From Halomonas sp. (GTDB lineage Bacteria > Pseudomonadota > Gammaproteobacteria > Pseudomonadales > Halomonadaceae): DNA of 64,000 nucleotides. Both the position numbers and the translations under genes were made by a program. Location: NCBI RefSeq assembly GCF_030457605.1, contig NZ_JAKDUR010000003.1, forward strand, positions 1 through 64,000, read 5' to 3'. Below are positions 1-64,000 of this stretch, piece by piece. The stretch's first letter is position 1; the number at the start of each line of letters is the position of its first letter. The notes under the pieces were generated by a model. That model ran no database searches. It was given only the letters and a program-made list of their open reading frames with translations, and was not told the origin of the DNA.

Positions 1-29
1 TTGGGCAGCTGCTGTAAAAAAGATTGCAT
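1..29 (-). CDS. 5' end of an unidentified gene, cut by the window edge
   Basis: Reading leftward, an ATG at 29 opens MQSFLQQLP before the window ends. It is preceded by a very strong ribosome binding site (AAAGGAGGAG, four bases before the ATG), which is the main reason to believe it. It lies 63 bases downstream of the antiporter stop on the same strand, so the two may be cotranscribed. Nine residues are too few to assign a family. Confidence 0.6.
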
Positions 30-92
30 AGCTCCTCCTTTCATCACGCATTTCCAGAAGGGACAGGGCCACCCTGACCAACCGCAAGACAT

Positions 93-1061
93 CTACAGCA
101 CGAGTGACACCATATAAGCAGTATAAGCTCCGAACAGAGCCAGCAATATACCGCCTTCCATCCGATTGATCCGGCGCGGGCGCCCGCGCCAGGAAAACGC
201 AAAGATGATCATCAGCATGGTCATCGCCGTCATGACGATCCAGTCTCGCGTAAGCACGTCAGGCCCCGCCTCAATCGGCGTAATGACACCGGCAAGACCA
301 ACAACACCCAGCGTATTGAACAGGTTTGAGCCAACGACATTGCCAAGCACCATATCGTGCTCTTTACGCCGCAGCGCGCTAATCGACGATGCCAGCTCAG
401 GCAACGACGTGCCAATGGCCACTACGGTCAGGCCGATAATCAGCTCGCTGACACCAAACGCAGTGGCAATTTCCACCGCGCCCCACACCAGCAAACGCGA
501 GCTGCCTACCAATACAATCAAACCCACCAGCGTCCATGTTAACGCCACGCCACGCGACATCGGATGGTTATCCAGTGTTTCACTGACCTCGCCCATCAAG
601 GCATCATCTTTCTGAGCCCGCGACTGCAGAATACTGAGTATCATGAAGCCGCCCAGAATCAGCAAAATAACGGCGGCTTCCCAGCGTGCCACAAAGCCGT
701 CCAGCAGGATGAGCCCGGTCAATACGGTCACCACCATCAATACCGGCATTTCCTTGCGTATGACGCTGGAATGCACGGCCAGCGGCGCCATCAGCGCCAC
801 AAAACCCAGCACAAGACCAATATTGGCAATATTCGAACCGTAGGCATTGCCCACGGCAAGCTCCGGGCTACCTTGCAATGCAGCCAACACCGACACCATC
901 ATCTCAGGCGCTGATGTACCAAAACCAATGACCAACATACCGATAAGAAGCGGCGACAACCCCAGCCAGCGCGACGTTGCCGCTGCGCCATCAATAAACT
1001 TGTCGGCGCTCCAGATCAGCAATACCAGGCCAGCCACAACGGCAAGGACGGGAAGTAACAT
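93..1061 (-). CDS. Calcium/sodium antiporter (CaCA family, YrbG-like)
   Basis: Inner-membrane exchanger of 322 residues, expected to export Ca2+ against Na+ or H+. The sequence is almost entirely hydrophobic, with two homologous halves. Each half carries the alpha-repeat signature: GFGTSAPEM at about residues 46-54 and AIGTSLPELASS at about 215-226. These are the ion-coordinating repeats of the CaCA superfamily. A hydrophilic loop (about 147-168, QSRAQKDDALMGE) separates the halves, and the length is normal for the YrbG type. The start is supported by AAGGAA eight bases upstream. It is divergent from pqiA. The ion actually transported cannot be read from sequence. Confidence 0.9.
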   Translation of the reverse strand: MLLPVLAVVAGLVLLIWSADKFIDGAAATSRWLGLSPLLIGMLVIGFGTSAPEMMVSVLAALQGSPELAVGNAYGSNIANIGLVLGFVALMAPLAVHSSVIRKEMPVLMVVTVLTGLILLDGFVARWEAAVILLILGGFMILSILQSRAQKDDALMGEVSETLDNHPMSRGVALTWTLVGLIVLVGSSRLLVWGAVEIATAFGVSELIIGLTVVAIGTSLPELASSISALRRKEHDMVLGNVVGSNLFNTLGVVGLAGVITPIEAGPDVLTRDWIVMTAMTMLMIIFAFSWRGRPRRINRMEGGILLALFGAYTAYMVSLVL

Positions 1062-1249
1062 AATATTTCCTTCATGAGATTATCTGGGTACTATCGCCGC
1101 TGCATCGTTATTGAAGCGTCCGGACGGGTCAAGCTTTGCCTTGGCCATTGATGAAAAAAGCCCAATGCAAACCGGTTCCCGCGGCATTGCATAACCTGTT
1201 GCCTGTAAAACGCCTACACTTTGCCTATCAGATAAAAAAAGGAGGAGGA

Positions 1250-2608
1250 CTGATCAATTATCGCTTTTTCAAGCGGCCTGCATTAACCAATCAGGCACCG
1301 TATGTAGACCGCTCTCCTCCTGAAGCCCGCACTCAGCGGCGGCGGCTGCGCGCCTGCCATGAATGCGACTGGGTATGCGCTCTGCCCCCGCTCAGTCCGG
1401 GTGAGAAGGCCGCCTGCCCGCGCTGTGAATGCACGCTCGTACGGCGCCATCATTATCCTGCCCAGCGCAGCATGGCACTTGCCATTGCCGCATTTATCGC
1501 GTTACTGGTCGCGATATCCTTTCCTTTTATCAGCTTTAGCGTAAGTGGTGTCAGCAATCGTATCGAAATTGCGCAAACGGCCACAGCACTGATCAACTTT
1601 CACCAACCGATTGTCGCCATCGTCGTCATCATGACGATCATTATACTGCCAGCCTGCTACCTACTGGCCGTCATGTGGCTGCAATGCGGGCTTATGCGCC
1701 ATCAACCCTTGCCGTTCAGTCGCGATATTGCACGCATACTCGCGCGCCTTACGCCCTGGATGATGGCTGATGTTTTTATCATCGGGGCGCTGGTCAGCCT
1801 GATCAAAATTGCCGGCCTTGCACAGATCTCCCTGGGCCTGTCGTTCTGGGCGTTTTGCGTATTCGCTTTTTTGCTATTGCTTACCAGCCAGTCCCTGGAT
1901 GCCGACTGGATGTGGTTTTCGCTGGATGGCGAGCCGCTTGCCCCCGAAGGAACACAGATCGCGCAGGGCGCAGCTGAACAACACCTGACCGGTTGCCCAA
2001 TCTGCGGGCTGATCAATCGCCTGGAAACCAGGCAAGCAACACGCTGCCGGCGTTGTCACGAGCGTTTGCATTCACGCCATCCCTACAGCCTGCAACGCAC
2101 CTGGGCATTTCTGGTCGCTGCGGCAATCATGTATATTCCTGCCAATCTGTATCCCATCATGAACGTGACAAGCTTGGGGAAAACCTCCTCGTCCACCATT
2201 ATCGGCGGTGTGGTGGAGCTGTATCAGTCGGGCTCATGGCCCATTGCCATGATTATTTTTGTCGCCAGCGTCATGGTGCCGGTAGGCAAACTATTCGCTC
2301 TTTCATGGCTATGCCTGGTAGTAAAACGCAGCCACAAACTCAACGCCCATAGCCGTACCGTGCTTTATCGCATCACTGAATTCATTGGCCGTTGGTCAAT
2401 GGTCGATGTTTTCGTCGTGGCGATACTGGTAGCGTTAATTCGCGCCGGCGCGCTGATGTCGATCACTCCCGGCCCTGCAGAGCTTGCCTTCGGCGCTGTC
2501 GTTGTGCTCACCATGTTGGCAGCCATGTCCTTTGATCCACGCCTGATCTGGGATCAGGCTTTGCCCCGCTCTGCACGCTCACACACAGCCTCCCAGGAAA
2601 TTTTGTAG
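1250..2608 (+). CDS. pqiA: PqiA-type intermembrane lipid transport protein
   Basis: Integral membrane partner of the PqiB tunnel protein, thought to pass lipids between inner and outer membranes. Two tandem homologous domains are visible. Each has a CxxC...CxxC zinc-ribbon-like cluster (RACHECDWVCALPP with CPRCEC; GCPICGLINR with CRRCHE) followed by about four membrane segments, exactly as in E. coli PqiA. The start is unclear. A near-perfect Shine-Dalgarno (AAAGGAGGAGG) at 1238-1248 is followed in frame only by CTG (1250) and ATC (1253). The nearest conventional in-frame codons (TTG 1136, ATG 1151) lie far upstream and have no binding site, so I use CTG 1250. The stop codon abuts the pqiB start. 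Confidence 0.85.
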   Translation: MINYRFFKRPALTNQAPYVDRSPPEARTQRRRLRACHECDWVCALPPLSPGEKAACPRCECTLVRRHHYPAQRSMALAIAAFIALLVAISFPFISFSVSGVSNRIEIAQTATALINFHQPIVAIVVIMTIIILPACYLLAVMWLQCGLMRHQPLPFSRDIARILARLTPWMMADVFIIGALVSLIKIAGLAQISLGLSFWAFCVFAFLLLLTSQSLDADWMWFSLDGEPLAPEGTQIAQGAAEQHLTGCPICGLINRLETRQATRCRRCHERLHSRHPYSLQRTWAFLVAAAIMYIPANLYPIMNVTSLGKTSSSTIIGGVVELYQSGSWPIAMIIFVASVMVPVGKLFALSWLCLVVKRSHKLNAHSRTVLYRITEFIGRWSMVDVFVVAILVALIRAGALMSITPGPAELAFGAVVVLTMLAAMSFDPRLIWDQALPRSARSHTASQEIL

Positions 2609-4306
2609 ATGGCCAACGAAACACCTCAGAACACGCCAGCGGAAGACGCCTCTTCACCTGCGCCCAAAATGGAGCGTGCCAGGGCATCGGCACAGGCAAG
2701 GCTATCGCCCATCTGGATCATTCCGTTGATCGCCATCGCTATCGGCATGTGGCTGGTGTACGACAACTACACCAGCCGCGGCACAATGGTCAGGCTAACC
2801 ATGAACAACGCCGAAGGCATTGAAGCCGGAAAAACCCTGATTCGCACACGCAACGTGGAAGTTGGCCAGGTGCAAAGCGTACGGCTTTCCGACGACCTTT
2901 CACACGCGGTCATCAACGCGCGCATTCATCCCGAAGCGGAAGCCATGCTCACCGAAGACAGCCGCTTCTGGGTGGTCAAGCCACGTATTGGTCGCGAAGG
3001 TATCAGCGGGCTTAATACGGTTCTTTCAGGTGCCTACATACAGCTGGAGCCTGGCAGCTCGGATGAGTTTCAACGCGAATTCACGGTGAGTGATGTGCCA
3101 CCGGTCGCCCCGACGGGAGTGGCAGGACTACAGCTCAAGCTGATCAGCCAGCTTGGCAACTCGCTCAGGGTCGGAGATCCGGTTTCTTACCAGGGCTATA
3201 CCGTAGGACGCGTCGAAGAAGTCAATTTTGATCCTGATGCGCGCCAGGTCTCACACCACGTGTTCATCGAAAAGCCCTACGCCAGCCTGGTCACCGATAA
3301 CACCCGCTTCTGGAATACCAGCGGTATTGATTTTCGTCTGGATGCCGACGGCATTCGAGTGAACCTTGGCTCACTGGAGGCGCTGCTGGGCGGCGGCGTC
3401 ACATTTGGCATTCCTGCCGACCTCCCCATTGGACAGGAAGTTGATTCCGGCACGCGTTTCAGCCTTTATTCCGATGAAGAAACCGCACGACAGGGAACGT
3501 TTGACCGCTATATCGAATACGTCTTACTGGTGGATGACACGGTACGTGGCCTGAAGAAAGGCGCTCCCGTCGAGTTTCGTGGGGTACGTGTCGGTACCGT
3601 CGCCGCCGTTCCCTGGAACTTTACCGCGCCTCAGCCGGACTCACGTTCAAGCTTTGCCATTCCCGTGCTGGTTCGCATAGAACCCCAGCGCCTGGGCGTT
3701 GCCGGCGCTACCCTGGACCTTGATGAGTGGCAGACACGTTTCGAGCGCTTATTTGATATCGGCCTGAGGGCAACGCTCAAAAACGGCAACCTGCTGACCG
3801 GCGCGCTGTTTGTCGACCTTAATTTCCAGGAAGACACCAGCGGCAGCTATACCGCCGAAACCTTTGCCGACGTAAATGTCTTCCCGACAACCACCGGTGG
3901 CTTTGCACAAATCCAGGCACAAGTTACCGCCCTGCTGGACAAACTTAACGGCCTGGAAGTTGATTCGCTGCTCACCAGCCTGGATCGTAACATGCAGGCA
4001 GCCGAAGCCACGCTCAAGGAAGTTCAGGGCGTGTCTGCTTCGCTGAACGATCTGCTTGATGATCCCGAAACCCGGGAAGTCGGCGGCAACCTGAATGCCA
4101 CACTCAAGGAACTGCGCACTACGCTTGAGGGGCTATCGCCAAACTCACCGGCATATCAGGATATACTTTCCACCATGGATCGCATCGAACGCTTGCTGCG
4201 CGACCTGCAGCCGCTCACCAAAACGTTGAACGAGAACCCGCGGGCACTACTGTTTGACAACCTTGAAACCACGGATCCTGTGCCTCGTGCACCGGCCAAC
4301 CCGTAA
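2609..4306 (+). CDS. pqiB: PqiB-type MCE/MlaD-domain lipid transport protein
   Basis: Periplasm-spanning protein of 565 residues. A short cytoplasmic tail is followed by one membrane segment (about residues 34-51) and then three MCE domains (opening near VRLTMNNAEGIEAGKT, GLQLKLISQLGNSLRVGD and YVLLVDDTVRGLKKG). A long C-terminal helical region follows (FAQIQAQVTALLDKL onward). MCE proteins of this kind form stacked hexameric rings with a helical needle that carries hydrophobic lipids across the periplasm. The ATG immediately follows the pqiA stop, so translation is probably coupled. Length and domain count match E. coli PqiB. Confidence 0.93.
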   Translation: MANETPQNTPAEDASSPAPKMERARASAQARLSPIWIIPLIAIAIGMWLVYDNYTSRGTMVRLTMNNAEGIEAGKTLIRTRNVEVGQVQSVRLSDDLSHAVINARIHPEAEAMLTEDSRFWVVKPRIGREGISGLNTVLSGAYIQLEPGSSDEFQREFTVSDVPPVAPTGVAGLQLKLISQLGNSLRVGDPVSYQGYTVGRVEEVNFDPDARQVSHHVFIEKPYASLVTDNTRFWNTSGIDFRLDADGIRVNLGSLEALLGGGVTFGIPADLPIGQEVDSGTRFSLYSDEETARQGTFDRYIEYVLLVDDTVRGLKKGAPVEFRGVRVGTVAAVPWNFTAPQPDSRSSFAIPVLVRIEPQRLGVAGATLDLDEWQTRFERLFDIGLRATLKNGNLLTGALFVDLNFQEDTSGSYTAETFADVNVFPTTTGGFAQIQAQVTALLDKLNGLEVDSLLTSLDRNMQAAEATLKEVQGVSASLNDLLDDPETREVGGNLNATLKELRTTLEGLSPNSPAYQDILSTMDRIERLLRDLQPLTKTLNENPRALLFDNLETTDPVPRAPANP

Positions 4307-4369
4307 CATTCGGCCGGAGGGCACGGCGATGCCCCGGTGATCGGTTCACGCCACATAAAAGGAAATGCC

Positions 4370-4960
4370 ATGTCCGTCTATCAGCGTTTACCGTTTATCG
4401 TTGCCACACTGATGCTGCTTGGCCTTGGGCTGAGCGGCTGCGCCGGCACGGTAACGCCGCCAACACGTTACCTGCTGCCCAGCACAGCGCCCGTCACGCC
4501 CGCGTCGCCGGATGCCACGCTTGAAATTGCGAGGCTACGGTTGGCGCATTACCTGGATGTCGATGGCATTGTCATGCAGCTGGATGACATCGAGCTGCGC
4601 GAGGCACGAGATCACCAGTGGGCCGAAGGCCTGGATCAGCAGCTGGCGCGCAACCTGCAAGCGCACCTTTCCCGCCACCTGCCCGAATGGCGCATTACCC
4701 AGGGCCAGTCCGGTGATGACAACGCACTTTCACTACACATCAGCATCGACCAGTTTCAGGGCCGCCACGACGGCTACGCGCTTGCGAGTGGGCAGTGGCA
4801 GCTACGAGACGAACAGAATCGCCTGATGCACATGGCCAGCTTCCAAACCCGGACTGCCCTGGAAAGCGACGGCTATCCGGCGCTGGTACGTGCCCTTGGC
4901 CAAAGTTTTGAAAAAGCCAGCCAGGACATTGCCATCGCAATCCGCCGCGCCGTGTTATGA
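4370..4960 (+). CDS. pqiC: PqiC-type outer-membrane lipoprotein
   Basis: Third gene of the pqiABC operon, 196 residues from ATG 4370, which has AAAAGGA seven bases upstream. The N-terminus is a lipoprotein signal with lipobox LSGC at about residues 22-25, followed by a PqiC/YmbA-type ABC-transport-auxiliary domain (PTRYLLPS, ISIDQFQGRHDGYALASGQW). In the family PqiC sits at the inner face of the outer membrane and forms the receiving end of the PqiB tunnel. An in-frame ATG at 4337 would put eleven extra residues before the signal peptide and has no binding site. Confidence 0.88.
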   Translation: MSVYQRLPFIVATLMLLGLGLSGCAGTVTPPTRYLLPSTAPVTPASPDATLEIARLRLAHYLDVDGIVMQLDDIELREARDHQWAEGLDQQLARNLQAHLSRHLPEWRITQGQSGDDNALSLHISIDQFQGRHDGYALASGQWQLRDEQNRLMHMASFQTRTALESDGYPALVRALGQSFEKASQDIAIAIRRAVL

Positions 4961-5071
4961 TGCGCCACCGCACCCATCACGCGATATTTTATTATTTACC
5001 TTGCGCTTGGCGGCTTACGCTGACGTTTTTTGATCACACGGCACTTTTTCCGGTCGCCGTGCGGAGATACT

Positions 5072-6340
<1,269 letters not shown>

Positions 6341-6413
6341 CCCCTCGCCTACCGTGCGATGTGGAGCCGGCTAACACATAACCCTAAACCTTTTGACTCA
6401 CCTTGGAGTGACT

Positions 6414-6917
6414 ATGGCGTCGTCTGATTTGATTACCGATTACCGCCGCTGGCTCACGTTTCAGCGCCAGGAGCAGCTGAGCCGGGAACATTCAGGCATT
6501 GTTCAACGCCTGGAAGATGCCCGCGCTTCTTCCCGACAAGTCATGCAGGCCTATCGCAGCATGGCAGAAAAAGCCGCGACGGAAGGCGCCTGCTACCGCA
6601 CGCTGTTTTTGCGTACCCGCGAGAACAACGAAGCGCTGGTATGTGAGGGCTGGCTGTTTATTCGCCGCCTGCTGAGCGAGGGCGAACAAGCCCGGGTGCG
6701 CGCCACTCTGTTGGAAACCTTCACGCTGGAAGACGGTAGCATCTCGCCCGGCGACAAGCCTGCCCGCAAAGTAACGCTGGAGATATTTGATCGCGTACAC
6801 ATGGAAAAAGGCATGCGCACCAGCGTACAGGTTGACTGTGTGGACACCGATCACGACTATCACTTCATTACGTTGCTGGACGCCGTACGCGGTGATTTGC
6901 GCCCCCACTTGAAATAA
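6414..6917 (+). CDS. Conserved-looking hypothetical protein
   Basis: 167 residues from ATG 6414, with GGAG eight bases upstream. I do not recognise a family. The N-terminal third is strongly charged and helical (DYRRWLTFQRQEQLSREHSGIVQRLEDARASSRQVMQAYRSMAEKA) and could form a short coiled coil. The remainder looks like an alpha/beta domain ending DHDYHFITLLDAVRGDLRPHLK. There is no signal peptide, membrane segment or obvious catalytic motif, so it is probably cytoplasmic. Codon use matches the neighbours. The following transporter starts eight bases after its stop, suggesting cotranscription. Confidence 0.75.
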   Translation: MASSDLITDYRRWLTFQRQEQLSREHSGIVQRLEDARASSRQVMQAYRSMAEKAATEGACYRTLFLRTRENNEALVCEGWLFIRRLLSEGEQARVRATLLETFTLEDGSISPGDKPARKVTLEIFDRVHMEKGMRTSVQVDCVDTDHDYHFITLLDAVRGDLRPHLK

Positions 6918-6925
6918 GTCTGCTC

Positions 6926-8125
6926 ATGTCATCGCGCCGTTCCGCTCTCTTTCTGCTCTTGATGTTTATTGTCGGGCTCAACCTGCGCCCGGCGTTATCA
7001 TCGGTTGCTCCGCTACTGACACGGCTACAGGAGGTGGCGGGGCTCAGCGCCTCCCAGGCCGGTATTCTCACTACTCTGCCCGTGCTGTTTCTGGGACTGT
7101 GCGCGCCGTTGGCGCCGGCGCTGGCTAACCGCCTGGGCAGCGAGAAAGCTCTTAGCGCCGCACTACTCGTGCTCGCCGCCGGACTGGTTTTACGCGGCCT
7201 GCCGCTGCCCGGCGCATTGTATATCGGCTCCATACTGGCCGGCGGCGCTATCGGGCTGGGCGGCACATTGCTACCAGCGCTGGTCAAACGTGAGCTACCC
7301 GGTAGCGCAGATACCGTCACCGGCCTTTACACCATGGCGCTATGTCTTGGGGGCGCGTTGGGCGTCGGGCTTAGCGTGCCACTTGCCACCTTGCTGGGCA
7401 GCTGGCAGGCAAGTCTGATGAGCTGGGCCTTACTGGCACTGCTGGCATTGGCCTGTTGGGAGTTCAGCCTGCCCAAACGGCAAACCCGGCCACAGTCAAA
7501 GCCGGCTACCAGCGGCATTCTCCGATTACTCCGCCAGCCGCTGACCTGGCAGGTCATGCTGTTCATGGGACTGCAGTCGTCCATGGCCTACGTGGTGTTT
7601 GGCTGGCTGCCAACGCTGCTGGTGGATCGCGGCTACAGCGAAGCCTCTGCCGGCTGGACCATGGCCATTTCCATCATGTGCCAGCTCGGCTCTGCGCTTG
7701 CCGCCCCCTGGATTGCGCGACTGGGACGCGACCAGCGCCCGGCACTGGTGCTCATGCAACTGCTGTCGGCCTCGGGGCTGGCACTTTTGCTTATCGCCCC
7801 GCTGTACTGGAAATGGCCTGGCGCCATTTTGCTGGGGCTGGGGCAAGGCGGAAGCTTCAGTTTGGCGCTTAGCCTGTTGGTGTTGCGTACCTCTTCATCA
7901 CGCCTTGCCGGTCAGCTTTCAGGCCTGGTGCAAGGCGGCGGCTATACACTGGCCTCCATGGGGCCGTTCGTTGTCGGGATCAGGCTTCAGGCCGGCGCCA
8001 GCACGGCACAAATTGCCTGGCTACTGATCACCATACTCGGGGTATGTTGCGGCTTCGCCCTGTTCGCCGGCCGCAACCATCGGCTGGATGAGCACGAGGG
8101 CAAGCTCATCGTCAGACGTTACTAG
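6926..8125 (+). CDS. MFS transporter, CynX/NimT-like family
   Basis: Inner-membrane secondary transporter of 399 residues with about twelve predicted membrane segments. The opening (FLLLMFIVGLNLRPALSSVAPLL) and the loop motif after segment two (ALANRLGSEKAL) are typical of the CynX/NimT (cyanate, 2-nitroimidazole) branch of the major facilitator superfamily. Members are usually efflux carriers of small molecules, but the substrate cannot be predicted here. No strong ribosome binding site is visible and the gene starts eight bases after the preceding stop, consistent with translational coupling. A strong intrinsic terminator follows it. Confidence 0.85.
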   Translation: MSSRRSALFLLLMFIVGLNLRPALSSVAPLLTRLQEVAGLSASQAGILTTLPVLFLGLCAPLAPALANRLGSEKALSAALLVLAAGLVLRGLPLPGALYIGSILAGGAIGLGGTLLPALVKRELPGSADTVTGLYTMALCLGGALGVGLSVPLATLLGSWQASLMSWALLALLALACWEFSLPKRQTRPQSKPATSGILRLLRQPLTWQVMLFMGLQSSMAYVVFGWLPTLLVDRGYSEASAGWTMAISIMCQLGSALAAPWIARLGRDQRPALVLMQLLSASGLALLLIAPLYWKWPGAILLGLGQGGSFSLALSLLVLRTSSSRLAGQLSGLVQGGGYTLASMGPFVVGIRLQAGASTAQIAWLLITILGVCCGFALFAGRNHRLDEHEGKLIVRRY

Positions 8126-8151
8126 GCTGTATCCGACAAGTACCGGGCTGC

Positions 8152-8186
8152 GCAAATCATCTTTCATGATGATTTGCCGCTTTTTT
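8152..8186 (+). terminator. Intrinsic terminator after the MFS gene
   Basis: A perfect 10-bp inverted repeat (GCAAATCATC / GATGATTTGC) with a six-base loop is followed within four bases by TTTTTT. It ends the rightward transcript before the asparaginase gene. Confidence 0.9.
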
Positions 8187-8265
8187 GCTTTGTTCGGCAT
8201 ATGTTTGCTGATGTTTCGTACATCCTCTAACGCGTCAGGTATCAACCAGCAAAAGGGAGCCTTGC

Positions 8266-9324
8266 ATGCGCCTTTCAGCCAATACCACATTGCCCGTGTT
8301 GATCATTTATACCGGCGGCACCATCGGGATGCAGACCGGCCCTCAAGGCCTGACACCGGGCGGCGACTTTGCCACCCGCATGCAGTGTGCCCTTGCCACC
8401 CTTCCCGCTGGCAAGCGCCAGCTGCTTCCCGACGTGGACGTGATCAGCTATTCACCACTGATTGATTCAAGCGCCACGACGCCGCTTGACTGGCAGACGC
8501 TTGCCGACGATATTCGGGCACGCCATGCCGATTACGCTGGCGTAGTCGTCGTGCACGGTACCGATACACTCAGCTGGACGGCTTCCAGCCTGGCCTTTCA
8601 GCTGCGTGAGCTGGAGCGCCCCATCATCGTGACCGGCGCCATGCACCCGCTTGAAACGCCAGGCAGCGATGCGCTGGACAACCTTTACGGTGCCCTGCGT
8701 TTTGCCATGGAGCCGGCGCCAGCCGGTGTTGCCGTCTACTTTGCCGGCCGCCTGCTGCACGGCGCCCGCGCCACCAAACAGCACGCAAGCGCCAATGATG
8801 CCTTTATCAGTCCCAATGCTCCGCCGCTGGGCGAGTGTCTGAACGGACCGCTGGCCCGTAAACCACTCGCACCAGCTGTCAAGGAAGTGCTACCCACCGA
8901 CCACACGCCCGCAGATTACCGCCGTGTGGCGCAGGGCGAGGTGATACGCATCGCGCTCTGGCCAGGCATGGCAGCATGGCAACTTGATGCCTGGTTGAAT
9001 GACTCCCGGGTAAAAGGCGCGCTGCTGCAGCTGTGGGGGGCAGGTAATATGGCAGACGACCCGGCACTGATTGACGTACTCAAACAGGCCAACGACCAGG
9101 GCAAGCTTATCGCCGCGGTCAGCCAGTGCCCCCATGGCAGTGTTGACATGAGTGCCTACGCCGCCGCACAGGGGCTTGTACAGGCCGGCGTACTTTCAGG
9201 GGCCGACATGACCCCTGAAGCGGCCTATACCAAACTCGTCCACCTGCTGGCGTTGCCGCTGGATAACGCTACGCGCCGTGCGGCTTTCATGACCTCGCTG
9301 GCCGGCGAGCGTAGCGACGGCTAG
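8266..9324 (+). CDS. ansA: Type I (cytoplasmic) L-asparaginase
   Basis: Hydrolyses L-asparagine to aspartate and ammonia. The 352 residues contain both asparaginase signatures: YTGGTIG at about 15-21, with the nucleophilic Thr, and VVVHGTDTLSWTA at about 88-100, with the second catalytic Thr-Asp pair. There is no signal peptide, and the length matches the constitutive cytoplasmic AnsA type rather than the secreted AnsB type. AGGGAG lies seven bases upstream of the ATG. Its 3' end overlaps by four bases the end of the convergent SRPBCC gene. Confidence 0.93.
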   Translation: MRLSANTTLPVLIIYTGGTIGMQTGPQGLTPGGDFATRMQCALATLPAGKRQLLPDVDVISYSPLIDSSATTPLDWQTLADDIRARHADYAGVVVVHGTDTLSWTASSLAFQLRELERPIIVTGAMHPLETPGSDALDNLYGALRFAMEPAPAGVAVYFAGRLLHGARATKQHASANDAFISPNAPPLGECLNGPLARKPLAPAVKEVLPTDHTPADYRRVAQGEVIRIALWPGMAAWQLDAWLNDSRVKGALLQLWGAGNMADDPALIDVLKQANDQGKLIAAVSQCPHGSVDMSAYAAAQGLVQAGVLSGADMTPEAAYTKLVHLLALPLDNATRRAAFMTSLAGERSDG

Positions 9325-9746
9325 CTGCGTTCACTGTGCAATCGAGCCTCGACCCGTTCAAGAATTTGCCGGCTCACCTTGCCCACCAGCGGCGTTGCCG
9401 CTCGATTGACCGCTTTTTCCATCAGTCGATTGCCGATCTGATAGCTCAGCGTCAAGGTGACTTCCGTGCCTTCGGGCACGCCTTCCAGCTGATATCGGCC
9501 CTGGTTTTTCACCCCGCTGAGCGACTCCCAGGCCAGCGTATGTGGCGCATTGACTTCAACCACCGCGACATCAAACGTCCAGTCCATTTTCAGTGCGTGT
9601 ACATACCAGCGGTAACGCTCATCGCCCAATGCTTCAATGCGTTCAATCAAATCGGAATAGTCGGCAAAATTCTCAACCTGACGCAGCAGTGCAAAAACGC
9701 GCTCAGGCTCAGCGTTGACAATTTCGCTATGTTCAATAGTGGCCAT
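9321..9746 (-). CDS. SRPBCC (START-like) family protein
   Basis: 141 residues with a polyketide-cyclase/dehydrase-like START fold. The opening IEHSEIVNAEPERVFALLRQVENFADY is the typical first strand and helix of the SRPBCC superfamily, and YQLEGVPEGTEVTLTLSYQIG is a central strand pair. These proteins form a hydrophobic pocket for lipids or polyketide-like ligands. The closest functional analogues include the coenzyme Q-binding COQ10/RatA group, but this protein lacks enough distinctive residues for me to say so. It is convergent with, and overlaps by four bases, the asparaginase gene. Confidence 0.8.
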   Translation of the reverse strand: MATIEHSEIVNAEPERVFALLRQVENFADYSDLIERIEALGDERYRWYVHALKMDWTFDVAVVEVNAPHTLAWESLSGVKNQGRYQLEGVPEGTEVTLTLSYQIGNRLMEKAVNRAATPLVGKVSRQILERVEARLHSERS

Positions 9747-10044
9747 GATGACTTCCTGCCGCCGTACGTGTGAAATGCAAATCTGCTCGGAGCCAACACG
9801 TTAACAGCATATCGTTTAATGAACGCAGCTTCTTTAAAAGCATTTATTGAAAAGCATGAATGTAGCGGCTTCCAGGCTCAGTGGCACAAAGGTGCCGGGG
9901 TTGGCAAGGCGCCGGCCCGCCCATCAAACGCCACGCTGCCATGCCTTCCATGGTCTGACTGACTGGCGTAAACTGCCGGCTTTCCGGACCGGATCCCGGA
10001 TATGCCCGCTCGCGGGTTAAAAACTCTCCGCAAGAGGATGTCGT
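9747..10044. other. Intergenic region between the divergent SRPBCC gene and queC
   Basis: About 300 bases that must hold both promoters. I see a small GC-rich stem (CCCGC/GCGGG) followed by TTAAAAACTC just upstream of queC, but no complete riboswitch and no convincing small gene. AAGAGGATG six bases or so before the queC ATG provides its ribosome binding site. Confidence 0.5.
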
Positions 10045-10776
10045 ATGCCAGCAACATCTACCGCTAACACCACCGTGGTGATCTACTCCGGCGGCATGGA
10101 TTCCTTTACCGTTTTGCATCGTGCGCTGCGCGAGGGGCGTGATGTCCATGCGCTATCGTTTAACTACGGCCAGCGCCACGTGCGCGAGCTGGATACCGCC
10201 AGACGTGTTTGCCATACGCTGTCAGTGCCGCACCAGGTAGTGGACATTCGCGCCATTCACGGGCTGATCGATAACTCGTCGCTGACCGATGCCACGCAGC
10301 CCATGCCCCACGGCGACTACGCCAGCGACAACCTGGCCTCAACGGCGGTACCCAACCGCAACATGATTCTGCTCTCGCTGGCCATTGCCAAGGCCGTCAA
10401 CATCGGCGCGGATCGCGTGGATTATGGCGCCCACGGCGGCGACCACGTGCTTTATCCCGACTGCCGCCCCGCATTTGTCGAGGCCATGCGCCACGCCGCC
10501 GGCCTGGCCAACCTGGAGCCGGTCGAGATTCACGCGCCCTACCTACGTGCCACCAAGGCCGAAATCCTGCGTGATGGCCTCGCCATGGGGCTTGACTACG
10601 CCGACACCTGGACCTGCTATGAAGGCGGTACGCTTGCCTGCGGCCAGTGTGCCAGCTGCTGTGAACGACTCGACGCGTTTGCCGCCAACGGCGTTACCGA
10701 TCCGCTGGGTTATGCATCCGAACCGTCACAACCCCGGCCACAAGCGTCGGCCCCAGACCCTGCTGACAGGCTCTGA
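10045..10776 (+). CDS. queC: 7-cyano-7-deazaguanine synthase QueC
   Basis: Converts 7-carboxy-7-deazaguanine to preQ0 with ATP and ammonia, a step in queuosine tRNA modification. The 243 residues carry the PP-loop ATP-binding motif [12 protein letters not shown] at about 12-23 and the C-terminal zinc site [20 protein letters not shown], whose four cysteines bind zinc in the family. The ATG has AGAGGA upstream. No other queuosine genes adjoin it. A small cysteine-cluster gene follows five bases after the stop and is probably cotranscribed. Confidence 0.96.
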
Positions 10777-10780
10777 CCCC

Positions 10781-11068
10781 GTGAGCGAGATCTTTCACAG
10801 CGAGCCGGCTGCGCCCACCGGATGCCGTGCCGGCTGCGGCGCCTGCTGCATTGCCCCGTCGATCACCTCGCCCATTCCCGGCATGCCCAACGGCAAGCCG
10901 GCAGGTGAACGCTGTGCGCAGCTGGATGCGCACAACCTGTGCCGCCTGTTTGGCGACCCGCGCCGGCCGCGCGTCTGCCATCAGTTTGACTACGACGCCG
11001 AGATTTGCGGCGAACATCGCCAGCAGGCCCTGGATACCCTGAGCGACCTGGAAACACTCACCCGCTAA
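10781..11068 (+). CDS. YkgJ family cysteine cluster protein
   Basis: A 95-residue protein beginning at GTG 10781, four bases after the queC stop. Cysteines are arranged [23 protein letters not shown] and RVCHQF, the pattern of the UPF0153/YkgJ family, thought to bind zinc or an Fe-S cluster. The same reading frame is open far upstream, but there it only shadows queC, so the GTG (with an AGG about ten bases upstream) is the likely start. Function in the family is not established. Position suggests cotranscription with queC. Confidence 0.85.
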
Positions 11069-11090
11069 CGCTTGCCCGCACTGGGCCGCG

Positions 11091-14000
11091 TCAGCTTTCC
11101 GGCTGCAACGCCGCCAGCCGCCGGTCACCAAGGCTCATCCAACGCAGCCATACCGGCGCATCGCTGTGGGGCAGCTCGCCCAGCAGGCGCCGGAACTCGG
11201 CCAACGCCACGCCGTCATCCGGCGCCACCCGCGTCAACCACAGCTCGAGTGCCGCCAGCTCCTGGTGCCGGTTACCCTGCTTGCGTGCCTGAGTGATCGC
11301 CAGACCGGCAAGTGTCTGGATATCTTCAGGTGCCTGCCCTTTACGTTCGCGCACATAGGCCAGCTGCAGGGCAAGCTCGGGAAGAAACAGGGTGTTGCGT
11401 GCCAACGCAATCTCCAGACACTGATCGAGATACCCCTCCACAGCGTCAAGTTGATTCAACGCCAGACAGGCATCCGTGTACCAGAGCACCGGCCTCAGAT
11501 AGCGCTCAAAGCCGGTCAGCTCGGCCATTTTCGCCAGGCACTGCTCCAGCTCGCCAAGCCCTTGCGCATCTCCCCCCAGCGCTTTTTGCCACCCAAGCAC
11601 TCCCTGGGCCGATATTTGCCAGAGGGCCAGATCAGGCGTGTTCGATATGGCTGCCGCCTTTTCAGCGTGCCGCTGAGCCATGTGTACATGGCCCAGTTGG
11701 CGATACAGTGCGGCCCCCACCAGAAAAGCCATCGCCAGCGTACCGGGATGATTGACCTGTTCGGCCAGACGTATCGCCCCGGCAATCTGGCGTTCCGCAC
11801 GCGCATAGTCACCGCGCAGGCATAACGCCCAGCCGTGAATGCAGGCAGCGGACACCTGAGGGTGGTCGGAAAACGGCAGCCATTCGATCACCATCGGCGT
11901 ATTGAGCGGATCCAGCGTTTCCAGCTGCCGGTGTGCGGTATCAACATGCCCTGACCAGTACTCACAGTGAGCGAGCGCATAATCTGCCAGCCGGCGATAG
12001 CGCGGATCTTCCAGCTGACCGGCCAGCTCGGCAAGAATGTCGGCGAGCGCAAAGGCTTCAGCATGCTCGTAACGCTGGCTACGCGCGACCCAAAGCCCCC
12101 ACTTGACCAGAAATACCGACGCCAGATCGAGCGGCTCGGCATCACCTGCCTGCGCTTCGTGCAGCAGCGTGCGGGCACGCTCAAAACTTTCAAAGGCCGT
12201 TGGCGAGCCGTGGCCTTCAAGCGCGAATGCCGCCTGCCCGCGTACGGTGAGCAGGCTGATGGCACGTTCGGGTTCATGACCGACGCGTTCAAGGCTTTCA
12301 AGCCCCGAGTCCGCCATGCGCAGCGCCGTGCGATTGGCGCTGACTTTCAGCGCTTCCCGGGCAGCCAGCTCAAAGTACCGGGCACTGCGGGCATCGTGTC
12401 CGCTGTGTGCCAGGTGCGCTGCAAAATCGCCCGGATGGCGGCTGATCCACACCGGAAAACGTTCCTCAATCAGCGTCACCACTTGCTGATGAAGCCGCGT
12501 ACGAACATCTCGTGGGCACGACAGGTAGGCCGCTTCCTGCAACAGTTGATGGCTGAATTGATATTCCTTGAGCGCGCTTTGTCTATCCCCGGCCGGCTCG
12601 ATAATCTCCAGCTTGAGCATCTGCTCAAGGGCATGCTGCAATACCGCCGGCTCCAGCTCACTACAGGCCGCCAAAAAATCCAGCCGAAAGCGCCGGCCCA
12701 GTATCGCGGCTACATGCGCCACGTCGCGATTACCGCCCAGCTGGTCAATACGACTGGCCAGCAACCCGAAAATCCCGTTGGGCAGCGCATCCAGCTGCAC
12801 CGTGCGGCCTTCCCGCCGGTCCATATCCAGCCGCCGACAGATTTCCTGCAAATACAGCGGCACGCCGTCGCAACGTTCAATGATCTGGTTGCGCAGCCGA
12901 GGACTCAAATGCAGGCGATAGCGCCTTGAGAGAAGCGACAACAGCCGCGATGACTGGTGTTCATCCAGCGCCCCCAATGCCACCTGCTGGTCCCAGTGCA
13001 GCCTGACGGGCAGCGGCTCGCGCCCGTGGTGGCTGGCTACCAGCATGAAGGCCGTATTGATCGGCAGGCGTGCCTGGAGGCCGGCCAGCACCTTGAACGA
13101 TGGCTCATCCACCCACTGCAGATCATCTATCATCAGCACCAGGGTGCGCTCGTTGGCTATATGCTCGACCAGCCGATGCACCAGCGCCACCACCAGCTCT
13201 GTGGTTTCACCGTTTTGGGATATGTCCTGCATATCGCATGCCCCGAGCGCTTCTTCCAGGCACTGCTGTTGGCCAGCCTCCAGCACGGGCATGTTCAACC
13301 GGCACTGTAACGCTCGCAGATGCGCTGCATCAGGCCGCACCTCGCAGTACCAGGCAATCAGGCTCCGCGCTATGCCATAGGGCTCAAGCACTGACAGCCG
13401 CGTGGTGGGCTGCCAGCAAATCACTACGCCACGGCTCAGTTCCAGCTGACGAAATCCTACCATCAGCGCCGACTTGCCCATGCCCGACGCGCCGTTCACC
13501 AGCACGCTTTGACGCAGCCCGATACCCGCACGCGCCAGCGCATCACGCAGCTTGCGTAGCGCAGTTTCGCGCCCCACAAGACTGGGTGGCGTGGCGTCCC
13601 GGCCACCTTCATTCTGCCCCAGCGCCAGCGCTCGCAGGCGCACCCGGCCATCACTTGCTACCAGCCGTGAAGCCAGCCGTGGCTGCAGATCGAGCGCCGG
13701 CGGCATGTGCTGGCTGGCCTGTTGGGAAATAACCAGCTCACTGCCTTCGGCAGCGCTCATCAGCTCCAGTGACATTTGCGTGACCTGCCCCAGCGGATCA
13801 GCCAGCTGACGCTCGGGCAGATACACCGCGCGCCCGCTGTGCAGGCCGGCATCCAACGCGAAATGCGGGGCTTCGCCCTCCCCTCCCCAATGCCGCCTGG
13901 CTTCCTGGGGGAGCGCATGGCGACAATGCTCGTAAAGGGCCACCAGCTCAGCCAGTTGGTGCGCGGGCCCGTGAGTGCCAAAACAGGCAAGCCCCAGTCC

Positions 14001-14978
14001 GCCAGTGGCGCCGGGCAACCAGAACCCCCCCAGATGATGGCACTGCTGCTCCAGCCAGCGCAAAAGCTCCAGCTGTAATGCAAGGCATTGCTGCATCGCT
14101 CCACGATCCTGCCATTCGCCTTCAAGCTTTAGCCGTATGGCCATGACCGACAGCTGACGCAGCTCGATTTCGTCTTCCCGCAGAGGGGCGCTGCTGTCGG
14201 CAAGTGCGCGTGAATAGGCGCCCTTGGGTGACATGGCACGCGGGTCGTCTTCACCTGTCGTCCAATAGCCGGCCAGCTGCAAAAAGCCCGGTTCGGGCTG
14301 CTGACCGGACAGCACCAGCAGCTGCAAATAGGCGTTATATTGCTCGTGTGCCGCGGCCATCTGCCCTTGCTCGGCCAGCTGTTTTACCAGCCGCTCATGA
14401 AACGGCCCATAGCCGGAGAACCGGCTAACCAGATTTTCCAGTACGCTGTCCGAGACCTGCTCACAGGTGTCCAGCACCTGCTCGGCAAAACGCACAACGC
14501 GCTGACGCCATTCGTTACGCACCTGCACCAGCCAGCGTTGAAACGCCGTGCAGTTCACCAGCTGCAGTTCTTCGACAAGATCCCCTCGGTAACACGCCAA
14601 TACGGCGTCAAGATTCGCCAGCTCCCGGGGACCGTCAAACAACCCCTCCAGCCGGTGCAGGTCCATCTTCCAGTCATCAGGTAACGTAAAGCCAATGGCC
14701 TGACGCGACACGCTCAACACCTCATCAGCACGCTCGCCCAGCGCCTGGCGCAGGCAGTGCAGGGCATGGCGCAGATTGGTGCGTCCCGAAGACACTCCCT
14801 GATCCGGCCACAGCAGCTCCGCAAGCGTCGCCCGGCTGACCGGTTGGCGGTGCAACAGCAAATACACCAGCAGTGCCTTGACCTTGTCATAGCTGAACTG
14901 GGTCAGGGAACCCTGCTCAAGGGTGAGCGAAAAATGTCCCAAAAGGACAAGCTGGTCAGACTCACAAGCATCGCGCAT
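11091..14978 (-). CDS. Giant multidomain transcriptional regulator (BTAD, cyclase-like, AAA ATPase, TPR)
   Basis: 1295 residues. Domain order: winged-helix DNA-binding domain at about 10-105 (FSYDKVKALLVYLLL, RTNLRHALHCLRQALGERADE); bacterial transcriptional activation domain at about 107-240; a region at about 272-430 resembling a class III nucleotide-cyclase fold (RQLSVMAIRLKLEG, FALDAGLHSGRAVYL) but lacking obvious metal-binding aspartates; a STAND/AAA ATPase with Walker A GASGMGKS at 496-503 and Walker B LVLMIDDLQW near 615; then a long TPR-like helical tail. This architecture resembles signal-integrating activators of the SARP/LuxR-LAL type. The ATG has AGGA nine bases upstream. It lies 30 bases downstream of miaE on the same strand. 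Target genes and inducer are unknown. Confidence 0.85.
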   Translation of the reverse strand: MRDACESDQLVLLGHFSLTLEQGSLTQFSYDKVKALLVYLLLHRQPVSRATLAELLWPDQGVSSGRTNLRHALHCLRQALGERADEVLSVSRQAIGFTLPDDWKMDLHRLEGLFDGPRELANLDAVLACYRGDLVEELQLVNCTAFQRWLVQVRNEWRQRVVRFAEQVLDTCEQVSDSVLENLVSRFSGYGPFHERLVKQLAEQGQMAAAHEQYNAYLQLLVLSGQQPEPGFLQLAGYWTTGEDDPRAMSPKGAYSRALADSSAPLREDEIELRQLSVMAIRLKLEGEWQDRGAMQQCLALQLELLRWLEQQCHHLGGFWLPGATGGLGLACFGTHGPAHQLAELVALYEHCRHALPQEARRHWGGEGEAPHFALDAGLHSGRAVYLPERQLADPLGQVTQMSLELMSAAEGSELVISQQASQHMPPALDLQPRLASRLVASDGRVRLRALALGQNEGGRDATPPSLVGRETALRKLRDALARAGIGLRQSVLVNGASGMGKSALMVGFRQLELSRGVVICWQPTTRLSVLEPYGIARSLIAWYCEVRPDAAHLRALQCRLNMPVLEAGQQQCLEEALGACDMQDISQNGETTELVVALVHRLVEHIANERTLVLMIDDLQWVDEPSFKVLAGLQARLPINTAFMLVASHHGREPLPVRLHWDQQVALGALDEHQSSRLLSLLSRRYRLHLSPRLRNQIIERCDGVPLYLQEICRRLDMDRREGRTVQLDALPNGIFGLLASRIDQLGGNRDVAHVAAILGRRFRLDFLAACSELEPAVLQHALEQMLKLEIIEPAGDRQSALKEYQFSHQLLQEAAYLSCPRDVRTRLHQQVVTLIEERFPVWISRHPGDFAAHLAHSGHDARSARYFELAAREALKVSANRTALRMADSGLESLERVGHEPERAISLLTVRGQAAFALEGHGSPTAFESFERARTLLHEAQAGDAEPLDLASVFLVKWGLWVARSQRYEHAEAFALADILAELAGQLEDPRYRRLADYALAHCEYWSGHVDTAHRQLETLDPLNTPMVIEWLPFSDHPQVSAACIHGWALCLRGDYARAERQIAGAIRLAEQVNHPGTLAMAFLVGAALYRQLGHVHMAQRHAEKAAAISNTPDLALWQISAQGVLGWQKALGGDAQGLGELEQCLAKMAELTGFERYLRPVLWYTDACLALNQLDAVEGYLDQCLEIALARNTLFLPELALQLAYVRERKGQAPEDIQTLAGLAITQARKQGNRHQELAALELWLTRVAPDDGVALAEFRRLLGELPHSDAPVWLRWMSLGDRRLAALQPES

Positions 14979-15008
14979 GGTAGGAATCCTGCCTGGGCAA
15001 TCAGCGGG

Positions 15009-15674
15009 CTAGGCGGGCACGCCGCTATGAAAACGAAAGTCCGTATCGGGTGAGCGTATCAACTCGGCCTCCCGAGCAACGAAAAACGCAATGCGTTCAT
15101 CAAGCGGCGCGTCGGTCTGCTGTTCCGCCAGCAGCAGGTAATCTTCAAAATGGCGGCCTTCCGACTTCACCAGCGTGCGATAAAAACGCGCCAGCTCCGG
15201 ATCAAGATACGGAATCAGCCGGGCAAAACGTTCACAGCTGCGCGCTTCAATCAGGGCACCGACAATCAGCACGTCAATCAACCGCTCAGGATCATTGGCG
15301 CGCACGTGGCGACGCAACCCTTCCGCGTAGCGCGAGGCGCTGAGATGACGATACGTCACCCCGCGCTTTTCCATCAGCGTGACAACCTGCTCGAAATGCA
15401 AAAGCTCTTCCCGCGCCAGCTGGGACATTTTACTCAACAGCAGCGGTTGACCAACGTAGCGGTATAGCAGATTCATCGCCGTGGAGGCAGCCTTTTTCTC
15501 ACACTGGGCATGGTCAATCAGCAGTGTCTCGGGATGCTGCAGCGCCCAGCCAAGCCAGGCCTGCGGTGTCGAACATCCGAGAAAACCCAGCAGGCTCTCG
15601 GGCAGCAGGTCGTCAGCGCTTACGTCGTGGCCCGCATGCGTCGGTAGCGGCGCAGTTGTTACAGGTTGTGTCAT
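15009..15674 (-). CDS. miaE: tRNA-(ms2io6A)-hydroxylase MiaE
   Basis: Non-haem diiron monooxygenase of 221 residues that hydroxylates the isopentenyl side chain of ms2i6A at tRNA position 37. The ferritin-like four-helix bundle ligands are visible as REELLHFEQV, EARSCERF and EGRHFEDY, that is, paired E...ExxH sites. ENxxxH-type spacing and length match Pseudomonas and Salmonella MiaE. It is upstream of, and on the same strand as, the giant BTAD regulator, separated by 30 bases, so they may share a transcript. Confidence 0.93.
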   Translation of the reverse strand: MTQPVTTAPLPTHAGHDVSADDLLPESLLGFLGCSTPQAWLGWALQHPETLLIDHAQCEKKAASTAMNLLYRYVGQPLLLSKMSQLAREELLHFEQVVTLMEKRGVTYRHLSASRYAEGLRRHVRANDPERLIDVLIVGALIEARSCERFARLIPYLDPELARFYRTLVKSEGRHFEDYLLLAEQQTDAPLDERIAFFVAREAELIRSPDTDFRFHSGVPA

Positions 15675-15960
15675 ATACGATTACCAGAAGCGAAAAAATC
15701 CGTCTTGGGTCCAAGGTCAGGCGTCAGGGTCTGGCTGTGTTTTGTACGGTGGATTGAAGGTGCCGGGTGAGACCATGAGCTGAAACTCTGTAAAAACCCG
15801 AGAGAAACCCATGGTAACGCGGCGCTGCACGAATCACACCCGCTGCATCCTGCCGGCCATGGGTAGTCCGGCTTTCCAAACGGCCTGAAAAGCGCGGCGC
15901 TGGTGATATTTTACACCACGCCCTGCCCCCAAAGTGCAACACCATCACGGTCCCGACTGC
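15675..15960. other. Intergenic region between divergent miaE and acnB
   Basis: About 290 bases with no supportable gene. It contains short GC-rich runs but no repeat or riboswitch that I recognise. The acnB promoter lies at its right end. Confidence 0.4.
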
Positions 15961-15989
15961 TTAACATTGTCAACAATTTACCGTAAAAT
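15961..15989 (+). promoter_or_regulatory. Candidate sigma70 promoter of acnB
   Basis: TTAACA at 15961-15966 and TAAAAT at 15984-15989 are separated by exactly 17 bases, each matching consensus at five of six positions. Transcription would start near 15996, about 57 bases before the acnB GTG. Confidence 0.65.
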
Positions 15990-16052
15990 CCTGCCATCCA
16001 GTCGGGCTGCCCTGCCCCGGGCATGCCGCCAACGCAACAGAGAGGGTCCACC

Positions 16053-18656
16053 GTGCTTGAAGCCTATCGCCAACATGTTACCGAACGCGCCGATGCAGGG
16101 GTTCCGCCCAAGCCGCTTAATGCCGAACAGGCTGCGGCTCTGGTGGAACTGCTGAAAAATCCGCCGGCAGGCGAAGAAGAGTTCATCCTGGACCTGATCA
16201 CCCAGCGCATTCCTCCGGGCGTTGACGAGGCCGCCTACGTCAAGGCCGGCTTTCTCACCGCCATCGCCAAGGGCGAAGCCAGCTCGCCGCTGATCGACAA
16301 AATTCACGCGGTCAAGCTGCTGGGCACCATGCAGGGCGGCTATAATATCGCCTCGCTGGTCAAGCTGCTGGACGATGACTCGCTGGCCCGCGAAGCCGGC
16401 GAACAGCTCAAGCACACCCTGTTGATGTTTGATGCCTTCCACGACGTGGAAGAGCGCGGCCGGGCCGGCAACGCCGTCGCCCAGGACGTGCTGGAATCCT
16501 GGGCCGAAGCCGAATGGTTCCTGTCCAAACCGGCCCTTGCCGAGAAAATCACCCTGACCGTGTTCAAGGTGCCCGGCGAAACCAACACCGATGACCTCTC
16601 CCCCGCCCCGGACGCCTGGTCGCGCCCGGATATTCCGCTGCACGCCAACGCCATGCTGAAAAACCCGCGCGACGGCATCGAGCCGGAAGTGCTCGGCGAA
16701 GTGGGGCCGCTTGCGCAAATCGAGGCGGTCAAGGCCAAGGGCTATCCGGTGGTTTACGTGGGTGACGTGGTTGGCACCGGCTCCTCGCGCAAGTCCGCGA
16801 CCAACTCGGTGCTGTGGTTCTTCGGCGACGATATTCCCTACGCGCCCAACAAGCGCGCCGGTGGTTTCTGCTTTGGCGGCAGCGTGGCTCCGATTTTCTT
16901 CAACACCATGGAAGACTCTGGCGCCCTGCCCATTGAGATGGACGTCGAGAACCTCGACATGGGCGACGTGATCGACGTCTACCCGTATGAAGGCAAGGTC
17001 TGCCGCCACGGTACCGATGAGGTGGTCACCACTTTCGCATTGAAAACCCAGCTGCTGCTGGACGAAGTCCGCGCCGGCGGACGGATTCCGCTGATCATCG
17101 GCCGTGGCCTTACCGCCAAGGCACGCGAATCGCTGAATCTTCCCGCCTCGGAGGTCTTCCGCCTGCCCGAACAGCCGGCGGATACCGGTAAAGGCTTTAC
17201 TCTGGCCCAAAAGATGGTGGGCAAGGCCTGCGGTCTCGACGGCGTTCGCCCGGGCATGTACTGCGAGCCGAAAATGACCACTGTGGGCTCCCAGGATACC
17301 ACCGGCCCGATGACCCGGGACGAACTCAAGGATCTCGCCTGCCTCGGCTTTCAGGCCGATCTGGTCATGCAGTCGTTCTGCCACACCAGCGCCTACCCCA
17401 AGCCGGTGGACGTGGATACCCACCACACCCTGCCGGATTTCATCATGAACCGCGGCGGCGTGTCTCTGCGCCCGGGCGATGGCATCATCCACTCATGGCT
17501 CAACCGCATGCTGCTGCCCGATACCGTGGGCACCGGCGGCGACTCCCACACCCGCTTTCCGATGGGTATTTCATTCCCCGCGGGCTCGGGGCTTGTGGCT
17601 TTTGCCGCGGCTACCGGCGTGATGCCGCTGGATATGCCCGAGTCGATACTGGTGCGTTTCAAGGGCCAACGCCAACCCGGCGTCACGCTGCGCGACCTGG
17701 TTCACGCGATTCCCTACTACGCCATCCAGCAAGGGCTTTTGACCGTTGAGAAATCAGGCAAGAAAAATGCTTTCTCCGGTCGCGTGCTGGAAATCGAAGG
17801 ACTTGAAGACCTGACTGCCGAACAGGCCTTTGAGCTTTCCGATGCGTCCGCCGAGCGCTCGGCCGCCGGCTGCACCATTACGCTTTCCGATGCCAGCGTC
17901 ACCGAGTACCTGAAATCCAATATCACCCTGCTCAAGTGGATGATCGCCAACGGTTACGGTGAAGCGCGCACCATCGAGCGGCGCATTCAGGGCATGCAGG
18001 CATGGCTGGACAACCCCAGCCTGATGCGCGCCGACGCCGACGCCGAATACGCCGAAGTGGTCGAAATCGATCTCGACCAGCTGAAAGAGCCGGTACTCTG
18101 TGCGCCCAACGATCCGGATGACGCGCGCCTGCTGTCCGAGGTGGCCGGCGAGAAGATCGACGAAGTCTTTATCGGCTCGTGCATGACCAACATCGGGCAC
18201 TTCCGCGCCGCGGGTAAACTACTGGAAAAACAGCCGGCTGGCAGCCTGAATACCCGCCTATGGCTCGCCCCGCCGACCCGGATGGACCAGCACCAGCTCA
18301 CCGCAGAAGGCTACTACGGCATCTTCGGCCGTGCCGGGGCGCGCATGGAAATGCCCGGCTGCTCGCTGTGCATGGGTAACCAGGCACGGGTGGCGGCGAA
18401 AAGCACTGTGGTCTCCACCTCCACGCGCAACTTCCCCAACCGCCTGGGTGACGGCGCCGACGTGTATCTCGCCTCAGCCGAGCTTGCCGCCGTGGCCGCA
18501 GTAGAAGGCCGCCTGCCCACCGTCAGCGAATATCGCCGCTACATGAGCGAATTTGACGCCATGGCCGGTGAAATCTACCGCTACATGAACTTCCATGAAA
18601 TCGAGGAATATCAAAAAGTCGCCTCCAACGTGATTCCGGTGGCTCAGGAAGCCTGA
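16053..18656 (+). CDS. acnB: Aconitate hydratase B
   Basis: TCA-cycle enzyme interconverting citrate and isocitrate through cis-aconitate (often also acting on 2-methylaconitate). From GTG 16053 it has 867 residues, against 865 in E. coli, and starts VLEAYRQHV like other AcnB proteins, with AGAGGG seven bases upstream. An N-terminal HEAT-like domain precedes the swivel domain. The three [4Fe-4S] cysteines sit in [30 protein letters not shown] and [12 protein letters not shown] strong terminator follows 40 bases downstream. Very long antisense open frames across this gene are codon-bias shadows. Confidence 0.97.
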
Positions 18657-18692
18657 TGGCGTGTTAAGCATTTAAATCGGGTGCGATCATCA

Positions 18693-18725
18693 AAGCGCCC
18701 TGCCGGGGAGGCAGGGCGCTTTTTT
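18693..18725 (+). terminator. Intrinsic terminator of acnB
   Basis: AAGCGCCCTGCC and GGCAGGGCGCTT form a 12-bp stem with a five-base loop (GGGGA), followed by a T run. It closes the acnB transcript before rraA. Confidence 0.93.
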
Positions 18726-18789
18726 CATTTTCTCGCTTCCATGGCATCATTCGGGATCAGCCCTTTCTCGGACCACAGGAACCCAGAAC

Positions 18790-19272
18790 ATGAGTCAGAT
18801 CATTACCCCGGATCTTTGCGACAAATACCCCGAAGTGGACGTCATCGCGCCCCTCTTCCTCAATTTCGGCGGTATCAAGGCTTTTGCCGGCCCGGTACGC
18901 ACCGTGACCTGCTTTGAAGATAACTCCATGGTCAAGCAGGCGGTGAACGAGCCTGGCGACGGCGCGGTGCTGGTGGTTGACGGCGGCGGCTCAAAGCGCT
19001 GTGCCATGCTCGGCGATATGCTAGCGCAAAAGGCCGCCGACAACGGCTGGGCGGGCATCGTAATGTACGGCTGCGTGCGTGATGTGGACATTCTCGCGCG
19101 CACTCATCTGGGCGTGCAGGCGCTGGGTAGTCATCCACGCCGCAGCCATAAGCGTGGCGAAGGAACTCGCGATATCGCCGTGGATATTGCCGGCGTCAGC
19201 GTGCACCCAGGGCAGTGGCTGTACGCCGATAATAACGGCATCGTGATTGCCGAACAGGCACTTGAGCTTTAA
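18790..19272 (+). CDS. rraA: Ribonuclease E activity regulator RraA
   Basis: 160-residue protein of the RraA/MenG-like fold. In E. coli RraA binds RNase E and inhibits its action. The family signature is clear: DVIAPLFLNFGGIKAFAGPVRTV, DGGGSKRCAMLGDMLA and GCVRDVDILARTHLGVQALGSHPRRS. Because the same fold includes 4-hydroxy-4-methyl-2-oxoglutarate aldolases, the metal-binding GxxRD pattern (GCVRD) alone does not exclude enzymatic activity, but overall length and sequence favour RraA. AGGA lies ten bases before the ATG. It is followed 51 bases later by the membrane GDPD gene. Confidence 0.92.
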   Translation: MSQIITPDLCDKYPEVDVIAPLFLNFGGIKAFAGPVRTVTCFEDNSMVKQAVNEPGDGAVLVVDGGGSKRCAMLGDMLAQKAADNGWAGIVMYGCVRDVDILARTHLGVQALGSHPRRSHKRGEGTRDIAVDIAGVSVHPGQWLYADNNGIVIAEQALEL

Positions 19273-19323
19273 AGGTCCAACGTTATTGCCATCCCCGGAT
19301 CATCCCCAGGATCGCCTGCCCAG

Positions 19324-21222
19324 GTGACGCCACACCTGCAGCCGCTCAGGCAGCTGGGCGCTTCGCTATTGCGCACGTTTCGTGAACGCCTGCGCGCGCT
19401 GATCGCCTTTCACCTGCTGTTTACCCTGCTGGCTTCAACGCTGGTACTGCCGGGCATCGCCTGGGCGACCCGTGCGCTGTTTGCCCGGCTGGGCACGGCC
19501 GTAGTCACGCTGGACGACCTGGTCGCGCTGCTGTTTACGCCCGTCGGGCTGATCAGCGCTCTCGCTGCCCAGGGGCTGGCCTTTTGCATCCTGTACTGGC
19601 AACAGGCCGGCATGCTTCATGTGGCCACCAGCCGCCACGCCCGGAGCCACTATCACCTCACACTGGCGGCACTCTGGGCAAGCACTCGCCGCCTGCCTGC
19701 GCTGGCCGGCCTGGTGGTGCTTCAGGTGGGTAGCCATCTGCTGCTGCTTGCTCCGTTCATGGCGGGCATTGCCTGGCTTTATGATACCTGGCTTGGCGGG
19801 CTCGATACCTACTACCTGCAGCAGGTGCGGCCTCCGGTAGTTTGGTACTTCGTCGCCTGTGCGCTTCCCCTGCTACTGCTTTGGGCATGGCTGGCCGGCC
19901 GGCTTTACCTGCGCTGGCTGCTGGCGCTACCACTGGTCGCACTGGAACAGGAAGCGCCCCACCGTGCGCTTTCGCGCAGCGTAACGCTGACTCGCGGCTG
20001 GCACCGCTCTATTGCCGCTGCTGTCATGCTGGTGCTGGCCGGCATCATTGCGCTGCCGATACTCGCCACGCTGGCATTTGATGCTCTGTTCACACCGTTA
20101 CTCGCGTGGCTGCCCGAACGTTACAGTGTGCTGCTACCGGCCATGCTGGCCTATCTCACCGGTTATGTGCTGCTGACCCTTGCTCTGACGTTTACCGGCA
20201 TTGCGCTCAATGCGCTTCTGTCAGGGTGTTTATACGTGCAGCTTGCCCACCGGCAACCGCGTCCAACCGCCTCGCCAGGTGCCCATGCAGGGAAACTTGC
20301 CTGGGCAGTTGAACTGGGCGTGATCGTGCTGGCCGCGCTGCAGGCCTGGTGGATCGTCAATAGCTTCGAGCTTGAGGACGACGTGACCATTATTGCCCAC
20401 CGGGGCAGCTCCATGCGTGCGCCGGAAAACACGCTGGCCGCGTTCAGGCGTGCCACCCGAGACGGCGCCGACGCCATCGAGCTCGACGTACGCCTCAGCG
20501 CTGACGGCCACGTGATGGTTTACCATGACCGCAGCCTTGCCCGGTTAACCGGCGACCCGCGCGACGTCAACGCTGTCACCCGCGAGGAGCTTGCGCGCTT
20601 TGATGTTGGCGGCTGGTTTGGCCACGACTTTCGTGACGAGCGTATTCCCACCCTGGGTCAGGCACTGGCCACTACACGCGGCAAAGCCGGACTCATGATC
20701 GAACTCAAACCCGCGCCCGGCTACGCGCGTGCGCTCGCCGGCGCGGTAATTACCACGCTCAATGCAGAAACCGACGCCCGCTACGCCTGCTGGGCGAAAG
20801 CGCCCGTACCGGCTGAAGCCTACCCTCAGTGCGGTTATCCGGACGCCTGGCCGGAAATGCGTATCGCTTCCATGTCACCGTCGCTGGTGCGTACGGTCGA
20901 AGAGCTGGCGCCTTCACTACGCACGACACTTCTGGCCCAGCTGATAGTGCCCGGCACGCTTGACCGGCACGGCTTTGATGCGCTGGGTCTGAGACACAAC
21001 CGTATCACGGAAAATGAAATGCGGCTGGCAGCCGTTTACGGCTATGAGGTACACGCCTGGACGATCAACAGCCCCAAACGTATGGCGACGCTGATCGACA
21101 TGGGCGTGGATGCCATCATCACCGACTACCCCGACCGGCTGGCCGCGCTGCTGGCCGAGCGTCGTGAGTTAAGCGACGGCGGCCTGCTGCTGATCAAACT
21201 GCACAGCTGGCTGCGCCAGTAG
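19324..21222 (+). CDS. Membrane-anchored glycerophosphodiester phosphodiesterase
   Basis: 632 residues. The N-terminal half (to about residue 350) has six to eight hydrophobic segments typical of the glycerophosphoryl-diester-phosphodiesterase membrane domain. The C-terminal half is a GDPD catalytic domain with IIAHRGSSMRAPENTLAA, ELDVRLSADGHVMVYHD and LMIELKP, holding the catalytic His pair and metal-binding Glu/Asp. The enzyme should release glycerol-3-phosphate from glycerophosphodiesters, probably at the outer face of the inner membrane. The start used is GTG 19324 (TPHLQPLRQLG). A second, soluble GDPD is encoded at 58388-59152. Confidence 0.88.
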   Translation: MTPHLQPLRQLGASLLRTFRERLRALIAFHLLFTLLASTLVLPGIAWATRALFARLGTAVVTLDDLVALLFTPVGLISALAAQGLAFCILYWQQAGMLHVATSRHARSHYHLTLAALWASTRRLPALAGLVVLQVGSHLLLLAPFMAGIAWLYDTWLGGLDTYYLQQVRPPVVWYFVACALPLLLLWAWLAGRLYLRWLLALPLVALEQEAPHRALSRSVTLTRGWHRSIAAAVMLVLAGIIALPILATLAFDALFTPLLAWLPERYSVLLPAMLAYLTGYVLLTLALTFTGIALNALLSGCLYVQLAHRQPRPTASPGAHAGKLAWAVELGVIVLAALQAWWIVNSFELEDDVTIIAHRGSSMRAPENTLAAFRRATRDGADAIELDVRLSADGHVMVYHDRSLARLTGDPRDVNAVTREELARFDVGGWFGHDFRDERIPTLGQALATTRGKAGLMIELKPAPGYARALAGAVITTLNAETDARYACWAKAPVPAEAYPQCGYPDAWPEMRIASMSPSLVRTVEELAPSLRTTLLAQLIVPGTLDRHGFDALGLRHNRITENEMRLAAVYGYEVHAWTINSPKRMATLIDMGVDAIITDYPDRLAALLAERRELSDGGLLLIKLHSWLRQ

Positions 21223-21260
21223 CATCAAGACAGGCCGCCGGATTCGCCTTAGCAAGGCCG

Positions 21261-23072
21261 TTAGTCGCCCATCACGATACCTTCCCGACGCGGGTCGGCG
21301 CCGCCGAACAGGGTGCCGTCATCCTGGCGGACAATAACGCCCAACCCGCTGGTCAGCTCGCGCTCGCCAAGCGTATGGCCGCGCTCGCGCAGGGCGTCTT
21401 TTGTGGCGTCCGGCAAGCGGTCTTTTTCCACATACACCTCGCTACCCAGCGTTACCGTGTGGGGCAGTACCAGCGCCTGCTGAGCGTTCAGCCCCCAGTC
21501 GCGCAGCGCCACCAACGTTTGCGCCACATACGGAATAATGGCCGCACCACCGGGGCTGCCAAGGCTTGCCACCAGCTCGCCGGGTTCCGGATCATCTTCA
21601 CTACGATGCTTAAATACCAGCGTCGGGCTCATGCTGGAACGCGGCCGCTTGCCCGGCTGAACGCGGTTGGCCACCGGCTTGCCATCAACTTCCGGAGTAA
21701 ACGAAAAATCCGTCAGCTGGTTATTCAGCAGATAGCCACCGGCGAGCCCGGTACCGCCATCGGCGAGAATTCGCGAGCCAAACGCTTGCTCCATGGAAGT
21801 GGTCATGGCGATGGCTCCGCCATCGCCATCCACAATACTGACATGGCTGGTACCATACTCCGGCTGATGCGGCGGAGTAGCCAGGCTTACTTCAAGCGCT
21901 CCCGGCTGGCCTGGCGCCACATCCTCGCCCAGGCTTTTGTCATGGGCAATCAGCGCCGCACGATGCTCCAGATAGGCCGGCGCCAATAGAGTTTGCCAGT
22001 CGCCGCCGGGGGCCTCGACAAACGCCGGATCACCGATATAACGATTGCGATCGGCAAAGGCCAGCCTTGACGCTTCAATAAAACGATGCAGCCAGTCGCT
22101 GCTGGGAGCGCCGTTATCCAACGGTGCCTCGGTCATCGGCTGTTGATCCAGCATGCCAAGTATCTGCATCACGGTCAGATGGCCTGACGACGGCGGGGGG
22201 AAACCGCACACTTCCCATTGTTGCCACGGCGTACAGATCGGCTCGCGTACTTTGGCTTCGTAGTTTTTCAGATCATCTACCGTCAAGGTGCCCGGCTGTT
22301 TCCGGGACTGCACCCGGTCGGCCAAATCCCGGGCCACACGGCCCTGATAAAACGCCTGGCTGCCCTGCCGAGCAATGTCTTCGAGAATCACTGCCAACGC
22401 GGGGTTGGCAAGCGTCTCGCCCACGGCCAGCGGCTTGCCTTCATCGGTATAGTAAAACGCCCGGGCAGCCGGATTGCGCGGCAAGTATTTATCATCCGCT
22501 AGACTCTGATGCAGCCTTTCACTGACCTTGAAGCCGTCTCTGGCCAGCGTAATGGCCGGCTTGAACAGCACTTCCCAAGGCAGCTTGCCGTATTCGGCGT
22601 GGGCTTTCTCCAGCATCCTGACTGTACCCGGCACGCCAACCGACCGGCCGCTGGTCACGGCATCCATGAAGGCAACAGGCTCGCCCTGCTCATCCAGAAA
22701 GAGCGACTCGTCGGCGCCTGACGGCGCGGTTTCACGACCGTCAAAGGCGGTCACTTCACCGCCGTTTGAATGCAGGAGAAAGCCGCCACCGCCAATGCCG
22801 CTGGACTGCGGCTCCACCAGGGCGAGGACCATTTGCACAGCAACTGCGGCATCCATTGCGTTGCCGCCCGCTTGCAAAACCTGGTAGCCCGCATCTACCG
22901 CCAGCGGATTGGCCGCCACCACGGCAAAAGACTCCGCACTCCAGCCGGGTTTTTCTTCAAAGCCCGAGGCCGGTTCGGGGCTCAGCGCTGGCGCCTGATA
23001 GTCAAAGCCCAGTGCCGTAAGCGGCAACAGCAGCATGCCAAGCGGCAGCAGTCGTTTTTTACAACGCAGCAT
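21261..23072 (-). CDS. ggt: Gamma-glutamyltransferase precursor
   Basis: Periplasmic enzyme that cleaves glutathione and transfers its gamma-glutamyl group. It has 603 residues with a signal peptide (RLLPLGMLLLPLTALG, cleavage near residue 22). The proenzyme self-cleaves before Thr408 in PEYGTSHVSIVD to give the two subunits, and that Thr is the nucleophile. Other conserved blocks are SSGIGGGGFLLH, DGRETAP and RPRSSMSPTL. Length and domain order are normal. It is transcribed leftward and is convergent with the GDPD gene. The ppsA terminator lies in its direction of origin, so transcription starts between them or reads from elsewhere. Confidence 0.94.
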   Translation of the reverse strand: MLRCKKRLLPLGMLLLPLTALGFDYQAPALSPEPASGFEEKPGWSAESFAVVAANPLAVDAGYQVLQAGGNAMDAAVAVQMVLALVEPQSSGIGGGGFLLHSNGGEVTAFDGRETAPSGADESLFLDEQGEPVAFMDAVTSGRSVGVPGTVRMLEKAHAEYGKLPWEVLFKPAITLARDGFKVSERLHQSLADDKYLPRNPAARAFYYTDEGKPLAVGETLANPALAVILEDIARQGSQAFYQGRVARDLADRVQSRKQPGTLTVDDLKNYEAKVREPICTPWQQWEVCGFPPPSSGHLTVMQILGMLDQQPMTEAPLDNGAPSSDWLHRFIEASRLAFADRNRYIGDPAFVEAPGGDWQTLLAPAYLEHRAALIAHDKSLGEDVAPGQPGALEVSLATPPHQPEYGTSHVSIVDGDGGAIAMTTSMEQAFGSRILADGGTGLAGGYLLNNQLTDFSFTPEVDGKPVANRVQPGKRPRSSMSPTLVFKHRSEDDPEPGELVASLGSPGGAAIIPYVAQTLVALRDWGLNAQQALVLPHTVTLGSEVYVEKDRLPDATKDALRERGHTLGERELTSGLGVIVRQDDGTLFGGADPRREGIVMGD

Positions 23073-23097
23073 GGTGTTTTCCTCTGGTCAACTAAAC

Positions 23098-23124
23098 GAA
23101 AAGGCCCGGCACTTGGCCGGGCAT
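23098..23124 (-). terminator. Intrinsic terminator of ppsA (leftward)
   Basis: On the minus strand GCCCGGC and GCCGGGC pair around a five-base loop and are followed by CTTTTCGTTT. It lies about 65 bases past the ppsA stop and just before ggt. Confidence 0.75.
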
Positions 23125-23188
23125 TCGTTGCTTCAAGCGTCGGCATCACACCGAGATTAAAGCCAATCTCAAACGTTGCACAAGCGCG

Positions 23189-25561
23189 TCAGGCCTGTGT
23201 TTTCCCGGCGAGCATCAGCCAGGTCTCCAGCACTGCGTCAGGATTGAGCGACACCGAATCGATGCCCTGCTCCATCAACCACTTGGCAAGATCCGGGTAA
23301 TCGGATGGCCCCTGGCCACAAATACCCACGTACTTGCCCTGAGCCTTGCAGGCCTGAATGGCCATGGCCAGCAGTTTTTTCACCGCCGCGTTACGCTCGT
23401 CAAACAGGTGCGCCACGATCCCCGAGTCCCGATCCAGCCCCAGGGTCAGCTGGGTCAGGTCGTTGGAGCCAATCGAGAAACCGTCAAAATGTTCGAGGAA
23501 CTCGTCAGCCAGCAGGGCGTTCGCCGGCAGCTCGCACATCATGATGATTTTCAGGCCGTTTTCGCCGCGCTTGAGGCCGTTGGCCGCAAGCAGGCCCACG
23601 ACTTCTTCGGCCTCGGCCGGCGTGCGTACAAACGGCACCATGATTTCGACGTTATCCAGCCCCATCTCGTCACGCACGCGCTTCAGGGCACGGCATTCAA
23701 GCTCGAAACACGGCCGGAACGCATCGGATACATAGCGGGATGCACCGCGGAAACCGAGCATGGGATTTTCTTCGCCGGGCTCGTAAAGCTTACCGCCAAT
23801 CAGGTTTTCGTATTCGTTGGACTTGAAATCGGACAGCCGCACGATAACGCGCTTGGGATGGAACGACGCGGCCAGCGTGGAAATACCCTCAACCAGTTTG
23901 TCCACGTAGAAGCTGACCGGATCCGCGTAGCCGGCGGTGCGCAAATCGATGATCTGCTGTAAATCCGTGGGCAACGTGGCGTAGTCCAGCAGTGCCTTCG
24001 GGTGTACCCCGATCATGCGGTTAATGATGAATTCAAGCCGCGCAAGCCCCACGCCGGCACTGGGCAGTCCGGCAAAACTGAAGGCCCGGTCGGGATTGCC
24101 CACGTTCATCATGATATGAAACGGCAGTTCCGGCATGGCATCGATGCTGGATACCTTGCGGTCAAACTCCAGCAATCCTTCATAGACCTGCCCGGCATCG
24201 CCTTCCGCGCAGGAAACGGTGACGTCAATGCCTTCATGCAGCTGCTCGGTGGCATCCGTGCAGCCAACAACCGCCGGGATGCCCAGTTCACGGGCGATAA
24301 TCGCCGCGTGACAGGTGCGCCCGCCGCGATTGGTGACAATGGCCGAGGCGCGCTTCATCACCGGCTCCCAGTCGGGGTCGGTCATGTCGGTCACCAGAAC
24401 ATCGCCGTCCTGGATCTTGTCCATGTCATCCGGGCTTAACACGACCTTGACCGTTCCGCGCCCGATGCGCTGGCCAATCGCCCGGCCGGTCACCAGCGTG
24501 CGGCCCTTTTCACGCAAGGTGAAGCGCTCCAGGCGGCCGCCTTCCTGCTGGGATACCACCGTTTCCGGCCGCGCCTGCACGATGTAAAGCTCACCATCGT
24601 CGCCGTCCAGCGCCCATTCGATATCCATCGGGCGGCGATAGTGCTGCTCGATGGTCACCGCCTGACGAGCAAGCGCCATGGCCTGCTCATCGTTGATACA
24701 AAAGCGGCTGCGGTCCCGGTGCTCCACGTCAACGGTATCGACCGACTTGCCGGCGCTGGCATCTTCGCCGTAAATCATCTTGATGCGCTTGGAGCCCAGG
24801 TTACGGCGCAGTACCGCCGGACGGCCCGCGGCCAGCGTGGGCTTGTGAACGTAGAACTCATCAGGGTTGACCGCGCCCTGCACGACGGTTTCACCCAGCC
24901 CCCAGGAAGCGGTGACAAACACCGCATCGCGGTAGCCGGATTCGGTGTCCAGGGTGAACATGACGCCTGACGCGCCAGTCTCTGAACGCACCATTTTTTG
25001 TACGCCGGCGGACAACGCGACGTTTTCGTGGGCGTAGCCGCGGTGTACGCGGTAGGAAATCGCGCGGTCATTGAACAACGAAGCGAACACCTCGTGCACG
25101 GCGCGCTTGATGTTGGCAAAGCCTTCGATATTGAGAAAGGTTTCCTGCTGGCCGGCAAAGGACGCATCAGGCAGGTCTTCCGCCGTTGCGGAACTGCGCA
25201 CCGCGGCCTTGAGGTTCGGGTGGCGCTCCAACAATTGGTCATAGGCTTTCGCCAGCGCCGCCTCAAAGGCCGGCGGCAGCGGCGTGTCGATGATCCACTG
25301 GCGGATATCGCTGCCGGCTTTCGACAATGCCTTGACGTCATCAACGTCGAGGCGCTTGAGCGTGTCGTTAATGCGCTCGTTCAGCCCGTCGTGGGAGAGA
25401 AACTCACGATATGCATGGGCGGTAGTGGCAAAGCCGCCGGGCACGGTTACGCCCACCTCCGACAGGTTCGAGATCATTTCACCCAGCGACGCGTTCTTGC
25501 CGCCAACGCGCTCGACATCGGCCATACCCAACTGATCGAACCACAGAATGTAGTCTTCCAC
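23189..25561 (-). CDS. ppsA: Phosphoenolpyruvate synthase
   Basis: Gluconeogenic enzyme making PEP from pyruvate and ATP via a phosphohistidine. It has 790 residues from GTG 25561 ([16 protein letters not shown]), which has GAGGGGG just upstream and aligns with E. coli PpsA (792). Domains: N-terminal ATP-grasp ([13 protein letters not shown]), central swivelling phosphohistidine domain with [19 protein letters not shown], and C-terminal PEP/pyruvate barrel ending [17 protein letters not shown]. The Thr two residues before the catalytic His (R-T-C-H) is the site that PpsR-type regulators phosphorylate. That regulator is encoded divergently 300 bases away. Upstream in-frame codons add residues with no family counterpart. 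Confidence 0.96.
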
Positions 25562-25865
25562 GCAACCCCCTCGCACTTGTGTTTGCAGCGGCTCTGTTGC
25601 CAGCGGCGTTTTCCTGCAACGACCGAACTGCAACGGCTTGTCACCACGGCCGGTAGACCGCCGGTTATTTACGCTCTTACCCTAGCACTCGGGTCAGGCC
25701 TAAACCATTGGTCTAATAGCTAACAGGATGGAGGAGATTTACAACAACGCGGGTTTTTCAGGCAGTTTTGTAGTCGGCAGCAGACGTCAGTAACGGCATG
25801 CTACCCTGCCGCATGATTACAGCCACCATGATCATGCCTGTGCCGAACAGGATAACAGGCGCTTC
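25562..25865. promoter_or_regulatory. Divergent ppsA / ppsR control region
   Basis: 304 bases between two divergently transcribed and functionally paired genes. It must hold both promoters. A nine-base palindrome, ACCATTGGT, is present near 25707, but I cannot match it to a known operator. No small gene is supportable. Confidence 0.45.
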
Positions 25866-26735
25866 ATGGACAACCACCCAGCGCGTACAGGGCTTCAGGA
25901 TATGACACGCACCGCTTTTTTTATCTCCGACGGCACGGGTATTACCGCCGAAAGCCTGGGCCGCAGTCTACTGGCCCAGTTCAGCGGCGTTAACATCACC
26001 ATGCTGACCAAGCCGTACATCGATACCGTGGAAAAGGCAGAAGAGCTGGCCGGGATTATCGAGGCAACCGCTGATCGTGACGGCGCTCGCCCGGTGGTCA
26101 TCGACACCATTGTCGATGAGGCGATCCGCGAGGTAATTCGCGCTGCGCCATGTTTCAAGGTGGATATTTTCTCTACCTTTCTCGCACCGCTGGAACAGGA
26201 GCTGGCCACCCACTCGTCCTACAGCGTCGGGCGTACCCACGCGATCGGCAGCGATGCGGTATACATGGATCGCATCCATTCGGTGCATTTTGCCCTGGAT
26301 AACGACGACGGCGCGCGCACGCACCAATATGACCAGGCCGACATCATTCTGATTGGCGTTTCCCGCTGCGGCAAAACGCCGACATCATTGTATCTGGCGC
26401 TACAGTTTGGCATCCGCGCGGCCAACTATCCGCTTACCGAAGACGACCAGGATGAAGACGGCGTGCTGAAGCTGCCACGCTTTCTGGCCCAGCACCATCA
26501 CAAGCTGTTCGGCCTGACCATTGACGCTCGCCGGCTCGCGGCCATTCGCAACGAACGCCGGCCCAACAGCCGCTACAGCTCCATGGACCAGTGCCTGCAG
26601 GAGGTGGAGCAAACAGAATCGCTGTATCGCTCGCTGCACATTCCCAGCATCGACACCACGCGCTTTTCCGTCGAGGAAATTTCGACGCGCATGATTGCCG
26701 AGACCGGGCTTGTGCGGCGGTTTTCGCCGCGTTGA
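25866..26735 (+). CDS. ppsR: PEP synthase regulatory protein (bifunctional kinase/pyrophosphorylase)
   Basis: DUF299/PSRP family enzyme. It inactivates PEP synthase by ADP-dependent phosphorylation of the Thr next to the catalytic His and reactivates it by Pi-dependent pyrophosphorolysis. Family blocks are [15 protein letters not shown], the P-loop [17 protein letters not shown], and NYPLTEDD. From ATG 25866 it has 289 residues, with ACAGG six bases upstream. The alternative ATG 25902 ([11 protein letters not shown]) aligns better with Pseudomonas homologues and has AGGG nine bases upstream, so either may be used. It is divergent from its target, ppsA. Confidence 0.94.
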
Positions 26736-26755
26736 AGGTTGATTGCAGGCTCAGC

Positions 26756-27334
26756 CTACAGCCCCTTGGGCGCGAAGATTCCCGGCGCATTGCGCCAGTA
26801 GCCCTTGTAATCCATCCCGAAGCCGAAGACGTAGCGGTCGGCGACTTTCAGGCTGCAGTAGTCGGCCTGGAGGCCGGGCACGGCCTTGCGGTCGTGCTGC
26901 TTGTCCACCAGTACCGCGGTGGTCACGCTTGCCGCCTGGGCTTCTGCGCAATAGTCGAGTATCGCGGCCAGGGTTGAACCTTCATCAAGAATATCGTCGA
27001 CGATAACCACGTGGCGCCCGGCCATGGGCACTTCCGGCGAGACCCGCCAGAAAAGCTCCCCACCGTGAAGCTGACTGCGATAACGGGTAGCATGGATGTA
27101 ATCCACTTCCAGCGGAAAACCCAGCCGCGTCAACAGATGCCCGGTGGTAATCAGCCCGCCGTTCATCACGCAATAAAATACCGGCAGCTTGTCCCCCAGA
27201 TCACGGGTAATGGCCTCGGCCATGCGATCCAGCGCCTGCTCCACCTGCTGTTGGGTAATCAGGCAGTCGGCATCATCCATCAGCGCGCGCATTGAGTCGC
27301 GGGACTCAAGCGCTTGTTTATCCAGCGTCACCAT
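26756..27334 (-). CDS. hpt: Hypoxanthine-guanine phosphoribosyltransferase
   Basis: Purine-salvage enzyme that joins hypoxanthine or guanine to PRPP. The PRPP-binding motif HVVIVDDILDEGST is clear, and YCVMNGGLITTGHLL and VDYIHATRYRSQ match the Pseudomonas type, which is about 185 residues. ATG 27334 gives 192 residues; ATG 27292 (MRALMDDAD) is also possible, and neither has a strong ribosome binding site. It is convergent with ppsR. It lies upstream-adjacent to nothing on its own strand except nagZ, whose product it follows in opposite order: nagZ is 70 bases to the right, the arrangement known in Pseudomonas. Confidence 0.9.
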   Translation of the reverse strand: MVTLDKQALESRDSMRALMDDADCLITQQQVEQALDRMAEAITRDLGDKLPVFYCVMNGGLITTGHLLTRLGFPLEVDYIHATRYRSQLHGGELFWRVSPEVPMAGRHVVIVDDILDEGSTLAAILDYCAEAQAASVTTAVLVDKQHDRKAVPGLQADYCSLKVADRYVFGFGMDYKGYWRNAPGIFAPKGL

Positions 27335-27404
27335 GTCGGGGTCCAGAGAGTTTGTGAAATCGGAAAATAGAAGCAAAAAAGCGACAACTGCGCGCTGTTA
27401 TAAC

Positions 27405-28430
27405 TTATAACTCCATGCCGCCATCGGCCAGTGCTTCAAGGCGTGCATGGGTACGCCGCCAGCGATTGAGTGCAGTAAGCGCCTTGAGTTCGGGGCGGGC
27501 CCGGCCGTAACGCAGCCGGGCCGGGCGGCGGGCCTGGCGATCCGCGCAGGCGGCGACCACCGCCCGGGCAGCCTCGCGATCATTGCATACCAACAGCATG
27601 TCGCAGCCAGCGCCCAGTGCGGCTTCGGCGCGCGCTATTGGCCCGCCCGCTTCGCTGGCACCGTGCATGCTCAGGTCATCAGAAAAGATGCATCCCTTGA
27701 AGCCCAGCGATTCGCGCAGCATGCCAAGCCAGCTGGGTGAGAAACCTGCCGGACGCGCATCAAAATCGGAATAGATCACGTGCGCCGGCATCACACCGTC
27801 CAGCTGCCCTGACAGATGGCTAAAGGGCACCAGATCGTGCGCTTTCAGCTCGGCAAGAGGCCGTTCGTCTACCGGCAGCGCCACGTGCGAGTCCGCCGCG
27901 ACGCCGCCATGGCCAGGAAAATGCTTGCCCACCGCCGCCATGCCCGCTTCGTGCAACCCCGTGACAAATGCTTCGCCAAGGGCGGCCACGGCCTGTGGGT
28001 CGCTGCCAAAACTGCGGTCGCCAATCACGTTGGAAAGGCCACAATCAACGTCAAGCACCGGCGCAAAGGTAATGTCCAGCCCGCAGGCGGCCATTTCCAT
28101 GCCCAGCAGCCAGCCGGCATCCCGAACCAGCGATGCGCCTTCCCGGGGGGAAACCGCAAAACGTTCGCCAAACCGTGCCATGGGCGGCAAGCGCGTGACA
28201 CCCTGCCGGATACGCTGCACGCGCCCCCCCTCCTGATCCATGGCAATCAGCAGCTCGGGGCGCTGGTGACGAATCTCGGCACACAGGTCACTGACCTGCG
28301 CGGCATTTTCCACATTGCGGGCAAACAGAATCACGCCGCCTACCGCCGGCTCGCGCAGCAAGCGCGCTTCCGCGGCGCCAAGGCTTGGCCCTTCAAGGTC
28401 AAGCATGACCGGGCCTGAGGGATGAGTCAT
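27405..28430 (-). CDS. nagZ: Beta-N-acetylhexosaminidase NagZ
   Basis: Glycoside hydrolase family 3 enzyme that removes GlcNAc from anhydro-muropeptides in the cytoplasm during peptidoglycan recycling. It has 341 residues from ATG 28430 (MTHPSGPVMLDLEG), with AGGA eight bases upstream. The GH3 signature AVGKHFPGHGGVAADSH carries the catalytic His-Asp loop, and IFSDDLSMHGA holds the nucleophile Asp. Muropeptides reach it through AmpG, which is also encoded in this window (62731). It is part of a leftward cluster with the L,D-transpeptidase and psrA, similar to the Pseudomonas nagZ-psrA-lexA locus. Confidence 0.95.
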   Translation of the reverse strand: MTHPSGPVMLDLEGPSLGAAEARLLREPAVGGVILFARNVENAAQVSDLCAEIRHQRPELLIAMDQEGGRVQRIRQGVTRLPPMARFGERFAVSPREGASLVRDAGWLLGMEMAACGLDITFAPVLDVDCGLSNVIGDRSFGSDPQAVAALGEAFVTGLHEAGMAAVGKHFPGHGGVAADSHVALPVDERPLAELKAHDLVPFSHLSGQLDGVMPAHVIYSDFDARPAGFSPSWLGMLRESLGFKGCIFSDDLSMHGASEAGGPIARAEAALGAGCDMLLVCNDREAARAVVAACADRQARRPARLRYGRARPELKALTALNRWRRTHARLEALADGGMEL

Positions 28431-28523
28431 CGTGAAGGATCCTGCAAAAGGGAGGCGTAATTCTAGACGATCAACGCCGACTGTCAAAACCTGCCGGCTG
28501 GTGTATCCGGAACTCGCAGCCGG

Positions 28524-29054
28524 CTATGGCGCTGAGCTGTCGTGCAGCCAGACCGGTGTCCCGGGAGGTGCCTGCGCAAATACTTCGTGCAGGTCATCCA
28601 GACGCAGGCGCACGCAGCCGTGAGAGGCGGGCACGCCCATGGGCTCGTCGGGCGGCGTGCCGTGCAGGTAAATATAGCGCCGTTGGGAATCCACCCGGCC
28701 GCCACGGTTGTGGCCTTTTTCCAGCCCGCACAACCACAGGATACGGCTGAGCACCCAGTCACGTTCCGGATGGCGTGCAGCCAGAGTGGCGGAATACACT
28801 TCACCGGTCGCACGGCGGCCACGAAATACCGCGTTATCCGGCTCACCGGCGCCAATGGCAGCGCGCACGTAGTGCCAACCCAGCGGCGTTTGTCCGCTGC
28901 CGTCCTGCTGGCCCGCACCGGCCTCCCCGGTAGAAATCGACCAACGCTGGCACGGCGTCTGCCCGTGCCACAGCGTCAGCGACTGATCGTGAAGATCGAT
29001 GTCGATCCACGCCGCATGCGGCGGCGGCAGCTCGTTCAGTATCGGGGTCTGCAT
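28524..29054 (-). CDS. L,D-transpeptidase (YkuD domain)
   Basis: 176 residues with a complete YkuD catalytic block: YLHGTPPDEPMGVPASHGCVRLRLDDL, containing the conserved His and the nucleophilic Cys in SHGCVR. These enzymes make or break 3-3 cross-links in peptidoglycan or attach proteins to it. No clear signal peptide is present at the chosen N-terminus (MQTPILNELPPPHAAWIDIDL). The protein may therefore be exported by an unrecognised route, act in the cytoplasm on recycled muropeptides (consistent with nagZ next to it), or have its start misplaced. It lies between psrA and nagZ, all leftward. Confidence 0.87.
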   Translation of the reverse strand: MQTPILNELPPPHAAWIDIDLHDQSLTLWHGQTPCQRWSISTGEAGAGQQDGSGQTPLGWHYVRAAIGAGEPDNAVFRGRRATGEVYSATLAARHPERDWVLSRILWLCGLEKGHNRGGRVDSQRRYIYLHGTPPDEPMGVPASHGCVRLRLDDLHEVFAQAPPGTPVWLHDSSAP

Positions 29055-29093
29055 GGTTCTCCTGATAGCGCCTCGGTTACGGAGTCATGGCGC

Positions 29094-29744
29094 TCATTCG
29101 CGGGGTTCAACGGGCAGCGGTGCATTCATCGCAGCGACCACCACCGGGCGCAGGCGCCTGACCAGATCACGCGTGGTGACCTGCTCGTCATAGTCCTTTT
29201 CGGCAATGTCTTTCAACGCATCCAGCCCCGACAGGGTAAAAATCACCGTGCCCAGCATGAAATGCAGGCGCCAGAAGCGTTCGGCATCAGGCAAATCCGG
29301 TGTGGCCTTGCGCACCAGCTCGGTAAAGCGGGTAAACACATCACCATAATGCTGCTGAATGTGGCGCCGCAAATGCCCCTGCGCCTGGCTGTAGGCAAGC
29401 CCCAACAGCCGCATGAACACCTTGAGGCTATTACGCTCGGCGGGCACGGCAAGCACCGTGGCCGCCATGCTTTCAAGCAGCGCCTCAAGCGGAATGACAC
29501 GCCCGTCGTAGTGGGCCTCCAGCTCGTCAAGCGCGGCATGAAAACGCAGGGTAAACGGGTCCAGGTAGCGTGAAAAAACCGCCTGAATCAGCGCTTTTTT
29601 GGAGCCGAAATGATAGTTGACCGCTGCCAGATTAACCCGGGCCTTGCTGGTTATGTTACGTAGCGACGTTTCGGCAAAGCCGCGCTCTGCAAACAACACC
29701 TCGGCAGTATCCAAGATGCGCGTCATTGTATCCGGCTCGGCCAT
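29094..29744 (-). CDS. psrA: TetR family regulator, PsrA-like
   Basis: 216 residues beginning MAEPDTMTRILDTAEVLFAERGFAETSL, followed by the helix-turn-helix ITSKARVNLAAVNYHFGSKKALIQAVFSRYL, nearly identical to Pseudomonas PsrA. That protein is a fatty-acid-sensing repressor/activator controlling beta-oxidation genes, rpoS and itself. The C-terminal helices form the ligand pocket. It is divergent from lexA, as in Pseudomonas, which strengthens the assignment. A matching operator half-site pair lies immediately upstream (29758-29771). The alternative upstream ATG at 29759 would overlap that operator. Confidence 0.88.
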   Translation of the reverse strand: MAEPDTMTRILDTAEVLFAERGFAETSLRNITSKARVNLAAVNYHFGSKKALIQAVFSRYLDPFTLRFHAALDELEAHYDGRVIPLEALLESMAATVLAVPAERNSLKVFMRLLGLAYSQAQGHLRRHIQQHYGDVFTRFTELVRKATPDLPDAERFWRLHFMLGTVIFTLSGLDALKDIAEKDYDEQVTTRDLVRRLRPVVVAAMNAPLPVEPRE

Positions 29745-29757
29745 ACGGCGCTCTCCC

Positions 29758-29771
29758 AAAACAACTGTTTA
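29758..29771. promoter_or_regulatory. Candidate PsrA autoregulatory operator
   Basis: AAAC-AACT-GTTT, matching the inner bases of the reported PsrA box (C/G)AAAC-N2-4-GTTT(G/C), sits 14 bases upstream of the psrA start. The outer bases are A and A rather than C/G. The position fits self-repression. A better match occurs at 57369-57382. Confidence 0.5.
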
Positions 29772-29856
29772 AAACATGAAGCAATAGTACGCCAGCTCCC
29801 GTTACGGCTCAATCAATAACCGCCCGCACCCGACCTATACTGGACATAGCCCCATG

Positions 29857-29872
29857 CTGTATACTTAACCAC
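29857..29872. promoter_or_regulatory. Degenerate SOS (LexA) box upstream of lexA
   Basis: CTGTATACTTAACCAC matches the left half (CTGTATA) of the CTG-N10-CAG LexA site, but the right half ends CAC rather than CAG. It lies about 120 bases before the lexA ATG, where an autoregulatory site is expected. Only half is convincing. Confidence 0.4.
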
Positions 29873-29994
29873 AACTGCCTCGACAACCTCCGGGGCAACG
29901 CTTCTGGTCATGAACGCACGTTCTGATGAGTCGCCACGACCTTTACAACCACGCTGCCCACTACTGCGGGGTTGCCACAATCCGGGAGTTCCCT

Positions 29995-30660
29995 ATGACG
30001 CAGCCATTAACCGCGCGCCAGCAAAATGTTTATGACTTTATCGTCAAGACCATGGGAGACCACGGCTACCCTCCTACTCGGGCCGAAATCGCCCGGGCGC
30101 TGGGGTTCCGCTCACCGAACGCTGCTGAAGAGCACCTGCGTGCGCTGGAACGCAAAGGCGCCATCCGTATTGTGCGCAATACATCGCGCGGTATCCGGCT
30201 CCCCGCTCAGGAAGCGCCGGACGAACCCGCGACAGACACCGCAGGCAACGGCGAAACGCCCCAGGGCCTGCCGATTATTGGCGAAGTCGCCGCCGGTAGT
30301 CCGATACTTGCCGCCGAGCACATTGATCGCTACTGCCCGCTGCCGGCGGAATACTTCACGCCCAAAGCCGACTACCTGCTGCGCGTTCGCGGGCTCTCGA
30401 TGAAAGACGTCGGCATTCTGGAAGGCGATTTACTTGCGGTACACCGCACGGAACGCGTCCGCGACGGACAGATCGTCGTGGCACGCCTGGAGGACGAGGT
30501 AACAGTCAAGCGCTTCAAGCGCCAGGGGCACCACGTGCAACTCACTGCCGAAAACGCCGACTTTACTCCCATCAATATTGACCTGCGCACCCAGGCGCTG
30601 GATATCGAAGGCGTCGGCGTTGGCGTCATTCGTGGTGGCAACGGCCAGGCACTAGGCTAA
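29995..30660 (+). CDS. lexA: SOS repressor LexA
   Basis: Represses DNA-damage genes until RecA-stimulated self-cleavage. It has 221 residues from ATG 29995, with GGGAG six bases upstream. The winged-helix domain is at 1-70 ([30 protein letters not shown]). The linker leads to the S24 peptidase domain with cleavage site Ala100-Gly101 (EVAAGSPI), catalytic Ser135 (GLSMKD) and Lys172. All catalytic residues are present, so it should be functional. It is divergent from psrA. No sulA-like gene follows, unlike in Pseudomonas: the next gene is convergent and encodes a membrane protein. Confidence 0.97.
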
Positions 30661-30682
30661 CGGATTGATGCCCGAACGGGCT

Positions 30683-31354
30683 TTACTGACTGTCGATATA
30701 GCGATGGTCATTGAAGGTGGCCACCCAGTGCGGGTGGTACACCATCAGGATGATCAGCAACATGCCGGTAATAAATGCCTCCGACGGCATTAACAGCGGC
30801 AGGAAGCGGGCGTACTCTTTAGCCAACAGTATCGCCTGGGCATTCTGACTGCCCACGAGAATCAGGCCGACAGCCGCAAGCCCACCGGCCAGCGTGGCCA
30901 GTGCCGAGCCAAAAAAGCCGCAAAAAAACATAAATAGCATGATGTTATCCGGCAGCCTGCGGTCAACAAATCGCCAGATCAGTCCTACCACCACCGCTGG
31001 CACAACCCCCGTCACCAACACGTTTACGCCCAGCAACGTCCAGTCGTTGCGCCCGATGGCCACCATCGCCACATTCACCAGCACGTTACTCACCAGCGCC
31101 AACGGCGCCTTGAATAACAGCAACAACAGCGTGGTAAACACCAGATGCAGCGTCAGCCAGTCCACCGCCTGCGCGCGCAGCTGCCAAAGCAACATCACGC
31201 CGAGGGTTGCTGCCATCCAGCGATGTTGCAGTGCGGTATCGTTGATCAACGCCTGCCAGGGTCTGAGCGTCATGAGCCAGGCAAACAGTGCGAGAGTAAC
31301 CGCCGCACACAGCACCAGCAGCCATGGGGCCAGCACACTTTGGGCAAAAGACAT
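30683..31354 (-). CDS. CbiM-like membrane protein (energy-coupling factor permease family)
   Basis: 223 residues from ATG 31354, with GAGG six bases upstream. About seven membrane segments are visible, and the C-terminal block MPSEAFITGMLLIILMVYHPHWVATFNDHRYI is typical of the COG3235/CbiM-like group found in Pseudomonas and relatives. Classical CbiM proteins are substrate-binding components for cobalt or nickel uptake, but no ATPase or T-component gene is adjacent, so transport activity is uncertain. It is convergent with lexA. The same frame is open further upstream without a plausible start. Confidence 0.72.
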   Translation of the reverse strand: MSFAQSVLAPWLLVLCAAVTLALFAWLMTLRPWQALINDTALQHRWMAATLGVMLLWQLRAQAVDWLTLHLVFTTLLLLLFKAPLALVSNVLVNVAMVAIGRNDWTLLGVNVLVTGVVPAVVVGLIWRFVDRRLPDNIMLFMFFCGFFGSALATLAGGLAAVGLILVGSQNAQAILLAKEYARFLPLLMPSEAFITGMLLIILMVYHPHWVATFNDHRYIDSQ

Positions 31355-31536
31355 AGCAACCTCGGCCTGAGACGCCCGCGCTAACGCAAACGGGGCAAAA
31401 CGGAACATGATCGAAAAACGGCGGGCGCAGTGTAACGGATCGTCCCATGCAGCGCACTGGCCGCGGGCACGGCGATTGTGGCCCGCCCCCGCAATCCCGT
31501 ATAGTAAAGCCTTACTTTCAAGGCATTTTATACCCG

Positions 31537-33207
31537 ATGGATCCCACACGCGTTACCGTTCGTCCTCGACACCGCTCCCCACTGCGTCTGCTGCCGCTTG
31601 GCGGATGCGGCGAGATCGGCATGAACCTTACGCTCTACGGGTACGCCGGCGAATGGATTGCCGTGGACTGCGGCATGATGATCCGTCAGGATTTGCCTGA
31701 CACACCGCTTCAGGTTCCCAACCTCGAAACCCTTCAAGTGCTTGGCATTACGCCCCGGGCGCTGTTTATCACCCACGGCCACGAAGACCATATCGGTGCC
31801 GTCGCCTGGCTCTGGCCACACTGGCAGTGCCCGATTTATGCCACACCGCTTGCCGCCGGGCTGCTACGCCTGAAATTCGCCGAGCATGGCCTGGCCCCCA
31901 CTGCCATCCGCGTCGTTGAGCCGGGAGAAGCGCGGGAATCGGGGTCTTTTACCTTGCGCTACCTGCTGATGCCCCACTCGATTCCGGAAAGTTGTGCACT
32001 GCTCATCGCCGCCGGACGCCAGCGCGTGCTGCACACCGGCGACTGGAAACTCGACGCCGATCCGCTGGTCGGCCCGGCTTTTGATGCCGAGCAGTTCCGT
32101 GCGCTTGCGCCGGTGGACCTGGTAGTGGGTGATTCCACCAATGCGCCAATGCCGGGGCACTCAGCCAGTGAGGGCGAGGTTGCCCGGGCACTGGCCAATA
32201 CGCTGGCCGAGTGTCGCGGTCGCGTGGTGGTTTCCTGCTTTGCCAGCAACATTGCCCGCATTGTGGCCGTGGCGCGCGCGGCGAGCATGACGGGGCGGCG
32301 TATCAGCCTGATGGGACGCTCAATGGAGCGCATGGTCAGCGTGGCCCGGGGGCTTGGCTATCTGGAGGAGCTGCCACCGCTGGTGCCCATTCATGACCTG
32401 GGGTATTTGCCTGCCCATGAAGTGGTGGTTATCGCCACAGGCAGCCAGGGCGAACCCCGCGCGGCGCTGACGCGGCTGGCTCAGGGGCGGCATCCGCACA
32501 TGGAACTTGCCGCCGGCGACAGCGTGATCTTCTCGGCCAAGGCCATTCCCGGCAACGAACGTCCGATCAAGCGGCTGAAAACACGGCTGGCGCAGCTTGG
32601 CGTCACGCTGTTTGACGAGTTCAATCGGCCGGCGCTCCATGCAACCGGCCACCCTGCACAGGAAGAGCTGAAAACACTTTACGGCTGGATTGCCCCCCGG
32701 CATTTGCTGCCCGTTCACGGTGAAACGCTGCACCAGCAGGCTCATAGGGATATTGCCGAGTCACTGGGTATCAATGCACCGCTGGCACCGCTCAATGGCG
32801 ACATGATCCGGTATGACGAAAACGGCCTGCACCTTGAAGCACGCCACCCGCAGCCGCCCTGTATTGTCAGTCAGAACACCGTGGTGGCCCATCCGGGGCT
32901 TGACGATGCGGCCAGCAAACACGGCCGTCGGGGCAGCCTGTATCTTGCCCTGCCGGTCACCGCGACCGAGACCGGCTGGACGCGCATCGGCCGGCTGATG
33001 CTGGAAAACATCGGCACCAGCGCACTGGATGAAGACAGTTTCAGCGACTGGCTGGACGACGCGCTCGACAACATTCACGCCGACACCCTGGCGGAGTTGC
33101 GCCAGGCGCTAAAACCTCGCCTGCTGGGCTGGCTGGCTGAGCATATGCAGCATCTACCGGATATTCACCTGCAGATCATGGCAGCCGAAATGCCGTCCTG
33201 TACCTGA
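31537..33207 (+). CDS. rnj: RNase J family ribonuclease (metallo-beta-lactamase/beta-CASP)
   Basis: 556 residues with the beta-CASP nuclease motifs: LPLGGCGEIGMN near residue 20, metal site FITHGHEDHIGA, MPHSIPESCAL, HTGDWKLD, and the late His in HLLPVHGETLHQQ. RNase J enzymes combine 5'-3' exonuclease and endonuclease action on RNA. The enzyme is standard in Firmicutes, Actinobacteria and Alphaproteobacteria but scattered in Gammaproteobacteria. ATG 31537 is the first start that keeps the N-terminal motif. It lacks a clear binding site, and a small hairpin (GCCTT/AAGGC, 31509-31524) precedes it. RraA, an RNase E regulator, is encoded in the same window, implying RNase E is also present. Confidence 0.88.
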   Translation: MDPTRVTVRPRHRSPLRLLPLGGCGEIGMNLTLYGYAGEWIAVDCGMMIRQDLPDTPLQVPNLETLQVLGITPRALFITHGHEDHIGAVAWLWPHWQCPIYATPLAAGLLRLKFAEHGLAPTAIRVVEPGEARESGSFTLRYLLMPHSIPESCALLIAAGRQRVLHTGDWKLDADPLVGPAFDAEQFRALAPVDLVVGDSTNAPMPGHSASEGEVARALANTLAECRGRVVVSCFASNIARIVAVARAASMTGRRISLMGRSMERMVSVARGLGYLEELPPLVPIHDLGYLPAHEVVVIATGSQGEPRAALTRLAQGRHPHMELAAGDSVIFSAKAIPGNERPIKRLKTRLAQLGVTLFDEFNRPALHATGHPAQEELKTLYGWIAPRHLLPVHGETLHQQAHRDIAESLGINAPLAPLNGDMIRYDENGLHLEARHPQPPCIVSQNTVVAHPGLDDAASKHGRRGSLYLALPVTATETGWTRIGRLMLENIGTSALDEDSFSDWLDDALDNIHADTLAELRQALKPRLLGWLAEHMQHLPDIHLQIMAAEMPSCT

Positions 33208-33222
33208 GCATAACGCCCGGCC

Positions 33223-33693
33223 TCAGGATTCCCAGCGATCGGCATCGGCGTAGTCGGTGGCGCGTTCTTTCACCCAGTAATCCCCGCTGCCGGCGTGCTC
33301 CTTTTTCCAGAACGGCGCCCGGGTTTTCAAAAAATCCATGATGAAGTCGCAGGCTTCAAAGGCATCCCGGCGGTGCGTACTTGCCGCACTCACCCGCACA
33401 ATACCGTCGCCCGGCGCCATGTACCCCACGCGATGCACAATGCGCACGGCCTTCAGCGACCAGCGCTGCCAGGCCTCCCGGCCTATATCTTCCAGCGTGC
33501 GTTCGGTCATGCCGGGGTAGTGTTCAAGGGTCAGGCCGGTCACATCGGGTGATTCATTGAAATCCCGCACCAGGCCGGTAAAACATACCACCGCGCCGAT
33601 ATCGGTGCGCCCCCGGCCTAATTCGCTGCCGTCATCCGCGCTGCTAAACGGTTCGTGCTGAACGCTGACGCGAATGTCCTTGTGAACGTCCAT
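33223..33693 (-). CDS. moaE: Molybdopterin synthase catalytic subunit MoaE
   Basis: Large subunit of molybdopterin synthase, which converts cyclic pyranopterin monophosphate to molybdopterin with sulfur carried by MoaD. It has 156 residues from ATG 33693. Conserved blocks are GAVVCFTGLVRD, LEHYPGMTERTLEDI, RIVHRVGYMAPGD and the active-site lysines in APFWKKEHAGSGDYWV. The start lies one base after the stop of the upstream moaC-moaD fusion, indicating translational coupling with its sulfur-carrier partner. Confidence 0.95.
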   Translation of the reverse strand: MDVHKDIRVSVQHEPFSSADDGSELGRGRTDIGAVVCFTGLVRDFNESPDVTGLTLEHYPGMTERTLEDIGREAWQRWSLKAVRIVHRVGYMAPGDGIVRVSAASTHRRDAFEACDFIMDFLKTRAPFWKKEHAGSGDYWVKERATDYADADRWES

Positions 33694-33694
33694 A

Positions 33695-34489
33695 TCAGCC
33701 CCCGGTGACGGGTGGAAAAAATGCCACCTCGTCTTCGTCGGTGATACGTGCGCTGTCGTTGGCCATAACCTGATTGATGGCACACAGCACGCGCCGCTCG
33801 CCCAGCACTTCAAATGCACCGTTCCGCGCTGTCAGCGTCGCCTTGAGTCCGGCCACGTCACAGTTGTCCAACTGATCCAGCGCCACAATCGTTTCACTTT
33901 CCCCCACGCGCTCGCGCAGCTCGGCCAGAAACTTGACGCGGACACACGGGGAATCACAGCGATCCCCCAGTGATACCTCGCGCGCCACGCTATCGCCGGT
34001 CACAATGGGTGCGTCAACGCGGCGTTGATAGTCTCCCCGCTGACCACCGCTTTTCTGCTCCAACTGTACCGCGTCAATGCGCATGCTCTTGTCTACCGCC
34101 TTGCACATGTCGTAAAGGGTCAGACAGGCCACCGACACAGCCGTCAACGCTTCCATTTCCACCCCGGTGCGGCCAGTCAGACGGCACATCGCCTCAACGT
34201 GGACGCAGTTGTTTAGCGCATCCACGTCAAACTCCAGCGCCACTTTGGAAAGCGCGAGCGAATGGCACAGTGGTATCAACTCGTGGGTACGCTTGGCTGC
34301 CTGAATGCCGGCGATGCGCGCCGTGGCAATCACGTCACCCTTGGGCAGGGCGCCGTCAGCCAGCAACGCCAGGGTTTCCGGTTGCATCACGATGCGCCCC
34401 GAGGCAATGGCCTCGCGGCGGGTTTCTCCTTTCTCGCCCACGTCCACCATGCTGGCTTTACCGTGCGCGTCCAGATGCGTCAACTGCAT
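33695..34489 (-). CDS. moaCD: Fused MoaC-MoaD: cPMP synthase plus molybdopterin synthase small subunit
   Basis: One uninterrupted frame of 264 residues combines two molybdenum-cofactor proteins that are normally separate. Residues 1 to about 160 are MoaC ([72 protein letters not shown]). After a linker of about 20 residues comes a MoaD ubiquitin-like domain ([17 protein letters not shown]) ending FFPPVTGG, whose terminal Gly-Gly is thiocarboxylated. ATG 34489 is preferred (AAGGTGA seven bases upstream); ATG 34504 is possible. The MoaD end remains free at the C-terminus, as required. moaE follows one base later. Confidence 0.92.
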
Positions 34490-34517
34490 GTTTTCACCTT
34501 CCATATCATCCCGCCAT

Positions 34518-35123
34518 TCAGGCGTTATGCGTGAGGGGCAGGCCGGCATCAGCGCCCTGCCACTGTTCCGCCCAACGGGCTATCCAGTGCGCGATGGCAT
34601 CCGTGTCGTCAAGGTCCAGTCGGCTGAAACCCGGTGTCGCCGAATCGAAAGCCACCTGATGTGCCTCCAGCGCCTGAGCCTCTTCCGCCTTGACGGCAAC
34701 TGCACGTACCCAGGGGTCCTGAAAAATGGCCGGGTCGCCCACACCGTCGCGGTACAGTACCAACTTGGGCAGCGGCCAGGCCTTGAAGCCTTCGACAATC
34801 ACCAGATCCGGTGCGTGTAATGCCATCATGCCAAGCAGATTGGCCAGATCAGGCTCTGTTTGTCCGGGAGTCTCCTGCATCAACGCGAAGCGCTCCCGGG
34901 AGGCCACCAGCATGGGCGCAGCGCCGGCGCTACGCAGCCGGTAGCTGTCCTTGCCTGGCTTGTCCACGTCAAACGCATGATGAGCGTGCTTGATCACACC
35001 TACATTTAGCCCCCGGCGCCGCAGCAGCGGCAGCAGCTGCTCAAGCAGCGTTGTTTTGCCCGTCCCGCTCCATGCCGCTACGGCGAGTACCGGAAACGGC
35101 ACGTCAAGGTCAGATGCTGGCAT
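34518..35123 (-). CDS. mobB: Molybdopterin-guanine dinucleotide biosynthesis adapter MobB
   Basis: GTP-binding adapter protein that assists MobA in attaching GMP to molybdopterin. It has 201 residues, with P-loop [17 protein letters not shown] near residue 15 and the family blocks [27 protein letters not shown] and [15 protein letters not shown]. It is first in a leftward molybdenum-cofactor run (mobB, moaCD, moaE), 28 bases before moaCD and 29 bases after the uracil permease gene. MobA and the rest of the pathway are not in the window. Confidence 0.94.
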
Positions 35124-35152
35124 GAGTTCTCCTGATCAAGGCGCGCACTGCG

Positions 35153-36403
35153 TCATTCATCATCGCTTGCGCGAGGTAACACCCAGTTAAGCACAATCCC
35201 CACCACGGCGGCCAGACTCACGCCCTGCAGGGTGAACTGCCCGTTGCCGAACTGCATGCCGCCGATACCAAAGACCAGAATCAACGACACTACCACCAGA
35301 TTGCGCGGTGCTGTCAGAGCGTGACCGGCGCGTACCAGGGTATTCATCCCCACAACGGCAATCGAGCCAAACAAAAGCGTCATGATGCCCCCCATCACCG
35401 GGCCGGGAATGGTCTGCAAAAAGGCGCCGAGTTTGGCCACAAACGCCAGCACAATGGCAGTGATAGCCGCAACAATCATATATTTGGGGTTGAACGCGCG
35501 GGTCAGCGTAACCGCACCGGTGACTTCGGAATAAGTGGTGTTGGGCGGGCCACCGAACAGCGCTGCCGCCATGGTCGCCAGCCCGTCGCCCAGTAGCGTG
35601 CGGTGCAGGCCGGGTTTTTCCAGATAATTTTTACGCGTGACCGAGCCGATCGCCACCATGTCCCCGATATGTTCCACCGCAGGGGCAATGGCTACCGGCA
35701 CCATGAACAGCATGGCCGCCCAGTGAAGCGTCGGCAGGGTGAAATCCGGTAGCGCAAGCCAGGTGCTCTCCCGCATGGGAGTGAAATCCACCACGCCCAT
35801 CAGCAGTGCCAGCACATAACCCGTGGCAATACCGCCCATGATCGGCACCAGCCGCAACAGGCCACGGCCGAATACGGCAAGCACCAGCGTGACCAGCAGG
35901 CTTGCCATGGACAGAATAATCGCGCGGCCGTAACCGATATGATCGCTGGTTTCACCGGTCGCCATGCTCACTGCCACCGGCGCCAGCGCCAGCCCGATAA
36001 CCATGATGATCGGTCCGACCACAATAGGCGGCAGCAGCCGATGCAGCCAAACCGTACCTTTCAGGCGTACCGCCTGAGATACCACAACATAAGCAAGGCC
36101 TGCCGCCATCAGCCCGCCCAGCGTGGCAGAAACGCCAAAGCTTGCCACTGACCCCTGGATCGGGGCGATAAACGCAAACGACGAGGCCAGAAAGACCGGC
36201 ACGCTATTGCGGGTCACGGCATGGAATATCAACGTACCGATGCCCGCCGTAAACAGTGCCACGCTTGGTGAAAGGCCGGTTAATAACGGCACCAGCACCA
36301 GCGAACCAAAAGCCACAAAAAGCATTTGCACGCCGGTTAACAGCATTTTTGGCCAGGACTCGGCCGGGGCAGCATCACCCTCTGTCCTGCTATCCTTCCC
36401 CAT
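35153..36403 (-). CDS. uraA: Uracil permease (NCS2 family)
   Basis: Inner-membrane proton symporter of 416 residues with 12 to 14 membrane segments. NCS2 signatures include VPVFLASSFAFIAPIQ, the substrate-site VEHIGDMVAIGSVT (conserved Glu) and GGPPNTTYSEVTGAVTLTRAF. It lies downstream of upp on the same strand, and the upp-uraA pairing is common because UPRTase traps imported uracil as UMP. A terminator-like hairpin separates the two, so some regulation of readthrough is possible. Xanthine transport cannot be excluded from sequence alone. Confidence 0.92.
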   Translation of the reverse strand: MGKDSRTEGDAAPAESWPKMLLTGVQMLFVAFGSLVLVPLLTGLSPSVALFTAGIGTLIFHAVTRNSVPVFLASSFAFIAPIQGSVASFGVSATLGGLMAAGLAYVVVSQAVRLKGTVWLHRLLPPIVVGPIIMVIGLALAPVAVSMATGETSDHIGYGRAIILSMASLLVTLVLAVFGRGLLRLVPIMGGIATGYVLALLMGVVDFTPMRESTWLALPDFTLPTLHWAAMLFMVPVAIAPAVEHIGDMVAIGSVTRKNYLEKPGLHRTLLGDGLATMAAALFGGPPNTTYSEVTGAVTLTRAFNPKYMIVAAITAIVLAFVAKLGAFLQTIPGPVMGGIMTLLFGSIAVVGMNTLVRAGHALTAPRNLVVVSLILVFGIGGMQFGNGQFTLQGVSLAAVVGIVLNWVLPRASDDE

Positions 36404-36454
36404 GGTATTTCTCCTCTACCAGCGCCCTGCGGGCTGACGCCGGCATTTGCCTGA

Positions 36455-36490
36455 CAAAAAAATGCCCCCGGCGTAAAACGCAAGGGGCAA
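36455..36490 (-). terminator. Intrinsic terminator between upp and uraA (leftward)
   Basis: On the minus strand GCCCC and GGGGC pair around an inner GCG/CGC stem and are followed by ATTTTTTTG. It lies just past upp and before uraA, and may be partial, allowing reduced uraA expression. Confidence 0.7.
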
Positions 36491-36506
36491 TGAACAAAGA
36501 TACCGC

Positions 36507-37136
36507 TTAACGGGTACCGAAAATCTTGTCGCCGGCATCACCAAGGCCGGGCACGATATAACCGTTTTCATCGAGGCGCTCATCTACCGAGGCGGTGTAA
36601 ATCTCGACGTCAGGATAGGCCTCCTGCACGCGTTCGATGCCTTCCGGCGCCGCGACCAGTACGATGACTTTCATGTCCTGGCAGCCGCGCTGGCGCAGCA
36701 TGTCAAGCGTCGCAATCATGGAGCCGCCTGTGGCCAGCATCGGGTCAATGACAATCGCCAGCCGCTCTTCGATATCGTTGGCAAACTTGTCGAAGTACGG
36801 CACCGGCTGGAGGGTTTCCTCATCGCGGTAAAGCCCCACAACGCTGATCCGCGCACTGGGGAGTAAATCGGTCACGCCTTCCAGCATGCCAAGCCCCGCG
36901 CGCAAAATCGGCACTACCGTTACCTTCTTGCCCTTCAGCCGGCGCGTCGCGATCAGCTCGCCGTTCCAGCCCTGAATCTCGTGGTCTTCCAGCGCCAGCC
37001 CCTGGGTGGCTTCATAGGTGAGCAGTTTGGCGACTTCACCGGCCAGTTCGCGAAAGCTTTTGGTACTAAGGTCAGCTTCGCGCAGCAGCCCCAGCTTGTG
37101 TTGCACCAGCGGATGATTAATGGCGTGAACGCTCAT
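36507..37136 (-). CDS. upp: Uracil phosphoribosyltransferase
   Basis: Pyrimidine-salvage enzyme converting uracil and PRPP to UMP. It has 209 residues from ATG 37136 ([25 protein letters not shown]), with GAGGAA six bases upstream and aligning with E. coli Upp (208). The PRPP-binding loop [19 protein letters not shown] and the uracil-binding C-terminus [17 protein letters not shown] are intact. Nine additional upstream residues in frame have no family support. It is cotranscribable with uraA downstream. Confidence 0.97.
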
Positions 37137-37270
37137 GGGAGTTCCTCGTTCAGGGATGGGCAACGACCAGCGTCACCTGAACCTGCGTAATAAATAGGCG
37201 TGCATAAAATCGCGCGACATTCTACGCGCAATTTGACCTCAGGTTAAGACTGAACTTCAGGTAAAGCGCG

Positions 37271-37966
37271 TCAGGAGACGTCATCGGGGTTGTCCGACAA
37301 CTGCCATTGAATCGGCTCACGTCCCTGCTCCGCAAGAAACGTATTGGCCCGGGAGAAATGCCGCGTGCCAAAGAACCCACGATGCGCCGATAGCGGTGAT
37401 GGATGCGGCGCCTCCAGTACCAGATGGCGCCGTTGATCAATAAGCGTCTTTTTTTGCCGGGCATGGCTGCCCCAGAGCATGAACACACAGGGTGGCGCAT
37501 GGGCATTGACGGTTTCAATCGCACGGTCGGTGAAGATTTCCCAGCCTTTCCCCCGGTGCGAGGCGGCGTTGCCTTGCTCAACCGTCAGCGCAGTGTTGAG
37601 CATCAGCACGCCCTGACGCGCCCAGGGCTCAAGAAAGCCGTGCTTTACCGGCGTAAAGCCCACATCGCTTGCCAGCTCCTTATAGATGTTGACCAGCGAA
37701 GGCGGCACCTTGACGCCGGGCTGCACCGAAAAGCACAGCCCGTGGGCCTGCCCCGGACCGTGGTACGGATCCTGCCCCAGGATAACGACCTTGACCCGGG
37801 AAAGCGGCGTTAGCTCAAAGGCACGAAACCACTGGGAAGAATGGGGAAAAATCACCTTTTTGGTGGCTTTTTCCTCGGCAAGAAAGCGTTTCAGCGACCC
37901 CATATAGCCGGCTTGAAACTCATCGCCGAGCCATTCATTCCATTCAACGGGTAGCGGACTGGACAT
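37271..37966 (-). CDS. ung: Uracil-DNA glycosylase
   Basis: Base-excision repair enzyme removing uracil from DNA. It has 231 residues, with the catalytic water-activating Asp in VVILGQDPYHGPGQAHGL, the uracil-recognition Asn/His blocks VLMLNTALTVEQGNAASH, and the minor-groove loop HPSPLSAHRGFFG. It is embedded in a leftward group of nucleobase genes, 12 bases after gpt. Its placement between two phosphoribosyltransferase genes is thematically apt, but may simply reflect a housekeeping operon. Confidence 0.97.
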   Translation of the reverse strand: MSSPLPVEWNEWLGDEFQAGYMGSLKRFLAEEKATKKVIFPHSSQWFRAFELTPLSRVKVVILGQDPYHGPGQAHGLCFSVQPGVKVPPSLVNIYKELASDVGFTPVKHGFLEPWARQGVLMLNTALTVEQGNAASHRGKGWEIFTDRAIETVNAHAPPCVFMLWGSHARQKKTLIDQRRHLVLEAPHPSPLSAHRGFFGTRHFSRANTFLAEQGREPIQWQLSDNPDDVS

Positions 37967-37978
37967 AATCGGCTCGCG

Positions 37979-38458
37979 TTACTTCCTTACCTGATCGACC
38001 AGCGGCTCGACGTAAGCCACACCCATGTCCCAGGGGAACTGAATCCAGCAGTTCTGGCCCACCTCAGTGAGATACTGATCCACCAGCGGGCGCCCTTCGG
38101 GCTTGGCATAAATGGTGACAAAATGCGCATTGGGCAGCATTTCGCGCACGGCACGGGCGGTTTTACCGGTATCAACCAGGTCATCCACCAACAGCCAGCC
38201 TTCACCGTCGTGGTCCACGCCCTTGAGAACATCAAGGCCGCCCTGCTCTTTGTAGTCGTAGCTTTTGATGCATACGGTATCGATGAGGCGCACATTAAGC
38301 TCGCGGGCAATCAGTGCCGCCGGAATCAGCCCACCCCGGGTTATCGCGATAATGCCCTTGAAATCGCGCTCGACCAGCTGGCGACTCAGCTGGCGCACGT
38401 CGCGGTGCAGCTGATCCCAGGACACGGTGAAATGCTGATGGTAGCGTTCGCTGCTCAT
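37979..38458 (-). CDS. gpt: Xanthine-guanine phosphoribosyltransferase
   Basis: Purine-salvage enzyme acting on xanthine, guanine and to a lesser degree hypoxanthine. It has 159 residues (E. coli Gpt 152), with PRPP motif [20 protein letters not shown], the N-terminal block [22 protein letters not shown], and C-terminal purine-site residues [16 protein letters not shown]. It starts six bases after the apt stop and ends 12 bases before ung, so apt-gpt-ung are almost certainly one transcript. Together with hpt elsewhere in the window, all three purine phosphoribosyltransferases are present. Confidence 0.95.
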
Positions 38459-38464
38459 TGGGCG

Positions 38465-39010
38465 TTACTCGTCTTCGGTGAAAGAACAAACCGCGAATAC
38501 GCTATAGCCGGCATCGCGAATTTTTTGTGACCCGCCCAGTTCAGGCAAATCAATAATCGTGGCGGTATCCACTACATGGCCACCACAACGCTGAATCAGG
38601 TTGGCCGCGGCCAGCATGGTACCGCCGGTGGCAATCAGGTCATCCATCAGCAGAATGCGATCACCCTGCTGGAAGGCATCGGAATGCAGCTCCACTTCGG
38701 AGTGCCCGTACTCCAGCGTGTAGGTCTCGCTGACTGTCTTGAACGGCAACTTGCCCTTCTTGCGCACCGGCACAAAGCTGCAGCCAAGCTCATAGGCCAG
38801 CGGCGCGCCGATGATAAAACCACGGGCATCAATCGACGCGATGGCATCCAGATTCATGTCCTGATAGCGATGCACAAAACTGTCAATCAACTTGCGAAAT
38901 GCCGAGCTGTTTTGCAGAAGCGGCGTAATATCGCGGAAGTTGACGCCCTCCTCCGGCCAGTCGGGTACGGTGCGAATCACCGACTTGATATAGTCGCCGT
39001 AGATACTCAT
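38465..39010 (-). CDS. apt: Adenine phosphoribosyltransferase
   Basis: Converts adenine and PRPP to AMP. It has 181 residues from ATG 39010 ([32 protein letters not shown]), which aligns with homologues and has GAGA about six bases upstream; ATG 39022 four codons earlier is possible. PRPP motif [21 protein letters not shown] and the block [29 protein letters not shown] are intact. It lies between the azgA-type permease gene (50 bases upstream) and gpt, all leftward. Confidence 0.95.
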
Positions 39011-39059
39011 CACGTCTCTCATGGGCTAGTGAATGATTAAAGGGTTGCGACGGCACTGC

Positions 39060-40355
39060 TTATAAAAAGACGAATTTGCCCACAAACAGCAGCGCCAGAA
39101 TGATAACCGCCGGGTTAAGCTCGCGGAAACGGCCGGACAGCAGCTTGATCGCCACGTAGCTGATAAAGCCCAGCGCAATACCTTCCGCCACCGAGTAGGT
39201 CAGTGGCATGCCAATAGCCGCCAGCAGTACCGGCGCGGCTTCGGTGGGGTCTTCCCAGTCGGCATGGGATAAACTGCCTGCCATCAACACAGCGACGTAG
39301 AGCAGCGCACCAGCCGTTGCATACACCGGAATCGAACCTGCCAGCGGCGCAAAGAACAGGCTGATCAAGAACATCACGGCAACCACTACGGCAGTCAGAC
39401 CGGTACGCCCGCCCGACGCGATACCCGCGGTGGACTCGATGTAACTGGTCGTGGTCGACGTACCCAGCGCGGCACCCACCATGGTTGCCGTACTGTCAGA
39501 CACCATGGCGCGCCCCAGCCGCGGCAGGTTGCCGTCTTCATCCAACAGCTTGCCGCGCTGGGCAACGCCAACCAGCGTGCCCGAGGTATCGAACAGATCA
39601 ACAAACAGGAAAGAGAAAATGACGCTGAGCATGGCCACGTCAAGCGCGCCGACAAGGTCCATCTGCATGAAGGTGGGAGCAATAGAGGGCGGCATGGACA
39701 TCAGGCCGCCATACTCGTTATGGCCCAGCAGCGTCGCCACGAGGGTCACGCCCAGAATTCCGATCAGCACGGCACCGGTCACGCGCAGGTAGGCCAGCGC
39801 GGTAATCACGAAAAAACCGGCCAGCGCATAGATGGCAGACGGCTGGCTCAGATCCCCCAGCGCCACAAACGTCGCTGGATTGGCCACCACGATCCCGGCA
39901 TTTTTCAGTGCGATCATCGCCAGAAACAGCCCGATACCGGCGGCAATCCCCAGCCGCAGCGACAGCGGAATGGAGTTGATGATCCACTCGCGCACGCGCA
40001 ACACACCCAGGATAAAAAAGCACAGCCCCGAGAAAAACACTGCCCCCAGCGCAGCTTCCCACGTATAGCCCATTCCCAGCACGACGGTGTAGGTGAAAAA
40101 GGCGTTAAGCCCCATCCCCGGCGCCTGGGCAATCGGATAGTTGGCCAGAATGCCCATGATCAAACAGCCGATGGCGGCCGCCAGGCAGGTGGCGACAAAC
40201 ACCGCGCCCGCATCCATCCCCGCTTCCGACAAAATGCTCGGGTTCACAAAGATGATGTAGGCCATGGTGAGGAAGGTAGTGACCCCCGCAATGATCTCGG
40301 TTTTTATATTGGTATTGTGCTCGGTGAGCTTGAAGTAGCTATCGAGAAATTTCAT
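39060..40355 (-). CDS. Purine (guanine/hypoxanthine/adenine) permease, AzgA/PbuG type
   Basis: Inner-membrane transporter of 431 residues with 12 to 14 membrane segments. Family blocks: FKLTEHNTNIKTEIIAGVTTFLTMAYIIFVNP, APGMGLNAFFTYTVV, FLFVDLFDTSGTLVGVA and ESTAGIASGGRTGLTAVV, all characteristic of the AzgA/GhxP-type purine permeases. It is first in the leftward run azgA-apt-gpt-ung-upp-uraA, so imported purines would be trapped by Apt and Gpt. Exact purine preference is not readable. Confidence 0.93.
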   Translation of the reverse strand: MKFLDSYFKLTEHNTNIKTEIIAGVTTFLTMAYIIFVNPSILSEAGMDAGAVFVATCLAAAIGCLIMGILANYPIAQAPGMGLNAFFTYTVVLGMGYTWEAALGAVFFSGLCFFILGVLRVREWIINSIPLSLRLGIAAGIGLFLAMIALKNAGIVVANPATFVALGDLSQPSAIYALAGFFVITALAYLRVTGAVLIGILGVTLVATLLGHNEYGGLMSMPPSIAPTFMQMDLVGALDVAMLSVIFSFLFVDLFDTSGTLVGVAQRGKLLDEDGNLPRLGRAMVSDSTATMVGAALGTSTTTSYIESTAGIASGGRTGLTAVVVAVMFLISLFFAPLAGSIPVYATAGALLYVAVLMAGSLSHADWEDPTEAAPVLLAAIGMPLTYSVAEGIALGFISYVAIKLLSGRFRELNPAVIILALLFVGKFVFL

Positions 40356-40468
40356 GGTCTTTTTATCCTTCGCGCCAACGCTCTCGCGATAGCAGGGGGC
40401 AAGAAAAGGCGCATATCTTACCCAAAGGCGTGCCGTGATGCGAGCCTCACGGGCACCCTGCCGCCGTG

Positions 40469-41101
40469 TTAAACGCCTGCCCGGTGGCTTTGCAGAAAGC
40501 GCTCTGCCGTTTCTACAATCGCCTGAGTCTGCGGGTCTATTTCAATGTTTATCACGTCTCCCGGCACGCGTTCGCCAAGCGTAGTGCGGGCCAGGGTTTC
40601 AGGTATCAGGTTAACGCAAAACGACGCCGGCGCATCATCGGGGCGGCACACTTCGCCAACGGTCAGGCTGATGCCGTCTACGCCCACGTAGCCTTTATCA
40701 AACACAAACCGCGCGCACTCGTCGGGCAAAACAAACCACAGCCGGCGGTTGTTGGGCGCCTCTTCGATGGACAGCACCTCGGCCATGTTCATCACATGGC
40801 CGGACATCGCGTGCCCGCCAATTTCATCCCCGAAGCGCGCCGCACGCTCAAGGTTGACGCGATCGCCAACGGTAATTTTTCCCAGATTCGTTACCCGCAA
40901 GGTTTCGCGCATCAAATCAAAATGCACGCTATCGCCGTCAACCGCCGTCACCGTCAGGCAAACGCCGTTGTGCGCCACCGACGCACCAATCTCAAGCCCT
41001 TCGCGTACCCCCTCGGGCATGGCCACCACATGGGTACGAAATGCCTCGCGCTCGCGCACCTCCACCACTTTTGCCGTCCCCTGCACGATACCGGTAAACA
41101 T
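40469..41101 (-). CDS. ribE: Riboflavin synthase alpha subunit
   Basis: Dismutates two 6,7-dimethyl-8-ribityllumazines to riboflavin. It has 210 residues from ATG 41101 (MFTGIVQGTAKVVEV), with a strong AAGGAG eight bases upstream. Two lumazine-binding domains are visible, each opening with the MFTGIV/FDKGYVGVDGISLTV type block (about 1-95 and 96-195). It is not adjacent to other riboflavin genes here, which is unusual for Gammaproteobacteria, where it often sits in a ribD-ribE-ribBA-ribH group. Immediately upstream is the integron remnant. Confidence 0.95.
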   Translation of the reverse strand: MFTGIVQGTAKVVEVREREAFRTHVVAMPEGVREGLEIGASVAHNGVCLTVTAVDGDSVHFDLMRETLRVTNLGKITVGDRVNLERAARFGDEIGGHAMSGHVMNMAEVLSIEEAPNNRRLWFVLPDECARFVFDKGYVGVDGISLTVGEVCRPDDAPASFCVNLIPETLARTTLGERVPGDVINIEIDPQTQAIVETAERFLQSHRAGV

Positions 41102-41121
41102 GGGTCTATCTCCTTGATGTG

Positions 41122-41289
41122 TCAAAGTGCTGTATCAACGTCCTGGGCCAGGCTCTGGTCAAAAGGCCTGAAACCCATGACACGTCGCTCGCAAAATTTG
41201 GGGCACCATTGTGCCATTAGTGCGGGGAATTTTTCGCCTATGGGAAGCGGGCCCACAAGCAGGGTATTAAGTATGATGTCGTACGACAT
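41122..41289 (-). CDS. Small ORF of a second, 3'-truncated gene cassette
   Basis: 55 residues (MSYDIILNTLLVGPLPIGEKF ... AQDVDTAL) from ATG 41289, with AGGAG six bases upstream. It begins 14 bases after the core site GTTATAT that closes the first cassette, the usual distance for a cassette gene. I do not recognise the protein. A complete cassette should carry GGCATATAAC at the start of its own attC, complementary to its 5' end. I find none before ribE, so this cassette appears to have lost its 3' part or was joined to ribE. Its stop lies 20 bases before ribE. Confidence 0.5.
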   Translation of the reverse strand: MSYDIILNTLLVGPLPIGEKFPALMAQWCPKFCERRVMGFRPFDQSLAQDVDTAL

Positions 41290-41302
41290 TGGTGCTCCTG
41301 GC

Positions 41303-41374
41303 ATATAACGCCTGAGCTCAGCCGCCGACAGCCCGCGTAGCGGGATGAAGGTCGGCTGCAGCGACTTGTTAGGG
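41303..41374 (-). repeat. attC recombination site (integron cassette, 59-base-element type)
   Basis: On the minus strand it opens with core CCCTAAC (41374-41368) and ends with GTTATAT (41309-41303), 72 bases in all. The arms AACAAGTCGCTGCAGCCGAC and GTCGGCGGCTGAGCTCAGGC are imperfectly complementary, with a CCCGC/GCGGG central stem: the folded single-strand structure recognised by IntI. It lies 18 bases after the cassette gene's stop. Confidence 0.88.
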
Positions 41375-41917
41375 GCCAATGATAGGACGCGTTCAAAATT
41401 TGAGCTCTGGATACCTGTTCCTTATTAACGGAATGACGTTGTTTAGAAAGCAAAATACAAGGCCCGATATACTTATAGTTTTCTCCGCAAACTTGTCAGT
41501 TGTAATTTTTACGTAGGTTGCTTGGAGATTTGCTTCCGACTTCTCAAATATGCGGCGGTGATCTACATGAGAATGACCAAGGATGAACGAGTTGACGTGA
41601 ACAAAAGCGTTTAACGCATAGTGATAGTTCGCTTCCCAGTTTCCGGGATCGTTATCCGAGATCTTCACAATAAGAGTATTAATGGGCTCAAACGTTTCTT
41701 CTCGTAGTTTACAAAACTCGTTTACCTTTCGTGCGTGAAACGCAAATTCCAGAAGGTCGGGAGTTATGATTTCGTTCCATGCCTGGCTCCATTCCGAAGG
41801 AAATACGGTACTCACATAGGCGAAGAGCCTAAGCGCGTATCTCCGCGCCTCCTGGACGTGTATTTCGGTGAGCTTTTGCGTACTTTCGCCTTCCATAGTG
41901 CTTCCTTTGGCCCCTAA
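41309..41917 (-). mobile_element. Complete integron gene cassette
   Basis: A 609-base unit bounded by two integron cleavage points. Its 5' end on the minus strand (GTTAGGGGCC, 41918-41909) is exactly complementary over ten bases to the first bases of its own attC (GGCCCCTAAC, 41377-41368). That is the defining feature of a cassette that has circularised and been inserted. It carries one leftward gene (41393-41896) and the attC site, with almost no other sequence. It is visibly more AT-rich than the surrounding genome, consistent with horizontal origin. Confidence 0.88.
41393..41896 (-). CDS. Cassette-encoded protein of unknown function
   Basis: 167 residues; I do not recognise the family. 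AAGGAAG lies five bases before the ATG, giving a compact cassette layout. The sequence is mostly helical and acidic to neutral, without a signal peptide. One hydrophobic stretch (ISISGLVFCFLNNVIPLI, about residues 141-158) near the C-terminus could be buried or membrane-associated. There is a His-rich segment, ILGHSHVDHRRIF, at about 104-116. Base and codon use are much more AT-rich than the neighbours (AAA, AAT, TTT, ATA common), so it was acquired. Cassette proteins of this type are often toxins, antitoxins, phage-defence or novel adaptive proteins, but nothing here proves any of these. Confidence 0.8.
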   Translation of the reverse strand: MEGESTQKLTEIHVQEARRYALRLFAYVSTVFPSEWSQAWNEIITPDLLEFAFHARKVNEFCKLREETFEPINTLIVKISDNDPGNWEANYHYALNAFVHVNSFILGHSHVDHRRIFEKSEANLQATYVKITTDKFAEKTISISGLVFCFLNNVIPLIRNRYPELKF

Positions 41918-41918
41918 C
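41909..41918 (-). other. attI-side core recombination site
   Basis: GTTAGGGGCC on the minus strand marks where the first cassette joined the integron platform. The sequence to its right (TAGAGCGCGCTGTCTAATACCT on the minus strand, split here as TAGAGCGCGC then TGTCTAATACCT) would be the remaining attI. The attI is not conserved enough to compare with known classes by eye. Confidence 0.65.
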
Positions 41919-41945
41919 AGGTATTAGACAGCGCGCTCTATGATT

Positions 41946-41994
41946 GGATAAACGTGCCGGCACGTTTATCCGACAAAAAAAGCCTGCTTTTTTT
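41946..41994. repeat. Two adjacent perfect palindromes in the attI-intI gap
   Basis: GGATAAACGTGCC directly abuts its reverse complement GGCACGTTTATCC (41946-41971, 26 bases, no spacer). Three bases later AAAAAAAGC and GCTTTTTTT (41975-41994) form a second inverted repeat with a two-base gap, which could work as a bidirectional terminator. They lie between the cassette array and the integrase remnant. A regulator operator or scar of a lost element is possible. Confidence 0.75.
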
Positions 41995-42140
41995 CGCCCA
42001 ACACATTGATTTATATTCGAATTAATTAAAACTCGGCTACCTATGCAGGATTCGCACGCTTGCGCTTTTGCGCGGCACCCATAAAACTGTACGTATACCC
42101 ACACAACAAGAGGGACAGCTGTACGGGCACGCCCCACAAG

Positions 42141-42251
42141 CCGCCAAAGCTGTTGGACCGCGTGAAGGCCACTATGCAAGCGAGGCTCTATAGCCCTCAT
42201 ACCGAAAAGGCCTGTTACGACTGGATACGTGACTTTATGCGTGTTCATGGC
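42141..42251 (+). pseudogene. intI: N-terminal remnant of an integron integrase (IntI)
   Basis: A 37-codon stretch reads PPKLLDRVKATMQARL then YSPHTEKACYDWIRDFMRVHG, the start of the SAM-like N-terminal domain of integron tyrosine recombinases (compare the KVLDQLRERIR...[21 protein letters not shown] pattern of IntI1). After HG the similarity stops and the rest of the catalytic domain (Arg, His, Tyr residues) is absent, so it cannot be active. It is transcribed away from the cassettes, the standard integron arrangement, about 220 bases from the attI-side core site. The frame stays open to 42404 but with unrelated sequence, suggesting deletion of the middle and end of the gene. Confidence 0.75.
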
Positions 42252-42287
42252 ACCGCCATTCCTTTGGCATGGGTTCAGGTTCTTTGT

Positions 42288-42319
42288 GGCTGCAGTGCGC
42301 CCCAGCAGGGGTTGCAGCC
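42288..42319. repeat. Strong hairpin after the intI breakpoint
   Basis: GGCTGCA pairs with TGCAGCC and encloses CCCC-AGCA-GGGG. It starts about 37 bases after recognisable IntI similarity ends. Its role is unknown; it might be part of the element or event that truncated intI. Confidence 0.55.
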
Positions 42320-42530
42320 AGCTCAATTAACTCAGCCTAATGCAGCCGCTTTCCCAATACCAGACGAAATGGCACCACACCTAACGGGCAACGGTGCTGC
42401 CTGACCTGCGCGACGTGCCATTTTCACGGCAGGCAGCGCAACCCGGTTGCCCAATTTTCTGCCAAAAATTCCAAAGGCAGCGCCAAAAACCATTTTTACG
42501 ACGATCGCTATAAAATACTACTACCGGGGT
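42320..42530. other. Intergenic remnant between intI and the metNIQ promoter
   Basis: About 210 bases with no supportable gene. It contains ACCTAAC at 42378-42384, resembling an attC core, and a short GCAACC/GGTTGC palindrome near 42440, but neither is accompanied by a full site. Confidence 0.4.
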
Positions 42531-42560
42531 TTGACAGCGCCTGCGCGCGCTCCCTAAAAT
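42531..42560 (+). promoter_or_regulatory. Sigma70 promoter of the metNIQ leader
   Basis: A perfect TTGACA at 42531-42536 and TAAAAT at 42555-42560 with 18 bases between. Transcription would start near 42567, just ahead of the riboswitch aptamer. Confidence 0.8.
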
Positions 42561-42584
42561 GGACGCCGTTATACATCATTATCC

Positions 42585-42654
42585 AGACGCCGATTTGTTC
42601 CCGGATTGCGGGCGTCCATCGGGCTTTTTGCCCGATGAAGTGCAGCTAAAAGGG
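42585..42654 (+). ncRNA. SAM-II-type riboswitch
   Basis: Short pseudoknotted S-adenosylmethionine aptamer in the leader of metNIQ. P1 is GACGCC (42586-42591) with GGCGTC (42611-42616). The loop carries the conserved GATTT and ATTGC. After an inserted hairpin (42617-42637) comes GTGCAGCTAAAAGGG, the conserved SAM-II tail. The pseudoknot P2 pairs TTGC with GCAG, and CCC in the loop can pair with GGG in the tail. Compared with the metX prototype (UUGCA/UGUAG) the P2 pair changes to UUGCG/UGCAG but keeps pairing. The tail GGGTG can alternatively pair with CACCC of the downstream terminator, giving a simple SAM-on, transcription-off switch. Confidence 0.85.
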
Positions 42655-42670
42655 TGTGTCCAGCGTTGAT

Positions 42671-42697
42671 GGCCACCCGCCAGGGTGGCCTTTTTTT
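42671..42697 (+). terminator. Riboswitch-controlled intrinsic terminator ahead of metN
   Basis: GGCCACCC and GGGTGGCC form an eight-bp stem with a GCCA loop, followed by seven T. It lies between the metNIQ promoter and the metN start with no gene before it, so it can only act as an attenuator. Confidence 0.9.
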
Positions 42698-42799
42698 GTC
42701 TCCCGCCCTACGCTTGCCCCTCGCAGTCCGTCTTCGGTCTCACACGTTTTCAGCCAGAGCGTTGTTTCTCTGCGCTTTGGTCTACATAAAGCAGACGTC

Positions 42800-43843
42800 A
42801 TGATAGAACTAAGCAACGTCAGTAAAACCTACGGCAGCGGCGCCGGCGCCGTGAACGCCCTGCGCGATGTTGACCTGCATATTCCCGAGGGCAGTATTCA
42901 CGGGGTGATCGGCCTTTCCGGGGCAGGAAAATCCACGCTGATCCGCTGCGTTAACCTGCTCGAGCGGCCATCCACGGGCAGCGTCACGGTAAACGGGCAG
43001 GAAATGACACGCCTCGGCGGCCAGGCGCTTAATCGGGCACGCCACCGTATCGGTATGATTTTCCAGCACTTCAACCTGCTCACTACACGCACCGTGTTTG
43101 ATAACGTCGCCCTGCCGCTGGAGCTGATGGGCTATAAACGCACAGCCATCCGCCATCGCGTGGCGCCGCTGCTGAAGCTCGTCGGGCTTGACGACAAGGC
43201 CGGGCAGTTTCCGGCCCAGCTTTCCGGCGGGCAGAAACAGCGCGTAGCCATTGCCCGGGCGTTGGCGAGTGAGCCGGCGGTACTGCTCTGCGACGAAGCC
43301 ACCTCGGCGCTGGACCCGCAAACCACCGGCTCGATTCTGGAACTGTTGCGCGACATCAACCGTGACCTGGGCATTACCATTTTGCTGATTACCCACGAAA
43401 TGGAGGTGGTAAAGTCCATTTGTCATCGGGTGAGCCTGATCTCCGATGGGCGGTTGGTGGAAGATGCCGCCGTGGGCGACTTCTTTACCGCGCCCGAGAC
43501 GCAACTTGGCCGCGAGTTTCTCAACGACTTCCTGCAACTCTCCCCTCCCAGGGAACTCATCAGCCGGCTGGAAGAAGCCCCGGACGAGCATACCCATCCC
43601 GTGGTGCGGCTGACGTTTTCCGGCGACGCCGTTTCCACCCCACTTATCTCCAGGCTGGCTCGGGAGTGCAGTGTTGATGTCAGCATTTTGCAGGCCAAGG
43701 TCGAATCCATCCAGGAGCGCACCCTGGGGCTGATGATCGCCGAGCTTTTAGGCACACAAGCGCAGACCGAACAGGCCATGCGCTACCTTGAATCCCACGA
43801 ACTGAACGTTGAGGTGCTTGGGCATGTCCAGCGCGATGATTGA
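42800..43843 (+). CDS. metN: Methionine ABC transporter ATP-binding protein MetN
   Basis: ATPase of the D/L-methionine importer. It has 347 residues from ATG 42800 (MIELSNVSKTYG). Walker A GLSGAGKST is at 38-46, Q-loop FQHFNLL, signature LSGGQKQR at 141-148 and Walker B VLLCDEATSALD. A C-terminal NIL/ACT-like domain (VVRLTFSGDAVSTPLISRLARE onward) binds methionine and causes trans-inhibition of transport. Upstream in-frame codons lie inside the leader and are not plausible starts. The ribosome binding site is weak (AAGCAGACGTC before ATG). metI overlaps its last 20 bases. Confidence 0.97.
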   Translation: MIELSNVSKTYGSGAGAVNALRDVDLHIPEGSIHGVIGLSGAGKSTLIRCVNLLERPSTGSVTVNGQEMTRLGGQALNRARHRIGMIFQHFNLLTTRTVFDNVALPLELMGYKRTAIRHRVAPLLKLVGLDDKAGQFPAQLSGGQKQRVAIARALASEPAVLLCDEATSALDPQTTGSILELLRDINRDLGITILLITHEMEVVKSICHRVSLISDGRLVEDAAVGDFFTAPETQLGREFLNDFLQLSPPRELISRLEEAPDEHTHPVVRLTFSGDAVSTPLISRLARECSVDVSILQAKVESIQERTLGLMIAELLGTQAQTEQAMRYLESHELNVEVLGHVQRDD

Positions 43844-44477
43844 TCTTATTTTGCAGGCCACGCTTGATACGCTTTACATGGTTGGAGTCTCCGGGCTTAT
43901 CGCCACGCTTCTCGGCGTACCGCTGGGCGTGCTGCTGTACATTACCCGCCCGGGCCAGATTATTGCCATGCCAGTGGTCAATCAGGCCCTGAGCATCGTC
44001 ACCAACATCGGGCGCTCGATTCCGTTCATCATTCTCATGGTCGCCATCATTCCGTTCACGCGGATGCTGGTGGGTACGTCGATCGGGATTAACGCCGCCT
44101 CGGTACCGCTAACCATCGCCGCGATTCCGTTTGTGGCAAGGCTGGTAGAAGGCGCACTGAACGAGATTTCACCGGGGCTGATAGAAGCGGCACAAGCCAT
44201 GGGCGCCACGCCCTGGCAAATTGTGCGCAAGGTGCTGCTGCCCGAGGCGCGCGGCGGCATCATCACCGGGCTGACCATCACCGTGGTGACGCTGGTCAGC
44301 TATTCGGCCATGGCCGGCGCGGTCGGCGGCGGCGGGCTCGGTGATCTGGGCATTCGCTATGGCTATAACCGCTTCAACCCCACAATCATGCTGATTACCG
44401 TGGTTATTCTGGTGATCATGGTGCAGGGGTTTCAGAGCCTGGGTGATTACCTGGTGCGCAAAAGCGACCGCAAGTAA
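43824..44477 (+). CDS. metI: Methionine ABC transporter permease MetI
   Basis: Membrane subunit of the methionine importer, 217 residues (same as E. coli) from ATG 43824, overlapping the metN end by 20 bases, with GAGG upstream. About five membrane segments are present, and the EAA coupling loop is ALNEISPGLIEAAQAMGATPWQIVRKVLLPEA. The block FLLYITRPGQI-type segment (GVLLYITRPGQIIAMP) is typical of MetI. Two copies form the channel with two MetN subunits. Confidence 0.96.
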   Translation: MSSAMIDLILQATLDTLYMVGVSGLIATLLGVPLGVLLYITRPGQIIAMPVVNQALSIVTNIGRSIPFIILMVAIIPFTRMLVGTSIGINAASVPLTIAAIPFVARLVEGALNEISPGLIEAAQAMGATPWQIVRKVLLPEARGGIITGLTITVVTLVSYSAMAGAVGGGGLGDLGIRYGYNRFNPTIMLITVVILVIMVQGFQSLGDYLVRKSDRK

Positions 44478-44502
44478 ACACCATCGATAACCAAAAAGCA
44501 TT

Positions 44503-44544
44503 AGACATCTGTTTTTTATCGCTGCAATATTAAACATCTGTTTT
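44503..44544. repeat. Direct repeat ACATCTGTTTT in the metI-metQ gap
   Basis: The 11-base sequence occurs at 44505-44515 and 44534-44544, with a period of 29 bases. The flanking octamers AGACATCT and AAACATCT resemble MetJ half-boxes (AGACGTCT), but they are 21 bases apart rather than in tandem. They may be a binding site for another regulator or an mRNA processing feature. Confidence 0.5.
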
Positions 44545-44594
44545 GATCGCCTCACCATGAGCGCAACATATCCAGCACTGACCGGAGCCTGAAC

Positions 44595-45380
44595 ATGCAA
44601 AAGCTATTGATTGGCAGCCTCACCGCCCTGGCGCTGGGCATTAACGTAGCCAACGCCGACACTCTCAAAGTGGGTACCGTCGCCGGCCCGGAAACCGACG
44701 TAATGAAGGTGGCCGTTGAGCTCGCTGAAGAAAAATACGGCCTTGACGTCGAAATCATCGAGTTCACCGACTACGTCACGCCCAACGCGGCATTGGCCGA
44801 CGGCAGCCTGGATGCCAACGCCTTCCAGCATGAGCCCTACATGCAGTCCATGGTCAACGACCGCGGCTACGACTTCGCCGTCGCCGGCTACACCTTTGTT
44901 TACCCCATCGGTGCCTACTCGGAAGAATTCGACAGCATTGAAGATCTACCTGACGGTGCTCAGATCGCGCTTCCCAACGACCCCTCCAACGAAGGCCGGT
45001 CGCTGATTTTGATGCACAACAAGGGCATGATTACGCTTAACGATCCGACCAACCTTGAAGCCACGCCGATTGATATCGCTGAAAACCCGCATGATTTCCG
45101 TTTCCGCGAAATCGAAGCGGCCCAGCTGCCCCGCGTGCTTCCCGACGTTGACATGGCCTTCATCAACAATACCTTTGCCCAGCCGGCAGGCCTGAGCCTG
45201 GACGACGCGCTGATCAAGGAAGGGCCGGAATCACCCTACGTCAACCTGATTGTAGTGCGTGGCGGCGACGAAGACCGCGAAGATATTCGCCAACTGGTGG
45301 ATGCCTACCAGAGCGAGGCCGTTATCGAGAAAGCCGACGAGCTGTTCAAGGGCTCGGCCGTGCCCGGCTGGACCGAATAA
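44595..45380 (+). CDS. metQ: Methionine ABC transporter substrate-binding protein MetQ
   Basis: Periplasmic methionine-binding protein of the NlpA family, 261 residues. After a signal peptide (KLLIGSLTALALGINVANA) the mature protein begins near DTLKVGTVAGPETDVM. Family blocks: LDANAFQHEPYM, IALPNDPSNEGRSLILM and INNTFAQPAGL. Most MetQ proteins are lipoproteins, but no lipobox cysteine is present here and the ANA-D cleavage suggests a soluble periplasmic form. It follows metI by 117 bases and ends with a strong terminator. Confidence 0.95.
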   Translation: MQKLLIGSLTALALGINVANADTLKVGTVAGPETDVMKVAVELAEEKYGLDVEIIEFTDYVTPNAALADGSLDANAFQHEPYMQSMVNDRGYDFAVAGYTFVYPIGAYSEEFDSIEDLPDGAQIALPNDPSNEGRSLILMHNKGMITLNDPTNLEATPIDIAENPHDFRFREIEAAQLPRVLPDVDMAFINNTFAQPAGLSLDDALIKEGPESPYVNLIVVRGGDEDREDIRQLVDAYQSEAVIEKADELFKGSAVPGWTE

Positions 45381-45413
45381 ACGCACTTGCCAAACTACAA
45401 GGCAATCAACCAT

Positions 45414-45446
45414 CGCAGGCCGGCTTAATGCCGGCCTGCGGCTTTT
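45414..45446 (+). terminator. Intrinsic terminator of metNIQ
   Basis: CGCAGGCCGGC and GCCGGCCTGCG form an 11-bp stem with loop TTAAT, followed by GCTTTTC. It lies just before the msrC-type gene. Confidence 0.85.
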
Positions 45447-45488
45447 CAGGTACGTTTGTTTATTCGCCGCAACCCGCGAGGCCACGCA

Positions 45489-45977
45489 ATGAATACACCG
45501 ATAACCGACGCTCCCGGCTACGCCCTGCTCAACCGCCAGCTGGAGGCGCTATTGGATACCCGCGACTGGCTGACCAACAGCGCCCAGCTGTGCGCGTTTA
45601 TTTTTCAGCAGGTGCCTGCGCTTAACTGGGCGGGGCTTTATCTACAGCGCGAGCCGGCCGTACTCGGCCTCGGGCCGTTTCAGGGCAAACCGGCTTGCCA
45701 TCCGATCCCGTTCAGCAAAGGCGTGTGCGGCGCCGCGGCCAGCCAACAGCAAACCCAGCGGGTGGATGACGTAAACGCCATTGCCACGCATATTGCCTGC
45801 GATGCCGATTCCCGCGCCGAGCTGGTCGTGCCCATCGTCAACAATGGCGTGTTATGGGGTGTGCTTGACCTCGACAGCCCCGAACAGGGCCGTTTCAGCG
45901 ATGAAGACCAGAGCGGCATTGAGGCGCTGGTGGCGACGTTTATCACCGCCACCGACCTGCCTGATTTTTTGCGCTAA
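45489..45977 (+). CDS. msrC: Free methionine-(R)-sulfoxide reductase (GAF domain)
   Basis: Reduces free L-methionine-(R)-sulfoxide with thioredoxin. It has 162 residues from ATG 45489. A GAF-fold sequence holds the three conserved cysteines: GKPACHPI, GVCGAAA and HIACDADSRAEL, matching E. coli MsrC (YebR), in which they form the catalytic and resolving disulfides. It follows the methionine importer genes by about 110 bases, though after a terminator. The linkage fits uptake of methionine sulfoxide and its repair in the cytoplasm. Confidence 0.93.
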   Translation: MNTPITDAPGYALLNRQLEALLDTRDWLTNSAQLCAFIFQQVPALNWAGLYLQREPAVLGLGPFQGKPACHPIPFSKGVCGAAASQQQTQRVDDVNAIATHIACDADSRAELVVPIVNNGVLWGVLDLDSPEQGRFSDEDQSGIEALVATFITATDLPDFLR

Positions 45978-45989
45978 AAGCTCTGCTTG

Positions 45990-46025
45990 AAACCGCGCCG
46001 GGCCGTTAAACCGCGCCGGGCCGTT
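45990..46025. repeat. Tandem duplication of an 18-base unit
   Basis: AAACCGCGCCGGGCCGTT occurs twice in perfect tandem (45990-46007 and 46008-46025), just after the msrC stop. It is a non-coding duplication, likely from slippage or unequal exchange. Confidence 0.85.
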
Positions 46026-46065
46026 GATTGAGCTTTCGCGGCTTTCGCGTGGTCTTATACGCGCA

Positions 46066-46101
46066 CACAAAAACGCCCCACAGCAAAACTGTGGGGCGTT
46101 T
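46066..46101 (-). terminator. Intrinsic terminator of the tRNA-Val operon (leftward)
   Basis: AAACGCCCCACAG pairs perfectly with CTGTGGGGCGTTT (13 bp, five-base loop). On the minus strand the stem is followed by TTTTGTG, 25 bases past the end of the second tRNA in transcription order. Confidence 0.9.
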
Positions 46102-46126
46102 GAACGTGCTATCAACTGCACTTTTC

Positions 46127-46203
46127 TGGTAGGACCAGGCGGATTTGAACCGCCGACCTCCACGATGTCAACGTGGCGCTCTAACCAACTGAGCTATGGT
46201 CCT
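46127..46203 (-). tRNA. tRNA-Val (GAC)
   Basis: On the minus strand it starts AGGACCATAGCTCAGTTGG and ends TGGTCCTACCA. The acceptor stem is a perfect seven-bp AGGACCA/TGGTCCT. Anticodon stem CCACG/CGTGG encloses TTGACAT, so the anticodon is GAC (valine, reading GUC and GUU). T arm GGCGGTTCAAATCCGCC is standard. CCA is encoded in the genome. 77 bases. It is the second of a pair on one leftward transcript. Confidence 0.97.
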
Positions 46204-46263
46204 GTAAATTGTGGCTATTAACACTAGCCGGCTGCCATGCAACGTCTGCGTGAACAATGCGCT

Positions 46264-46340
46264 TGGTAGGACCAGGCGGATTTGAACCGCCGACCTCCAC
46301 GATGTCAACGTGGCGCTCTAACCAACTGAGCTATAGTCCT
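46264..46340 (-). tRNA. tRNA-Val (GAC), second copy
   Basis: Identical to the copy at 46127-46203 except for AGGACTA at the 5' end, giving one G-U wobble in the acceptor stem against TGGTCCT. Anticodon GAC in loop TTGACAT, CCA encoded. It is the first in the transcript, upstream of the other copy by 60 bases. Confidence 0.97.
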
Positions 46341-46445
46341 GCTTTACAGCCATTCTTCAGGCTATCTTTTCAAGCCTCGGCGTCTGGCAACGGATGCGTA
46401 TTTTACGGCTTCGCAGCTGAAATGCAAGCACTTTACGCAACTGCC

Positions 46446-47855
46446 TTATTCCGGAATGCCCCCTTCGGTGAGTTTCTTCGGATCAAGCAGGCGCTTGAGC
46501 GCTTCTCGGTCCAGGTCGGTCTCTTCTTCGGCCACGTCGATAATCGGCCGCCCCGCCTGATAGGCCTTTTTCGCCACCTGTGCCGCCGCGTTATAGCCGA
46601 TCACGCTGTTAAGCGCCGTCACCAGAATCGGGTTGCGTTCAAGAGGCTCCTTGAGGTTGTCTTCGCGCACCTTGAACGCCGGAATCACCCGCTCGCCCAG
46701 AAGCGTTGCGGTGTTCGCCATCAGGTTGATTGAGGTCAGCAGGTTGGTTACCACCAGCGGCAGCATCACGTTGAGTTGAAAGTTGCCGCTCTGGCCGGCG
46801 ATGGTAATCGCCGTATCCAGCCCGATCACCTGTGCGGCGGCCTGCACCGCGGATTCCGGCAGCACCGGATTGACCTTGCCCGGCATGATCGAGCTGCCCG
46901 GCTGCAGCGCTTCAAGCTCGATCTCGCCAAGCCCCGCCAGCGGCCCGGAGTTCATCCAGCGCAGATCGTTACCGATCTTCATGATCACGCAGGCCAACCC
47001 CTTGAGTTGGCCGGAAAGCTCCACCGCCGCATCCTGGGATGACAGGCTGGCAAAGAAGCTGTCGTTGGGACGGAATGAAAGCCCCGTCTGCTCGCTCAGG
47101 TGAATGGCCACGCGCTCGGCAAAGCCCTCCGGCGCGTTGATGCCGGTGCCCACCGCCGTGCCCCCCTGGGCCAGACGCTGCACGCGGTTCATGGCGCTGT
47201 CGATGCGCTCGATGGCCTGATCCAGCTGGTTGACCCAGCCACCCAGCTCCTGGCCCATGGTCAACGGCATTGCATCCATCAGGTGGGTACGCCCGGTTTT
47301 CACCACATGCTCAAGCGCTTCGGCGCGTTTGGCAATGCTCTGGCGCAGCGTGACAAGCGCCGGACGCAACGCTTGCTCAACGGCAATCGCGGCCGATACG
47401 TGAATCGCCGTGGGCACCACGTCGTTGCTCGACTGCCCCATGTTGACGTGGTCATTGGGCTGTACTTCAACGCCACTCTGGCTTGCCAAATGCGCCAGCA
47501 CTTCATTGACGTTCATGTTGCTCGACGTGCCCGAGCCAGTTTGAAACACGTCAATGGGAAACTGGTCGTCATGCTCGCCGCGAATAACCGCCTCGGCGGC
47601 TTTTTGAATGGCGGCTGCGCGCTCGTCATCCAGAAGACCAAGGGCGGCATTGGTGTGCGCCGCGGCCAGCTTGATCCGCGCAATGGCATGGATAAACCCG
47701 AGCGGCATGGCCTGCTGGGAAACGGGGAAGTTATTAATCGCGCGCTGGGTCTGAGCGCCATAAAGCGCGTCAGCCGGCACCTCAAGCTCGCCCATGCTGT
47801 CGCGCTCTGTCCGCGTCGCGGCTGCAGAATGAGATGATCCTGAATGGTCAGACAT
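46446..47855 (-). CDS. fumC: Class II fumarate hydratase
   Basis: Iron-independent TCA-cycle enzyme interconverting fumarate and malate. It has 469 residues from ATG 47855, with GGAGGAGAA six bases upstream. The superfamily signature GSSIMPGKVNPV and the blocks TGSGTSSNMNVNEV and TGRTHLMDAMPLTMGQE hold the active-site residues. The N-terminus before MGELEVP is about 20 residues longer than in E. coli and Ser/His rich, with no known role. Upstream in-frame codons are not supported. An adjacent upstream gene, hda, is on the same strand. Confidence 0.95.
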   Translation of the reverse strand: MSDHSGSSHSAAATRTERDSMGELEVPADALYGAQTQRAINNFPVSQQAMPLGFIHAIARIKLAAAHTNAALGLLDDERAAAIQKAAEAVIRGEHDDQFPIDVFQTGSGTSSNMNVNEVLAHLASQSGVEVQPNDHVNMGQSSNDVVPTAIHVSAAIAVEQALRPALVTLRQSIAKRAEALEHVVKTGRTHLMDAMPLTMGQELGGWVNQLDQAIERIDSAMNRVQRLAQGGTAVGTGINAPEGFAERVAIHLSEQTGLSFRPNDSFFASLSSQDAAVELSGQLKGLACVIMKIGNDLRWMNSGPLAGLGEIELEALQPGSSIMPGKVNPVLPESAVQAAAQVIGLDTAITIAGQSGNFQLNVMLPLVVTNLLTSINLMANTATLLGERVIPAFKVREDNLKEPLERNPILVTALNSVIGYNAAAQVAKKAYQAGRPIIDVAEEETDLDREALKRLLDPKKLTEGGIPE

Positions 47856-47904
47856 TTCGATTCTCCTCCAGATGGCTCGATAATAACATTCGCCTGACTC
47901 GCTT

Positions 47905-48609
47905 CTACCAGCCAAGCGCCTGTTTGACAAAAGGAATAGTAAGCTTGCGCTTGGCCGATAACGAGGCCCGATCCAGCGTATCCAGCGAGCGGCACAGCTC
48001 GCTCAACTGGCGCGGTCCGCGGTGCAGAATATAACGTGCCACGTCGTCGGGCAGCTCCATGCCGCGCACTTCAGCGCGTAACCTGAGCGCCGCCAGCCGG
48101 CCGTCATCATCCAGCGGCTGAACGTGAAAGGTCATCCCCCAGGTCAACCTCGACGCCAGATCAGGCAGCAGCACCGGTAGCTGGCGCGGCGCTGCGTTGG
48201 ATGCAATAACCAGCCGCTTGCCGGCATCGCGCAAGCGGTTGAAGGCGTGAAACAGACCCTCTTCCCAGCGCTTGCGCCCCACCACGCATTCAAGATCATC
48301 GATGGCAACCAGGTCCAGCCGCTCGATGTCTTCAAGCATTAGCGGCGGGAAATGCCCCAGATCCGCAAGCGGCAGGTAAAGCGCCCGCGCATCCCGGTCC
48401 GACGCCTGATGGCAGGCCGCCTGCAACAAGTGGCTGCGCCCGGTACCGGGCGCGCCCCAGAGATACAGATAGGGCTCGCCGTCCGGCGTTAGCTGACGCG
48501 TCAGCTGTTCCACAAGGGGGGCGTTTTCCGCGCCCGGATAATAGTTGCCAAACGTGGCATCGTCACGCAGCCCTACGCCCAGCGGCAACTGTGCCGGCGC
48601 TCGATTCAT
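47905..48609 (-). CDS. hda: DnaA regulatory inactivator Hda
   Basis: DnaA-like AAA+ protein of 234 residues. With the DNA clamp it stimulates ATP hydrolysis by DnaA after initiation. The N-terminus [20 protein letters not shown] contains a clamp-binding QLPLGV motif. Walker A-like LWGAPGTGRSHLL has Arg in place of the usual Lys, a normal feature of Hda. Sensor/arginine finger region HRGPRQLSELCRSLDTLDRASL is intact. Its ATG overlaps the stop of the preceding perM-like gene by ATGA, so the two are translationally coupled, an arrangement common in Pseudomonas-like genomes. Confidence 0.95.
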   Translation of the reverse strand: MNRAPAQLPLGVGLRDDATFGNYYPGAENAPLVEQLTRQLTPDGEPYLYLWGAPGTGRSHLLQAACHQASDRDARALYLPLADLGHFPPLMLEDIERLDLVAIDDLECVVGRKRWEEGLFHAFNRLRDAGKRLVIASNAAPRQLPVLLPDLASRLTWGMTFHVQPLDDDGRLAALRLRAEVRGMELPDDVARYILHRGPRQLSELCRSLDTLDRASLSAKRKLTIPFVKQALGW

Positions 48610-49745
48610 GATGACTCCCTTTCGTCACGGCGGCTCTGTGCGCCATGTGGCTGGCCATTTTCCTGCCCGGCCGGCTGAATACTGGCATCGTATAAGGTAC
48701 TGTTTTTATACCGTTCAAGCAGCTCACGCAAGAGCACCATGACCACCGCAGCGGCGGGCAACGCCAGCAATACACCCATAAAACCGAATAACTCTCCTCC
48801 GGCCAGCACGGCAAAAATGACCGCCACCGGATGCAGACCGATCTTGTCGCCCAAAAGCTTGGGCTGCAAAACAACACTTTCCACGGTCTGGCCAATGGCA
48901 AAGACCGCCACCACGCCGATAATTGACCACAGTGTCCCAATCTGGAACAGCGCCACCGCCAGCGCAATGCTGATACCCACAATAAAACCCAGAAACGGCA
49001 CGATGCTGGCGAGTCCGGCAATCACCCCGATAATCAGTCCCACGTTCAGCCCCAAAAGACTAAGCCCCAGCGCGTAGATGCCGCCCAGGCACAGCATCAC
49101 CAGCAGTTGGCCACGTAAAAACGCCGACAACACCTCGTTGCAGCGCCCGGCCAGGCGCCGCGTGTCGTCCACCCAGGCACGCGGGATCAGCGTGGTGACG
49201 TTCTCCAACAGCCGCTGCCAGTCCAGCAGCAGATAAAACGTGACGACAGGAACCAGCGACATGTAGGTCACCCAGGAAATAAGGGCCATGCCCGAACGCC
49301 CGATCTGTCCCAGCGCCTGAGCCAGATAACCGCCGGCATCACGCCAGTTATCGATAAAAATCTGTTTGATACCAGCTATCTCGGTGCCCAGATCATAGCC
49401 GACCCATTCCTGTAGACGAGGTGCCAGAGCGCTTTCCACCCAGTTGAGTATAGCCGGAACGGCATCGCTCAACTGTTTGATTTGCTGCACGGTCAACGGC
49501 ACCAGCACCAGCAGGCTTAGTGCAAACACCACCAGCAGCACCAAAAACACGCTCGTGACGGCAAAGGGACGATTCATGCCCAGCCGTTCAAACCAATGGG
49601 TCAGCGGGTTGGCCACATAGGCCAGAATCAGGCCGGCGATAAACGGCATTAGTACAGCATCAAGCAGATACAGCAGTACCGCGGCCGTGCCCAATATCAC
49701 CACCCACCACCATGAATATCGCACTACCGCTTTCTCCTTAGCCAT
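48606..49745 (-). CDS. AI-2E/PerM family transporter
   Basis: 379 residues with about eight membrane segments in the AI-2E (PerM/TqsA) pattern: an N-terminal pair ([32 protein letters not shown]), a long amphipathic periplasmic segment, and a C-terminal block [14 protein letters not shown]. Some members export the autoinducer AI-2 and others are Na+/H+ antiporters or of unknown role; the name PerM is conventional in this context. It is upstream of hda with a four-base overlap and divergent from purM. Confidence 0.85.
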
Positions 49746-49940
49746 GCTTTGGCCAACGTATACCTTTACCTGCGCATGAGTATTGCCAAAGCATGCAGTT
49801 GTCAGATGCGCGATGCCATAAGCACCGCTGGATGGTACAATTCGTCGCGTTATCGCCCCGGCGCCGGCCGCTTTCCCGCCTGCCCGCCGCGACTGGTTTT
49901 ACCCAGCCTGTTTCACAGGACTTGCCTTACAGGACTTGCC

Positions 49941-51029
49941 ATGACCGAGACATCTTCCTCTCAACCGGCCACTTCGCTGAGCTACAAAGACGCCGGCGTG
50001 GATATCGACGCCGGCAACGCGCTGGTGGAACGCATCAAGCACGTTGCCAAAAGCACCTCGCGCCCGGAAGTCATGGGCGGCCTTGGCGGCTTTGGGGCGC
50101 TTTGCGAGCTCCCCACAGGCTATCGTGAGCCGGTGCTGGTAACGGGCACCGATGGTGTAGGCACCAAGCTACGGCTTGCCATGGATCTTGGCAAACACGA
50201 CACCATCGGCATTGACCTGGTCGCCATGTGCGTCAACGACCTGGTTGTAGCCGGCGCCGAGCCGCTGCAATTTCTTGACTACTATGCCACGGGCAAGCTC
50301 GACGTGGATATCGCCGCGGATGTTGTCACCGGCATTGGCGAAGGCTGCCGGCGGGCCGGCTGCGCGCTGGTTGGCGGCGAAACCGCCGAAATGCCCGGCA
50401 TGTACGCCGGCAGCGACTACGACCTGGCCGGTTTTTGTGTCGGCGTGGTGGAAAAATCCGAGATCCTTGACGGCCGTCGGGTCGGCGAAGGCGACGTGAT
50501 TCTGGGGCTTGCCTCGTCAGGCCCCCACTCCAACGGTTACTCGCTGATCCGCAAGATCCTTGACGTCAGCGGTGAATCGCTCGAAACCGCCATTGACGGC
50601 ACTACTCTGGGCAATGCCCTGATGGCGCCCACGCGCATTTACGTGAAGCCGCTTTTATCACTGATGCACGATACCGACGTCAAGGTCCACGCGCTTTCAC
50701 ACATTACCGGCGGTGGCCTCACGGAAAACCTGCCTCGCGTACTGCCCGAGCATCTCGCGGCTCACCTGGATGCCAACAGCTGGCAGCGTCCCGAGGTATT
50801 CAACTGGCTCCAACGCCACGGCAACGTCGAAGAAATTGAGATGCACCGCGTGCTGAACTGCGGCATCGGTATGGTACTGGTGGTCTCCGCCGAACAGGCC
50901 GAACAGGCCCGGGCCCACCTTGAAGGCCAGGGTGAGACGGTCTACCACATCGGCACGATCGAGCCGCGCAAAACCGACGCCGCAAGCGTCACTCTGGAAA
51001 ACCTTGCAAGCGGGAGCACGCCGGCATGA
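49941..51029 (+). CDS. purM: Phosphoribosylformylglycinamidine cyclo-ligase
   Basis: Fifth step of purine biosynthesis, closing FGAM to aminoimidazole ribotide with ATP. It has 362 residues from ATG 49941, with AGGA upstream. PurM blocks: [52 protein letters not shown] and [11 protein letters not shown]. The following purN gene overlaps it by ATGA, so both are coupled. The long in-frame extension upstream has no family similarity and is not used. It is divergent from the perM-like gene. Confidence 0.97.
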
Positions 51030-51781
51030 GCGAGATCGAGCACGAGAGCGATACGCTGAACGACTTTACCCCCGAGGCGCTGACGCCGCCGCGCGTGGTG
51101 GTGCTGATTTCGGGCAACGGCAGCAACCTGCAGGCGCTGATTGATGCCCAGTCTCACGACCGTCTGGGCGGCGGCGAGATCGTCGCCGTGGTCTCCAACG
51201 AAGCCGACGCTTACGGCCTCAAACGCGCCCGGGATGCCGGTATTGACGCCGTGGCCCTGCCCCATCACGAATACGAAAATCGTGAAGCCTACGACGGCGC
51301 GCTGATCAAGGTTATTGAGCGCCACGAGCCCGACCTGGTGGTATTGGCCGGCTTTATGCGGATTTTGACGCCGATTTTTGTGCAGCGCTTTATCGGCCGA
51401 GTGATGAATATTCATCCGTCGCTGCTGCCGGCCTACCAGGGCTTGAACACCCACGCCCGAGTGCTCGCCGACGGCGTGGCCGACCACGGCTGCAGCGTGC
51501 ATTTCGTCACCGAAGAACTCGATGGCGGGCCCGTCGCGCTACAGGCTGCCCTGGACGTTACCGCTGACGACACCAAAGCCGTCCTCAAGGATCGCGTTCA
51601 TGCCCGGGAACATTTGATTCTGCCGATCGCGGTCAGCTGGTTTCTGGAAGGCCGGCTACGCTACAACGGCACCCACGCCACCATGGACGGCGTGGCGCTG
51701 CCCGCCTGCGGCATGCGCTTAAGCCACGGCGACGCCGCCGAAGAGCTGGACGAAGATATAAACGACGCCGACGCACCATAA
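51026..51781 (+). CDS. purN: Phosphoribosylglycinamide formyltransferase
   Basis: Third step of purine biosynthesis, transferring a formyl group from 10-formyl-tetrahydrofolate to GAR. 251 residues, longer than the usual 212 because of an acidic 22-residue N-terminal segment ([18 protein letters not shown]) and an acidic C-terminal tail. Catalytic blocks: [41 protein letters not shown] (catalytic Asn-His) and [19 protein letters not shown] (catalytic Asp). The acidic extension may be a salt-adaptation feature of a halophile, which is an inference. Coupled to purM by ATGA. Confidence 0.95.
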
Positions 51782-51799
51782 CCGGCAAGGCTCCCGCGC

Positions 51800-51837
51800 A
51801 AAAACGGCGCCCGGTGAATCCACCGTGCGCCGTTTTT
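51800..51837. terminator. Bidirectional terminator between convergent purN and dcd
   Basis: AAAAACGGCGC and GCGCCGTTTTT enclose CGGTG-AATC-CACCG, giving one extended stem with T runs on both strands. It serves both convergent transcripts. Confidence 0.93.
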
Positions 51838-51872
51838 GTTTCAGGGTATCTGTCCGGCCCCTCCGAGACAGA

Positions 51873-52439
51873 TCAGGTGCGCGGCAGCGTCACCCCGCGC
51901 TGGTGCATATACTTGCCACCGCGATCCTTGTACGACATTTCGCAGATCTCGTCGGATTCCAGAAACAGCATCTGGGCCACGCCCTCGTTGGCGTAGATAC
52001 GCGCTGGCAGGTTGGTGGTGTTGGAAAACTCAAGGGTCACGTGCCCTTCCCACTCCGGCTCCAGCGGTGTCACGTTGACGATGATGCCGCAACGCGCGTA
52101 GGTCGACTTGCCCAGACAAATCGTCAACACGCTGCGCGGAATGCGGAAATATTCCACCGTACGCGCCAGTGCAAAGGAGTTGGGCGGAATCACGCAGACA
52201 TCGCCTTTTACATCGACAAAGCTCTTTTCATCGAAGTTCTTGGGATCAACCACCGCCGAATTGATGTTGGTAAACACCTTGAACTCGTCAGCGCAGCGCA
52301 CATCATAACCATAGCTTGAGGTCCCGTATGAAATCACCCGCTGCTCATTGACGTAGCGCACCTGCTCTGCCTCGAATGGCTCGATCATCGCCTCGCGCTG
52401 GGCCATGCGGCGGATCCACTTGTCTGACTTTATACTCAT
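51873..52439 (-). CDS. dcd: dCTP deaminase
   Basis: Deaminates dCTP to dUTP, the main route to dTTP in Gammaproteobacteria. 188 residues, same as E. coli Dcd-type enzymes. Conserved blocks: [47 protein letters not shown] and the active-site [17 protein letters not shown] (catalytic Glu). It lies downstream of apbC on the same strand (84 bases), a frequent neighbour pair in this group. The enzyme is trimeric. Confidence 0.97.
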
Positions 52440-52523
52440 AAAAGGGTCTCAATAAGGCGTTATGTTGGCTCACTCAACGCAAGCATCGGCACTTTTTGGA
52501 CAAGGCCGGGTCACCGACAAAAA

Positions 52524-53324
52524 CTAGTCGCTGAAGGAAATCGTCGGCCCCTTGCCCGGCGCCTGATCCATCGAGTCCGCCACCTGGCGCGCCATGCTGG
52601 CAAACGTCTGGCTGACGGCGCTGTCCGGCTCGGAGACCACCGAGGGCCGGCCGGAATCGGCAAGCTCACGGATGGAAAGGCTCAGCGGCAGGCGCCCGAG
52701 AACCCTGGTGTCATATTCCTCAGCGATGCTATCACCACCGCCCTCACCGAATATCGGCGCCTCGTGGCCACATTTTTCGCAGTGGTACAGGCTCATGTTT
52801 TCCACTACGCCCAGCACCGGTACGTTGACCTTGCGAAACATCTCGATGCCCTTGCGCGCGTCCAGAAGCGCAATGTCCTGCGGCGTGGTAACAATAACCG
52901 CGCCGGAAACCGGCACCTTCTGGGACAGCGTCAACTGAATGTCACCGGTGCCCGGCGGCATGTCGATCAGCAGGAAGTCCAGGTTTTCCCACAACGTCTG
53001 ATTCAGCAGCTGCTGAAAAGCCCCGACGACCATTGGCCCGCGCCACACCATGGGCTCCCGGGTGTTGACCAGAAATGCCATCGACATGGCCTGAATCCCG
53101 TGAGCCACCATCGGGTAAAACGCCTTGTCGCCTTCGGTTTTCGGCCGCTCGCCTTCTTTCACGCCGAGCATCTGCGCCTGACTGGGACCGTAGATATCCG
53201 CATCCAGCACGCCTACACGGTAGCCCTGGGCGGAAAGCGCCAACGCCAGGTTGGTCGTGACCGTGGATTTGCCTACACCACCCTTGCCCGAGGCAACGGC
53301 AATAATATGCTTTACCCCTTCCAT
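52524..53324 (-). CDS. apbC: Iron-sulfur cluster carrier protein ApbC (Mrp/NBP35 family)
   Basis: P-loop ATPase that carries or transfers Fe-S clusters. 266 residues with deviant Walker A ASGKGGVGKSTVTTNLALAL at the N-terminus, DADIYGPSQ, DMPPGTGDIQLTL, and the cluster-binding CxxC in YHCEKCGHE. It lacks the N-terminal MIP18 domain present in E. coli ApbC, so it starts directly at the P-loop domain, a known short form. dcd follows downstream. The upstream gap of about 75 bases separates it from the acyl-CoA module. Confidence 0.93.
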   Translation of the reverse strand: MEGVKHIIAVASGKGGVGKSTVTTNLALALSAQGYRVGVLDADIYGPSQAQMLGVKEGERPKTEGDKAFYPMVAHGIQAMSMAFLVNTREPMVWRGPMVVGAFQQLLNQTLWENLDFLLIDMPPGTGDIQLTLSQKVPVSGAVIVTTPQDIALLDARKGIEMFRKVNVPVLGVVENMSLYHCEKCGHEAPIFGEGGGDSIAEEYDTRVLGRLPLSLSIRELADSGRPSVVSEPDSAVSQTFASMARQVADSMDQAPGKGPTISFSD

Positions 53325-53400
53325 CGTGCGCTCCTTGATCCAGTGCCGTTTGAGTCTCGCCGCTGATGATACCCCTAAGCCTGATACGTATAAACCAGCA

Positions 53401-54237
53401 CTACTTTTTCGCCATCTTTTCCAGCATGGCGTTGACCGCCTCCAGATGCTCCGGCTCGTTGTGGCACATGCCCTGAAATACCGCGCACTTCTCCAGAAAT
53501 GGCTTGAGCTCGGCCCGGCCGCCTTCCTTCATCAGTCGCTTGGTCAGCCGGGTGGCCTTGGGCGGCTGAGCGGCAATGCGCCGGGCATGCGCCATGACCG
53601 TATCCATCAGCGCTTCGGGCTCCACGACGTCCAGCACAATGCCGTAATCCTTCGCTTCAGCGGCGTCAATCACACGGCCTGAAAGCGTCAGTTCAAACGC
53701 ACGCTGATAGCCAATCAGGCGCTGCATGAAAAAAGCTCCGCCGTCGCCGGGAATGATGCCCAAGTTCAAAAACGTCTCACCGAATTTGGCCCGGCTCGAG
53801 GCAATACGCATATCGGCCATATTGGCCAGATCAAATCCCGCCCCGATCGCCGCGCCGTTGATCGCCGCGACAATCGGCACTTCCACCGCCTCAAGCGCCA
53901 GCGGTATACGCTGGATGCCGCGCCGATAGCGCTCGGCCACTGCGGCTGCGTCGCCGGCAAAATCACCGCGACGTTCGGCCATGTCCTTGACGTTGCCACC
54001 AGCACAAAACGCCGACCCGGCGCCGGTAATCACCAGTACTGAAACAGCCTCGCAACGGTTGACCCACTCGGCCACGGCGACGATATCGTCAACCAGCGCC
54101 GTGCCGGTCAGTGCATTGCGCACATCGTGGCGGTTTAGCGTCAACGTAGCGATGCGTTTCTCCAGCGTTAACGTGGTGTCAGTCAATGAAGGTAACGGTA
54201 TAATACTGGTTTTTGTATTGGCTCGGCTATCAGTCAT
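53401..54237 (-). CDS. Enoyl-CoA hydratase/isomerase family protein
   Basis: Crotonase-fold enzyme of 278 residues. The oxyanion-hole blocks are GSAFCAGGNVKDM and VAAINGAAIGAGFDLANMADMRIASS, followed by KFGETFLNLGIIPGDGGAFFMQRLIG, in which the Glu and Gly positions of catalytic hydratases are partly kept. It would act on acyl-CoA substrates, hydrating enoyl-CoA or isomerising them. It starts with an ATGA overlap of the upstream ADP-forming acyl-CoA synthetase gene and so belongs to that operon. The precise substrate is unknown. Confidence 0.9.
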   Translation of the reverse strand: MTDSRANTKTSIIPLPSLTDTTLTLEKRIATLTLNRHDVRNALTGTALVDDIVAVAEWVNRCEAVSVLVITGAGSAFCAGGNVKDMAERRGDFAGDAAAVAERYRRGIQRIPLALEAVEVPIVAAINGAAIGAGFDLANMADMRIASSRAKFGETFLNLGIIPGDGGAFFMQRLIGYQRAFELTLSGRVIDAAEAKDYGIVLDVVEPEALMDTVMAHARRIAAQPPKATRLTKRLMKEGGRAELKPFLEKCAVFQGMCHNEPEHLEAVNAMLEKMAKK

Positions 54238-56396
54238 TCGGCTCGCTCCAGAATAATACGCGCATCTACCACGGCGTAGCCGTCGGGGTAGGCAATCACG
54301 GGGTTCAAATCCAGCTCGGCGATGACAGGGTAGGCTTCCATCAAGCGCGACACGCCAAGCAGCAGCTCAATGATCGCGGGTTTGTCCACGCCCGCCGCGC
54401 CGCGCACGCCGTCCAACACCTTGCCAGCCTTGAGCTGGTCGAGCATGCCGGCAGCGTCCTGGCGGCTTAACGGCAGCGCCCGAAAGGCCACGTCTTCCAG
54501 CACCTCGACCAGCACGCCGCCCAGGCCAAACATCAGCACCGGGCCAAACGTCGGGTCGCGCATCAGACCGACAATCACTTCTACCCCTTTTGCTGCCATC
54601 GGCGTTACCAGCACGCCTTCGATACGCGCCCGGGCGTTATAGGCGTGCGCCGAGCGCATAATCTCAGCGTAGGCATTGGCAAGTGCTGCCTCGCCTTCAA
54701 GGCCGAGAACGACCCCACCGGCGTCGGACTTATGGGAAATATCCGGGCTGACCACCTTCATCGCCACCGGCGTACCGGCAAAGGCCTGCGCCACTTCAGC
54801 AAGCTCCGAGGCATCGCGCACCATGCGCTCACGGGGCACGTTGATGCCGTGTTCGGCCAACAGTGCCTTGGCCTCGGGCTCCAGCAGATCGCGCCCCTGG
54901 GCCCGCGCGTGTTGGATCAGTGCCTGCCCGGTGGCGCTGGCCACGGCAGGTGCCGGCGCGGTTTGCTCGCCACGGGCCAGATATTCACCGCGCGTGCCAA
55001 GCTCAGCCAGCACGCGCACGGCTTTTTCAATCGAGGCATATACCGGCACGCCGGCCTCGCGCAGCCGTCTTAGCGCCGGCGGCTTCACCGGTGCATACAG
55101 GCTATATACCACCACTGGCTTGGAACTTGCGTTGGCAAGCTCCACCATGGCTTCTGCACCGCGCATCTCGTCGCCCAACAGCGACTCGGCGAAACGCTGG
55201 CTGTAGCCGCCGAACATGCCCACCAGCAACACGCTGTCCACGCCCGGATCAGCTTCCACGATTTCCATGCAGGTGGCCAAAAGCGATGGTTTGGCATCAC
55301 TGGAGCCGGCAACGTCTACCGGGTTAACGCTAGACGCCTGGGCAAACAGCGCGGTTTCAAGCATCGCACGGGTTTCCTCCGAAAGCGTAGCAAGCGCAAG
55401 CCCGGCCTCGGTCAGCCGGTCGGCGGCAATGGTCGCCTGGCCGCCGCCGTCGGCAATCACCGCTACACGCTTGCCCGGCGCATGCTGCAGCCGCCCGAGC
55501 CCTTCTGCCACGGGCAGAATATCGTCGGAATACTGCACCACGTTAACACCGGCCTGGCGCAGCAGATCCACGGTCATGGGGTAGCTGCCGGCAAGCGCCC
55601 CGGTGTGCGAGCTGGCCGACTTCTGCCCCTGCGCGGTCGAGCCCGACTTGTACACCACCACCGGCTTGACAGCGCTGACCTCCCGCGCCGTCTGCAGAAA
55701 CGCCCGACCGTCACTGAAGCCCTCCACGTATAGCGTGGCGACGCGGGTATGCTCGTCTTCGCCCAGATAACGCAGGTAGTCGTTAAAACCAATATCACTC
55801 TGATTGCCCGGCCCCACGTAGGTGCTGAAGCCCACCTCGCCATTGTGCTCGGCCTCCAGCGCCAGCGACAACAGCATGTTGCCCGACTGGGATACCACGC
55901 CAATATCGCCGGCTTTAATGTGATCCAGCGCCAGCAGGTTAAACCGGTGATGCAGGTTGAATACGCCCGAGGTGTTCGGCCCGATCAGGCGCACCCCGAA
56001 CGCACGCGCCTGAGCCAGCATTTCCTGCTCCAGGCGAGCGCCCTCTGCGCCCATTTCGCCAAAGCCGCTGGCCAGAATAATCACACCCTTGACGCCGCGC
56101 CGGCCGCACTCGGCAATCAGCCCGGGCACCGTGGCGGCGGGCGTGCAGATCAACGCCAGCGCCAGCGCTGTGGGCACCTCAGCGATACTCGGCCACGCCT
56201 TGATGCCAAGAATTGACGCTGTTTTGGGATTAACCGGGTACACCGCGCCGCGATAGCCGCCTTTCACCAGCCCCAGCATGGCCTTGTAACCACGCTTGGT
56301 CGGGTCGGCAGATGCACCGATAACGGCGATATTTTCAGGAGCGAGCAGTGCGTGCAACGGGCTTTGCCGGGGAAGATGCTGAGTAACGGTATTCAT
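54234..56396 (-). CDS. ADP-forming acyl-CoA (acetate-CoA type) synthetase, single-chain
   Basis: 720 residues combining both subunits of NDP-forming acyl-CoA synthetases. N-terminal CoA-binding domain (LLAPENIAVIGASADPTKRG), succinyl-CoA-synthetase-like domains with the phosphorylated His in SASSHTGALAGSYPM, and a C-terminal ATP-grasp domain (EAKALLAEHGINVPRER, GPVLMFGLGGVLVEVLEDVAFR). It would activate carboxylic acids with ATP giving ADP and Pi. Homologous proteins activate acetate, phenylpropenoic acids or branched acids, and some are protein acetyltransferases, but no GNAT domain is seen here. It lies between two hydratase genes. Confidence 0.9.
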   Translation of the reverse strand: MNTVTQHLPRQSPLHALLAPENIAVIGASADPTKRGYKAMLGLVKGGYRGAVYPVNPKTASILGIKAWPSIAEVPTALALALICTPAATVPGLIAECGRRGVKGVIILASGFGEMGAEGARLEQEMLAQARAFGVRLIGPNTSGVFNLHHRFNLLALDHIKAGDIGVVSQSGNMLLSLALEAEHNGEVGFSTYVGPGNQSDIGFNDYLRYLGEDEHTRVATLYVEGFSDGRAFLQTAREVSAVKPVVVYKSGSTAQGQKSASSHTGALAGSYPMTVDLLRQAGVNVVQYSDDILPVAEGLGRLQHAPGKRVAVIADGGGQATIAADRLTEAGLALATLSEETRAMLETALFAQASSVNPVDVAGSSDAKPSLLATCMEIVEADPGVDSVLLVGMFGGYSQRFAESLLGDEMRGAEAMVELANASSKPVVVYSLYAPVKPPALRRLREAGVPVYASIEKAVRVLAELGTRGEYLARGEQTAPAPAVASATGQALIQHARAQGRDLLEPEAKALLAEHGINVPRERMVRDASELAEVAQAFAGTPVAMKVVSPDISHKSDAGGVVLGLEGEAALANAYAEIMRSAHAYNARARIEGVLVTPMAAKGVEVIVGLMRDPTFGPVLMFGLGGVLVEVLEDVAFRALPLSRQDAAGMLDQLKAGKVLDGVRGAAGVDKPAIIELLLGVSRLMEAYPVIAELDLNPVIAYPDGYAVVDARIILERAE

Positions 56397-56476
56397 GGCG
56401 AACGCTTACCTGCTGAGAAAAAGGAGCATAAAGTGAAAAATCATCACGCGGTTGATTGGCCGTGGCCGACCCTCCA

Positions 56477-57313
56477 CTAGCGGCCCTGAAAACATGGCCT
56501 GCGCTTTTGCGCAAAGGCGTCGACGCCTTCCTGCCAGTCGGCGGTGGTCGAGCAGGTAAACACCGCGTCCAGCTCCTGCTGCAGGTGGCCGTCAAGGTCG
56601 CTTGCCGCACTGCGATTGACCAGCCGCTTGAGCATGGCGATAGACACCGGCGCTTGGGCAGCCAGCCGCTCGGCAAGCTCCAGTGCTCGCGCGTCCAATT
56701 CCTCTGTCGGAGACGTCGAAAGCGCCAGCTGCAGCCGGGCCGCTTCTGTGCCGGTAATTTTTTCGCCGGTGTACAAAAGCCACCTCGCCTGGGCCAACCC
56801 CACAAGCTGCGGCAGTATTTGGGACACGCCGCCACCCACGCAGGTACCAATGCCGGTTTCGGGAAAGCCGATACGGGCGTCTTCGGCCATGAGGATGAAA
56901 TCACAGGCCACGGCCATTTCCGCTCCCGCCCCCAGCGCGTAGCCGTTCACTGCCGCTATCACCGGTTTGGGCAAACGGTACAACGCCTCGCAAACGTCGT
57001 TGCCGCGCTGCAAATAGGCACGCCGCTGATAGAGCGTACGCGCCGCGCCGCCGTGCTCTTTCATGTCAGCGCCAACGCAGAACGCCCGCCCCTCGCCGGT
57101 CAGAATGACCGCACGCACGCTGTCGGTATCACGGGCGAAGGCCAGCGCGTCCAGCAGCTCGTCGTACAGCGTTTCAATCACCGCGTTCAGGCGGTGCGGC
57201 CGGTTCAGACGAACTTCCAGCACGCGGCTATCGGCTTCTGGCGTCAGCCAGGCAAGGCGCAGGGTTTGATACGAATCAGGCAGCGTTTCAGGCATGGCGT
57301 CAGGGCAGGACAT
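56477..57313 (-). CDS. Enoyl-CoA hydratase/isomerase family protein
   Basis: Second crotonase-fold enzyme of the operon, 278 residues from ATG 57313, which has GGAAG eight bases upstream. Blocks: GEGRAFCVGADMKEHGG, VIAAVNGYALGAGAEMAVACDFILMAEDARIGFPETGIGT (the E-T-G-I sequence includes a catalytic Glu position) and LYTGEKITGTEAARL. It is first in the leftward hydratase-synthetase-hydratase operon. A PsrA-type operator and a TATAAT-like -10 lie just upstream. Substrate unknown, but a CoA-linked degradation pathway (for example of aromatic or branched acids) is likely. Confidence 0.88.
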   Translation of the reverse strand: MSCPDAMPETLPDSYQTLRLAWLTPEADSRVLEVRLNRPHRLNAVIETLYDELLDALAFARDTDSVRAVILTGEGRAFCVGADMKEHGGAARTLYQRRAYLQRGNDVCEALYRLPKPVIAAVNGYALGAGAEMAVACDFILMAEDARIGFPETGIGTCVGGGVSQILPQLVGLAQARWLLYTGEKITGTEAARLQLALSTSPTEELDARALELAERLAAQAPVSIAMLKRLVNRSAASDLDGHLQQELDAVFTCSTTADWQEGVDAFAQKRRPCFQGR

Positions 57314-57344
57314 GATGAGCTTCCGAAAAAGTGGATAGATACAC

Positions 57345-57382
57345 ATGTTTCTATATTATAAATAAAAAGAAACATTTGTTTC
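57345..57382. promoter_or_regulatory. PsrA-type operator over the promoter of the acyl-CoA operon
   Basis: GAAAC-ATTT-GTTTC at 57369-57382 fully matches the (C/G)AAAC-N2-4-GTTT(G/C) PsrA consensus. It overlaps the -35 position of a leftward promoter whose -10 is TATAAT (57360-57355, minus strand). A second half-site ATGTTTC at 57345-57351 mirrors GAAACAT at 57369-57375. The adjacent RpiR regulator is another candidate binder. Confidence 0.65.
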
Positions 57383-57491
57383 GAATTGAGCATAGTCCCA
57401 CGGTTGCATTGCGTCAACACGCGTGCGCCGCGCCCCGGATTTCGGGTACAGTTGTGCCATCCATGCCACGATCACGCAGCCGTCCAATTCC

Positions 57492-58391
57492 ATGACCTCA
57501 CCGCCTGATACCCAACTTTCCGCCGAAGAGCGCCTGAACGACGTTACCCACCGTCTGGCCGAGCTTTGCCCGCGTCTGAGCCCTCAGCTCAAACAGGCCG
57601 CAGGATACGTGCTCGACCATACCGGCGATGTGGCATTTCAATCGGTACGCAGTTCGGCCAGCGCCGCCGGGGTAACGGCATCGACCCTGGTGCGCCTGGC
57701 GCAAAAATTGGGGTTTACCAGCTATGAACCGTTCCGCCAGGTGTTTCAGGCAGCGTTACAGGCCGGTACCAACGAGCTTGCCGGCCGCGCCAGCCGGCTG
57801 AAGCAGCGCACCCTGATGCGTCCGGACAGCGTTTTCAGCGAGATTGGCGATACCGCCTTTGCCAACATCGGCCACCTGTTCACCGAGGACAATCAGGCGC
57901 GGGTCGAAGCCGCCGCCCAACGGCTGCTGGCCGCACGCCGCATTGCCGTGATCGGCTTTCGCGATACCTTTGCCTGCGCCTATCATTTTGCCTACGTCGG
58001 GCGCATTACCATGCCCGGCATCACGCTGGTACGCGGGCAGGAAGGTGGCCTGCTCACCGAGCTTGCCGACTTCGGTGAACATGACGTGGCGGTGGTATTC
58101 GGCTTTGCACCGTACTGCGCCGAAACCCTCAGGGCGCTTGATGTCATGCGCCAAAGCGGCGCCCGGATGATTGTGGTGACCGACACCCTGCGCTCGCCGC
58201 TGGTACCGGGTGCCGACCTGGTCTTCAATCTGGCAAGCGACACGCCGCATTTTTTCCCCTCGATCCTTGCCGCCATCACCCTGGTCGAGGCCATACTCGC
58301 GGAGTGCGTGGCACGCGGCCCCGCCGAGCTTGTCGATAACGTCACCTGCTTTGAGCAGCGCATGCGCGCACTGGGAGCCTACGTCGAATGA
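57492..58391 (+). CDS. RpiR/MurR family transcriptional regulator
   Basis: 299 residues from ATG 57492. An N-terminal HTH_6 domain (LSPQLKQAAGYVLDHTGDVAFQS, SAAGVTASTLVRLAQKLGFTSYEPFR) and a C-terminal SIS domain (RIAVIGFRDTFACAYHF, DVAVVFGFAPYCAETLRALD) define the RpiR family, in which SIS domains bind phosphorylated sugars or related ligands. It is divergent from the acyl-CoA operon and coupled by ATGA to the GDPD gene downstream, so its ligand may be related to either. The binding site is weak (no clear ribosome binding sequence). Confidence 0.88.
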   Translation: MTSPPDTQLSAEERLNDVTHRLAELCPRLSPQLKQAAGYVLDHTGDVAFQSVRSSASAAGVTASTLVRLAQKLGFTSYEPFRQVFQAALQAGTNELAGRASRLKQRTLMRPDSVFSEIGDTAFANIGHLFTEDNQARVEAAAQRLLAARRIAVIGFRDTFACAYHFAYVGRITMPGITLVRGQEGGLLTELADFGEHDVAVVFGFAPYCAETLRALDVMRQSGARMIVVTDTLRSPLVPGADLVFNLASDTPHFFPSILAAITLVEAILAECVARGPAELVDNVTCFEQRMRALGAYVE

Positions 58392-59152
58392 CGCACACCG
58401 AATGGCCTTTCCATCCGGCTATCAACGTACCCCGAGTTATCGCTCACCGCGGCTACAGCACCCGTGCGCCGGAGAATACGCTGGCTGCCGTACGCGCCGC
58501 GCATCAGGCGGGCGTCCGCTGGGTGGAGCTTGACGTTCAACTGTTGGGCGACGCCACGCCGGTGATCTGGCACGACCGCGACGTCAAACGCTGCTCGAAC
58601 GGCAGCGGCGCGCTGGCCGGGCTTGACTGGCCGCGCGCGAGGCGCCTTGACGCGGGCAGCTGGTTCAGCGCCGCCTGGCAAGGCGAGCCCATGGCACGTC
58701 TTGACGAGATGCTGGCGCTGCTGAACGCGCTTGGTATGGGGCTGAACCTTGAGCTGAAAATCAACAGGGGCCACGACCCGCTCGCACTGGCACGCCGGGT
58801 GATTCCCGAAGTGCTGGCCGCACTGCCGCCCGAGCGGTTGATCGTCTCGTCGTTTAATCACGAGGCGCTTACCCGGGCTCGGGCAATAGCGCCGCCACAG
58901 GCGTTGGCGCTGGGGCTGCTGGCCAAACGCCTGCCCCGCGCCTGGCAGCGCCAGTGCGCTGCCGTCAATGCGTTTAGCGTACATCTGGACTGGCGCTACG
59001 TGTCTCCCGCCAGGCTTGCCGCATTGCACCGCGCGCAGTACCGCGTTTTTTGTTATACCGCCAACGATCCGCAAGCCTTTTCGCCCTGCTGGCGATGGGG
59101 AGTCAACGGCGTTATCAGCGATGATCCGGCAGCGTTTCTCCCGCCGGGCTAA
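58388..59152 (+). CDS. Cytoplasmic glycerophosphodiester phosphodiesterase
   Basis: UgpQ-like enzyme of 254 residues without membrane segments or signal. Catalytic blocks: VIAHRGYSTRAPENTLAAVRAA (first His/Arg-Gly/Glu), WVELDVQLLGDATPVIWHDRDV (second His and metal-binding Asp) and LNLELKINRG. It releases an alcohol and glycerol-3-phosphate from glycerophosphodiesters. ATGA overlap with the RpiR gene indicates translational coupling. The window therefore encodes two GDPDs, one membrane-bound (19324) and this soluble one. Confidence 0.93.
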   Translation: MTHTEWPFHPAINVPRVIAHRGYSTRAPENTLAAVRAAHQAGVRWVELDVQLLGDATPVIWHDRDVKRCSNGSGALAGLDWPRARRLDAGSWFSAAWQGEPMARLDEMLALLNALGMGLNLELKINRGHDPLALARRVIPEVLAALPPERLIVSSFNHEALTRARAIAPPQALALGLLAKRLPRAWQRQCAAVNAFSVHLDWRYVSPARLAALHRAQYRVFCYTANDPQAFSPCWRWGVNGVISDDPAAFLPPG

Positions 59153-59309
59153 CAACCGAAGCCCATACCGTCTTTCCCCTATCTGCTCTTCACCGTACAA
59201 TAGCCCGCATTTACCGTGGCCAGCTCGCCTGCCGGCAGCACCCTGATTTTAAGCATTTATCGTCTGGCCCTGTTTGAATAGCCCCCTGTTTGAAGGAACT
59301 GATACCCCC

Positions 59310-61055
59310 ATGCGCGCCAGCCAACTCTTGATTGCCACCATGAAAGAAACCCCGGCGGATGCCGAAGTGATCAGCCACCAGCTGATGCTGCGGGCGGGGA
59401 TGATCCGCCGGCTGACCTCGGGCCTTTACACCTGGCTGCCGCTGGGGCTGAAAACCCTGCGCAAGGCCGAGACCATTGTGCGTGAAGAAATGAACCGCGC
59501 CGGTGCCCAGGAAGTGCTGATGCCGGCGGTACAGCCCGCCGAGCTATGGCAGGAGTCCGGCCGCTGGGAGCAATACGGCCCCGAGCTTTTGCGCGTGAAG
59601 GACCGCCACGCGCGGGATTACTGTGTGGGCCCCACTCACGAGGAAGTGATTACCGATCTGGTGCGCAAGGAAATTGCCAGCTACAAGCAGCTGCCGATGA
59701 ACTTCTACCAGATCCAGACCAAGTTCCGCGACGAAATTCGCCCGCGTTTTGGCGTAATGCGCTCGCGGGAGTTCATCATGAAGGACGCCTACTCCTTTCA
59801 CGTTGACGAAGCCTCGCTCAAGCAGACCTATCAGGGCATGTACGATGCCTACTCGCGCATCTTCACCCGGCTGGGATTGGACTTCCGCCCGGTAATTGCC
59901 GACAACGGCTCCATCGGCGGTACCGGCTCCCACGAATTTCACGTGCTGGCCGATTCCGGCGAAGACGATATCGTTTTTTCCACCGGCTCCGACTACGCCG
60001 CCAACATGGAAAAAGCCGAGGCGCTGGCCGCGCCCAAAGGCAGCGAGGCCACTCGCGCCGCGCCCGCCGAAGAACTACGCCTGGTGGATACACCGGATGC
60101 CAAAACCATCGCCACGCTGGTCGAGCAGTTTGGCCTGCCCATCGAGAAAACCGTCAAAACGCTGATGGTTCACGCCGCCGAAGGCGGACTGGTCGCGCTG
60201 ATTATCCGCGGCGACCACACCCTCAACGACGTCAAGGCGGAGAACCTGCCGGCGGTGGCTGCGCCGCTTGCCATGGCCAGCGAAGAGGAAATCCGCGCCG
60301 CAGTGGGTGCAGGCCCCGGGTCGCTTGGCCCGGTTGAGCTCGACATCCCGATCATCGTCGATCGCAGCGTGGCGCTGATGAGCGACTTTGGTGCCGGTGC
60401 CAACGTGGATGACAAGCACTACTTCGGCATCAACTGGGAGCGCGACGCCGCACTGCCCGAGGTGGCCGATCTGCGCAACGTGGTGGAAGGCGACCCCTCG
60501 CCGGACGGCCAGGGCACCCTTGCCATCAAACGCGGCATCGAAGTGGGCCACGTGTTCCAGCTGGGGCAGAAATATTCCGAGGCCATGAACGCCACGGTGC
60601 TCGGCGACAACGGCAAGACCAGCCATCCGTGGATGGGCTGCTACGGCATTGGTGTAACGCGCGTGGTGGCCGCTGCCATCGAGCAGAATCACGACGCCTC
60701 CGGGATTATCTGGCCCAACGCTCTTGCCCCGTTCCAGGTAGCACTGGTACCGATGAACGCACACAAGTCCCAGCGCGTGCGCGAAGAAGCCGAGCGGCTT
60801 TATCAAACGCTGACCAACGCCGGGCTCGACGTGCTGCTGGACGACCGTGATACCCGCCCGGGCGTCAAATTTGCCGACCTGGAGCTGATGGGCATTCCCC
60901 ACCGTGTGGTAATCGGCGATCGCGGACTGGACAAGAGCGAGCTTGAATACAAGGGCCGCCGCGACTCTGAGGTCACCATGACGCCCGCCGATCAGATCGT
61001 GGAGTTCCTGCAGGCAAAAGTTGGTGAGAATGAAACCTGTGCAAATGTCACGTAA
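59310..61055 (+). CDS. proS: Prolyl-tRNA synthetase
   Basis: Class II aminoacyl-tRNA synthetase, bacterial type with an INS editing domain. It has 581 residues from ATG 59310 ([30 protein letters not shown]), aligning with E. coli ProS. Motif 1 region [17 protein letters not shown], motif 2 with [16 protein letters not shown] and [20 protein letters not shown] domain between about 225 and 385 (Ala-tRNA-Pro editing), motif 3 [16 protein letters not shown], and anticodon-binding C-terminus. AAGGAA lies 12 bases upstream. The long antisense frame over it is a shadow. Confidence 0.97.
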
Positions 61056-61061
61056 GACAGG

Positions 61062-61712
61062 TTGGTCTTGCTGACACCGGGCAAACCGGTCACGCACAAA
61101 AAACGGTGCCCGGCCGCATGGCTGGGCACCGTTGTTATGTGTGCCGCGCTGAGCGTTGGCGTGGCACATGCTGACGTGCAGCCGACCTTTGGCGCCGCAG
61201 AGCCCAGTGCCCGTCAAACGGCGGAACTTCGCCGCTTTCGCTCCGCCATGGACAGTCGGCTGGCACCCTTCATGCCGAGCGCCGAAGCACGCCGCCATTT
61301 ACTCGAACGGGTCTACCGCGAAGCCCGGTTGGCCCGGCTGCCACCGTCGCTGGTGCTGGCGTTGATCGAGGTGGAAAGTGCTTTTCGGCCGACGGCGGTG
61401 TCATCTGCCGGCGCGGTAGGACTGATGCAGATCATGCCTTTCTGGATTGACGAGCTGGGGCTTGCCACCGATGACCTGCAAACACCGACACGCAACCTGC
61501 GCTACGGCTGTACCATCCTTGGCCACTATCTGGCCGTGGAAGGCGGTGATTTTACCCGGGCATTGGCGCGCTATAACGGCAGCCTGGGTAAAACCCGTTA
61601 TCCGGAACGCGTGCTCAGCGCCTGGCAGGAGCGCTGGCGTATTGCCCGATCAGGCACAAAAAAAGCCGGCTCCGAAGAGCCGGCGACTGGAGGCGTTGGC
61701 CTCCTCCCCTGA
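61062..61712 (+). CDS. Lytic transglycosylase (SLT domain)
   Basis: 216 residues with an N-terminal signal (AAWLGTVVMCAALSVGVAHA) and an SLT domain: ALIEVESAFRPTAVSSAGAVGLMQIMP with the catalytic Glu, and CTILGHYLAVEGGDFTRALARYNGS. It should cleave the glycan strand of peptidoglycan giving 1,6-anhydro-muropeptides, which AmpG and NagZ recycle. The start is TTG, at 61062 or 61068; the latter has ACAGG about seven bases upstream. It begins six bases after proS. Its final codons overlap a minus-strand terminator hairpin (61658-61684). Confidence 0.85.
   Translation: MVLLTPGKPVTHKKRCPAAWLGTVVMCAALSVGVAHADVQPTFGAAEPSARQTAELRRFRSAMDSRLAPFMPSAEARRHLLERVYREARLARLPPSLVLALIEVESAFRPTAVSSAGAVGLMQIMPFWIDELGLATDDLQTPTRNLRYGCTILGHYLAVEGGDFTRALARYNGSLGKTRYPERVLSAWQERWRIARSGTKKAGSEEPATGGVGLLP
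61658..61684 (-). terminator. Leftward intrinsic terminator inside the lytic transglycosylase gene
   Basis: On the minus strand GCCGGCTC-TTCG-GAGCCGGC is followed by seven T, an ideal terminator with a UUCG-type tetraloop. It lies about 85 bases beyond the stop of the small CcoM-like gene, so that transcript runs antisense to the 3' end of the transglycosylase gene. Confidence 0.88.
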
Positions 61713-61769
61713 CGACTTGCTAGCGCCCTGTGACGCCGTGTTTTCCTGTTGCTTGTGCTCTGTCGATTT

Positions 61770-61880
61770 TTACCGTTTACGGCGATGATCCCGAATAATG
61801 AAGCCGACCCATCCGGCCATGAAAGCAATCATCAAACCGACGGTGACCAATCCGAAGATTACTGCATCATCCCAATACAT
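61770..61880 (-). CDS. Small single-membrane-segment protein, CcoM-like
   Basis: 36 residues: MYWDDAVIFGLVTVGLMIAF, then MAGWVGFIIRDHRRKR. A short acidic N-terminus, one membrane helix (about residues 7-29) and a basic tail. GGGAGCAAGGCT provides a ribosome binding site before ATG 61880. The pattern M-x-x-D-x-V ... TVGLM-x-AF-x-AG ... RKR closely resembles CcoM, a small subunit of the Pseudomonas stutzeri cbb3 cytochrome oxidase, as I recall it. No cco genes are nearby. The downstream terminator supports a real monocistronic gene. Confidence 0.7.
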   Translation of the reverse strand: MYWDDAVIFGLVTVGLMIAFMAGWVGFIIRDHRRKR

Positions 61881-62039
61881 AGCCTTGCTCCCGCCGTGAT
61901 GTGTTGCTCCATACTAGGCAGGAAACGGCGGGCAAAACCTGACGCGGATCAACTCCTGCACCTTGCCTGCAAGGCGCAGCATGGCTATTTGACCCACGTC
62001 ATCTTTACGCTTAGCGCGCTATTTGTCAGGCGCTGCTTC

Positions 62040-62609
62040 TTAAAGCACTTTGCGGTCTTCAACCGTTGAAGCATCCACTTCCGGGGCCAGCGGATGCCCC
62101 TTGGCCAGTTCGGCGCGGGTCGCCTCACGCACGCCAAGAATTCGCACGTCATAACGCAGCGTGCGCCCGGCCAGCGGGTGGTTGGTATCCACCGTAACCT
62201 GATCAGCGCCTACGGATAACACGGTAACAACCTGGGGGCCGGCTTCGCCCTCGGTCTGAAAGCGGTCGCCAGGGGACAGCTCAGCGCTGCCAAAAGCGCT
62301 GCGCCCTACCTTTCGTACCAACGCTTCCTCGCGCAGGCCGTAAGCCTCTGCGGGCATCAGCGTAACGCTGAGCTCGGCACCTTCCGGCTGCCCTTCCAGC
62401 GCGCGCTCAAGGCCCGGCACGATGTTCTCATGGCCGTGCAGATACTCAAGCGGCTGACCTCGCTCGGCGGAATCGTCCAGCACATCATCATGGGAAACGT
62501 CACTGAGAACGTCACTGAGAACGTCACTGAGAACGTCACTGAGAACGTCACTGAGAACGTCACTGAGAACATAGTGCAGCGTGACAACACGGTGCGCGGC
62601 AATCGACAT
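62040..62609 (-). CDS. slyD: FKBP-type peptidyl-prolyl isomerase, SlyD-like, with a (VLSD)6 insertion
   Basis: 189 residues. The FKBP domain with IF (insert-in-flap) layout is seen in LEYLHGHENIVPGLERALEGQPEG and LMPAEAYGLREEAL, and the C-terminus VTVDTNHPLAGRTLRYDVRILGVREAT is typical of SlyD-type isomerases, which act as chaperones and prolyl isomerases. Between the first strand (HRVVTLHYVLSDV) and the usual LDDS segment lies a repeat of VLSD, six copies, encoded by a 12-base DNA repeat. The insertion lies in the loop after the first strand. The usual histidine-rich nickel-binding tail is absent. It is divergent from ampG. Confidence 0.9.
   Translation of the reverse strand: MSIAAHRVVTLHYVLSDVLSDVLSDVLSDVLSDVLSDVSHDDVLDDSAERGQPLEYLHGHENIVPGLERALEGQPEGAELSVTLMPAEAYGLREEALVRKVGRSAFGSAELSPGDRFQTEGEAGPQVVTVLSVGADQVTVDTNHPLAGRTLRYDVRILGVREATRAELAKGHPLAPEVDASTVEDRKVL
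62499..62570. repeat. 6 x 12-base perfect tandem repeat within slyD
   Basis: GTCACTGAGAAC on the plus strand occurs six times without mismatch. On the coding strand it is GTTCTCAGTGAC = Val-Leu-Ser-Asp. The unit is a multiple of three, so copy-number change by slippage keeps the frame and only varies the loop length. Confidence 0.97.
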
Positions 62610-62730
62610 ACAAAACTCCTCTCCGGTAAGCTGGCGGGCGTTTCATTCCACGTTTTCTTCAATCGTCGCAGTTTAACAGCTGCCGGTGCGCGCGTATTTT
62701 AGGCGTTCGCCCAAGCTCAGGAGCCTGTCT

Positions 62731-64000
62731 ATGCCCATTCCCGCCACCCAGCGCAGCTGGCGCGCATCACTGGCGGTTTATTGGCACGCCCCGGTCATTA
62801 CCATGCTGTTTCTGGGCTTTTCTGCCGGCCTGCCGTTTTTGCTGGTATTTTCCACGCTGTCGGCGTGGCTGAGAAGTGCCGGTGTGGAAGTGGCCGCCAT
62901 CGGCTTTTTTGCCTGGATCGGTATGCTCTATTCGATCAAGTTTTTCTGGGCACCGGTGGTAGACCGGATCACGCTACCGCTGCTGACACGGGCGCTTGGC
63001 CAGCGGCGCAGCTGGATGCTGCTGGCCCAGGCGACCATCGCGGCGGGGCTTGCCGGACTTGCCGCCACCCCGCCGGTGGGCAACCTTGGCTGGGTGGCAG
63101 GCTTTGCCCTGCTGGTGGCTTTCGGCTCGGCCACGCAGGACATTGCGATCGATGCGTTCCGCATTGAATCCGCCGACGATGACATGCAGGCTGCCATGGC
63201 TTCCACCTACATCATCGGCTACCGCGGCGGGCTGATGGCTGCCGGCGCCGGCGCTCTCTATATTGCGGCTACCGTTTCCTGGCATGCCGCCTACCTGAGC
63301 ATGGCCGCGCTGGTGGGCATCGGCATGCTTACAGTGCTGGCGCGACCCGAGCCCGCGCGACTGGCCGGCGCCAGCAAACCCGTACTGGAGCCCCGGGTAC
63401 GCGCGTTTTTACGCCATAGCCGACACCAGCCCAGGTTCTGGCGGCATTTTGTGGCCTGGATCATCGGAGCACTGGTCTGCCCCTTCACTGATTTTTTTGT
63501 CCGTCACGGCACGAAAGCGCTGGGACTGTTGGCGTTTGTCGCGGTATTTCGCATCAGTGACCTGGCCATGGCATCCATGGCCAACCCGCTCTACATTGAC
63601 CTGGGCTTTTCACTGGCGACCATTGCCAACGTCACCAATATTTTCGGCATTGCCATGAGCATTGGCGGCGGCGTGCTGGGCGGCCTGCTGGTTGCCCGCT
63701 ACGGAATCGGGCTGCTGCTGGTGGTGGGGGCGCTTCTGACGATGCTGACCAACCTGCTGTTTGCCGCGCTGGCCCTGATGGGGGATCAGCTGCCGATGCT
63801 GGTGGTGACTATCATCGGCGACAACCTCGCCAACGGGCTGGCAAGCGCGGTATTCATCGCGTTTTTATCCAGCCTCACCTCCCGTGCCTACACCGCCACC
63901 CAGTACGCGCTGTTTTCTTCGCTGATGACACTTCCAGGCAAGTTTTTAAGCGGTTTTGGCGGGCTGCTGGTGGATGGCCAGGGCTACGCCAGCTTTTTTA
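62731..64000 (+). CDS. ampG: AmpG family muropeptide permease (3' end outside window)
   Basis: At least 423 residues from ATG 62731 (CAGGAGCC about nine bases upstream) and open at the right edge. A major-facilitator fold with more than ten membrane segments. AmpG blocks: FLGFSAGLPFLLVFSTLSAWLRSAGV, YSIKFFWAPVVDRI, FGSATQDIAIDAFRIE and YRGGLMAAGAGALYIA. It imports GlcNAc-anhydro-muropeptides from the periplasm for recycling by NagZ, also in the window. The end, which is needed to judge full length, is missing. It is divergent from slyD. Confidence 0.93.
   Translation, partial: MPIPATQRSWRASLAVYWHAPVITMLFLGFSAGLPFLLVFSTLSAWLRSAGVEVAAIGFFAWIGMLYSIKFFWAPVVDRITLPLLTRALGQRRSWMLLAQATIAAGLAGLAATPPVGNLGWVAGFALLVAFGSATQDIAIDAFRIESADDDMQAAMASTYIIGYRGGLMAAGAGALYIAATVSWHAAYLSMAALVGIGMLTVLARPEPARLAGASKPVLEPRVRAFLRHSRHQPRFWRHFVAWIIGALVCPFTDFFVRHGTKALGLLAFVAVFRISDLAMASMANPLYIDLGFSLATIANVTNIFGIAMSIGGGVLGGLLVARYGIGLLLVVGALLTMLTNLLFAALALMGDQLPMLVVTIIGDNLANGLASAVFIAFLSSLTSRAYTATQYALFSSLMTLPGKFLSGFGGLLVDGQGYASFF

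Follow-up and report, generated by a model that had tools for sequence, protein, structure and literature searches.

A decayed integron between metN and ribE in Halomonas: an attI platform whose cassettes were probably exchanged in trans

Introduction

What becomes of an integron once its own integrase is dead? The integrase, IntI, works on two kinds of substrate, attI and attC, and need not be encoded beside either of them. In the usual view a single attI lies next to intI, and arrays without the gene tend to be taken for relics. The question is raised by a locus between metN and ribE of a Halomonas genome, contained in a stretch of 64,000 nucleotides that we call the window. The original prediction, made from this DNA alone, saw there a chromosomal integron frozen by the truncation of its integrase.

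Chromosomal integrons at ilvD in Xanthomonas, with truncated or lost intI and residual cassettes, are described in the available text of PMC12444791, along with CALINs elsewhere that a functional IntI can mobilise in trans, and with secondary integration sites termed attG. Integrase-less arrays are also known from Shewanella, where single-attC elements were named SALIN (PMC9229058, available part). According to the portion of PMC9024848 at hand, little has been described of attI sites beyond those of class 1, and IntegronFinder 2.0 does not detect them. For Halomonas itself, a table apparently lists Halomonas sulfidaeris SST4 as a CALIN (PMC10295459, accessible part), and the accessible part of an account of group II introns in halophile integrons leaves Halomonas unmentioned (PMC7923331).

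Results and Discussion

Components of the integron remnant

In its parts the window is an ordinary decayed integron (Table 1). Its genome of origin, hereafter G000, is 79.6% complete; by genus we mean Halomonas/Vreelandella.

Table 1. Features of the integron remnant and its neighbours in the window.
Feature	Coordinates	Strand	Remarks
metN	from ~42801	+	one neighbour of the integron remnant
intI remnant	42137-42273	+	aligns with intI nt 15-152; lacks the start codon; 1-nt deletion near 42254; remainder of gene absent
attI site	41915-42013	+	cassette border is the core, plus-strand TAAC 41915-41918
Complete gene cassette, ~609 bp, abutting attI	41309-41917	-	borders from core sites
Cassette ORF P0001, 167 aa	41393-41896	-	function unassigned
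attC of the complete cassette	41306-41371	-	covariance model and motif-and-fold finder
Head of truncated second cassette, AGGAG and ATG	~41252-41308	-	fused to ribE-upstream DNA; border set by the end of homology in G049 and G079
Old ribE-upstream flank, non-cassette DNA	41122-41251	-	common to G049, partly to G079
ribE	40472-41101	-	other neighbour of the integron remnant

We built a covariance model of attC (R2) on 32 sites of related genomes, the window being excluded. These were retained from 57 strict finder matches after removal of the window site and its copies, the ribE-locus sites of relatives, duplicates, some long sites, and evident false matches within metN or intI. Covariation in the alignment is strong: 83.3% of cells are paired as against 59.9% in shuffles, and the covariation score is 0.460 as against 0.141, both for a structure drawn on the same alignment. 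R2 found a single match in the 64 kb (38.1 bits, E = 1e-6), and a motif-plus-folding finder returned the identical single site. Applied to 100 simulated windows of equal dinucleotide composition, the same finder gave 11 matches, none equally stable. The model match places the attC proposed at 41303-41374 correctly to within 3 bases. The cassette begins with GTTAGGGGCCAA and the attC leads with TTGGCCCCTAAC; the proposed complementarity between the two is present and extends over 12 bases rather than 10. A solitary second attC match in G000 lies on contig C23 (L157 1501-1565, 49.7 bits).

The start of a second cassette, which had been read on the minus strand as far as 41122, stands only for a head of about 57 bp; the rest is older DNA. 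Homology to G049 (89.6% over 40400-41251) ends, upstream of ribE, at window position 41251, and a 51-base homologous piece in G079 (41201-41251) has the same end point. Thus, the ORF that reaches 41122 joins the head of a cassette to old DNA from upstream of ribE. We rejected P0002 (41122-41292) as a second-cassette protein, since it consists mostly of this old DNA.

On the other side of the complete cassette, an attI-side core had been expected. A sequence model (R3) built on 16 intI-linked attI sites, again excluding the window, matched there with 67.9 bits (E = 7.5e-20), and the window attI aligns with its intI-linked counterparts. A perfect 26-base palindrome lies inside this attI at 41946-41971, and inverted repeats occupy the corresponding position in several further attI sites of the genus. 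Further on, the intI remnant matched PF13495 (E = 1.2e-4) and TIGR02249 (E = 0.0028), both under the curated cut-offs. Aligned to an intact intI of the genus, its reading ends after codon 51 through the one-base deletion, beyond which similarity falls to the level of shuffled sequence (tail score 27, shuffled mean 28). The IntI N-terminal remnant predicted at 42141-42251 is indeed truncated IntI, though its range was drawn slightly short.

The attC, attI and intI-remnant matches together bear out the reading of a chromosomal integron in decay that retains a single intact cassette. A complete integron has a functional intI adjoining attI, and here that gene is frameshifted and truncated; the attI is present, and an attC cassette lies at it in the correct orientation. 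By the default of IntegronFinder 2 a CALIN comprises at least two attC without intI. The window has one attC match and would count as a SALIN, in the term of PMC9229058 as its available part uses it. In the present analysis we define a further category, the integrase-less attI platform: an attI homologous to intI-linked attI, without functional intI, at which orthologous cassettes differ. The window locus has all three properties.

The same locus in related genomes

At the orthologous site of G079, whose RibE has 96% protein identity to that of the window, we found the same attI (65.8 bits) and the same intI stub. In place of the window cassette, G079 has an array encoding a PD-T7-5-like protein (E 5.1e-104), a type II-A retron (NDT protein 1e-49, RT 3.1e-99), a 258-residue protein for which we found no family match, and an SDR protein, with three attC matches between cassettes. 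The PD-T7-5-like gene and the retron, with its NDT and RT, occupy successive cassettes (L130 4738-8774). An IS flanked by a TTTAT target duplication, both read by eye, sits within the G079 stub (L130 9104-10818).

The cassette adjoining attI differs between G000 and G079, with an exact core junction in each. The metN-side contig of G049 has the attI-side DNA and the same sequence after intI, most of the stub being deleted; its attI-proximal cassette is absent from the contigs examined, so the comparison of first cassettes is between G000 and G079. G049 informs on a second point, as the terminal SDR segment adjoins one attC in G079 and another in G049, again with exact core junctions. In G009, metN and ribE are separated by a 574-residue gene, presumably related to sulfate activation, with no integron between them.

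The junction of the dead intI is common to G000, G079 (to the right of the IS) and G049, each the one genome of its species that we compared. This junction is therefore older than the split of the three, and the differing exact junctions were formed afterwards, or elsewhere, on a platform that lacked intI. The inference that truncation of the integrase had frozen the array is thus unsupported: the relatives share the dead intI, yet carry different cassettes at exact cores.

Integrases in the genus and the origin of the exchange

A profile search of the G000 contigs found no intI above the cut-off in this incomplete genome, and the window site may consequently be inactive now. TIGR02249 matches on contigs C1 (L004), C52 and C65 were rejected as intI, as none passes the intI cut-off; we take the first to resemble a plasmid-type recombinase fragment and the other two XerC/XerD. 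Among 61 genomes of the genus searched, 15 have an intI above the family cut-off, two of them with in-frame stops. Together with the variation among relatives, this speaks against an invariant sequence shared by all of them without any intI homologue, a condition under which the original prediction was to be given up and which we checked. Of the 46 genomes without such an intI, 40 keep attI matches, and the number of attI matches is independent of the presence of intI (Mann-Whitney P = 0.75). Possession of an attI is therefore no proof that the genome now encodes an integrase. These counts suggest that integrases are gained and lost around platforms that persist, and that a platform may spend long periods idle. 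G079 encodes a full-length IntI elsewhere in its genome (394.9 bits, cut-off 265) and has four attI matches, three of them placed, one at the dead-intI site studied here. G035 likewise has a full-length intI, together with seven attI matches.

Judged from sequence comparison, the locus between metN and ribE is probably an attI platform without integrase, left by a chromosomal integron, whose cassettes have been exchanged in trans. Its own intI was inactivated, by a frameshift and loss of the 3' two thirds, in a common ancestor of at least three species, as the junction shared by G000, G079 and G049 shows. Afterwards cassettes would have entered or left at the core sites of the platform through exact, site-specific recombination, to which the differing exact junctions point. 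Such exchange after the death of intI requires an integrase acting in trans, and a second chromosomal integron like that of G079 could have supplied it.

Alternatively, the locus might have been exchanged between strains by homologous recombination, for instance through natural transformation, after site-specific events in integrase-bearing donors. The flanks are conserved enough for this, at 94% at the ribE side, and most of the searched attI-bearing genomes have no intI above the cut-off. We nevertheless regard it as rather unlikely, since the dead-intI junction common to three species means that in the donors, too, an integrase would have had to work on a platform that lacked intI; it is in any case compatible with exchange in trans. 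Still less probable is a plain remnant, frozen at the death of intI, in which each species kept different parts of a long ancestral array. The gene is dead in all three species, none above the cut-off was found in G000, and the G079 remnant even harbours an IS, all as this account expects. It is harder to reconcile with the first cassettes, which differ between G000 and G079 and in both meet attI exactly at the core, or with the one SDR segment that adjoins different attC in G079 and G049, as deletions that arise with no integrase at work would not be expected to end at core sites. Many further sites show this pattern too, as described below.

Dispersed attI sites and turnover of their cassettes

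Exchange in trans at an integrase-less platform need not be peculiar to one locus. In the genus, R3 matched 73 of 82 genomes, with 262 matches in total, a median of 3 and a maximum of 11; matches at 40-50 bits are less certain. In a sample of the family, matches occurred in 84 of 121 genomes, 11 of these 84 belonging to the genus itself, and extended to 17 of 24 genera. A class-wide sample of 143 genomes gave one positive, the window's own, and none among the other 142. Scans of more than 40 genomes applied stricter filters, at the cost of weak matches. Plasmid records held no match to the window attI.

We hand-picked 40 loci from the best attI matches of the genus, those given with positions, away from known intI matches; one of them, L191, was chosen for its cassette relative. 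They hold 45 attI matches, whose border at the TAACA core is sharp. At least one attC match was present at 26 of the 40 loci (11/20 and 15/20), the remaining 14 having none. Of the attC matches, 19/20 and 29/29, together 48/49, lay on the side of the cassettes and on their strand, the lone exception being L196 3778-3859. A tblastn search with three IntI queries and the stub detected IntI homology at three of the 40 loci: a 21-residue stub at L208 and weak C-terminal matches at L224 and L226. Serial attI pairs in the same orientation, 0.6-1.8 kb apart, were seen at L197, L207, L220 and L224. That these sequences are some other repeat or promoter element is very improbable, for although some 100-190 bp are kept, inverted repeat included, and 14 loci lack attC matches, they are collinear with intI-linked attI, break off sharply at the core, and have nearly all attC matches on the correct side and strand.

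Single-linkage grouping of the 45 attI matches by similarity of the integron-distal flank gave 10 groups with 37 members, groups 2 and 3 containing weak links. The groups comprise 66 between-genome pairs, of which 62 have directly similar flanks, 58 of them at more than 80 bits. None of the 62 flank-similar pairs showed similarity on the cassette side (tblastx, E 1e-5, 1.5 kb), whereas 16 between-genome pairs at non-orthologous sites do share some, mostly weak. Near the border, cassette-side identity was 0.38 against a background of 0.36, and attI identity was 0.82, in 41 pairs from chosen groups. Mean identities over these 41 pairs run from 0.82 in attI to 0.77 and 0.72 in the flank, and the conservation of attI and flank is too close for a claim of selection. 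Two groups have conserved DNA on both sides of different arrays, namely L194/L199 (far flank 97.8%) and L206/L215/L222 (86-87%); in the other five pairs compared, the far flank was unreached or not found. Some cassettes were also met again at other attI sites; the 592-bp first cassette of L077, for example, lies inside the array of L068 at 92.9% identity.

Our data thus show that the family has many attI sites without intI at fixed chromosomal places, and that their cassette side differs between species. In the simplest reading of these sequences, a remote or earlier integrase would have served the platforms, which suggests that gene capture can continue after the local enzyme is lost. We lean, with some reserve, towards a broader picture in which the Halomonadaceae would have a distributed integron: several fixed attI platforms per chromosome, many without intI, would swap cassettes by means of an integrase whose gene lies at one other locus or is only intermittently present in the lineage. 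Platforms would then outlive integrases, and integron activity would be uncoupled from linkage to intI.

Relation to known systems

Sites of the attG type are short, and the Halomonas sites differ from them in measuring ~100 bp, in being homologous to intI-linked attI and in being fixed at orthologous places. The two have in common that cassettes insert away from the intI-linked attI, as far as attG is described in the available text of PMC12444791. The same text recounts for the ilvD integrons of Xanthomonas what we see in the window, an ancestral chromosomal integron with intI often truncated and leftover cassettes. There, attC alone defines the remote arrays, and the part available describes no dispersed attI (PMC12444791), whereas the remote arrays of Halomonas begin at a recognisable attI. 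The window also resembles CALINs and SALINs in having attC-bearing cassettes without intI; unlike the platform category, those classes make no use of attI in the portions of PMC9024848 and PMC9229058 at hand.

The expectation that integron remnants would be little described in such genomes agrees with the literature found, which includes the one apparent Halomonas CALIN. That array, in SST4, is integrase-less and comes from the same family as the window; in the accessible part of PMC10295459 it is a table entry only, without attI or comparison. The literature surveyed, drawn mostly from outside subscription papers, held no description of dispersed attI sites. What appears to be new is therefore the integrase-less attI platform that has probably been refilled; truncated intI and leftover cassettes were known before. 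Should attI platforms be dispersed at conserved positions and refilled in trans, arrays without intI could be live sites of capture, and annotation by attC alone would miss them. A concrete system in which trans use of attI platforms can be tested is offered by G079, where a single intact IntI is accompanied by four attI matches, one of them at the dead site described here.

The cassette protein and other features of the window

P0001 has relatives at 58-60% protein identity in three of 81 other genomes of the genus. The family member in G064 has attC matches on both sides; that in G021 lies directly at an attI without intI, with no attC match at that locus. A relative at 60% identity occurs in a Burkholderia record (L158 1414-1920), where the 7.9-kb locus contained no attC match. 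Pfam and PADLOC returned no match to P0001. Similarity to NCBIfam AAC(2')-Ie is weak (E 0.044, 13.6 bits, cut-off 400), as are two PHROG matches (E 0.0058 and 0.031), and a PDB sequence match reached only E 0.95. The predicted structure is of moderate confidence (mean pLDDT 70.3), and Foldseek found nothing in the PDB at E <=0.001.

At gathering thresholds, Rfam gave no attC family in the window. Elsewhere in the window it matched PhrS at 61657-61913 on the minus strand (43.7 bits, gathering 37), and two tandem tRNA-Val(gac) genes lie on the minus strand at 46127-46340.
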